Shown here piece after piece: positions 1 to 44,419 of a stretch of 44,419 bases of DNA. Numbering within the stretch: the stretch's first letter is position 1; each line of letters opens with the position of its first letter. Source of the DNA: Pseudomonadota bacterium (GTDB lineage: Bacteria; Pseudomonadota; Gammaproteobacteria; Burkholderiales; Burkholderiaceae_C); NCBI GenBank assembly GCA_021804595.1, contig JAJZHH010000005.1:3551-47969 (forward strand), written 5' to 3'. Below the pieces are notes generated by a model. The model was not told the DNA's origin. It saw only the letters and a list, made by a program, of their open reading frames with translations, and did not search any database. Position numbers and translations under genes: made by a program.

Positions 1-395
1 CGTCGCGCTTCCTTGGTGGTCGGTCATGGCAGTTGGATCTTCGCCGTCAATGACCGACTTGACCCGCAAGCGTGAGAAAGGTTCTCGAATCCCGAAAAAG
101 ATCAGGCCCTCGCGCGCAGGGCCTGGCATCCTGGAATCTGTATGACAGGGCCGAAGGCGAAAAAGGCCGAGTTGAGCCGATTCGCAACAAGCGCGGCGGC
201 ACCGCGCTTCGTCGAGTTTCTCCTCCGCAACAATCGCTTTGTCGACACCGCCGGCCACCCGGTCGTCAACGACGTCGGACTCGCTGCGCTGACGCTGCGG
301 GTCGCCGAATCCGACCCGAAGGACAAGGACATCCTGATCCGCCTGATCATGCACATGATCGGAACGGCACCGCCGACCGCGGAGCGGGCGCAAAA

Positions 396-470
396 AAGCC
401 CCAGGCTTGTGACCTGGGGCTTCGTATTTGGCTCCCCGACCTGGGCGAATCCGGGCGCTGGACCATCACC
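396..470 (-). repeat. Direct repeat copy 1: intrinsic terminator hairpin plus tRNA-Asn-like 3' end
   Basis: AAGCCCCAGG-cttgtga-CCTGGGGCTT hairpin, read on minus strand followed by TTTTTT; then rc GGATTCGCCCAGGTCGGGGAGCCA resembling a tRNA T-arm/acceptor/CCA. Second copy at 1322-1396. Confidence 0.8.
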
Positions 471-489
471 CTGTTGCCAACAACGCCAC

Positions 490-523
490 TTGCGTCGCCA
501 CTTCGGATGTGTAAACTTACACA
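490..523 (+). promoter_or_regulatory. Putative hicAB promoter with overlapping operator
   Basis: TTGCGT (490-495), 16 nt, TAAACT (512-517); inverted repeat TGTGTAA-ac-TTACACA (508-523) ends at the hicA ATG. Confidence 0.55.
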
Positions 524-718
524 ATGAACAGTTCGCAGGTCATCAAGCTTCTGAAGGCCAATGGCTGGTTCCTCGTCCACACGGTCGGATCGCACCACCA
601 GTTCCGCCATCCGACCAAGTCCGGGAAGGTGACCGTGCCGCACCCGAAGAAGGGCCTGCCGCTGCCGACCGTGCGTTCGATCATGAAGCAGGCCGGGATC
701 CAGTCCCAGGAGGTTTGA
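524..718 (+). CDS. hicA: HicA-family mRNA interferase toxin
   Basis: 64 aa, MNSSQVIKLLKANGWFLVHTVGSHHQFRHPTKSGKVTVPHPKKGLPLPTVRSIMKQAGI: HicA dsRBD-like fold with GSHHQF motif. Confidence 0.93.
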   Translation: MNSSQVIKLLKANGWFLVHTVGSHHQFRHPTKSGKVTVPHPKKGLPLPTVRSIMKQAGIQSQEV

Positions 719-1110
719 TGCTCTACCCCGCCTACGTCCACATCGGAGATGACAAGCACGCCCACGGCGTGGACTTCCCGGATTTTCCAGGATGCTTCTC
801 GGCCGCCGATGCGTGGCAGGATCTGCCGCGGGCCGTCCAGGAAGCCGTGGAAGCGCACTTTGCCGGCGGCGAGGAGCGGATTCCAGAACCGACCCGCTTG
901 GAAGATCTGACCAGCGACCCCGACTATTCGGGGGGTGCCTGGATGCTCTTCGACATCGATCTGTCGCGTATCAACGCCCGGGCCGTGCGGCTGAACATCA
1001 GCCTGCCTGAGCGCCTGGTCCAGCGCATCGACACCGAGGCGAGACGGCGCAAGCTGTCGCGTTCGGCCTTCCTGGCGCTCGCCGCGGAACACGAAATGAG
1101 CACGGCCTGA
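718..1110 (+). CDS. hicB: HicB-family antitoxin
   Basis: ATG overlaps hicA stop (TGATG). HicB N-domain (YPAYVHIGDDKHAHGVDFPDFPGCFSAADAW) and C-terminal ribbon-helix-helix. Confidence 0.93.
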   Translation: MLYPAYVHIGDDKHAHGVDFPDFPGCFSAADAWQDLPRAVQEAVEAHFAGGEERIPEPTRLEDLTSDPDYSGGAWMLFDIDLSRINARAVRLNISLPERLVQRIDTEARRRKLSRSAFLALAAEHEMSTA

Positions 1111-1126
1111 GCACCGCGGCGCCACC

Positions 1127-1294
1127 ATGACCCGAACGGCCATCGCAGCCCTTTGCGTCCTGACCTTGATCGCCGTGATCGTCGGCGTGGACGTCCTGTT
1201 CCTCAGACACCGATTCTGGGCGCGACTGTGGGTGAACATCGGCGTCGTCGCGGTGTTCGCCGTGGCCTACCTGCGCTTTGTGAAAAGGCACTGA
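1127..1294 (+). CDS. Small two-TM membrane protein (55 aa)
   Basis: MTRTAIAALCVLTLIAVIVGVDVLFLRHRFWARLWVNIGVVAVFAVAYLRFVKRH; ATG to TGA, 16 bp after hicB stop; below the ORF-track size cut-off. Confidence 0.65.
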   Translation: MTRTAIAALCVLTLIAVIVGVDVLFLRHRFWARLWVNIGVVAVFAVAYLRFVKRH

Positions 1295-1321
1295 AGCTGG
1301 GCCACAAACCCAGAAGCGATG

Positions 1322-1396
1322 AAGCCCCAGGCTTGTGACCTGAGGCTTCGTATTTGGCTCGCCGAACAGGGCGAATCTGGGCACTGGGCGATCACG
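1322..1396 (-). repeat. Direct repeat copy 2 of the terminator/tRNA-like 3' end
   Basis: Same orientation as 396-470, 66/75 positions identical by manual alignment; 926 bp offset. Confidence 0.8.
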
Positions 1397-2066
1397 CTAG
1401 CTTCAGGGCGCTGAGGCATTCCACGGCACCTGTACGGGATGCCGAACACGTAGAGCAGCGCGCGTAACATGCCTCGGCGGCTTGCCGTCTGGCCACACTC
1501 GCTTTCCTGGGACACCTCGGGTCGGAATAGCGCGGTTCGCCGACGCCGCGCACCGCGTCGTACGTGGCGAAGCGACCGTCCGGCACGAGCAGCCGCCTGA
1601 TCTCCCGGTACAGACCCGCGCGATCGGCGATGTTCATGGCCACGTGCTGCAGCAGCACGATGTCGAAACTGGCGTCGATGAAGTCCAGCGCCAGCGCGCT
1701 GCCGCCGTGGAATTCCACGCGCTCCTGCCGGCCGGTGCGCTGGCTCAGGTAGCGCGTGGACTCGACAAGGTCCTCGCTGAGGTCGACGCCAACGACCCGG
1801 TAGCCGCGCCTCTCGGCAATCAGTCGCGCCGGTCCGCCGATGCCGCAGCCCAGATCGAGCACGCGGTCGGCGGGACCAATCCCGGCCAGCTCCGCCAGGT
1901 CGGCGGTGGCGGCATGCCCGCGGGTATGGAACTGGTCCATCGCGCCGAGCTCGCGAACCGTCAACGTCCGGTCTTCCGGGGCCCGCGCGGCCAGCGCCGC
2001 TCGAAGGCGCGCGACCTCTCAGGTGGACGCGTCGTGCTCGCGAACGCCGTCCAAGTCCTGCGCCAT
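1392..2066 (-). pseudogene. SAM-dependent methyltransferase (class I), decayed
   Basis: VLDLGCGIGGPARLIAERRGYRVVGVDLS motif I; in-frame TGA (2021-2019) after MAQDLDGVREHDAST; C-terminus non-homologous after GEPRYSDP. Confidence 0.75.
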
Positions 2067-2250
2067 CGCCGTCGCCCCCGTTGTCAGGCCCTTGCTCGAG
2101 GCTCCAAGCCTACGCGTGATGCGCGGCGACGGTTCTTGCAGCCGTGGCCGCGCGGTGGCGCGTCGATGGCCTTGGCCGCCTGCAATCCTGCTGCAAGGGG
2201 CCTGGTATCCAGGAGCAAGGCAAAACAGGGAGATGTAACGACGCCGAGAC

Positions 2251-2268
2251 ATGCCAATTAGTTGGCAT
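2251..2268. promoter_or_regulatory. Perfect inverted repeat, candidate operator
   Basis: ATGCCAA-ttag-TTGGCAT upstream of the MCP gene. Confidence 0.45.
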
Positions 2269-2413
2269 TCGATACCAGGGCTTGTCTCTACGCTATCGGG
2301 GCGTGATTTGCATATTGCATATTACGAATATACGACCGCCTTCGTGCGTCCGGATTGCAAGCGCCGCCTGAAAGCCGTCGACCCAATAAGACGAATAGGA
2401 ATCCGCACTGCTC

Positions 2414-4021
2414 ATGTTTACTAATCTGAAAATCGGCCAGCGCCTGGGCATGGCCTTCGGCATCGAAATCCTCATGCTGGTGCTCGTGCTCGGCCTCGGG
2501 CTGCACGGGATGACGACGATGAAGTCGCGGATCGACGACATCGTCGGCGACAACAACGTCAAGATTGCGCTGGCCAACGATCTGCTCGGCACCCAGCAGC
2601 AGGAGTCGATCATCGTGCGCAACGTCGGACTGCTCACCGATCCAGCTGCAATGAAACGGCAGCAACAGCGCCTCGCATCCATCAGCACCGAGTTTCAATC
2701 CGACATCGAGCGCCTGCGCGCCAAGGGCCTTGCGCCGCAGGCGCGTGCGCTGGTGGATCAGATCGATCAGCTCGAAGCCGCGGGCACGCCTGCCATCAAC
2801 CAGGCCATGCAATACGGCTTGACCAACGACACGACGGACGCGGTCAAGACCATCATGACCGTGGTCAAGCCGGCGCAGGAACATGAAAGCAGCGTCGTGC
2901 AGAGCTTCGTGGCCTTCCAGAAGCAGCAAAACCAGCAGGCTGCCGCCACCGCATCGACCGCCTATCAACGGGCCTGGATGGTGATGCTGGTGGTCGGCAC
3001 GCTGGCGCTGGCGGTGTCGGTCGCGTTCGGGGTATGGATCACGCGCTCGATCACCCGCCCGTTGCGCGATGCGGTGGCCGCGGCGGACCGAGTGGCCGCG
3101 GGCGACCTCACGGTGGACATCAAGCAACGTGGCACCGATGAAACCGGCCAACTGTTGGCGGCCCTGCGCCATATGGTCGACAAGCTCACGGCGACGCTGA
3201 CCGCGATCCGCGGCGCCGCCAATAATATGGCGACTGCCTCGGAGGAAGTGTCGGCGACGTCACAATCCTTGTCGCAAGGTGCCTCCGAGCAGGCGGCCTC
3301 GGTCGAGGAAACCTCGGCGACCCTGGAACAGTTCGGCGCCAGCGTGCAGCAGAACGCAGGCAATGCGCAACAGACCGCGGTGATGTCGCAGGAAGCGGCA
3401 TGCCAGGCGCAGCAAGGTGGCGAGGCCGTGCGCAAGACCGTCGAGGACATGCGGGCGATCGCCGAACAGATCTCGATCATCGACGACATCGCCTACCAGA
3501 CCAATATGCTGGCGCTCAACGCCGCCATCGAGGCGGCGCGCGCCGGCGAGCACGGCAAGGGCTTCGCCGTGGTTGCTGCCGAAGTGCGCAAGCTGGCCGA
3601 GCGCGCGCAGGCGTCATCGAAGGAAATCGGCGAACTCTCGCGCGGCTCGGTCGAGCAGGCCGAGGCCGCCGGCAAGCTGCTCATCGCGATGGTGCCGGCC
3701 ATTGGCAAGACCGCGGACCTCGTCGCCGAAATCAACGCCGCGAGCAATGAGCAGAGCAGCGGCATCGGACAGATCAATGCCGCAATCGGGCAAATCAATA
3801 CGGCGATACAGCAAAGCGCATCGGCGGCCGAGGAACTCGCGGCAACGTCCGAGGAAATGAGCGCCCAGGCGCAGGAGCTTCAGCGCAACGTGGCGCTGTT
3901 CCGCCTCGCAGGCGATGCCATGGACGCCGGAACCCGCACGGCGGCGCCGCGCACGCCGGCGGCGCCGGCCCGGCCGCCGCGCAGCGCGGCGAGCGGCGAC
4001 GGCGCGTTCGTGCAATTCTGA
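2414..4021 (+). CDS. Methyl-accepting chemotaxis protein
   Basis: N-terminal TM, periplasmic 4-helix-type sensor, second TM, HAMP, MCP hairpin ([43 protein letters not shown]). Confidence 0.95.
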
Positions 4022-4033
4022 CCAGGAGCGACG

Positions 4034-4573
4034 ATGAGCCAAACGAATGCGCCAGCCATCGCGGCGGCACCGAGCGACGAGGATTCCAGCGCCGGTCAGT
4101 ACCTGGTCTTCACGCTGCAAGGCGAGATGTATGGCGTCGGCCTGACGAATGTGCGCGAGATCATCGGCTACGCCAAGCCAACCCCCGTTCCGACGATGCC
4201 GGGCTTCATGCTGGGGGTGATCAACCTGCGCGGCCATGTCGTTCCGGTGATCGATCTGGCGCAGCGCTTTGGCGCCGGCGCCACGCAGATCCACCAACGC
4301 AGCGGCGTGGTGATCCTCGAGACCGCCGGTCAGGTGCTCGGCGTCGTCGTCGACGCGGTCAACGCGGTGATCGACCTGGCTGCCGCGCAGATCGAACCCC
4401 CACCGCGTTTCGGCGCCGGCGTGCGCCGTGCATTTCTGAAAGGCATGGCCAAGACCGAGTCCGGGTTCACGGTGTTGCTCGAGGTTGGCAAGCTGTTCCA
4501 GGCCGATGAGTTCGCGGTGCTGGCCGAGACCGCCGAGACCGCCGAACTCGCGAGCGCGGTACCGGCCCTCTGA
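4034..4573 (+). CDS. cheW: Chemotaxis protein CheW
   Basis: CheW fold: QYLVFTLQGEMYGVGLTNVREIIGYAKPTPVPTMPGFMLGVINLRGHVVPVIDL; 12 bp after the MCP. Confidence 0.92.
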   Translation: MSQTNAPAIAAAPSDEDSSAGQYLVFTLQGEMYGVGLTNVREIIGYAKPTPVPTMPGFMLGVINLRGHVVPVIDLAQRFGAGATQIHQRSGVVILETAGQVLGVVVDAVNAVIDLAAAQIEPPPRFGAGVRRAFLKGMAKTESGFTVLLEVGKLFQADEFAVLAETAETAELASAVPAL

Positions 4574-5137
4574 CGCAGGCGGCGCGCGGCCCCGGGTGCG
4601 CCGCCCCGCGTTGGCGCTCGCGCCTCCAGGCTCGCGAGGGAAGCCGCGCTGGCAAAACCGTTTTGGAGGCTGATGACGGCTCGCGAGTTCGCGCGTCGGC
4701 GAGCTGCTGCCCTCGATCTGTTGCGACTACCTATCCCTCGTAACTCGTTTGGCTCAGCGTCGACGACAGCCAGCACCCGCGTCGCGTATTCAATGGCGGT
4801 GGCGCTACGGCGGCAACGCCTCGACTGGCTCGGTCGACTGATCGAACAGCCGTTGAGAGCGCTGCGCCTGGCGTCCCGCACGAGGCTGAGTCGAAGTCCG
4901 GCATCGCCGGCGGTTTTGTACCAAGCGGCTCGATATGAGAATGGAACCACACGCGCGATCGGCACCACCATCCTGGCGATGCCAGCCAGGGTGGTTAGTA
5001 TCTGGGGTGTGCCGACTCAAACACTGTTGACGTCGGGACGATCAAGTTCGCGCATGCTGCGGTGCTGACCGTTGCTGACCATGGGGGAGTAGGCCGCGTG
5101 CGCGAGCGACTGCATTCCCCATGCATCGCGAGGCAGG

Positions 5138-6652
5138 ATGATGATCAACGATACAGTGCCCGACGGTGAATCAGACGCAGTGTTGGCACTGGTCGACGGC
5201 CTTTTGATGCGCTCGCCGGACGCTCAGGTTGTCATTGCGCGTGACGGATCGATCCGGTGCTGGAACGCTGCGGCGGAGCGCTTGCTGGGCTACTCGGCCA
5301 GGGAGGCCATGGGTCGTGGAGTGCAGATCCTGGAGCCAGCCCCTGGCCAGACGTCAGGTGAATCGGTTCGAGTCGACCTTGCGCTCGACGGGGCCGACGT
5401 GCCCCCTTACGAAACCACCCTCATGCGCAACGGCGGTGGGCCAGTCGCCGTTTCGATCTGCCAGACCGCGTTGCCTGCGCCGAACGCACCGTCCGCCCCA
5501 CCCATTGGCGTCCTCCTGAGCATGCGCGACGTCTCGGCGCGGCACGCCGCCGATGCCCTCGCGCGAGATCGCGAATTCAAGCTGAAGGCCATCGTCGATT
5601 ACTCACCGTCGGTCCTTTCGCTCAAGACGCTCGATGGGCGCTATGCGCTGGCCAACCCCAACCTTCAGCGCATCCATCACCTGAGCGAGGCGGCCATCCT
5701 CGGCAAGACGGACTTTGACCTCTACCCCGCGGCGACTGCGCGCGCGTTCCAGGAGAACGATGCAACGGTCCTGCGCACCGCGACGCGGCAATCCATTGAA
5801 GAAATCGTCCCCGTCGACGGCGAATTGCGCAGTTACATGTCGCACATGTTCCCGGTCGTGGACTCTGAAAGCGTGATCCGCTTCATCTGCCGCATCTCGC
5901 TTGACGTGACCGATCGCACGAGAGCCGAACGCAATCTGGCCGCGTCGGAAGCGAGATACCGCGGCCTGTTCGAAAACATGAATGCGGGGTTCGTCCTGTT
6001 CGAGGTCGTGAGTGACGATCACGGCTCGCCCATCGACTTATTGATCCTGGACGCCAATGCCGGCTTCGAGGCCGTGACGGGACTCAAGCGAGAGCAAGCC
6101 ATCGGCCAGCGGCTGACGGTCGCAGTGCCGGGCATCGATCACGACCCCGCGAACTGGATTGGCGTCTACGCCGAGGTCGCCATCACCGGCCGACCGAAGA
6201 GCTTCGAGCAACGATCGGAGTTGTTGGGGGTGGACTTCTCGGTCTCCGCCTTTCAGCCGGCGCCCCTTCAATGTGCCGTGACCTTTGTCGACGTCACCGA
6301 ACGTAGGGCAGCTCAAACCCAGGCCAGGTTATGGATGGAAGCGTTCTCGCACAGCGACCTCGGCTTTGCGATCAGCGACGTGGACAGCAATCTCCTGGTC
6401 GACGTCAATCGTGCCTTTGCCGAGCGCCGCGGCTACACAATCGACGAGATGCGAGGCATGCCGCTGGCAGCGCTTTTTGCCCCCGGCCATCGGCCGGCGT
6501 TTCATGACACGAACCTCGGTGTGGATCGCAAGGCACACGTCACCTTTGAATCGGAGCATGTCTGCAAGGATGGCTCCGTCTTTCCCGTCTGGGTGGATTT
6601 GACGGTGATCGCGGCCAGGCAACCACGCGCGTGGCATGTGCGGTGGATGTGA
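5138..6652 (+). CDS. Multi-PAS sensor (N-terminal part of a frameshifted PAS-GGDEF-EAL protein)
   Basis: Repeated PAS motifs (DGSIRCWNAAAERLLGYSAREAMGR; LILDANAGFEAVTG); ends abruptly inside a PAC segment. Confidence 0.85.
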   Translation: MMINDTVPDGESDAVLALVDGLLMRSPDAQVVIARDGSIRCWNAAAERLLGYSAREAMGRGVQILEPAPGQTSGESVRVDLALDGADVPPYETTLMRNGGGPVAVSICQTALPAPNAPSAPPIGVLLSMRDVSARHAADALARDREFKLKAIVDYSPSVLSLKTLDGRYALANPNLQRIHHLSEAAILGKTDFDLYPAATARAFQENDATVLRTATRQSIEEIVPVDGELRSYMSHMFPVVDSESVIRFICRISLDVTDRTRAERNLAASEARYRGLFENMNAGFVLFEVVSDDHGSPIDLLILDANAGFEAVTGLKREQAIGQRLTVAVPGIDHDPANWIGVYAEVAITGRPKSFEQRSELLGVDFSVSAFQPAPLQCAVTFVDVTERRAAQTQARLWMEAFSHSDLGFAISDVDSNLLVDVNRAFAERRGYTIDEMRGMPLAALFAPGHRPAFHDTNLGVDRKAHVTFESEHVCKDGSVFPVWVDLTVIAARQPRAWHVRWM

Positions 6653-8349
6653 CGCAGCGTCGCCGGGCCGAATCCGAAATGCGGATTGCCGCGATTGCGT
6701 TCGAAGCCCAGGACGGCATCATGGTGACGGATTCAGCCGGGGTCCTGCAAAGGGTGAACCGGGCGTTCACGCGCATTACCGGGTACGCCGAGGACGAGGT
6801 GGTCGGCAAGACGCTCGCCATGCTGCATTCAGGACGCCAGGATGCGAAGTTCTACGCGCAGATGTGGGCGGCCATCGCAAGCGAGGGTTATTGGCAAGGT
6901 GAAATCGTCAATCGGCGCAAGAGCGGCGAACTGTTCACCGAGCGCCTGGCGATCTCGGCAGTGAAGGATCCAGGCGGCACGGTGACGCATTACGTGGGGT
7001 CGTTCGCCGACGTGACGCAGCAGCGCGAAGCGGAGTCGAAGGCCGAGCATCTGGCGTATTTCGATGCACTGACCGATCTGCCGAACCGCATGCTGCTGAA
7101 CGACCGCCTTGAGCACGCCCTCGCGTGGAGCGCGCGCAGCCAAGACTATTGTGCGCTGCTGTTCGTCGATCTCGACAACTTCAAGAAAGTCAACGACTCC
7201 ATCGGGCACCAAGCTGGAGACCAGTTGTTGGTCGAGGCGGCCCGGCGGCTGAAGCTTGCCGTGCGCGATGGCGACACCGTGGCCCGATTCGGCGGCGACG
7301 AATTCGTCGTGGTGCTCGAGGAGCTTGGTGCAGATGCCCACGGTGCGGCGATGCGCGCGGGTATGGTCGCCGAGAAATTGCGCACGAGCATGGCTGACAC
7401 GTATGAACTCGACGGCCAGACCTTCTATTGCTCGGCAAGCATCGGTGCGACGCTGTTCAAGGGAGGGGTCGACTCGTCCGAGTCCATCCTGATGCACGCC
7501 GACCTGGCGATGTATCGCGCCAAGCAGGACGGGCGCAACGCGCTGCGTTTCTTCGAGCAGAGCATGCAAGTCGAGTTGGCCAAGCGCACCGCGCTGGAGG
7601 CCGAACTGCGCGTGGCGATCGCAGCCGGACAACTCGAGCTCCATTACCAGCCGCAGTACGACCGCGACGGGCGGCTGATCGGCGCCGAAGCGCTCGTGCG
7701 CTGGAATCACCCGACCGCCGGCCTGGTGCTGCCGGCCGAGTTCATCGGCCTGGCCGAGGACACCGGCATCATCGTGCCGCTGGGGCAATGGGTGCTCGAC
7801 GCCGCGTGCACACAAATTGCGGCCTGGAGCCGGTCGGCGCCGACCCGCGACCTCGTGCTGGCGGTCAACGTCAGCGCGCGCCAATTCGCGCAGGGCGATC
7901 TCGTCGACACGGTACTGGCGTCGGTGCACGCCGCGAGCGCGCGCGCGGACCGGCTGAAGCTCGAACTGACCGAAAGCACCGTGCTGGACAACGTCGGCGA
8001 CGCCTTCGACAAGATGCGCGCGTTGAAGCGCGAAGGCATTTCGTTTTCGCTCGACGACTTCGGCACCGGCAGCTCGTCGCTGTCCTACCTGACGCGCTTG
8101 CCGCTCGACCAGCTGAAGATCGACAAGTCCTTCGTCGACGACCTGCCGCAGGATCAGCAGGACGCCACGGTGGCCCAGACCATCATCGCGATGGGCAAGG
8201 GCCTGGGGCTGCAGGTCGTCGCCGAAGGCGTCGAGACCGAGGCGCAATGGAGCTTCCTGCTGCAGCACGGCTGCGATGCCTTCCAGGGCTACCGTTTCGG
8301 CAAGCCGCTGCCGATCGAGGAATTCGGTCGATTGGCCGCGGCGTCATGA
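6631..8349 (+). CDS. PAS-GGDEF-EAL diguanylate cyclase/phosphodiesterase
   Basis: ARFGGDEFVVVLEE, upstream RDGD I-site-like motif, GAEALVRWNHP, DDFGTGSSSLSYL. Confidence 0.93.
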   Translation: MACAVDVTQRRRAESEMRIAAIAFEAQDGIMVTDSAGVLQRVNRAFTRITGYAEDEVVGKTLAMLHSGRQDAKFYAQMWAAIASEGYWQGEIVNRRKSGELFTERLAISAVKDPGGTVTHYVGSFADVTQQREAESKAEHLAYFDALTDLPNRMLLNDRLEHALAWSARSQDYCALLFVDLDNFKKVNDSIGHQAGDQLLVEAARRLKLAVRDGDTVARFGGDEFVVVLEELGADAHGAAMRAGMVAEKLRTSMADTYELDGQTFYCSASIGATLFKGGVDSSESILMHADLAMYRAKQDGRNALRFFEQSMQVELAKRTALEAELRVAIAAGQLELHYQPQYDRDGRLIGAEALVRWNHPTAGLVLPAEFIGLAEDTGIIVPLGQWVLDAACTQIAAWSRSAPTRDLVLAVNVSARQFAQGDLVDTVLASVHAASARADRLKLELTESTVLDNVGDAFDKMRALKREGISFSLDDFGTGSSSLSYLTRLPLDQLKIDKSFVDDLPQDQQDATVAQTIIAMGKGLGLQVVAEGVETEAQWSFLLQHGCDAFQGYRFGKPLPIEEFGRLAAAS

Positions 8350-8597
8350 CACGGGTACGGTGACATGGAATTCGTACCGCCAATGTCGGATGCTCGGCCG
8401 AAGCGGGCGCTGGGCGCAGGTTGTGGCGGCGACCGCAATGCTTCAGGCAACGGTCGCCGAAATCGCCAGCCCGTGCACCAGACGCCACGTCTGAAGGGAG
8501 GCGTTGCCGTCAAGCTTGGCACTGTCGCTCCACTGACCGGCGCGTCAGGCCAAGCCGAGCGTCTGTTGGATGGCGCCATCACGAGATGAACGCGGGG

Positions 8598-9020
8598 TCA
8601 GGTGTTCAGGCTTCGGGCCGGCGGCAGCAAGTCCCGCAGACGCCTATGCCCAAGGCGGTCGAGCCAAGTGGCTTCGGCGTCGGCCATGGCTTGCAAGAGG
8701 AATGCGTTGACCGCCTGCTCCACCGGGCAGTTCGGGTTGTCCTGCGCCGGTCCGATCGCGAATAGCGTGTTCGGCGCCAGGGCCGCATGCACTTCGCGGA
8801 CCGTCAGTTCAAGGATGTCGCCGTCCAACGCCCAACCGCCGCCGCGCCCTCCCGTCGAGCGTACATACCCAGCGTCTCGCAGCGCAGCCATGGTCCGCCG
8901 CACGACGACCGGGTGGGTATGAAGCATGAGTGCGATGGTCTCGGACGTGGTCGTGCCGCCACGCAAGTGCATGTGCACGAGCACATGCAGCATGCGAGCG
9001 AGTCGTGTGTCTTGGGTCAT
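8598..9020 (-). CDS. Rrf2-family transcriptional regulator
   Basis: MTQDTRLARMLHVLVHMHLRGGTTTSETIALMLHTHPVVVRRTMAALRDAGYVRSTGGRGGGWAL: Rrf2 winged helix; no Fe-S Cys triad evident. Confidence 0.85.
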   Translation of the reverse strand: MTQDTRLARMLHVLVHMHLRGGTTTSETIALMLHTHPVVVRRTMAALRDAGYVRSTGGRGGGWALDGDILELTVREVHAALAPNTLFAIGPAQDNPNCPVEQAVNAFLLQAMADAEATWLDRLGHRRLRDLLPPARSLNT

Positions 9021-9104
9021 GAGTCGCAAGAATGGCGTTGCAATAGCGTCACAAGCAATGTTACGGTATATCAATCGCACTCGACTCTTCGGGATCCGCC
9101 GACA

Positions 9105-10082
9105 ATGACTCTGCCAACCAACAGATTCCTCAAGGTCAATGGCCTGAGACTGCACATCACCGAACAGGGCAAAGGTCCGCTGATCTTGCTCTGTCACGGA
9201 TTTCCCGAGACATCTCATGCTTGGCGACATCAGTTGCCTGCGCTGGCGCAGGCCGGCTATCGCGCAGTAGCTCCCGATTTGCGCGGATATGGGACGAGCG
9301 ACTGCCCCGAAGCAGTCGAGGCCTACGCGATGCGCGAGCTGGTGGACGATCTCCTCGGACTTCTCGATGCCTTGGGTGAGGACCAGGCCGTGGTCATCGG
9401 GGGTGACTGGGGCGCCGCGCTCGCATGGCAGGCAGCGCGCGTGCATCCTGATCGCTTTCGAGCGGTTGCGGCCCTTGGCGTCCCCATGATGCAGCGCGCA
9501 CCGGCGAAGCCGAGCGAGATTTTCCCGAAGACCGATCAGGTCTGGTTCTACACGCACTACTTCGCAATACCAGGATTGGCCGAAAGGGAATTGGAGATCG
9601 ACGTTGGCATGAGCCTGAGCAAGATCTACTCCGCGGCTTCGGGTGCCGCGGGGCGCCGCGACGATCCAAGCACTCCCAATCCTTTCGGCATGCTGCCGCG
9701 CAGTGGCGGATTGCTCGATGTCTTGCCTGAGCCTCGCGGTCTGCCCGATTGGCTGCCAGCCGAGGATATGGAATGTTTCGTGAAGTCTTTTGAAACCAGC
9801 GGCTTCCGGGGAGGGCTGAATTACTACCGCAACCTGGATCGCAATTGGGTGAATGAGTCCACGCTGGAAGGCAGGCGGGTTGAGGTGCCAGCCCTGTACC
9901 TCGTTGGCGAGCGCGACACCGGGCTGGCGATTCCGGGCATGCGGGAGCTCATCGAGGCGATGCCCGTGGCGGTTCCCGATCTGCGTGTGTCGCGAACGAT
10001 TCCGGGTGCCGGTCACTGGCTGCAACAGGAAGCACCGGGGGCGGTCAACGCGGCTTTGCTTGGATTTCTGGCCTCGTTGTGA
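9105..10082 (+). CDS. Alpha/beta hydrolase, epoxide hydrolase-like
   Basis: HGFPETSHAWRHQLPALAQAGYRAVAPDLRGYG; nucleophile region GGDWGAALAWQ; C-terminal GAGHWLQQEAP. Confidence 0.9.
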   Translation: MTLPTNRFLKVNGLRLHITEQGKGPLILLCHGFPETSHAWRHQLPALAQAGYRAVAPDLRGYGTSDCPEAVEAYAMRELVDDLLGLLDALGEDQAVVIGGDWGAALAWQAARVHPDRFRAVAALGVPMMQRAPAKPSEIFPKTDQVWFYTHYFAIPGLAERELEIDVGMSLSKIYSAASGAAGRRDDPSTPNPFGMLPRSGGLLDVLPEPRGLPDWLPAEDMECFVKSFETSGFRGGLNYYRNLDRNWVNESTLEGRRVEVPALYLVGERDTGLAIPGMRELIEAMPVAVPDLRVSRTIPGAGHWLQQEAPGAVNAALLGFLASL

Positions 10083-10535
10083 TGACCTCAGCGACCGCTG
10101 AGCACACCAGGGCAGTCATTGCCGCGGTGGGGTGTAAGTGCCCGGAGGCCGAACTCCCGTCATTCGCAACGCGATGCATCTGTAGCCTTCCGACCGCGGG
10201 CAGCGATGCGGTAGCAGCCTAGGCCGACCTGGCCGGTGAAGGCCGTGCGAGATGCCGCCTGGGGCTCTCGGATACGAACTTGCGCACGCGGAAGGCGTTC
10301 AGTGTCGCCGCAGCGACGCGCGCAACGCGCGCGTCCCTCAGAGACTTGGAAGGCAGCCGGGTCTCATGTGCGCTTGCGCTTCAAGCGGACTTTGCGCTGA
10401 GACAAATCGATCAGTTTTCAAATCGCATGTCGCACACTAGCCACCTTGGCTACGCGAATTGACATGTATCCTGTCAGTCACCGGCATCGCTGGCGTACGC
10501 GATGAGGTAACCGGACGGCGCTCTGACTGGAACAG

Positions 10536-12083
10536 ATGGGTACTGATGGCAAGCCGGGAGACGGCGGCGGGAGGCACGCGCGACTTCTTGGGGTCTTGAT
10601 CGCTCTCGCAGTGATTGTTTTGAACCTCGCAGTGGCCGGCACGGCAGAGCTTTTTCTGCAATCTCGCCTGGATGACGCGGAGAGTTCAGCGGCGGCCACG
10701 ACGCAAAGCATCGCGCATGCATTGGATGGATCCGTCAGCAACGCGGCCCAGGTCACCAAGCTCGCGGTGCGCATGCTCGTGACTGAATGCGAGAGCGAGA
10801 TGCAGTCAACCGGCGAGATCGAACCGGCGAAACTGAACGCGTATTTCAGAGCTATGCGAACCTCTTTGCCTGCCGGGACGCTGCTGCACGTGACCAATGC
10901 ATCAGGCCGCGTGATCTTTGGGCCGATGGTCGGCAACGCAAGACCGCTGTCCTATTCGGACCGCGACTTCTTTGCCGCGTTGATGGGGGGGCGAGCAAGT
11001 CCCAGGATCTGGGTCACCAATCTTCTCCGCGGGCGTGCTACGCAAGAGGAGGTGATCGCATTTGTCGCGCGCTATGACGACACAGAAGGCCGTCCCGAAG
11101 GGGTTGTCTCGGTTGCGATTCCACAGTCATACTTCCAGGCGCTTCTTCAAGTACCAAGCCTCGGGCCGCACGGCATCGCGCTGATGAGAGATGCCAGCAC
11201 GGCGTTGATCGCAAGCTATCCGGCATCGAAAGTTGAGAAGTTGGGCAATCGACACTTTTCTTCGCAGTTGGCACAGGTCATCAAGTCGGGGGAGCGTGCG
11301 CAGACCTTTCATGCCGTGCACACCGGTGACGGCATCGAGCGCATCGATTCGTTCAGGCGACTTTCCGGTTTGCCGTTCTACCTCGTTGTCGGCAAGTCGG
11401 CAGAAGATTACTTGGCGACCTGGCACAGTGCCCGCCGATGGGCCATCTTCGCGCAACTTGGTTTTCTCGTCGTCAGCACCAGCTTCGCGGCCATGCTCTG
11501 GAGCGTTGTGCGCCGTCTGCATGGGATCCAGCGCGACGAAGCACGGCGCGCGCGACGCGACGTGCTGACGGGCTTGCCGAATCGTCTGGCGCTGATGGAG
11601 CATTTGCCAAGCGCGATCGCACGCGCCAGGCGCAGCGGATCGTGGATGGCAGTTGGGTTGCTTGACCTTGACGACTTCAAGGCGATCAACGACGGATATG
11701 GTCACGCAGCCGGGGACAATCTGCTGATCGCACTGGGGCGTCGGCTGCAGGGCCTGGTGCGTGCGGGGGATTTCGTTGCGCGTCTGGGGGGCGATGAGTT
11801 CCTCTTTGTGTTCGAGGGTCTTTCCCCGTCCGAGGCGCAGTTGCAACTCGATCGTGCGTTGCACCGAATTCACCAAGCCGGCGATGCTTCAATTGGCCTC
11901 GGTGCTGGCCAGCAGGTCCGGATCGGCATGAGCATGGGAATCGCACTGTTCCCGCATGACGGCGACCATGCCGATGCGCTGCTGCGTCACGCTGATGCGG
12001 CAATGTACGAGGTCAAGCAGAAGAAAGGCAAACGGTTGACGTGGTGGAGCACGACGGCGCCGCAGGTGGGCGCAGCGACCTGA
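10536..12083 (+). CDS. Membrane diguanylate cyclase with periplasmic CACHE-type sensor
   Basis: N-terminal TM, sensor region, second TM, RARRDVLTGLPNR and VARLGGDEFLFVFE; I-site-like RAGD. Confidence 0.9.
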   Translation: MGTDGKPGDGGGRHARLLGVLIALAVIVLNLAVAGTAELFLQSRLDDAESSAAATTQSIAHALDGSVSNAAQVTKLAVRMLVTECESEMQSTGEIEPAKLNAYFRAMRTSLPAGTLLHVTNASGRVIFGPMVGNARPLSYSDRDFFAALMGGRASPRIWVTNLLRGRATQEEVIAFVARYDDTEGRPEGVVSVAIPQSYFQALLQVPSLGPHGIALMRDASTALIASYPASKVEKLGNRHFSSQLAQVIKSGERAQTFHAVHTGDGIERIDSFRRLSGLPFYLVVGKSAEDYLATWHSARRWAIFAQLGFLVVSTSFAAMLWSVVRRLHGIQRDEARRARRDVLTGLPNRLALMEHLPSAIARARRSGSWMAVGLLDLDDFKAINDGYGHAAGDNLLIALGRRLQGLVRAGDFVARLGGDEFLFVFEGLSPSEAQLQLDRALHRIHQAGDASIGLGAGQQVRIGMSMGIALFPHDGDHADALLRHADAAMYEVKQKKGKRLTWWSTTAPQVGAAT

Positions 12084-12242
12084 TCCTGGGAGCGGTCCGG
12101 CGTTTCCTTGAGCGTGGCTCCTCGTTCAGCGGCCGCTTCCCGATTCTCGCGCAAGCGCCGGGTCTGGTTGGTTCCGGGGATCGGCACGATCCAGGGGCGG
12201 CGCCTATCATCTGCGCGTCATCAAGGAACTTCGACCCCGTCC

Positions 12243-12836
12243 ATGAAACGTTTCCTGCTCCTGCTCGCCAGCCTGTTCGTGACCGACGCAGCCCTCGCGC
12301 TGCCTGCCCACGCCGCCGATGCGGCGGCCGCCGCACGTCTCGCGCACCAGGCCATGCAGAGCAAGGCTTTCACGCTGGGCAGCGCCGGGCCGCTGATCGT
12401 GGCGTACGAAGACCCCAACTGCCGCTTTTGCAACCAGCTCAGCCGCGAGAGCGCGCCGCTGATCGCCGCCGGCAAGCTGCGCATGCGCGTCGTGCTGGTG
12501 GCCTTCCTCAAGCCCGACAGCGAAGGCCGCGCCGCCGCCATCCTGCAGGCGACTGACCCGGTCGCCGCATGGGAAAAGAACGAAGCCGCCTTCAACGCAC
12601 TGGCCGAGGAGGGCGGCTACCCGGTCGCGCAGCCCAGTTTCGAGACCGACCGCACGCTGCGCACCAACCTGGACGACCTCGAGGCCAGCGGCCAGGTCTC
12701 GACGCCCACCGTGCTGGTGTGCGAGAAGGGCCAGTCCACCCCGTCGCTGCTGCGGGGCATCGACAAGGGGCAATTGCCATCGCTGGTGGCCACGGCGGGT
12801 TCTCTCACCGCTGCCGGCGGCTGTGCTGCGCCCTAG
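12243..12836 (+). CDS. Periplasmic thiol:disulfide interchange protein (DsbC/DsbG-like)
   Basis: Signal peptide MKRFLLLLASLFVTDAALALPAHA; YEDPNCRFCNQL CxxC active site. Confidence 0.85.
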   Translation: MKRFLLLLASLFVTDAALALPAHAADAAAAARLAHQAMQSKAFTLGSAGPLIVAYEDPNCRFCNQLSRESAPLIAAGKLRMRVVLVAFLKPDSEGRAAAILQATDPVAAWEKNEAAFNALAEEGGYPVAQPSFETDRTLRTNLDDLEASGQVSTPTVLVCEKGQSTPSLLRGIDKGQLPSLVATAGSLTAAGGCAAP

Positions 12837-12895
12837 GCCGGCGGCTTCGCGCCCGGCCTTCCGGGCCGCCCGCGCCTCGGGTGCCTGCGCGGCGC

Positions 12896-13999
12896 TCACC
12901 CGCCGCGCGTGGCCAGCGCGAAGACATAGCCGAGCAGTACCCCGGCCGCGGGCCCGATCACCCAGCCGCGCAGCACGCCGACGATGACCTGGGTGTCGAT
13001 GGTTTGGCGGCCACGCGCGACGCCGGTTCCGGCCATCGCGCCGATCAGGGCCTGGTTCATCGACGTGAAGTAGCCGAACAACACTGCGGTCAACACCACG
13101 ATGGCTTGCACCAGCTGCGCTGCGGTGGCCATCGGCAGATCCATCCTGACCAGACCGAAGGCGACGCGTTCGAGCAGCGGGCGTCCCCAGGTCAGCGCCC
13201 CGAGCGCGAGACCCAGGCCGCCGATCAGTCCCGCGAGCAGCGGCCCGCACAGCCCGGTGGAAAGGAACACCGCGGTCGCGTTGGATACATCGTTCGCGCC
13301 CATGGCCAGCGACGCGACGCCGCCGACCACAACCAGCGCGCGGCCGGCATGCATGGCCGCACCCTCGGCGGCGCTCAGCGCCGGCAGCGCATCGAACAAC
13401 CTGGTGAAGGCGTAGCCGAGCACGAAGGCCGCCGGCGGGGCCAGGATCCAGAGCACGGCCAGCCGCGCGACGGTGTCCCAGCGTATGCGCAAGTGCAGCG
13501 CGGAGGCCGCACCGACGATGCAGAACACCAGGATCTGGATCGTCGACGTCGGAATGCGGCGCTGTGTGAACAGCGTGGTCAGCACGAAGGCGGCGGCAAT
13601 CACCGCGATCGCCGCCGGCGTGCGCAGCTGGCCGCCGGCGACGATGTCGTGGCCGACATGGCCCAGCACCCGGTGGCTGAAGAAAGTGGCGCCGAGCAAG
13701 GTCAGCGGAGCCATCAGCACCAGCGCGGCGCGCGCGCCGATGCTGCGGCTGGCGTAGGGCATGCCCATGCAGGCGCCGGTGTAGTGCGCACCCATGCTCC
13801 AGGCGAACGCGAGCGCGAGAAGCACGAGAACGACGTCGAGCCAGGTCAAGGAGTTCGGTTCCGGAAGCGTTCGTTCGGGGCGGGCGGCAGCGAGCACGCG
13901 CGCGGCCAAGCGCATGGCCAGGCGGCCGCGGGCGAAGGAATCGTAGCGAAATCGCCGCATCCGCTGCGGTGTCCGTTCGGCCGACCGCTGCCGGGCCAT
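12896..13999 (-). CDS. Inorganic phosphate transporter, PiT family
   Basis: Many TM helices; GANDVSNATAVFLSTGLCGPLLAGLIGG signature; start may be 13960 instead. Confidence 0.85.
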   Translation of the reverse strand: MARQRSAERTPQRMRRFRYDSFARGRLAMRLAARVLAAARPERTLPEPNSLTWLDVVLVLLALAFAWSMGAHYTGACMGMPYASRSIGARAALVLMAPLTLLGATFFSHRVLGHVGHDIVAGGQLRTPAAIAVIAAAFVLTTLFTQRRIPTSTIQILVFCIVGAASALHLRIRWDTVARLAVLWILAPPAAFVLGYAFTRLFDALPALSAAEGAAMHAGRALVVVGGVASLAMGANDVSNATAVFLSTGLCGPLLAGLIGGLGLALGALTWGRPLLERVAFGLVRMDLPMATAAQLVQAIVVLTAVLFGYFTSMNQALIGAMAGTGVARGRQTIDTQVIVGVLRGWVIGPAAGVLLGYVFALATRGG

Positions 14000-14198
14000 C
14001 TTGTCACGAGCACGCGTCGCGCGTTTCGGTTTTCGTGTACCATGGACTTGCTGATATGCACAAGACCATCCGCTCGTAGGTCTTTCTTCCCGCTCCGGCT
14101 TGCTTCCGGCGTTCGTGTTGAATCCCCTGTTGAAGATTTTCTTGGCGTTTCTTCGCTGGGCGCACCGTTGCGCCTGATAACTTCTTAAGGAATTCGAT

Positions 14199-14411
14199 AT
14201 GACGACCGAAACCGGTACCGTGAAGTGGTTCAACGAAGGCAAGGGCTTTGGCTTCATCGCCCCCGATGGCGGTGGCAAGGACCTGTTTGCCCACTTCAAG
14301 GAAATTCAAGGCAGCGGCTTCAAGACGCTGACCGAGAACCAGCGCGTGCAGTTCGAAGTGACCCAGGGCCAGAAGGGCCCGCAGGCGTCGAACATCCGTA
14401 CGCTGGACTGA
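14199..14411 (+). CDS. cspA: Cold shock protein, CspA family
   Basis: [34 protein letters not shown] Shine-Dalgarno. Confidence 0.96.
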
Positions 14412-14461
14412 CCCAGGCAGTACTGCCGGACGTCGGGCATGCCCCGACATCCGCCGATGAA

Positions 14462-14486
14462 AGCGCGGCATTGCCGCGCTTTTTTC
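14462..14486 (+). terminator. Rho-independent terminator after csp gene
   Basis: AGCGCGGCA-TTGCCGCGCT followed by TTTTTT. Confidence 0.85.
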
Positions 14487-14508
14487 ATTTGTGCTGCAGG
14501 AGCTGACC

Positions 14509-15534
14509 GTGAAGAATCTGCAAGAGGCCACCGAGCGCATCTGCGAACTCAAGGGCAGCCTCGTCGCGCTGGACGCCCTGGTGCCAGCGGTCATCCAGGC
14601 CCTCCCGGCGTCGATCCGCGCGCGGCTGATGGATGCGTTCGACGCTCACGCCGAAGCTGCGCGCACGGCATTGCTGTACGCGGACGTGTCCGATTTCGTG
14701 TTGGCCACCTTCGAGCGTGACATTGCTCGCGACCGCGCCTTCGTGCTGGCGCGAGTTCAACCCGAATCCCCAGCGATTTCGCGGCTCACGGTCGACACGC
14801 TGCTGCTGGCGACGACCTGCATCACCGTGTTCGCCGGGGCGCGCTCGATGGCGAGCGCCAGCGGGTTCTTCTTTCGCGGCGCCCATGGTCTGTTCCTGGT
14901 GAGCAGCCGCGATGTGTTTGCCAACGCTGTGGGCGATCAGCGCCCTGATCGCATCGAGATCGGTGTGCATGTGGATCCGCTGGATCTGATGCAGCACCGG
15001 GTCGTCTCGCTGCCGCTGCATCGCGGCGGCTTGCGGCTGTGGCGCGAAGCGCGCGACGCAGCGGGCGATGACGCCGGTGACGACACCAGCGACATCGCCG
15101 TGCTGGAGATTCCCGCCGCCAGCCTGCCTGCCGACGCGACCGTGCAGGCGTTCGACGAAACGCATCTGGAGACCCGTGGCGAGCAGATCGTGGCTGGAGA
15201 CGTCCTCACCATCGCCGGTTTCCCGGCGGGCTTCCACGATGCGGTCCACCACCTGGCCGTCGCGTGCAGCGCCGCCGTCGCGTCCGCGTATGGCGTGCGC
15301 TTTCAGGGCCGCGGCGGCTTCCTGACCGACACGCGCACGCCCTGTGGCAGCAACGGATCACCGGTCGTGCGACGGCGCCTCAACGATGGTGCATCGGCCC
15401 CGTCGTGGCAACTGCTCGGCGTCCATGCGTCGCGCGCGGACCTGGGCGAGCGCGATGGGCTCGATGACGCATCGCCGGGGCTGAACTTCGCCTGGTATGC
15501 CGACGTGCTGCCGACGCTGATCGGCCGCGCCTGA
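14509..15534 (+). CDS. Trypsin-like peptidase-fold protein, likely His-less
   Basis: GTG start after [18 protein letters not shown] and CGSNGSPVV motifs, but [10 protein letters not shown] where LVTNRHV-type His is expected. Confidence 0.7.
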
Positions 15535-15573
15535 CAGGCGCCGGGGCCGCGCGCACCCACGCGCGGTCGGACC

Positions 15574-15810
15574 GGCCCACAGTTCCCTGATCAACCGGTC
15601 GTCGAGTTCGCGCGCCCACTTGCGCTGCAGGAACTCGCGCACCTGCTCGCGCCCGGACGGGAACTCGGCGCGATTGCGCCACAGCGTGTCGGCGGTGTAG
15701 ACCTGCACGACGCGCTCCGGGTCGCGCGAGTTCCACGCGTCCTCGGCCAGGCGCACCTTGGTGCGCGCCGTGTCGGCATCGAACGGCGGGTAGGTCGGCT
15801 GGCCTGGCAT
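15574..15810 (-). pseudogene. Truncated DUF1348 / NTF2-like protein
   Basis: [65 protein letters not shown], then unrelated residues. Confidence 0.75.
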
Positions 15811-15888
15811 CGGGGGCTCCTGCGGCGGCTTGAGGTCGAACCACGCGATCGCCGTTCCATGTACCTAAGCGGCGCGGCTCGCGCGTGC

Positions 15889-16251
15889 TCAAGCGACATG
15901 GCGCGCCGAGTCCAGCGCGAAGCCGCGCAGCACCGCATCGGCGTCGAGGCTGCGGATCGGCACCGCCAGCGCGCCGGGGATGCGTTGCTGCGCGATCAGC
16001 GCCTGGTAGCGCAGCGCGCTGACGCGCAGGAACGAGGCGAAGTTGCCGACTTCGCCGCGTTCGCGCGCCAGCTCGTCGTACAGCCGCTCGATCAGCTGCA
16101 CGACGGTCATCGCGTCGCGCGCGGCGATTTCCTCCAGCACGGCCCAGAACAGGTTCTCCAGCCGGATGCTGGTGACGACGCCGTGCAGCCGCACCGAGCG
16201 GGTTCGCGCGGCGTAGGCCTGCGGATCGGCGCCGACGAAGATCTTGCACAT
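15889..16251 (-). CDS. Ribbon-helix-helix domain protein
   Basis: MCKIFVGADPQAYAARTRSVRLHGVVTSIRLENLFWAVLEEIAARDAMTVVQLIERLYDE. Confidence 0.85.
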   Translation of the reverse strand: MCKIFVGADPQAYAARTRSVRLHGVVTSIRLENLFWAVLEEIAARDAMTVVQLIERLYDELARERGEVGNFASFLRVSALRYQALIAQQRIPGALAVPIRSLDADAVLRGFALDSARHVA

Positions 16252-16301
16252 GGGGGTCTCCGATGCCGGTGGGCACGCCCCCGACTTTACCCGCTCGCGC
16301 T

Positions 16302-16880
16302 TCAGTGCGTGATGCGGGTACCGAGCACTTCGAGGAACTTGGCCAGCCACGCCGGATGCGCCGGCCACGCCGGTGCGGTGACCAGATTGCCGTCGCGCAC
16401 TGCGGCGCCCAGCGGAATGTCCATATAGGTCGCGCCGGCCAGTTCGACCTCGATGCGGCACGCCGGGTAGGCGCTGACCTGGCGGCCCTTGAGCAAGCCG
16501 GTGGCGGCCAGCAACTGCGCGCCGTGGCAGACCGCGGCGAGCGGCTTGTCCGCGGCCAGGAAATGCCGCGCGATCTCGACGACCCGTGCGTTCAGCCGCA
16601 GGTATTCGGGGGCGCGCCCGCCGGGAATCAGCAGCGCGTCGTAGTCGGCCTCGCGCACCGTGGCGAAATCGGTGTTGAGCGCGAAGCGGTGACCCGGCTT
16701 CTCGCTGTAGGTCTGCGCGCCCTCGAAGTCGTGGATCGCGGTATGCACCCAGTCGCCGGCCTTCTTGTCGGGCGCCACCGCGTGCACTTCGTGGCCGACC
16801 GTCAGCAGGGTCTGGAACGGGACCATGGTTTCGTAGTCTTCGGCGTAGTCGCCGCACAGCATCAGGATCTTGCGTGCCAT
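16302..16880 (-). CDS. DJ-1/PfpI family protein
   Basis: [25 protein letters not shown]; nucleophile elbow [12 protein letters not shown]. Confidence 0.93.
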
Positions 16881-17035
16881 CGTCGTCTCCTCGTCTGGGT
16901 GGCAGCGCCATGCGCGTCGCCTGCGCCGATTCTCGGCAAGCTTGCGCCCGGCGAGGTAACAGCGGGCTGTTGCGCGCCCGTGTCGCTTGCGGCGGCAGGC
17001 ACTCGGCTGCGCGGCGCCGGCCGAAATCGCCGACC

Positions 17036-18430
17036 TCAATCGCCGACCGGCCGACGTTGCCGCACCGCGTCGAGCAAGGCGTCGCGCACGCGTTCGACGA
17101 CGGCGTCCCAGCCGCCGTGCGGCCCTTGCCGGAACAGCCGCATCACGCCCGGGTACCACGGCGAGTCGTCGCGGTCGTCGAGCCAGCGCCAGTCGGTCGT
17201 CGGCCATGGCAGCAGCACCCAGCACGGCCGCGCCATCGCGCCGGCCAGATGCGCAGCCGCGGTATCGACGCTGATCAGCAGGTCGAGCTGGTCCAGGATG
17301 GCTGCAGTGTCGTCGAAGTCGGCGATCGTCGCGCCGAGCGGCTCGAGCGGGAACGGCGCGTTCGCCGTGTCGTCGGCGCCGTGTTGCACGCTGAACCAGC
17401 GCACGCCGGGCACGCCGGCCAGCGGCGCCAGCGTGCGCAGCGACGGCAGCGAACGCTCGGCATCATGGGCGAAGCGCGGGTTGCCGCGCCATACCAGGCC
17501 GACACGCAGCGCGCGCGTGTCGTCGTCGATGGCGCGCGCCCAGCGCGCGACGCGCGCCGGGTCGGCGGTGACGTAGGGCAATGCCGCGGGAATCGTCGAC
17601 AGCGAAGTCGCGCACAGCTGTGGCAGGCTCAGCATCGGGCACCAGACGTCCCAGGCGACCTCGGGCAGCGCGGTGCCGGGCACGCCGGCGGCGATCGCGT
17701 GGTCGATGCCGTCGATGCGCGCGAACAGCGTTTGCAGCGCCGGGTGGCACAGCACGCCGACGCGCGCGGCGCCGCGCAGCTTGAGCTCGGCGGCGTAGCG
17801 GCAGAACTGGATCATGTCGCCGTGGCCCGCGTCGATGCCGACGAGGATCGACAGCCCCTGCGGCGAGCCGCCGCGCCAGCGCGGCAGGCCGATGCGCGCG
17901 TCGACGTCGCGATACCAGTCGCGCGCCTCGAGCCGGCGCCAGCCTTCGTCGCAGCGCCCGCGGCGCAGCAGCAGCACGGCGAGGTTGAACTCGGCGTGCG
18001 CCCAGCCCGGCGCCAGCTCCAGCGCGTTGCGGTGGCAGCGCTCAGCTTCGTCGTCCCGGCGCAGCGTGTCGAGCAGCACGCCGAGGTTGGTCCACGCCGC
18101 GGCCGATTGCGCGTTGATCGCCAGCGCGCGCCGTTGCGCCTGTTCGGCTTCGGCGTAGCGCTTGAGCCGCTCGAGCAGCGCGCCGAAATTGGTCCAGATG
18201 CCGTCGTGCGCCGGCTGCAGCTCGAGCGCGCGACGGTAGTGGCGCTCGGCCGCGGCCGCGTCGCCGCGCCGCTCGAGCAGCAGCGCGAGGTTGGCGTGCG
18301 CTTCAGCGAAGCCGGGCTGCTGCGCCAGCGCCAGCCGCAGCGCGATTTCGGCGCGCGTCGCGTCGTCCTGCGCCAGCAGCCGTGTGGCGTCGTCGAACAG
18401 CGTCTGCGCGGACGGGCAGGGCGGGGACAT
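17036..18430 (-). CDS. TPR-repeat protein with C-terminal glycosyltransferase family 9-like domain
   Basis: Tandem TPRs ([32 protein letters not shown]) and C-terminal [27 protein letters not shown]. Confidence 0.9.
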
Positions 18431-18462
18431 CGCGGCGGCCTGGAGCCCGGCGGCGGCGCCGC

Positions 18463-19596
18463 TCAGGCGCCGCCGCCGGCGCGCGGACTCAGCGCAGCCG
18501 GACCGGCCAGCGGATCGTCCGGCTGCCAGTTCAGGCGCCGGTTCGGCAGGTGCTGCGGCCACTCGCGCTGCAGGTAGGAGACCATCGCTTCGCGCACACG
18601 GCAGCGCAGCTCCCAGGCGCGGGCCGAGTTCGCCGCGCTCATCAGCAGCCGCACCTGCAGCGCGTGGTCGTTCGATTCGGTGACGTGAACCAGCGCATAG
18701 CGCTGGTCCCAGTCGGGGTCGGCGGCGCACAGGCGCTTGAGTTCGGCGCGGATCGGCTCGATCGGCATCGTGTAGTCGACCCACAGGAACACGGTGGCGA
18801 GCAAGCTGGCGCTGGTGCGGGTCCAGTTCTCGAACGGATGCTCGATGAACCATTGCAGCGGCAGGATCAGCCGGCGGTCGTCCCAGATGCGGAACACGAC
18901 GTAGGTGCCGGTGATCTCCTCGACGCGGCCCCATTCGCCCTGCACGATCAGCACGTCGTTGAGGCGTATCGGTTCGGTCAGCGCGATCTGCAGCCCGGCC
19001 AGCAGGTTGCTGAGCACCGGGCGCGCGGCGAAGCCGACGACGACGCCGGCGATGCCGGCCGACGCCAGCAGGCTGGTGCCGATGCGGCGCACGCCGGGAA
19101 TGCTCATCAGCGCCAGGCCGACGCCGATCAGGATCACGATCAGGTTGACCACTCGCGTCAGCACCCGCGCGCGCGTCAGCGCGCCGCGCGCGTGCAGATT
19201 GGTGTCGAGCAGCTTCGGATCCTCGGGCAGTTCGAGGCCGCCGCGGCGCAGCGTCACCGCTTCGCCGCCGGCCTGCACGATGCGCATCGCCAGCCAGGTG
19301 AAGCCGGCGATCAAGGCCAGCTGCAGCGCGAACACCAGCCACGCCGCCGCTGCGCCGTCGGGCTGCAGCAGGCTCAGATCCAGCCGCGCGACCAGCAGCA
19401 CCCAGGCCACGCCCAGCGGCGTGCGCGTGCGCAGCCAAAGCAGCGGGCCGATGCCGCCGGCGTGCAAGGCGCGCAGCGCCAGCCGTGACGCCAGCAGGAA
19501 CGCCGGCAACGCGATCACCGACAGCACGATCGCGGTCGTTTCGGGAACATGAGAGCCGATCCAGGCTCCAGCGTCGATCACGAAGTCATCGTGCAT
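18463..19596 (-). CDS. MscS-family mechanosensitive ion channel
   Basis: Several TMs; SLLASAGIAGVVVGFAARPVLSNLLAGLQIALTEPIRLNDVLIVQGEWGRVEEITGTYVVFRIWDDRRLILP. Confidence 0.93.
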   Translation of the reverse strand: MHDDFVIDAGAWIGSHVPETTAIVLSVIALPAFLLASRLALRALHAGGIGPLLWLRTRTPLGVAWVLLVARLDLSLLQPDGAAAAWLVFALQLALIAGFTWLAMRIVQAGGEAVTLRRGGLELPEDPKLLDTNLHARGALTRARVLTRVVNLIVILIGVGLALMSIPGVRRIGTSLLASAGIAGVVVGFAARPVLSNLLAGLQIALTEPIRLNDVLIVQGEWGRVEEITGTYVVFRIWDDRRLILPLQWFIEHPFENWTRTSASLLATVFLWVDYTMPIEPIRAELKRLCAADPDWDQRYALVHVTESNDHALQVRLLMSAANSARAWELRCRVREAMVSYLQREWPQHLPNRRLNWQPDDPLAGPAALSPRAGGGA

Positions 19597-19820
19597 GCCG
19601 TGCGAGGGGGCGTCGGGTTCGCCGTGGGCGAACGCAAGACCGAAGAAACGGCGCCATCGACGCCGGCAGGGCCGCACGGACGATCGACGTCGCGAAGATT
19701 CGAGCGAGAAGCACTCGCTGCAGGCTGCATTTTAGAGGTGCATCCGCGAAGCCGCCAAAAGCCGCGCTGCGAACAGCATGTTGAAACATGCGCCGCGTCC
19801 CAGCCGCTCTAGGATGAACG

Positions 19821-20627
19821 GTGCGTCGCAATTCGCGGCGCGTGGATCGAGGACGGGGAGGGCAGGGTTTGACGCAAGCACATCGAGCGGGCAGCCAGCG
19901 GAGCGCGCGCATCGCGGCATTCGGCGCCGTGGCCGTGGTGGTCGCGGCCGCCGCGGGGGCGGCCGGTTGGTGGCTTGGGCGAAGCGCAGCGCCGCAGCGC
20001 GCGGCGCTGCCGGTGATGTTCGACGCACCGCACTACCAGCAACTGATCAACCAGAACGGCGTGCGCGTGTCGTCGGACGCCTTTCGCGGCAAGGTCCAGG
20101 TGGTGACGTTTCTGTTTCCGTACTGCAACACCTATTGCCCGGTCGTCGCCACGCACCTGGTCGGTTTCGCCAATATGCTGGCCGGCACGCCGCTGGCCGG
20201 GCGCGTCGAGGTGGTCGCGTTCGACGTCGACCCGGGCGGCACCGGCCCGCGCCAGATGCGCGCTTTCCTGCACGAGTACGGCTGGAACCCGGACCGACCG
20301 GACTGGCAGTACCTGACCGGCACGCCGGCGCAGATCCGCCGGGTCGTCACGCAGGGCTACCACGTCGACTACCAGAAGGTCGTCGACAGCGGCTCCGGCG
20401 ACGACGCGCCGAGCGCGGCGCTGGCCGTGGCCGGCAGCGACCCGCAAGCCATCGTCGCCAACCCGCTGGCCGACCAGGCGCACGTCGACTACGACATCAC
20501 GCACGAGGACGTGATGATGCTGGTCGACGCGCAGGGTCGCGTGCGCCGCATCTACGACCAGGCCGACGCGGTCGGCAAGATGCGCCTGCTGGCCGACGTG
20601 CGCGCGCTGCTCGGCGGCGCGCGCTGA
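19821..20627 (+). CDS. SCO1/SenC-family protein
   Basis: TM anchor; VVTFLFPYCNTYCPVVATHL (CxxxC); start codon uncertain (in-frame TTG near 19869 possible). Confidence 0.82.
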   Translation: MRRNSRRVDRGRGGQGLTQAHRAGSQRSARIAAFGAVAVVVAAAAGAAGWWLGRSAAPQRAALPVMFDAPHYQQLINQNGVRVSSDAFRGKVQVVTFLFPYCNTYCPVVATHLVGFANMLAGTPLAGRVEVVAFDVDPGGTGPRQMRAFLHEYGWNPDRPDWQYLTGTPAQIRRVVTQGYHVDYQKVVDSGSGDDAPSAALAVAGSDPQAIVANPLADQAHVDYDITHEDVMMLVDAQGRVRRIYDQADAVGKMRLLADVRALLGGAR

Positions 20628-20648
20628 CACCGGGGCCGCCGGCGCCGG

Positions 20649-20933
20649 CTAGCCGCCGGTCAGCGCCTGGAACACGTGCACGGTGCTGGCGTCGCCGACG
20701 CGGTCGGACAGCGTGTCGCGGTCGACGACGATGCGCCCGTCGATGCTCAGCGCGACGTGTCGACGCAACGCGCCGCGTTCGTCGAGCACGTAGTCGGTGA
20801 AACCCGGCGCGAGCGCGTCGACCGCGCGCAGCACGTCGCGCACCGGGCCGGCGGCGACGTGGACCGCGCGCCCGCGCAATGCCGGGAAGAAGCGGTGCAG
20901 GTGGGGCGTGATGTCGACCGTGGCCATCGGCAT
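20649..20933 (-). CDS. MoaD/ThiS-family ubiquitin-like sulfur carrier
   Basis: About 94 aa ending VHVFQALTGG (C-terminal Gly-Gly); start overlaps stop of the upstream gene (TGATG). Confidence 0.85.
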   Translation of the reverse strand: MPMATVDITPHLHRFFPALRGRAVHVAAGPVRDVLRAVDALAPGFTDYVLDERGALRRHVALSIDGRIVVDRDTLSDRVGDASTVHVFQALTGG

Positions 20934-22132
20934 CAACCGAAGCGTACCGAATAGATCGGCGGGAAATGCTGGCCCAGGCAGCTCCACGAATCGCCGCGGT
21001 CCTCGGACAGGTAGACGTTGCCGGTCGAGCTGCCGAAACACAGGCAGTCGCCGCAGGCGTCGAAGCCGTGGCGCAGCACGACGTCGTAGGCGTGGCGTTG
21101 CGGCAGGCCGCGGCGCAGCGCGGTCCAGCTGCGCCCGCCGTCCTCGGTGCGGGCGACGAACACGCCGCCGTCGATCGCCGTGCGCTGTGCACCGCTGTGC
21201 GCCGGCACGACCCAGGCGCAGCGGCCGTCGCGCGCGTCGACCGCGACCGGGAAGCCGAAATGCACGCCCGCGTCGGGCTGGCTGACCCGGCTCCAGCTGC
21301 GCGCACCGTCGGCGCTGTGGAACACGCCGCAGTGGTTCTGCTGCCAGACGTGGTCGGGCTGCGTCGCGCACGCGGCCATGCAGTGCGGGTCGTGGCCCCA
21401 GTCGGCGCGCGGGTCGGGCAGATAGTCGTTGAGCATGCCGGCGTTGCGCCCCGACCAGCTGAGCCCGCCGTCGCGCGTCTCGAGCACGCCGGCCGAAGAC
21501 GCCGCCAGCAGCAGATGCGTGCCGTCGCGCGGGTCGACGACGATCGAATGGATGCCGGGCTCGAACACGCCGTAGTCGACGCTGGCCGGCGTGCCGAACC
21601 AGCGGTTGGCGTGGGTCGCGTCGCCGGCGAACAGGTCGCCGCCGCGGCTGTCGTGGTTCCACAGCGGCCGGTTCAGCGCCCAGCTGTCGCCGCCGTCGTC
21701 GCTGACGAACAGCCCGCCGGGGATCGTGCCGGCGTACAGCCGCCCGGGCTGGTCGGCGTTGCCGGCGGCCAGGCACCAGATCTTGTAGACGATCGCGCCC
21801 TTGTACTCGGGCCGCGCGGCCGGCGCCGCCGGGTCGAAGTCGGGCGTGGGCATGTACTTGACGATGTAGCGCGCGCCGGCCGGGTATTTCAGCGTCGACA
21901 CGTCGTGCCAGCTGACGCCGCCATCGCGCGAGCGCGACAGCTTCGGGCCCCAGTGGCCGTGGTCGAGGTTGGCCCACAGCGTGCCGTCGCGCGCGTCGCG
22001 CATCGCGAAACAGACCGGAATGCCGGCGTGTTCGATCGCGCGCGGTCGCCATCCGTCGGCGCCGCGGTCGACGATGACCGTTCCCTTGCGCGTTCCGAGC
22101 AGGATCATCGTGGCCTTGCGGTCGGTGGGCAT
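20933..22132 (-). CDS. BNR/Asp-box beta-propeller protein (exo-sialidase/WD40-YVTN-like)
   Basis: Repeated SxDGGxSW motifs: SRDGGVSWHD, SDDGGDSWAL, TRDGGLSWSG, TEDGGRSWTA, SEDRGDSWSC. Confidence 0.9.
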   Translation of the reverse strand: MPTDRKATMILLGTRKGTVIVDRGADGWRPRAIEHAGIPVCFAMRDARDGTLWANLDHGHWGPKLSRSRDGGVSWHDVSTLKYPAGARYIVKYMPTPDFDPAAPAARPEYKGAIVYKIWCLAAGNADQPGRLYAGTIPGGLFVSDDGGDSWALNRPLWNHDSRGGDLFAGDATHANRWFGTPASVDYGVFEPGIHSIVVDPRDGTHLLLAASSAGVLETRDGGLSWSGRNAGMLNDYLPDPRADWGHDPHCMAACATQPDHVWQQNHCGVFHSADGARSWSRVSQPDAGVHFGFPVAVDARDGRCAWVVPAHSGAQRTAIDGGVFVARTEDGGRSWTALRRGLPQRHAYDVVLRHGFDACGDCLCFGSSTGNVYLSEDRGDSWSCLGQHFPPIYSVRFG

Positions 22133-22231
22133 GGCGCTCTCCATCGGGGGAACATGCGACGACGGCTGAAGTCTAGTCCGTTTGGAATGTGTGGTTTCGC
22201 CGTTATGCTGGCGCCGCAGGAGACCCCCACG

Positions 22232-22540
22232 ATGAAATCGATCCATCTGTTCGCCGCCGGTGCTGCGCTGGTCGCGCTGTTCGCACTCGGCAACCCCGGA
22301 CGCGGCGCCTACGCGCGTCACGAACTCAAGCGCCTCGAAGGCGGCGGCGGCGTCACCGGGCTGGTCTCGGGGGCGATGCCCGGCGCCACGCGCGCCTATC
22401 TGATGAGCAACACCGAGCGCAGCAATTACGGCCTGTTCTCGGTCTACCGGCTGCATCGCCCCGGGCAGGACGACGAAGTCACGCTCGGCGTGCTGTGGAG
22501 CTTCGTCCACGTGAGCGGAACCGAGCACGACGGCGACTGA
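22232..22540 (+). CDS. Small secreted/anchored protein, DUF4359-like
   Basis: MKSIHLFAAGAALVALFALGNPGRGAYARHELKR...RSNYGLFSVYRLHRPGQDDEVTLGVLWSFVHV. Confidence 0.65.
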   Translation: MKSIHLFAAGAALVALFALGNPGRGAYARHELKRLEGGGGVTGLVSGAMPGATRAYLMSNTERSNYGLFSVYRLHRPGQDDEVTLGVLWSFVHVSGTEHDGD

Positions 22541-22561
22541 GCCGGCGCTTTCATCGACGTC

Positions 22562-24199
22562 TCAAGCGTGCTCGAAGCCGATGCGGAAGTTGCCCCAGAG
22601 GCGCTTGCCGAGATGGATCGGCGCATCGACTTCGTGCACGATCTCGCCGGTGTCGCGGGCGTAGACCTGGCACAGCAGCGGCTTGGTGTTGCGCGCCGCG
22701 CTCAGCCCGGCAGGGTCGCCGAAAATGCGCTTGACGCGGCTGCGCGAGACATCCTTTGCGTCGTCTCCAGTTAGAGACTGGTCGAACTTCGAATTGTGTG
22801 TCGCCGCGTAGCCATTGCGGTCAGTGGCCAGCGCGAAGCGGAAATCCGCCGAACGCGCCAGGATCTCGTCGTACAGCGGCTGCATATGTTTGGCGAACAG
22901 CGCGGTGTGCTGGGCATCGAAGCGCATCGACCCGGCGACGACGCCGAGCTCGCGATAATGATCGTCGAACAGGGCGGCTTCGCTTGTTTGCCCCGACTCG
23001 ATCAGCTCGAGCATGCGCTGGCGCACCTTGTTCGCCCCGTCGACCGCTGCGGCGCTGGCTGCCGTCAGTGGTGACACGTCCCCCGGCGCGCGCTGCTCGT
23101 TGCGCTGGCCGCGCAGGCGCTGGCGCGCGGCGATCGCGTCGGCGTTGAGCCGGAAATGCCCGAGTGCCTGCGCCAGATCGTCGGTATAGACGCGGATCGA
23201 CTCGGCGGCGACGGTCAGCTCTTCGGACGCCGCCGCGCTGCGCTGGCTGGCGTCGCTGATGTCATGGATCACCGCGGTGATGCGGCCGATGCCGCTGGCC
23301 TGTTCGCCGTTGGCCGCGTTGACTTCGCCGAGCAGGTCCGAGGTGCGCTGCACCGATGGGATGATCGCGGCAATGCGCTCGCCGGCGGCTTGCGCCTGCT
23401 CGAGCGATCCGGCGGCGAGTGCGTCGATTTCGCGCGCCGTGGCTTGCGTGCGTTCGGCAAGCTTGCGCACCTCGGCGGCGACCACGCCGAAGCCGCGCCC
23501 CTGGGCTCCGGCGCGGCCGGCTTCGATCGCGGCGTTGAGCGCGAGCATGTGGGTCTGTTCGGCGATGTCGCTGACCACCGAGATGCGTTCGACGATCGAG
23601 CGCATGCGCGCGAGCGTGTCGCGCACCGATGCGCCTCCCTGCTCGGCGCGAGCGGCGGCGTCGGCGGCCAGCGTCGCGGTCTGCTGCGTGTTGTGCGCGG
23701 TCTCGCGAATGGTGGCCTCGAACTGCTGCAGCGTCGTCGACGTTTCGACCACCGAGCGGGTCTGCTCGAGCGCGCCGCGCGACAGCGACTGCGATGCATC
23801 AAGAATTTCACGGGCGATGCGCAGTAGGTCGTCGTGGGCGATGTGCACGTCGGCCATCGCTTCGGTGACGCGCTGTGCCAGTGTGTGCACCGCGCCGAGC
23901 ACACCGCGCGGCGCGGGCGTCGTCGCGGGCAGCGTCAGCTCGCCGGTGGCGACGGCGCGGGTCAGGTGCAGCAGTTCGGCGGGCTCGGCACCCAGCGCGC
24001 CGACGACGGCCACCCAGACAGAGCGGCTCGCCAATGCCGCGACGAGCACCGCGGCCAGCGCATAGGCGGCGCAAACCCAGACCGATGACGCAAGGCCGAA
24101 GTGCACGGCGCCGGCGAACGCCAGCGCCATCACGGCCGGAACGCCGCAGGCGCCGGCCAATCGCCACCGCAGGCGGCAGGCGCCCTGGGGCTCGATCAT
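22562..24199 (-). CDS. Methyl-accepting chemotaxis protein with C-terminal sensor-like domain
   Basis: Two closely spaced TMs, MCP hairpin ([43 protein letters not shown]), C-terminal FALATDRNGYAATHNSKF...ARNTKPLLCQVYARDTGEIVHEVDAPIHL. Confidence 0.92.
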   Translation of the reverse strand: MIEPQGACRLRWRLAGACGVPAVMALAFAGAVHFGLASSVWVCAAYALAAVLVAALASRSVWVAVVGALGAEPAELLHLTRAVATGELTLPATTPAPRGVLGAVHTLAQRVTEAMADVHIAHDDLLRIAREILDASQSLSRGALEQTRSVVETSTTLQQFEATIRETAHNTQQTATLAADAAARAEQGGASVRDTLARMRSIVERISVVSDIAEQTHMLALNAAIEAGRAGAQGRGFGVVAAEVRKLAERTQATAREIDALAAGSLEQAQAAGERIAAIIPSVQRTSDLLGEVNAANGEQASGIGRITAVIHDISDASQRSAAASEELTVAAESIRVYTDDLAQALGHFRLNADAIAARQRLRGQRNEQRAPGDVSPLTAASAAAVDGANKVRQRMLELIESGQTSEAALFDDHYRELGVVAGSMRFDAQHTALFAKHMQPLYDEILARSADFRFALATDRNGYAATHNSKFDQSLTGDDAKDVSRSRVKRIFGDPAGLSAARNTKPLLCQVYARDTGEIVHEVDAPIHLGKRLWGNFRIGFEHA

Positions 24200-24437
24200 G
24201 CGAATGTCTCCTTGTCCTGCTGTTCTGCGCGCGCGTACTCGACGCGTGCTGCCACGTTCTTGATACCCCGGCAACGGCGCCGGGCACGCGTGGTATTTGA
24301 GCGCCGATTCTTCACCATCGGTCTGACAGCAGACTGTCGTCGTGCCAGCCGTCGCGGCGCGCCGCCGACCCAGTTCGGCCATGCAGCCTTGCCGAGTGCG
24401 CGGGCGGCGCAACCGTACCGGCCGAGTTGACCGGATT

Positions 24438-25289
24438 TCAATGTGCCGTCACCTCGTAAGACTTATGACCCGGCTGACTGTATTTCAAGCGAACTCCGGT
24501 CAATTCCGCGACGCCGTTCGCGGTGATGAGATATTTATAGGTTATCGTGTCCTTCGCGTCGGTCTCGTGGTCTCGGGTTTGCCGGGTCACGTCGAAATTC
24601 AAGCCACCGCTCGGATTGGCGCTGGTGGTATACGTGAGCTGTTGTGTTTGGACAATCGTCTGCATTTTGTCCCCGTTCCTGCGGCATACGAGGTCGGCAA
24701 GCGTGCCGTATTCGCCGGCCTTTGCCGCGGTCGGGTAGCCCGAAGCGAGCGTCGCCGAGCAATCGTGGGCTCCTGAGCTGGTCGCGTACAGAAGCATTTC
24801 CGTATCGTAAGTATTGCTATAGAGTGCTTCCTGCGCATAGGTGGACTTGCCGTGCATAAAAATCTGCAGCCCTGTTACGGCGAATCCTACGTTAAATTTT
24901 GTCTCGTCGTACTTTACAGGTGGATTCACCTCGACCGTGACAGTCCCGAGCACAGGCGCGCGGTGTTCATCCGGGTCGAAATTGCCTGAGCTTATGCGCA
25001 GATGTTTATGGTACCCCTTCATGTACAGGCTTTTCATGGCCTTGCGAACGTCGTAAGTCGCGTTGGCAGGCGCGCCCTGACTTTGCGCGCTGTCGCCCGG
25101 GGCGTTGTTGCCGGTGTCGGTTTGAGCAATTTGTTCGACCGTGCTGCGTACGGCCGGTTCACGGGTCAGGTTGGTCGGATGGTGCGGATCCAGCGGGCTG
25201 AATGTGGCCGCACCGTTGCCACCCCCGCCCCCGCATGCGGCCAATGCCGCGGGGAGTACGCATGCAAATATAATCGTCAGTTTGTTCAT
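24438..25289 (-). CDS. Hypothetical lipoprotein
   Basis: MNKLTIIFACVLPAALAACGGGGG lipobox; locally lower GC; no family recognised. Confidence 0.75.
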   Translation of the reverse strand: MNKLTIIFACVLPAALAACGGGGGNGAATFSPLDPHHPTNLTREPAVRSTVEQIAQTDTGNNAPGDSAQSQGAPANATYDVRKAMKSLYMKGYHKHLRISSGNFDPDEHRAPVLGTVTVEVNPPVKYDETKFNVGFAVTGLQIFMHGKSTYAQEALYSNTYDTEMLLYATSSGAHDCSATLASGYPTAAKAGEYGTLADLVCRRNGDKMQTIVQTQQLTYTTSANPSGGLNFDVTRQTRDHETDAKDTITYKYLITANGVAELTGVRLKYSQPGHKSYEVTAH

Positions 25290-25754
25290 GGCGTTTCGTC
25301 CGGTTTTTTGCAAATCAAGTGGAGATTTTTTGAGGCGGGCGCCTTGACGAGGGCGCTGGTAACAGCTTGCACAGAACTATATTTCCAATTTTCTTCATGA
25401 AATGAGCCGGAATGCTTTAAGAAGAGAAGACGGTTTGGGTGTGCGAAGCTTCGGGCCTGCCGGTGTTGTCGGCGCATGCCGCAATGGCAGAGTTTTCCGG
25501 GGCAGCCTTCGATCGAGGCCAACGCCCGTGCCGGAGTGCGGCGAGACTGTGCAAAACAGTGTGTCAGTATATTGAACGTGGCAGACAGGAAGTGTTTTTC
25601 CGTTGCAAGTCGTGGGGCCTTAAAACAGCACGGCGCGCATGGAAAATTTGGCCGATGTGCCCATTAAATTGGTGCTGGACGCGGGTTGTAAAATATCTAT
25701 CCATACTGACCGGAGGCCTGCGGATCATGCGGTTGCTGGCCGGCGACAATTAAC

Positions 25755-25841
25755 TTGAGCGGCGGCAACGGCAACTGGCGCGTGACCTTCACCTTCGACG
25801 GTGAGGACGCGATCCTGGTGGATGACCAGGACTACCACTGA
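25755..25841 (+). pseudogene. Truncated HigB/RelE-type toxin C-terminus
   Basis: LSGGNGNWRVTFTFDGEDAILVDDQDYH* directly before higA; no in-frame upstream coding beyond the stop at 25707. Confidence 0.75.
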
Positions 25842-25864
25842 CGACGAGGGATTGGAGAAAACGG

Positions 25865-26185
25865 ATGAGCAAGATGCACAACCCGCCCCACCCGGGGCTG
25901 ACGCTGCGTGACGACGTGCTGCCCGCGCTCGGGCTGACGGTCACCGATGCGGCCGAGCAACTCGGCGTCGGCCGCCAGGCGCTGTCGCGCGTACTCAACG
26001 GGCGTGGGGCGATTTCCACCGAGATGGCGCTGCGCATCGAGCAGTGGCTCGGTGTCGACCGCGGCGGCCGAGCTGAGGTCTGGCTGGCGCAGCAGACTGC
26101 CTACGATCTGTGGCAGGCCCGACGGGCTGGCGCGCCGACGAAGGTCAAGCCGGCGCCGGCAGAGCCGGAGCACGCTGCAGCCTGA
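25865..26185 (+). CDS. higA: HigA-family antitoxin
   Basis: MSKMHNPPHPGLTLRDDVLPALGLTVTDAAEQLGVGRQALSRVLNGRGAISTEMALRIEQWLGV. Confidence 0.92.
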   Translation: MSKMHNPPHPGLTLRDDVLPALGLTVTDAAEQLGVGRQALSRVLNGRGAISTEMALRIEQWLGVDRGGRAEVWLAQQTAYDLWQARRAGAPTKVKPAPAEPEHAAA

Positions 26186-26225
26186 TGGGGCAAGCATCAG
26201 CGGATTCGCGCCGAAGTGGCTGCGC

Positions 26226-26303
26226 TCACCACAAGTTCACCACAAGGCCGCGTTCGCCATGTGCCGCACGATCGGAAAGGCTGGGCGGAAACAAAGCGGA
26301 AAC
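26226..26303. repeat. Two pairs of short direct repeats next to tRNA-Leu
   Basis: TCACCACAAG at 26226 and 26237; GCGGAAAC at 26285 and 26296; both pairs with 11-bp period. Confidence 0.6.
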
Positions 26304-26361
26304 GATGCGGTCATCGATGATCGACCAAACTCTCAATAAACGACGCCAACGCGTTGTTTCC

Positions 26362-26451
26362 TGGTGCCCGGAGGGGGAATCGAACCCCCACGACCTGATT
26401 AGGGTCGGCGGATTTTAAGTCCGCTGCGTCTACCGATTTCGCCATCCGGGC
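26362..26451 (-). tRNA. tRNA-Leu (TAA anticodon), CCA encoded
   Basis: GCCCGGATGGCGAAATCGGTAGACGCAGCGGACTTAAAATCCGCCGACCCTAATCAGGTCGTGGGGGTTCGATTCCCCCTCCGGGCACCA; class II variable arm. Confidence 0.96.
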
Positions 26452-26628
26452 CGGCCGCCATCCTAGTCGATGCGGGGCCGGCGGCGGCCGAACCCAGACG
26501 CGTCGATACCCGCGAATCCGGGGGTGGAGCGGCGCGCGCAAACGCTTTGACCCGCATAGCATCATGGGAATAGTCGCGCGGACCGATTCAGCGCGGCGCA
26601 GCGGTTCATTCGCCGAAGTCCTGCATCG

Positions 26629-27567
26629 ATGTCTATGGCGTTCCGATGGGTGTTGCGTCGTTGGCTGAGTGGCGCGTCGGCGAGCGGGCCGCGGGAGGTC
26701 GCGCGCCGGCCGCTGGACGCCGCCGGCGCCGGCGCCGGCGACGCTGCCGCGCCCGCCGCCGAACTGGCGCCGCCCGACTCGGTCGAGCTGTATCAGCGCC
26801 TGACGGGTGACCGCTGCGCAGGCGCCACCGACACGTCGCCGCGGCAGCACGAAGGCGCATTTCTCGACTGGATCCACACGCTGCTGGAGTCGCGCCAGCC
26901 GCTGGCGCACTGGGTGCCGCGGCCGCCGTCGATGCTGCCGCGTCTGCTGGCGTGTCTGCGCGGCGAGGAGCCGTCGCTGCGCGAGGCCTCGGCGCTGGTG
27001 CGCGCCGATCCGCAACTGGTCGCCGAGATCGTGCGCCAGGCCAATTCGGCGCGAATGCAGCACGGTGCACCGGTCACCGACCTCGAGCAGGCGGTGTTGC
27101 GCTTGGGGGTCGACGGCCTGTTGCGCGTGGCTGGCGCCAGCGTGATGCGCCCGCTGTACGACGCGCGGCGCGACGTGCTGCTGGCGCAGGCCGCGCCGAA
27201 GCTGGCGCGCCTGGCGCTGGCGAAAAGCCTGCTGTGTTTCATGCAGGCGCCGCGTTGTGGGGTCGACGCGTTCGACGCCTATCTGGCCGGGCTCACGCAC
27301 AACGTCGGCTGGGTCGGCGTGTTGCGCGCGCTCGCGGTACAGGCGCCGCAGGCGCCGCGACCTTACAGCTGCGGTTTCGTGGTGCAGTTGTCGCGACTGA
27401 GCGAGCGCATGTACGGGGTCAGCGCCGAGCAGTGGCAGATCAACGACGCGCTGACCGGGCTGGGCAGCGCCTTGCGCGCATCGCCGCTGGGCGAGTCGAC
27501 GCTGCCGCTGGCACGCGTGTTGTGGCGCGCCGAAACCGAGGCGGTACGCAAGCTGCTGGTTGCTTGA
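26629..27567 (+). CDS. HDOD domain protein
   Basis: WVPRPPSMLPRLLACLRGEEPSLREASALVRADPQLVAEIVRQANSARMQHGAPVTDLEQAVLRLGVDGLLRV. Confidence 0.85.
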   Translation: MSMAFRWVLRRWLSGASASGPREVARRPLDAAGAGAGDAAAPAAELAPPDSVELYQRLTGDRCAGATDTSPRQHEGAFLDWIHTLLESRQPLAHWVPRPPSMLPRLLACLRGEEPSLREASALVRADPQLVAEIVRQANSARMQHGAPVTDLEQAVLRLGVDGLLRVAGASVMRPLYDARRDVLLAQAAPKLARLALAKSLLCFMQAPRCGVDAFDAYLAGLTHNVGWVGVLRALAVQAPQAPRPYSCGFVVQLSRLSERMYGVSAEQWQINDALTGLGSALRASPLGESTLPLARVLWRAETEAVRKLLVA

Positions 27568-27598
27568 CCCGGTGCGCGTCAAGCGGGTGCGCGGCGGG

Positions 27599-27790
27599 TC
27601 AGGGATCGATGACCTTGGCGCAGACGTCGGTCGGCACCGCGGCGACGTGGCCGACCACCGGCACCGCTTTCAATCCGGCTGACGCGATGCGGCACGGCAG
27701 CGCGAGCACGCCGCAACCGCCGAGCGCGCTCAGCGCCAGTGCAGCGCCGAGCAAGCGCAGCCGGACATGGGCACGGGCGACTCGTCGCAT
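27599..27790 (-). CDS. Small lipoprotein (63 aa), DUF6726-like
   Basis: MRRVARAHVRLRLLGAALALSALGGCGVLALPCRIASAGLKAVPVVGHVAAVPTDVCAKVIDP; lipobox LSALGGC; downstream of tRNA-Cys on the same strand. Confidence 0.75.
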   Translation of the reverse strand: MRRVARAHVRLRLLGAALALSALGGCGVLALPCRIASAGLKAVPVVGHVAAVPTDVCAKVIDP

Positions 27791-27823
27791 CGGTCGATCG
27801 CTTGCGAAGCAGGGAAAGGTGGG

Positions 27824-27897
27824 TGGAGGCGCGGGCGGGAGTCGAACCCACCTGGAAGGATTTGCAGTCCTCTGCATAGCCGCTTTGCTACCGCGCC
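27824..27897 (-). tRNA. tRNA-Cys (GCA anticodon), CCA encoded
   Basis: GGCGCGGTAGCAAAGCGGCTATGCAGAGGACTGCAAATCCTTCCAGGTGGGTTCGACTCCCGCCCGCGCCTCCA. Confidence 0.96.
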
Positions 27898-27914
27898 GTC
27901 GAATCCAGACCATA

Positions 27915-27939
27915 GCAGCAAGCGCGCTGCGCTTGCTGC
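27915..27939. repeat. Perfect 11-bp-stem inverted repeat
   Basis: GCAGCAAGCGC-gct-GCGCTTGCTGC between tRNA-Gly and tRNA-Cys. Confidence 0.8.
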
Positions 27940-27971
27940 GTGTCGAATATTCCGACGAAAGTCCCGTCGAA

Positions 27972-28001
27972 AAAAAAGGGAAGAACGGGCTTCCCTTTTT
28001 T
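27972..28001 (-). terminator. Bidirectional-looking intrinsic terminator between tRNA genes
   Basis: AAAAAAGGGAAG-aacggg-CTTCCCTTTTTT, 12-bp stem, U-tract in both directions. Confidence 0.8.
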
Positions 28002-28047
28002 CCTCGGTCCGCGTTCGCCGGCATTGCACCGACGACCGTGGAAAATA

Positions 28048-28123
28048 TGGAGCGGGAAACGAGTCTCGAACTCGCGACCTCAACCTTGGCAAGGTTGCGC
28101 TCTACCAACTGAGCTATTCCCGC
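28048..28123 (-). tRNA. tRNA-Gly (GCC anticodon), CCA encoded
   Basis: GCGGGAATAGCTCAGTTGGTAGAGCGCAACCTTGCCAAGGTTGAGGTCGCGAGTTCGAGACTCGTTTCCCGCTCCA. Confidence 0.96.
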
Positions 28124-28133
28124 GAAAACTGAA

Positions 28134-28161
28134 ATTCTATACCTTCCAGAGATTCTGTCAA
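28134..28161 (-). promoter_or_regulatory. sigma70 promoter of tRNA-Gly
   Basis: On minus strand TTGACA, 16 nt, TAGAAT just upstream of the tRNA 5' end. Confidence 0.75.
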
Positions 28162-28184
28162 CACCCTGCAGCGAAGATTCTTCG

Positions 28185-28991
28185 TCACAGCGCTGCGGCA
28201 AGGCCGCCGACGACCGCGTGCATGCCGCTGTCGACGTGCAGCACTTCGGCGGTGATGCCGGCGGCCAGATCCGACAGCAGGAAAGCGCTGGCGTCGCCGA
28301 CCTGTTCGATGGTCACGTTGCGGCGCAACGGCGTGCTGGCCTCGTTGAACTTGAGCATCTTGCCGAAGTCGGCGATGCCCGACGCGGCCAGCGTCTTGAT
28401 CGGCCCGGCGCTGACGCCGTTGACGCGCATGCCGCGCGGTCCCAGCGCTTCGGCCAGGTAACGCACGCTGGCTTCGAGCGCGGCCTTGGCCACGCCCATC
28501 GTGTTGTAGTTCGGCACCACGCGCTCGGCGCCGAGGTAGGTCATCGTCAGCAGCGACGGCATGCTGCCGGCGGCCACGCTGGCCTGCAGCAGCGGCAGCG
28601 CGGCCTTGGCCAGCGCCGGGAACGAATACGCCGAGATGTCGTGCGCGATGCGGAAGTTGTCGCGGCTGAGACCGTCGAGGAAGTCGCCGGCGATGGCCTC
28701 GCGCGGCGCGAAGCCGATCGAGTGCACGAGACCGTCGAGCTGCGGCCAGTGGCCGGCCAGCGCGGCGAACAGGTCGTTGATCTGCGCGTCGTCGGCGACG
28801 TCGCAGGGGAAGGTCAGCGTCGAGTCGAATTCGGCGGCGAAGCCCTTGATGCGCTCCTCGAAGCGCTCGCCGACATAGGTGAACGCCAGCTCGGCGCCTT
28901 CGCGCCGGCAGGCCTGCGCGATGCCGTAGGCGATCGATCGGTTGGACAGCAGTCCGGTGATCAGGATGCGTTTGCCTGTGAGAAAGCCCAT
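28185..28991 (-). CDS. fabI: Enoyl-[acyl-carrier-protein] reductase (NADH) FabI
   Basis: [73 protein letters not shown]. Confidence 0.97.
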
Positions 28992-29076
28992 GGTTTGCTC
29001 GTTCCTTTGCTGTGGCCGCTTGACGGCATGTCGAGTCGCGCGCCCGTGGCGCTCGCGCTTGTTGCAGAATTCTCGC

Positions 29077-30888
29077 ATGGTGCCGAGCCCCAGCCTCACG
29101 CGCCGCGGCCTGTTGCAGGCCGCGTTGCTTGTGCCATGGCGCGAGCCAGCGGCCGGCTTTGCCTTGTTCGGCCCGCCGAAATACCCGTCGGATTTCAGCC
29201 ATTTCGATTACGTCAACCCGCAGGCGCCGATCGGCGGCGAGCTGTGGCTGACGCCGGCGACGCGCAACGCCAGCTTCGACAAGCTCAACCCGTTCACCTT
29301 GCGCGGCACCGCGCCGCCGGGGCTGATGAGCCTGGTGTTCGAGACGCTGATGACGCCGAGCTGGGACGAGCCCAACAGCGTGTACGGCCTGCTCGCCGAG
29401 CGCATGGAAGTCGACGCCGACCGCCTCGGCGTGCGTTTCTGGCTGCATCCGCTGGCGCGTTTCGCCGACGGCAGCGCGGTCGACGCCGCCGCGGTCTGCC
29501 ACAGCTTCGCCGCGCTCAGCGGCGACGGTGCGGCACCGTCGCTGCGCGCGCAGTACGCCGACCTCGTCGCGGCGCGCGCGCTGGCGCCGCGGCTGGTGCA
29601 TTTCACGTTCCGCCGCGCCGATCGCGAGTTGCCGCTGATCGCCGCGGGGCTGCCGGTGTTCTCGCCGCGCTGGGGCGGCGGCGCGGCGCTGCAGGAGCTG
29701 GTCGGGCAGCCGCCGCTGGCCTCCGGGCCTTATCGCATCGAGCGCCAGCGCGGCCAGCGCGACATCGTCTACGCGCGCCGCGCCGATTACTGGGGCTGGC
29801 AGCTGCCGAGCCGGCGCGGCCAGTACAACTTCGCGCGCATCGGCTACAAGCTGTACCGCGACGGTACCGCGCAGCTGGAGGCGTTCAAGGCCGGCGAGTT
29901 CGACCTGATCCAGGCCTTCGTCGCGCGCGAATGGGTGCGCCAGTACCGTGGCGGCGGCTTCGACGACGGCGCGCTGCTCAAGCGCGAGCTGCCCAACCAC
30001 AACCCGGCCGGCTTCCAGGGCTTCGTGATGAACTTGCGTCGGCCGCTTTTTCACGACGTGCGCGTGCGCCACGCGCTGGCGCTGGCGCTGGATTTCCAGT
30101 GGCTCAACCGCATGCTGTTCTACGGCCAGTACAAGCGCATCCACGGCTACTTCGCCAACAGCCCCTACGAGGCCCGCGGCCGCGCGGCGGGGCCCGAGCT
30201 GGCGCTGCTCGAGCCGTGGCGCGCGCAGCTGCCGGCGGCGGTGTTCGGCGAGCTGCCGACGCTGCCGTCGACGGCGCCGCCGGGCAGCCTGCGCGCCAAT
30301 CTGCTGGCCGCGCGCGCGCTGCTGCGCGAAGCCGGCTGGCACTACCGCGACGGCGCCCTGCGCAACGCGCGCGGCGACGCGTTCATCTTCGAATACCTCG
30401 AAAGCCAGGGTTCGCTGGCGCCGGTGATCGCGCCGTACGCGCGCGCGCTGGACATCCTCGGCATCCGGCTGATCTATCGCCAGGTCGATTTCGCGGTCTA
30501 TCAGCAGCGGCTCGAGGTTTTCGACTTCGACATGACGACCACCGGCTACGCCGGCAGCCCGAGCCCGGGCAACGAACTGGTCGACCTGTTCGGCTCGGCC
30601 GCCGCGATGCAGGACGGCTCCGACAATCTGTGGGGCGTGCACGAGCCGGCGATCGACGCGCTGATCGGCGCGGTGCTGGGCGCGCGCACCGACGAGGCGC
30701 TGCGCGCGGCGTGCCACGCGCTCGACCGCGTGCTGGTGTGCGGCTGGTATTCGGTGCCGCACTGGTACGCGGCGGCGCACCGCGTGGCCTGGCGCGCGCA
30801 TCGTTTCGGCATGCCGCAGCGGCTGCCGCTGTATTACGAGCCGCAGGCCTGGGCCGCGGCGTGCTGGTGGCGGGAGGGCGAAGCGTGA
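29077..30888 (+). CDS. yejA: Extracellular solute-binding protein, YejA-like
   Basis: Tat-like [14 protein letters not shown]; family 5 SBP; followed by overlapping yejB/E/F. Confidence 0.9.
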
Positions 30889-31928
30889 ACCTGGGTCTGT
30901 ACGTCGCCAAGCGACTGGCGCTGATGATCCCGACGCTGTTCGGCGTCGTGCTGCTGACTTTCGTCGTGATCCAGTTCGTCCCCGGCGGGCCGGTCGAGCA
31001 GATGGTCGCGCAATTGCGCAGCCACCGCGCCGAGGCGGCAGGCGGGCTGGCCTACCGCGGCCGCCAGGGCATCAGCCCGCGCCAGCTGGCCGAGATCCGC
31101 AAGCTGTACGGCTTCGACAAGCCGCCGGCGCAGCGTTTCTGGCTGATGCTGCGCCGCTTCGCGCGCTTCGACCTGGGCCAGAGTTATTACTACCACGAGA
31201 GCGTCTGGCGGCTGATCCGCGAGCGCATGCCGGTGTCGATCAGCCTGGGCCTGTGGAATTTCCTGCTGACCTACCTGATCTCGATTCCGCTGGGCATCGC
31301 GAAGGCGGTGCGCGACGGCACGCGCTTCGACGTCGCCAGCAGCGTCGCGGTGCTGGTCGGCTACGCGATTCCGGGCTTCGTGCTCGGCGTGGCGCTGCTG
31401 GTGCTGTTCGCCGGCGGCAGTTTCTGGCAATGGTTTCCGCTGCGCGGGCTGACTTCGGACGGCTGGAGCACGTTCACGACGTGGCACAAGCTGACCGACT
31501 ACCTGTGGCACATCACCTTGCCGGTGCTGGCGATGGTCGCCGGCAGCTTCGCGGTGATCACGATGCTGACGAAGAACGCGCTGCTCGAGGAAATGCACAA
31601 GCAGTACGTGCTCGTGGCGCGCGCCAAGGGCGCCGGTGAGCACCGCGTGCTGTGGCACCACGTGCTGCGCAACGCGCTGATTCCGCTGGTCACCGGTTTC
31701 CCGGCGGCGTTCATCGGCGCGTTCTTCAGCGGCTCGCTGCTGATCGAGACGCTGTTCTCGCTGCCCGGGCTCGGCCTGCTGTCGTATGAATCGCTGGTGC
31801 GGCGCGACTATCCGGTGGTGATGGGCACGCTGTATCTGTTCACGCTGATCGGGCTGCTGACCAAGCTCGTCTCCGACCTGTGCTACGTCTGGGTCGATCC
31901 GCGCGTGCAGTTCGAGAGCCTGTCGTGA
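30885..31928 (+). CDS. yejB: Peptide ABC transporter permease YejB
   Basis: GTG start overlapping yejA stop; DppB/OppB-type fold, TLFGVVLLTFVVIQFVPGGPVEQMVAQL. Confidence 0.93.
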   Translation: MNLGLYVAKRLALMIPTLFGVVLLTFVVIQFVPGGPVEQMVAQLRSHRAEAAGGLAYRGRQGISPRQLAEIRKLYGFDKPPAQRFWLMLRRFARFDLGQSYYYHESVWRLIRERMPVSISLGLWNFLLTYLISIPLGIAKAVRDGTRFDVASSVAVLVGYAIPGFVLGVALLVLFAGGSFWQWFPLRGLTSDGWSTFTTWHKLTDYLWHITLPVLAMVAGSFAVITMLTKNALLEEMHKQYVLVARAKGAGEHRVLWHHVLRNALIPLVTGFPAAFIGAFFSGSLLIETLFSLPGLGLLSYESLVRRDYPVVMGTLYLFTLIGLLTKLVSDLCYVWVDPRVQFESLS

Positions 31929-32971
31929 GCGGCGTCGCAGCGGCACCCGCGGGGCTTTCGCCGGCGGCGGCGGCGTGGGCGCGCTTCCGGCGCCGGCGTC
32001 TGGGTTACTGGAGCCTGTGGCTGTTCGGCGTGCTGTTCGCGCTGTCGCTGGCCGCGCCGGTGCTGTGCACCGACCGGCCGCTGTTCGTGCGCTACGCCGG
32101 TCACGACTACTGGCCGCTGCTGCACGATTACCCGGACGCGGCGTTCGGCGGCGATTTCCGCAGCCCGGCGCGCTACCACGACCCGCTGATCCGCGCCCAC
32201 CTCGACGCGCCGGGCAACCTCGTCGTGTTCGCGCCGGTGCCGTGGAACTATGCGACGATCAATTACTGGGCGACGCAGCCCAACCCGGCGCCGCCGTCGG
32301 CGCAGAACTGGCTGGGCACCGACGCGCAAGGGCGCGACGTGCTCGCGCGGCTGGTCTACGGGTTTCGCGATTCCGTGTTGTTCGCGCTGGCGCTGACCGC
32401 GGTGGGTACCGTGCTCGGGCTGCTGCTCGGCGCTCTGCAGGGGTATTTCGCCGGTCGTGTCGATCTGACGCTGCAGCGCCTGATCGAGGTTTGGGGCGCG
32501 CTGCCCGAGCTCTACCTGCTGATCATCCTGGCGTCGCTGTTCGCGCCCAGCTTCGCGCTGTTGCTGGTGCTGCTGTCGCTGTTCGGCTGGATGGGCCTGG
32601 CCGACTACACGCGTGCCGAGTTCCTGCGCAACCGGCAGATGGACTACGTGCGCTCGGCGCGCGCGCTCGGCGCCGGGCATTGGCGCATCGCCACGCACCA
32701 CATCCTGCCCAACAGCCTGACGCCGATGCTGACCTTCCTGCCGTTTCGCATGAGCGGCGCGATCCTGGCGCTGACCAGCCTGGACTTTCTCGGCCTGGGC
32801 GTGCCGCCGCCGTCACCCAGCCTGGGCGAGATGCTGGCCGAAGCCAAGGCCAATCTCGACGCCTGGTGGTTGTCGCTGGCGGTGTTCGTCACGCTGGTGG
32901 CGACGCTGCTGCTGCTGACCTTCATCGGCGAGGCGCTGCGCGCCGCGCTCGACCCGCGCCATGGCGACTGA
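31925..32971 (+). CDS. yejE: Peptide ABC transporter permease YejE
   Basis: GTG start overlapping yejB stop; NWLGTDAQGRDVLARLVYGFRDSVLFAL. Confidence 0.93.
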   Translation: MSGVAAAPAGLSPAAAAWARFRRRRLGYWSLWLFGVLFALSLAAPVLCTDRPLFVRYAGHDYWPLLHDYPDAAFGGDFRSPARYHDPLIRAHLDAPGNLVVFAPVPWNYATINYWATQPNPAPPSAQNWLGTDAQGRDVLARLVYGFRDSVLFALALTAVGTVLGLLLGALQGYFAGRVDLTLQRLIEVWGALPELYLLIILASLFAPSFALLLVLLSLFGWMGLADYTRAEFLRNRQMDYVRSARALGAGHWRIATHHILPNSLTPMLTFLPFRMSGAILALTSLDFLGLGVPPPSPSLGEMLAEAKANLDAWWLSLAVFVTLVATLLLLTFIGEALRAALDPRHGD

Positions 32972-34553
32972 GGCGCTGCTCAGCGTGCGTGGCCTGCGCG
33001 TCGAGCTCGGCGGGCGGCGGCTGCTCGACGGCGTCGACCTCGACGTGGCGCGCGGCGAGAAGGTCGCGCTGGTCGGCGCGTCGGGTTCGGGCAAGACCTT
33101 GACCGCACTGGCGATCATGCGCCTGCTCGACGCGGCGCGCGTCGACGGTTCGGTGCGCTTCGACGGCCGCGAGCTGCTGGCGCTGCCGCCGCGGGCCATG
33201 CGCGCCGTGCGCGGCCGCGACATCGCGATGGTGTTCCAGGAGCCGATGAGCGCGCTCAACCCACTGCACACGATCGGCGCGCAGATCGACGAGGCGCTGC
33301 GCCTGCACCAGCCGTTGACGCGGCGCCAGGCGCGAGTGCGCACGCTCGAGCTGCTCGAGCGCATGGGGCTGGACGACGCGCCGCGGCGCGCCGCCGCGTA
33401 CGCGCACCAGCTCTCCGGCGGCCAGCGCCAGCGCGCGATGATCGCGATGGCGCTGGCGTGCGGGCCGCGGCTGCTGCTGGCCGACGAGCCGACCACCGCG
33501 CTCGACGTCGGTGTGCGCGCGCAGATCCTCGCGCTGCTCGACGAGCTGCAGCGCGAGCGCGGCCTCGGCGTGCTGCTGATCAGCCACGACCTGCAGCTGG
33601 TGCGCGGTTTCGCGCAGCGCGTCGCGGTGATGCAGCACGGCCGCGTCGTCGAGCACGGCGCGCTGGACGCGGTGATGCGGCAGCCGGCGCATCCCTACAC
33701 CCAGGCCTTGCTCGACAGTGTGCCGCGACGCAGCGGGCTGCAGCCGGCGCCGGCCGACGCGCGCGACGTGCTGGTCGCCGAGCACGTCGGCGTGGCCCAT
33801 CGCGCGGGTTGGGGACGTCGCCTGCGGCCGGTGCTGAGCGACGTCTCGCTGCAGCTGCGCGCCGGCGAGACGCTGGGCCTGGTCGGCGAGTCGGGCAGCG
33901 GCAAGACCACGCTGGCGCTGGCGCTGCTCGGCTTGCAGCGCATGAGCTCGGGCTCGGTGCGGTTGCCCGGGCACGGCGAGCTGGCCGCGCTGGACGCGCG
34001 CGGCTGGCGCGCGGCGCGGCGGCGCATGCAGGTCGTATTCCAGGATCCGTTCGCCTCGCTGTCGCCGCGGCATACCGTGGAGGCCATCGTCGGCGAGGGA
34101 CTGGTGATTCACGAGCCGGCGCTCGACGCCGCGGTGCGCCGCGCGCGCGTCGTTGCGGCACTGGCCGACACCGGCATCGACGCCGACGCGTTGCCGCGCT
34201 ATCCGCATGCATTCTCCGGCGGCCAGCGCCAGCGCATCGCGCTGGCGCGCGCGCTGATCCTGGCGCCGCAGCTGCTGGTGCTCGACGAACCGACCAGTTC
34301 GCTCGACGTGTTCGCGCAACAGCAGATCCTGCAACTGCTGCGTCGGCTGCAGCGCGAGCGCGGCTTGAGCTACCTGTTCATCAGTCACGACGTCGGCGTC
34401 GTCGCGGCGATGGCGCACCGCATCGCGGTGCTGCGGCAGGGCCGGCTGTTGCTGTGCGGCGACGCGGCGCGACTGCTCGCCGACCCGCCGCCGGGCTATG
34501 TCGGCACGCTGCTGGCGGCGGCGCCGCCGGCAAGCGGCGAGGGCGCCCGGTGA
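32961..34553 (+). CDS. yejF: Double-ATPase ABC transporter ATP-binding protein YejF
   Basis: Two Walker A (GASGSGKT, GESGSGKT) and two LSGGQRQR/FSGGQRQR signatures. Confidence 0.95.
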   Translation: MATEALLSVRGLRVELGGRRLLDGVDLDVARGEKVALVGASGSGKTLTALAIMRLLDAARVDGSVRFDGRELLALPPRAMRAVRGRDIAMVFQEPMSALNPLHTIGAQIDEALRLHQPLTRRQARVRTLELLERMGLDDAPRRAAAYAHQLSGGQRQRAMIAMALACGPRLLLADEPTTALDVGVRAQILALLDELQRERGLGVLLISHDLQLVRGFAQRVAVMQHGRVVEHGALDAVMRQPAHPYTQALLDSVPRRSGLQPAPADARDVLVAEHVGVAHRAGWGRRLRPVLSDVSLQLRAGETLGLVGESGSGKTTLALALLGLQRMSSGSVRLPGHGELAALDARGWRAARRRMQVVFQDPFASLSPRHTVEAIVGEGLVIHEPALDAAVRRARVVAALADTGIDADALPRYPHAFSGGQRQRIALARALILAPQLLVLDEPTSSLDVFAQQQILQLLRRLQRERGLSYLFISHDVGVVAAMAHRIAVLRQGRLLLCGDAARLLADPPPGYVGTLLAAAPPASGEGAR

Positions 34554-34575
34554 CGCGGCGCGCGGCGGGTGTGGC

Positions 34576-34604
34576 TTGCTCGCCACGCTTGTTGGGCCTA
34601 TAAT
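34576..34604 (+). promoter_or_regulatory. sigma70 promoter of the rimP-nusA-infB operon
   Basis: TTGCTC, 17 nt, TATAAT. Confidence 0.8.
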
Positions 34605-34768
34605 GAGCGGGTATTCCCACCCAACGCACAAGGAAACCAGGCGCGAGCGCAGCTGCTGGGCGTGGTCGCCGTGGCGCGTGCGGGTCGTTTTCGGCTTCGT
34701 GGCCGGCGCGGCGTGAAAGCTGGCGCGGCGGCAGGGCGGGAATCTGGATGCCGGGTTGACCAGAAACG

Positions 34769-34795
34769 GGGCGACACCAATCGCCCTTTTTTTTT
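34769..34795 (+). terminator. Intrinsic terminator/attenuator in rimP leader
   Basis: GGGCGA-caccaa-TCGCCC followed by nine T, 18 nt before the GTG of rimP. Confidence 0.75.
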
Positions 34796-34812
34796 GCGGG
34801 TACGGAGAGCGA

Positions 34813-35394
34813 GTGACGGAATTGGCGCAAGGTGCGCACGATTTGATGCGAACGATCGAGACGGCGGTCGAAGGCCTGGGCTATGCCTTCGTCGAAGCGG
34901 CCTGGGTCGGTGGCGGGCTGCTGCGCGTGACCATCGACCGCACCGACGACGAGGCGCTCAATGTCGACGACTGCGAGCGCGTCAGCCGTCAGTTGCAGTA
35001 CGCGCTCGAAGTCGACGGGGTCGATTACCAGCGCCTTGAAGTGTCGTCGCCGGGGCTCGATCGCTTGCTGCGTACACCGCAGGATTTCCAGCGTTTTGCC
35101 GGACAGCTCGTTGACGTGACGCTGCGGGCTCCGTTCCAGGGACGGAAGAAGTACCGCGGCGTGCTGCAGCAGCCGCTCGACGGCGACGCGACGCAGGCCG
35201 TGGTGTGGGACGAGGCGCTGCTGGCCGAACTCGCGGCCAGCAAACCCGGCGCAAAAAGGCCGGCGCCACGCAAGGTCGGCGTGGCCAAGCCCGCGGCGCC
35301 GTCGCGCGTCGCGCACGAATTGCGTTTTTCCATGGCCGAGGTGCGCGAAGTGCGTCTCGTGCCGGTGCTTGATTTCAGGGGTCGAAAATCATGA
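34813..35394 (+). CDS. rimP: Ribosome maturation factor RimP
   Basis: Upstream of nus[36 protein letters not shown]. Confidence 0.95.
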
Positions 35395-36869
35395 ATCGCG
35401 AGTTGCTGATGCTGGTCGATGCGCTGGCGCACGAGAAGAACGTGGACCGCGAAGTCGTCTTCGCCGCGGTCGAAGCTGCGCTCGCGTCGGCGACGAAGAA
35501 GCGCTACAGCGGCGAAGTCGACATTCGCGTGGCGATCGACCGCAATACCGGCGGCTATGACTCGTTTCGGCGCTGGCTGGTGGTTCCCGACGAGGCCGGG
35601 CTGCAGCAGCCCGACGCCGAAATCCTGCATTTCGAAGCGGTCGAGCAGATTCCCGGCATCGAAGTCGGCGAGTACATCGAGGAGCCGGTCGAGAGCGTCG
35701 AGTTCGGCCGCATCGGCGCGCAGGCGGCCAAGCAGGTGATCCTGCAGAAGATCCGCGACGCCGAGCGCGAGCAGATCCTGAACGATTTCCTCGAACGCAA
35801 CGATCGCATTTTCCTCGGCACCGTCAAGCGCATGGACAAGGGCGACGCGATCGTCGAGTCGGGCAAGGTCGACGCCCGCCTGCGCCGCGGCGACATGATC
35901 TCGAAGGAGAACCTGCGCGTCGGCGACCGCGTGCGCGCGGTGATCGCCAGGATCGACCGCGCCGCGCGCGGTCCGCAGATCGAGCTGTCGCGCACTTCGC
36001 CCGAGTTCATGAAGGAACTGTTCAGGCTCGAAGTGCCTGAAATCGAGCAGGGACTGCTGGAAATCAAGTCCTGCGCGCGCGACCCCGGCATGCGCGCGAA
36101 GATCGCGGTGCTGTCGCACGACCGCCGCATCGACCCGATCGGTACCTGCATCGGCGTGCGCGGTTCGCGCGTCAACGCGGTCAGCAACGAGCTCGGCGGC
36201 GAGCGCGTCGACATCGTGCTGTGGTCCGACGACCCGGCGCAGTTCGTGATCGGCGCGCTGGCGCCGGCCAACGTGCAGTCGATCGTCGTCGACGAGGAAC
36301 GCCACGCAATGGACGTCGCGGTCGACGAGGAAAACCTGGCGCTGGCCATCGGCCGCTCGGGTCAGAACGTGCGCCTGGCGTCCGAATTGACCGGCTGGCA
36401 GATCAATCTGATGTCGGCCGAGGAATCGCAGAACCGCCAGAACGCCGAAATCGAGGCGATGCGTGAGCTGTTCCGCAGCAAGCTCGACGTCGATCAGGAG
36501 GTCGCCGACATCCTGATCCAGGAAGGATTCACCAGCCTCGAGGAAGTGGCTTATGTTCCGCTGGCGGAAATGCTCGAGATCGAATCGTTCGACGAGGAGA
36601 CCGTGCAAGAGTTGCGCAAGCGCGCCCGCGACGCCCTGCTGACGCAGGAAATCGCGCGCGAGCAGAAACTCGAGGAGGTCTCGCAGGATCTGAAGGACCT
36701 CGAAGGCCTGACGACCGACGACATCGCGAAACTGGCCGATGCCGCCATCCACACGCGTGACGATCTCGCCGACCTCGCGGTCGACGAACTCACCGACATC
36801 ATCGGCGGCGACGCGGAGCGCGCCAGCGCGCTCATTCTCAAGGCTCGCGAACACTGGTTCAACGCCTGA
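35391..36869 (+). CDS. nusA: Transcription termination/antitermination protein NusA
   Basis: [38 protein letters not shown]1/KH domains; ATG overlaps rimP stop. Confidence 0.98.
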
Positions 36870-36894
36870 GACCGCACGAGCAAGGAATTTCTCT

Positions 36895-39768
36895 ATGGCA
36901 CAGACAACCGTCGCGCAACTCGCCACCGAGCTGCACATTCCCGCGTCCCAACTGCTTGAACAGTTGGCTGCCGCCAGCGTGCACAAGCAGTCGCCCGACG
37001 ACCCGATCAGCGAGGCCGACAAGGCGCGGCTGCTCGACCACCTGCGCGTGGCGCACGGCGCGGCCAGCGAGCGCAAGAAGATCACGCTGACGCGCAAGCA
37101 GACGACCGAGATCAAGCAGGCCGATTCGACCGGCAAGGCGCGCACCATCCAGGTCGAAGTACGCAAGAAGCGGGTCTTCGTCAAACGCGACGATTTCCCG
37201 GTCGAGGCCGCCGCCGAGCCGGTGGTCAGCGAAGCCGAGCTGTTGCGTCGCGAGGAGGAAGCCAAGCGCCAGTCCGAGTTGCTCGCGCGTCAGGCGGAGG
37301 AACTCGCGCAGCGTCAGCGCGCCGAGCAGGAAGCGGCCGAGGAGGCCGCGCGTCAACAAGCCGAGCAGGCGCGCGCCGAGCAGGAGCGCCGCGAAGCCGA
37401 GGCACGGGCGGCCGAGGAAGCGGCGCGCGCCGCGGCGGCTGCCGCCGGCGCCGCGCAGCAGGCCGATGCCGAGGCCACGGCGTCGAGCAACGCCGACGCG
37501 GAGCGCGAACAGCAAGCGCGAGCCGAAGCGGCCAAGGCCGAGGCGGCGAAGGTCGAGGCGGCCAAGGCCGAAGCGGCGAAGGCCGAGGCCGCGCGCCAGG
37601 AAGCGGCACGCGCCGAACTGGCCGCAGTGCAGGGCCGTCGGCTTGCCGCCGAGCGCGAAGCCGCGGCGATCCGCGACATGCTGGCGCGTCCGCGCACCGT
37701 GTTGCACGCGCCCAAGCCAGAACCGAAGCCGGCCGAGGCGATCAAGGGCACCATCCACAAGCCGGCCGCCGCTGTGGCCAAGCCGGCTGCCGCTGCGACG
37801 GCAGCCCCGGGCACCGATGCCAAGGGCAAGAAGCAGGTCAAGAGCGAACAGCTGTCGTCGTCGTGGGCCGACGAGGCCGCCAAGCGTCGCGCGATCAAGA
37901 CGCGCGGCGACGCCAGCGGCGGCACCTCGGCGTGGCGCGGCGCCAAGGGTGGCTCGCGCCGCGACTCCCGCGACAAGGATCAATCGCGCTTTGTTGCGCC
38001 GGTCGAGCCGCAGGTGCGCGAAGTCCACGTGCCGGAGACGGTCACGGTCAGCGATCTCGCGCACAAGATGGCGGTGAAGGCGTCCGAAGTCATCAAGACA
38101 CTGATGAAGCTCGGCCAGATGGTCACGATCAACCAGGTCCTCGACCAGGAGACGGCGATGATCATCGTGCAGGAAATGGGCCACACCGCGATCGCCGCCA
38201 AGCTCGACGACCCTGAAACCTTCCTCGAGGAAGAAGGCCAGGCGCCGCAGGAAGTCGAGGCGCTGCCGCGTGCGCCGGTGGTCACCGTGATGGGTCACGT
38301 CGACCACGGCAAGACCTCGCTGCTCGACTACATCCGTCGCGCCAAGGTTGCCGCCGGCGAGGCTGGCGGCATCACCCAGCACATCGGCGCCTACCACGTC
38401 GACACGCCGCGCGGCATGATCACCTTCCTCGACACCCCGGGCCACGAGGCGTTCACCGCGATGCGCGCGCGCGGCGCCAAGGCCACCGACATCGTGATCC
38501 TGGTCGTCGCCGCCGACGACGGCGTGATGCCGCAGACCAAGGAGGCGATCGCCCATGCGAAGGCCGCCGGCGTGCCCATCGTCGTCGCCATCAACAAGAT
38601 CGACAAGCCCGATGCCAACCCTGAGAGGGTCAAGCAGGAGCTGGTCGCCGAGCAGGTCGTGCCCGAGGAGTACGGCGGCGATTCGCCGTTCGTGCCGGTG
38701 TCGGCGAAGACCGGGCAGGGCATCGACGAGCTGCTGGAGAACGTGCTGCTGCAAGCCGAGGTGCTCGAGCTGAAGGCGCCGATCGACGCGCCGGCCAAGG
38801 GCCTGGTGATCGAGGCCCAGCTCGACAAGGGCCGCGGCCCGGTGGCCACGGTGCTGGTGCTGTCGGGCACGCTCAAGCGCGGCGACGCGGTGCTGGCCGG
38901 TTCGTGCTGGGGCCGGGTGCGCGCGATGCTCGACGAGAACGGGCGTCCGGTGCAGGAGGCCGGCCCGGCGATTCCGGTCGAGATCCAGGGCCTGAGCGAA
39001 GTCCCCAGCGCCGGCGAGGAGCTGATGGTGCTGGCCGACGAGCGCAGGGCGCGCGAAATCGCGCTGTTCCGCCAGGGCAAGTACCGCGACGTCAAGCTGG
39101 CGCGTCAGCAGGCGGCCAAGCTGGAGAACATGTTCGAGCAGATGGCCGAAGGCGCCAAGACGCTGAACCTGATCATCAAGAGCGACGTGCAGGGTTCGCA
39201 GGAAGCCTTGGTGCATGCGCTGACCAAGCTGTCGACCGACGAGATCCGCGTGGCGGTCGTGCACGCCGCGGTCGGCGGCATCACCGAGAACGACATCAAC
39301 CTGGCGATCGCGTCGCAGGCGGTGGTGATCGGCTTCAACACGCGCGCCGACGCCGGTGCGCGCAAGCAGGCCGAGCTCAACGGCATCGACATCCGCTACT
39401 ACAACATCATCTACGAAGCGGTCGACGAGATCCGCGCGGCAATGTCGGGCATGCTCGCGCCGGAAAAGCGCGAGGAAGTCATCGGCATGGTCGAAGTGCG
39501 TCAGGTGTTCCGCATCACCAAGGTCGGCACCGTCGCCGGCTGCCGCGTGCAGTCGGGCGTGGTGCGCCGCAGTGCGCACGTCCGCGTGCTGCGCGACAAT
39601 GTCGTGATCCACACCGGCGAGCTCGATTCGCTCAAGCGCTTCAAGGACGACGCTCGCGAAGTCCAGGAGGGGTTCGAGTGCGGTCTGTCGCTGAAGAACT
39701 TCCAGGATCTGAAGGAAGGCGATCAGCTCGAGGTGTTCGAGGTCAAGGAAGTCGCGCGCACACTCTGA
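36895..39768 (+). CDS. infB: Translation initiation factor IF-2
   Basis: [38 protein letters not shown]; long Ala/Glu/Lys-rich N-domain. Confidence 0.98.
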
Positions 39769-39812
39769 CGCGGGCCGCTGCGCCGGGGCATGCTCCGGCG
39801 CGACGCCGAACG

Positions 39813-39845
39813 ACGCGCGCGGCGCCCGCAGGGCGCCGCGCGCGT
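39813..39845. repeat. Perfect 15-bp-stem hairpin between infB and rbfA
   Basis: ACGCGCGCGGCGCCC-gca-GGGCGCCGCGCGCGT. Confidence 0.85.
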
Positions 39846-39941
39846 ATGCGCGTGTCGCGCACGTATCGAGCCGACATCGACCCGACATCGACCGCAACAT
39901 CGGCGCCACCATCGACGCACGCACCGGGATTCACCAGCACC

Positions 39942-40310
39942 ATGCCACGCCAGTCCAGTACACCGCACCGCATCCACCGCATCGCCGACCAGATCCAGCG
40001 CGATCTGTCGGAGCTGATTCCGCGCGAGCTGCGCGACCCGCGGCTGGGCCTGATCACGCTGTCGGAAGTGCAGCTGTCGCCCGACTACGCGCACGCCAAG
40101 GTCTATTTCACGGTGCTCGGCGCCGAGCCGCAGCACGCCGAGGCGGCGCTCAACGAGCGCGCCGGCTACCTGCACAGCCTGCTGTTCAAGCGGCTGCGCA
40201 TCCACACGGTGCCGATGCTGCACTTCGTGTTCGACGAGACGACGCGCAAGGCCAGCGAAATGGACGGACTGATCCGCCAGGCCGTCGCGCACCCGGCGCG
40301 GGACGATTGA
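39942..40310 (+). CDS. rbfA: Ribosome-binding factor A
   Basis: [48 protein letters not shown]. Confidence 0.96.
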
Positions 40311-40312
40311 CG

Positions 40313-41235
40313 ATGGCGCGTTGGGTCGCACGGCCGGTGCACGGTGTGCTGCTGCTGGACAAGCCGCGGGGCTTGACGTCGCAGCAGGCGATGCAGCGCG
40401 CGCGCGCCGCGCTGTGCGCGGCCAAGGCCGGCCACACCGGCACGCTCGACCCGCTGGCCGACGGCCTGTTGCCGCTGTGCTTCGGCGCCGCAACCAAGTT
40501 CGCCCAGGTGCAACTCGACGCCGACAAGGCCTACGTCGCGCAGCTGCAGCTCGGGCAGACGACGACCACCGACGACGGCGAGGGCGAGGTGCTCGAGCGG
40601 CGCGATGTGCCGGCGTTCGACGAAGCCACGCTGCGCGCGGTGCTCGACCGCTTCGTCGGCCGCATCGCGCAGGTGCCGCCCTTGTACAGCGCGCTCAAGC
40701 GCGACGGCCGCCCGCTGTACGCGTACGCGCGCGCCGGGCAGACGCTGGAGGTGGCGCCGCGCGAGGTGCGCATCGATGCCATCGACGTGCTTGGCGTCGA
40801 CGGCGACCGGCTGACGCTGGCGGTGCGTTGCGGCAAGGGCACCTATATCCGTGCGCTGGCGCGCGACATCGGCCGCGAACTCGGCTGCGGCGCGCACCTG
40901 GCGTCGCTGCGGCGCAGCGCCAGCGGCGGCTACGACGTCGCCGACGCGATTGCGCTCGACGCGCTGGCGGCGCTCGATGCCGACGCCGCGGCGACGCGGC
41001 TGCTCAGCGTTGACAGCCTGTTGCGCGCGCTGCCGCGGCTCGATCTCGACCCGACGCAGGCCGATGGCCTGCTGCAGGGGCGACGTCTGCGGCTGACGCC
41101 GCCGGCGCCGCCGGCCGCCGGTGCGGTGCGCGTGTATCGCGCCGGCGAAACCCCGATTTTTCTTGGCGTAGGCGACTGGGACGGACAGGTCCTGGCGCCG
41201 CAACGCCTGCTCAGTGACGAGGAACTGCGTCCGCA

Positions 41236-41239
<4 letters not shown>
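40313..41239 (+). CDS. truB: tRNA pseudouridine(55) synthase TruB
   Basis: GVLLLDKPRGLTSQQAMQRAR...KAGHTGTLDPLADGLLPLCFGAATKF. Confidence 0.97.
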
Positions 41240-43071
<1,832 letters not shown>

Positions 43072-43124
43072 GTTCGGCCGCCCGCAGCCTGCTGTCCGCC
43101 GTCGTCGCCACTGCGTCCACCGCG

Positions 43125-44051
43125 ATGTCCGCCGCCGCCGCCGCGCCGAGCTCGCGCGACACCCACCGTCGCGCCGTGCTGGCGCTGGTCGGGGCCACGC
43201 TGCTGTGGAGCGTGGCCGGCGTCGTCACCCGCCACCTGCACCACGCCGACGGGCTGCAGCTGGTGTTCTGGCGCAGCGGCTTCGCCGCGCTGGCCGTCGC
43301 GCTCGTGCTGCTGACGCGCGACGGCGCTCCGGCCTTGCTGCGCACGGTGCGCGATGGCGCCGCGCCGTTGTGGACGTCGGCGCTGCTGTGGTGCGTGATG
43401 TACACCGCGTTCATGCTCGCGCTGAGCCTGACCACGGTGGCGCAGACCCTGGTCGTCGACAGCCTCAGCCCGCTTTGCGCAGCCTTGCTCGGCCGCGTGC
43501 TGCTGCGTCAGCGCTTGCCGACGCGCACCTGGGGCGCGATTGCGGTGGCCAGCGCCGGCATGCTCTGGATGTGTTGGCATGACGTGCACGCCGCGCGCAG
43601 CTCGCGCGAACTGCTCGGCCTGCTGGTGGCGCTGTGCGTGCCGCTGGCCGCGGCCGGCAACTGGGTCAATATGCGTCGCTCGGCCGGGCATGGCGCGCTG
43701 CAGGCCGCGCCGATGTTTGGCGCCGCGTTGTCGGCGCTGCTCGTGGCGCTGCCTGCCGGGGCGCTGGCGGTCGATGCGCACGACCTGGCGTGGCTGGCCT
43801 TTCTCGGCGTGTTCCAGCTCGCGCTGCCCGGCATCCTTGCGGTATGGGCAGCGCAGCGCCTGTTGCCGGCCGAAGTGGGCCTGCTCGGCCTGCTCGAGGT
43901 CGTCTTCGGCACCGCGTGGGCCTGGTTGGGCGCCGGTGAGCGCCCGACCAGCGCGACGCTGGGCGGCGGCGCGCTGATCCTCGGCGCGCTGCTGGCCAAC
44001 GAGATGCTCGGCTGGTGGCGCGCGCCGCTGGCGCGCCGGCGTGCGGCGTGA
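43125..44051 (+). CDS. EamA/DMT family transporter
   Basis: About 10 TM helices; AVLALVGATLLWSVAGVVTRHLHHADGLQLVFWRSGFAALAVAL. Confidence 0.92.
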   Translation: MSAAAAAPSSRDTHRRAVLALVGATLLWSVAGVVTRHLHHADGLQLVFWRSGFAALAVALVLLTRDGAPALLRTVRDGAAPLWTSALLWCVMYTAFMLALSLTTVAQTLVVDSLSPLCAALLGRVLLRQRLPTRTWGAIAVASAGMLWMCWHDVHAARSSRELLGLLVALCVPLAAAGNWVNMRRSAGHGALQAAPMFGAALSALLVALPAGALAVDAHDLAWLAFLGVFQLALPGILAVWAAQRLLPAEVGLLGLLEVVFGTAWAWLGAGERPTSATLGGGALILGALLANEMLGWWRAPLARRRAA

Positions 44052-44089
44052 TCCAGCGCTGATCCAGCGCGTGTTGTCGCAAAAAAGAG

Positions 44090-44118
44090 TTGACAGGGCT
44101 TCGAGTGCGCTGCACAAT
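44090..44118 (+). promoter_or_regulatory. Putative rRNA operon promoter P1
   Basis: TTGACA, 17 nt, CACAAT. Confidence 0.65.
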
Positions 44119-44245
44119 TCACTTCTTCGCCGCTTCGCAGGCATTGTTCGTTGAACGACAAACGTTGAACGTGAGGCGCTGCGCGAAGTTGTGAGCAAGG
44201 TTGGTGCGGTGGTGGTTTTGCCGTGACGCCGTTTTCGAGTTGCGA

Positions 44246-44306
44246 TGCAAATCGCGAAAATAATCGAAAAAAGGTGTTGACAGCAAAATAAGCGCTGTGC
44301 AAGAAT
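44246..44306 (+). promoter_or_regulatory. Putative rRNA operon promoter P2 with UP-like element
   Basis: AT-rich ATGCAAATCGCGAAAATAATCGAAAAAAGG, then TTGACA (44277-44282) with an AAGAA-type -10 at 17-18 nt; followed by AGCCGATAAGTGTGGGCGTTTGA, resembling betaproteobacterial 16S leaders. Confidence 0.65.
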
Positions 44307-44419
44307 ATCGATTCTGCGCTGCTTGAGCAGCCAACGATGTGGAAGCGAAGAGTTTCCGGATCGGGTTCCTTAAAAGAATGAAAGCCGATAAGTGTGGGCG
44401 TTTGACTGTCTCGCGAGAG

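Follow-up and report, generated by a model that had tools for sequence, protein, structure and literature searches.

A HicAB toxin-antitoxin unit of the Thiomonas group as a probable non-autonomous cassette of large serine recombinases at tRNA gene ends

SCC and ECC elements and their remnants stack at one site, and some of these elements lack a recombinase. SCC (including SCCmec) of Staphylococcus and ECC of Enterococcus use Ccr large serine recombinases and insert in the 3' region of rlmH (PMC6222049). The Acinetobacter dif (pdif) modules are small, some of them with toxin-antitoxin (TA) or Fic genes, have short sites and a recombinase acting in trans, and are strongly restricted to their genus (PMC6449649). 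In a review of mobilizable elements, tyrosine enzymes are assigned to tRNA 3' ends and serine recombinase sites to positions within genes (PMC5704250), and the attB sites that overlap tRNA genes in M. abscessus have been described for tyrosine integrases (PMC10654092). The open-access literature searched yielded no description of TA cassette arrays in Thiomonas, nor of large serine recombinases (LSRs) at tRNA ends in that genus.

The window, which is the whole stretch of 44,419 nucleotides analysed here, belongs to a 2.8-Mb assembly of the Thiomonas group (G000; 194 contigs, 95.8% complete) whose arrays lie at contig ends. Its direct repeats at 396-470 and 1322-1396 are identical at 66 of 75 positions, with an offset of 926, and are not due to chance. 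By coordinates, and by Pfam for the first two genes, they enclose hicA, hicB and a 55-aa predicted membrane ORF, as described by a first-pass annotation made from the letters alone (Table 1). HicA toxin and HicB antitoxin domains stand in tandem, which identifies the pair as a HicAB module. The small membrane protein, for which a Pfam search returned no family, is also encoded in the HicAB cassettes of L040, L042, L052 and L039; it was seen in all complete HicAB cassettes, and in L046 it lies beside a transporter gene.

Table 1. Features of the HicAB cassette and its borders (window coordinates).
Feature	Position	Strand	Basis or remark
RhuM-Fic gene 3' remnant (PF13310/PF02661-type), in the cassette upstream of copy 1	208..393	+	near assembly gap, truncated
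Terminator-like hairpin 1, GCCCCAGGCTTGTGACCTGGGGC (398-420), with 6-T run	392..420	-	putative right-end half site of the upstream cassette
Core 1, TGGCTCCCCGACCTGGGCGAATCCGGGCGCTGG	429..461	+	putative left-end half site of the HicAB cassette
Junction TGG	429-431	+	complement of the tRNA CCA end
Cassette unit, 926 bp, from the junction TGG up to, but not including, the next TGG	429..1354	+	cross-genome cassette comparison
hicA toxin	524..718	+	PF07927, E=1.9e-21
hicB antitoxin	718..1110	+	PF15919, E=9e-39; start overlaps hicA stop (TGATG)
55-aa predicted membrane protein	1127..1294	+	passenger conserved among HicAB cassettes
Hairpin 2, GCCCCAGGCTTGTGACCTGAGGC, right end of the HicAB cassette	1324..1346	.	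sequence
Core 2, TGGCTCGCCGAACAGGGCGAATCTGGGCACTGG, putative left-end half site of the next cassette	1355..1387	+	
Head of a further truncated cassette	1388..1527	+	similar to cassette heads in G005:C77 and G007:C65 and to G027:C153

Read on the minus strand, each repeat had been likened to the 3' end of a tRNA-Asn gene with its terminator. On the minus strand both copies show ...CGCCC(A/T)G...GGGGAGCCA, or a variant of it, and after 8 nt a GC-rich hairpin; a run of six T closes copy 1 (A392-397 on the plus strand) and is missing from copy 2. The real tRNA-Asn(GTT) of the genome lies on contig C39 (G000:C39:2327-2402, minus strand; 3' end TGGCTCCCCGACCTGGGCTCGAACC on the plus strand). The first 18 nt of this 3' end are exact in copy 1 and agree at 14-15 of 18 positions in copy 2, and the remainder of the repeat, beyond about 18 nt, is not tRNA sequence. 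The likeness is thus real for some 18 nt, the hairpin and, in copy 1, the T-run, but the repeat is no simple duplication of the tRNA.

A BLAST search with the repeat against its own genome recovered both window copies and a third full copy at C39:887-961, and a search with the pattern of the 33-nt core added a fourth core at C154:2401, left of the window. Just left of the window lies a second HicAB unit, 85% identical (G000:C154:1567-2229), with a left core shortened to about GGGCACTGG. The 33-nt core, TGGCTCSCCRANNNNGGCGAANCNGGGCACTGG, is present in 15 of the 28 genomes of the genus (Thiomonas group, isolate and MAGs), in none of the 53 other genera searched in the order and, across GTDB with one genome per species, only in the Thiomonas group and one Methylomirabilota MAG; viral contigs gave no match to the pattern and reversed-pattern controls gave 0. 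The named carriers among the relatives are Thiomonas sp. FB-6 and a Thiomonas MAG, and the presence of arrays in the isolate FB-6 rules out an artefact of MAG assembly. The Methylomirabilota MAG, from Lac Pavin, has an exact match to the core pattern (L065:5362-5394, WLPKRGESGHW...stop) and a second, partial one (L065:1487-1510).

Core copies share one orientation and form head-to-tail arrays with a spacing of about 0.5-3.6 kb. Most cores are directly preceded by a GC-rich hairpin, which belongs to one of a few types and often has a minus-strand T-run; hairpin (MFE < -12) and T-run on the tRNA strand occur together at 23 of 48 junctions, compared with 1.4% of random positions. Every closed unit (32/32) has a TA homologue, the Pfam-supported types being HicAB, TacAT, BrnTA, RhuM-Fic, SoFic, MNT-HEPN, RelE-HTH and two kinds of PIN module; a FitAB unit is named among the array cassettes of G005 and G008.

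Nine genomes or loci have an array that ends on the 3' end of tRNA-Asn(GTT), in the tRNA orientation that had been predicted and always behind a terminator-like hairpin, so that the hairpin stands where the tRNA terminator belongs. Hairpin 1 of the window occupies this position; it is present in 12 of the 28 genomes of the genus and directly adjoins tRNA-Asn in L040, L042, L044, L051, L059 and L060, and an end about 90% identical to that of the HicAB cassette adjoins tRNA-Asn in L042. The anchored array of the window genome is on C39 and runs RhuM-Fic, TacAT, LSR relic, tRNA-Asn. The array of the window, on C154, starts about 0.6 kb from a tRNA-Arg and not beside tRNA-Asn. On its left, 208..393 matches residues 267-332 of the L039 RhuM-Fic protein at 74% (tblastn), and a homologous RhuM-Fic 3' end precedes the same repeat on C39; its right-hand neighbour is a truncated cassette remnant. 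Fused to this remnant by read-through is a degraded second methyltransferase copy (window 1515-2123, minus strand), with 86% identity to G000:C57 and 69-83% to other genomes. Separate tyrosine-integrase islands also lie at tRNA-Asn (L145, L146 and L148, in G021, G013 and G010), their far ends being 39-48 nt copies of the tRNA 3' end; in G010 two complete tRNA-Asn copies stand 5.25 kb apart with the integrase between them.

The window locus does not serve as a clean empty/occupied pair, as its right side joins the degraded methyltransferase copy and its left side meets an N gap, and G005 and G008 were compared in its place. The array of G005 reads FitAB, HicAB, tRNA-Asn and that of G008 reads FitAB, MNT-HEPN plus PIN, HicAB, SoFic, tRNA-Asn, which gives an empty/occupied comparison at two junctions. 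The HicAB end of the window recurs (89-95% identity among copies over about 394-400 nt) and is followed by tRNA-Asn in G005, by a core and SoFic in G008 and by a core and RhuM-Fic in G014. Downstream cassettes are up to 97% identical over about 500 nt from the core on while their upstream neighbours are unrelated, and the converse, the same upstream unit beside different downstream units, is found as well. The change of neighbour falls precisely on the repeat, so gain, loss and shuffling of cassettes have all taken place. Units that recur beside different neighbours with precise boundaries are what is expected of mobile cassettes, and the proposals of a mini attL/attR cassette and of a non-autonomous TA cassette both agree with the recurrence at other loci, the boundaries and the gain and loss at the repeat. 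Core positions 12-15, and the bases immediately before TGG, vary even between cassettes that are 95-97% identical; these positions, together with 22-24, follow neither the left nor the right neighbour.

The unit holds no recombinase gene, in line with the claim that it has no integrase of its own, and the idea of an integrase hidden in the arrays or their left flanks was dropped, none being present there. An LSR gene with Resolvase, Recombinase and Zn-ribbon domains ends head-on at the CCA end of tRNA-Asn in G004, G015 and G016. Its frame crosses the junction (marked here by a slash) and is closed by the tRNA antisense strand (...KVPTFSHG/WLPDLGSNQGPTD-stop). At the three loci where another element follows the LSR 3' end (L047, L214 and L220), the frame runs instead into a core-like tail: ...KVPIFDHV/WLANTDKSENWQVEVDV-stop in L047 and, among LSRs of the tRNA-His type, ...SSIG/WGAMRNEDANWTIALEP-stop in L220 and ...SSIG/WGAGRDEDANWSASLVP-stop in L214. 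These tails and the window cores align without gaps in the register TGG-27nt-TGG. Identity to the cassette consensus is 26/33 for the L047 tail, which is of the Asn type, and 18-20/33 for the His-type tails; shuffled tails did as well in 0 of 100000 shuffles for L047 and at frequencies of 8e-4 and 4e-5 for the His-type tails. Cassettes and LSR elements have the same junction base, TGG standing for the CCA end, and the cassette core is homologous to the half-site of the LSR element itself. Given this homology in register, the most fitting reading of the core is as one half of an LSR attachment site that at the same time forms the 3' coding end of the LSR gene, and the window repeat is thus probably half of such a site.

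The codons of the cores still have the look of coding sequence. Codons 0-5 of the W frame hold no stops, which instead cluster at +6 and +8, and 25 of 48 copies have a stop within ten codons as against 24 of 96 in the other frames (p = 0.001, with related copies that are not independent); core positions 38 and 44, both second codon positions, are mostly T. The frame upstream of TGG is not constant, which disposes of the idea that hairpin and core encode a leader peptide for every TA operon, and the coding signal is therefore better assigned to the LSR tail. The tail peptides belong to no family by Pfam search. As for the att-site proposal, an attachment-site cassette at a tRNA end stands, but in view of the homology of the repeat, outside its tRNA-like part, to the LSR 3' tail, the att system is probably of the serine type and not that of a classic tyrosine integrase. 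The type of recombinase and the origin of the repeat are new beyond what had been proposed.

LSR homologues occur in 17 of the 28 genomes of the genus, mostly as relics or distant matches, and in 19 of 399 genomes and 16 of 159 genera of the order. Most of those in the order run their frame head-on into a tRNA (Asn, Arg(ACG), Arg(CCG), Glu or Ser) with TGG at the junction, and within the genus LSR genes also end at tRNA-His and tRNA-Leu. A complete element at tRNA-His in G018 (L222, oriented) shows, in order, a tail at about 5350, low-GC cargo, the LSR, the hairpin and the tRNA at 11604; its cargo at about 5.4-10 kb (G018:C2) has low GC3 and resembles an HNH nuclease with partners, perhaps a defence system. 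In G011 an LSR relic whose tail is of the His type is followed by a VapBC-like TA unit. One LSR, 91% identical, does not end at a tRNA (G001:C34:24251-25855, ...FSHGWL/GKYQSS) and possibly marks a secondary insertion site. In the window genome a decayed LSR 3' end lies at tRNA-Asn (C39:2186-2365), and this relic was all that was found of an LSR in an assembly 95.8% complete with arrays at contig ends; since an intact LSR seems to be absent, the cassettes of this genome may be stranded.

From these comparisons, the 926-bp unit can be regarded with good confidence as a non-autonomous integrative cassette for which an LSR is most likely supplied in trans. The same shuffling might have arisen purely by homologous recombination between repeats and hairpins, with old, inherited cassettes and no site-specific recombinase now active. 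Repeats and hairpins do offer about 70 nt of homology, several array genomes have no LSR match, and some units are fused or truncated (L039+5008, L040+6457); yet such recombination would explain neither the common tRNA-Asn/CCA junction of unrelated cassettes, nor the LSR gene that ends at the same base, nor near-identical cassettes beside unrelated flanks, and it is considered unlikely. Mobilisation by the tyrosine integrases whose islands also occupy tRNA-Asn in the genus has a smaller chance still of being correct. The integrases of L145, L146 and L148 (PF00589) lie beside tRNA-Asn with tRNA repeats as att, but those repeats are perfect tRNA over 39-48 nt, while the cassette core has only about 18 nt in common with the tRNA, its homology being to the LSR tail. 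A chromosomal integron-like array, with divergent attC and an integron tyrosine integrase, is scarcely credible, because despite the small head-to-tail units, the short site at each junction, the many TA genes and the single anchor, the GTTRRRY/RYYYAAC boxes of attC are absent from the core alignment, the anchor is a tRNA gene and not attI, no integrase gene lies beside the arrays, and the integron integrase (TIGR02249) exceeded the cut-off only in G013, G001 and G023, all without the core, G026 having only a broken match below it. By eye, the core alignment shows no evident likeness to a dif site.

Several observations count against mobilisation by an LSR. The window genome yielded no intact LSR, only the relic. 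The array-bearing genomes G002, G007, G012, G014, G024 and G025 are among those without an LSR match, although many such genomes are incomplete MAGs in which the assembly breaks at the arrays. The heads of some cassettes are considerably unlike the LSR tails, and the last bases before TGG and core positions 12-15 and 22-24 vary independently of either neighbour. Tandem growth at attR-type sites is moreover non-standard for phage serine integrases without a directionality factor.

If the LSR does move the TA cassettes, the left end of a cassette would be one attachment half, the 33-nt core, and its right end the other, made of the terminator hairpin and about 8 nt. A cassette attP joining the hairpin half to the core half would recombine, under an LSR acting in trans, either with the 3' end of tRNA-Asn or with a junction already in place, and the exact crossover bases at cassette junctions would lie at or beside TGG, the complement of the tRNA CCA end. 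Insertions at either kind of target would let head-to-tail TA arrays grow and shuffle, each incoming cassette bringing a terminator while the tRNA keeps its CCA end and a proper end. The LSR gene would itself end inside the same attachment site, taking its last codons from the tRNA antisense strand when integrated and from a core-like tail otherwise. The TA genes would make loss of a cassette costly, so that selection for TA function, as addiction or as defence, presumably maintains the cassettes.

A more tentative extension, held with somewhat less than even confidence, concerns the position of the attachment site inside the 3' end of the integrase gene. Each integration would then rewrite the C-terminus, with antisense-tRNA codons or with the tail of the next cassette, and cassette heads could act as exchangeable in-frame C-terminal cartridges (W-9aa-W-x-phi-x-phi-xx-stop) able to switch the activity or direction of the enzyme as TA genes build up into an addictive array at the tRNA.

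Mobile TA modules usually lie inside larger elements. What moves in the present case seems to be the single TA module, equipped with no more than att halves and a tRNA terminator, and these modules stack at a tRNA gene as integron cassettes do. Serine integrases at tRNA CCA ends, with a frame closed by the tRNA antisense strand, would run contrary to the usual pattern, and tRNA-targeting LSRs would add a new set of integrases whose target sites are conserved and predictable. Whether TA genes persist through movement and addiction or through defence can also be tested directly on the arrays.

Compared with known systems, the Thiomonas-group arrays share with the tRNA islands of tyrosine integrases, including tycheposons, insertion at a tRNA 3' end that leaves the tRNA intact, whereas those islands use tyrosine integrases and longer tRNA repeats. 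With chromosomal integrons they have in common small, TA-rich cassettes placed head to tail and anchored at one site; unlike integrons, they show no attC boxes or link to an integron integrase, and terminators lie inside the site. The pdif modules are similar in their small TA or Fic units, short flanking sites and restriction to one genus, and would be so too in a recombinase acting in trans, but have 28-bp XerCD sites in alternating orientation, mainly on plasmids, in contrast to the same-orientation sites at tRNA genes on chromosomes described here. SCC and ECC would be comparable in the use of an LSR, the target in the 3' region of a gene, the stacking and the presence of recombinase-less units. 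The Thiomonas-group cassettes differ from them in that the target is the 3' end of a tRNA gene and not rlmH, the units are mostly TA modules of about 0.8-1.5 kb, and the LSR gene overlaps the att site.
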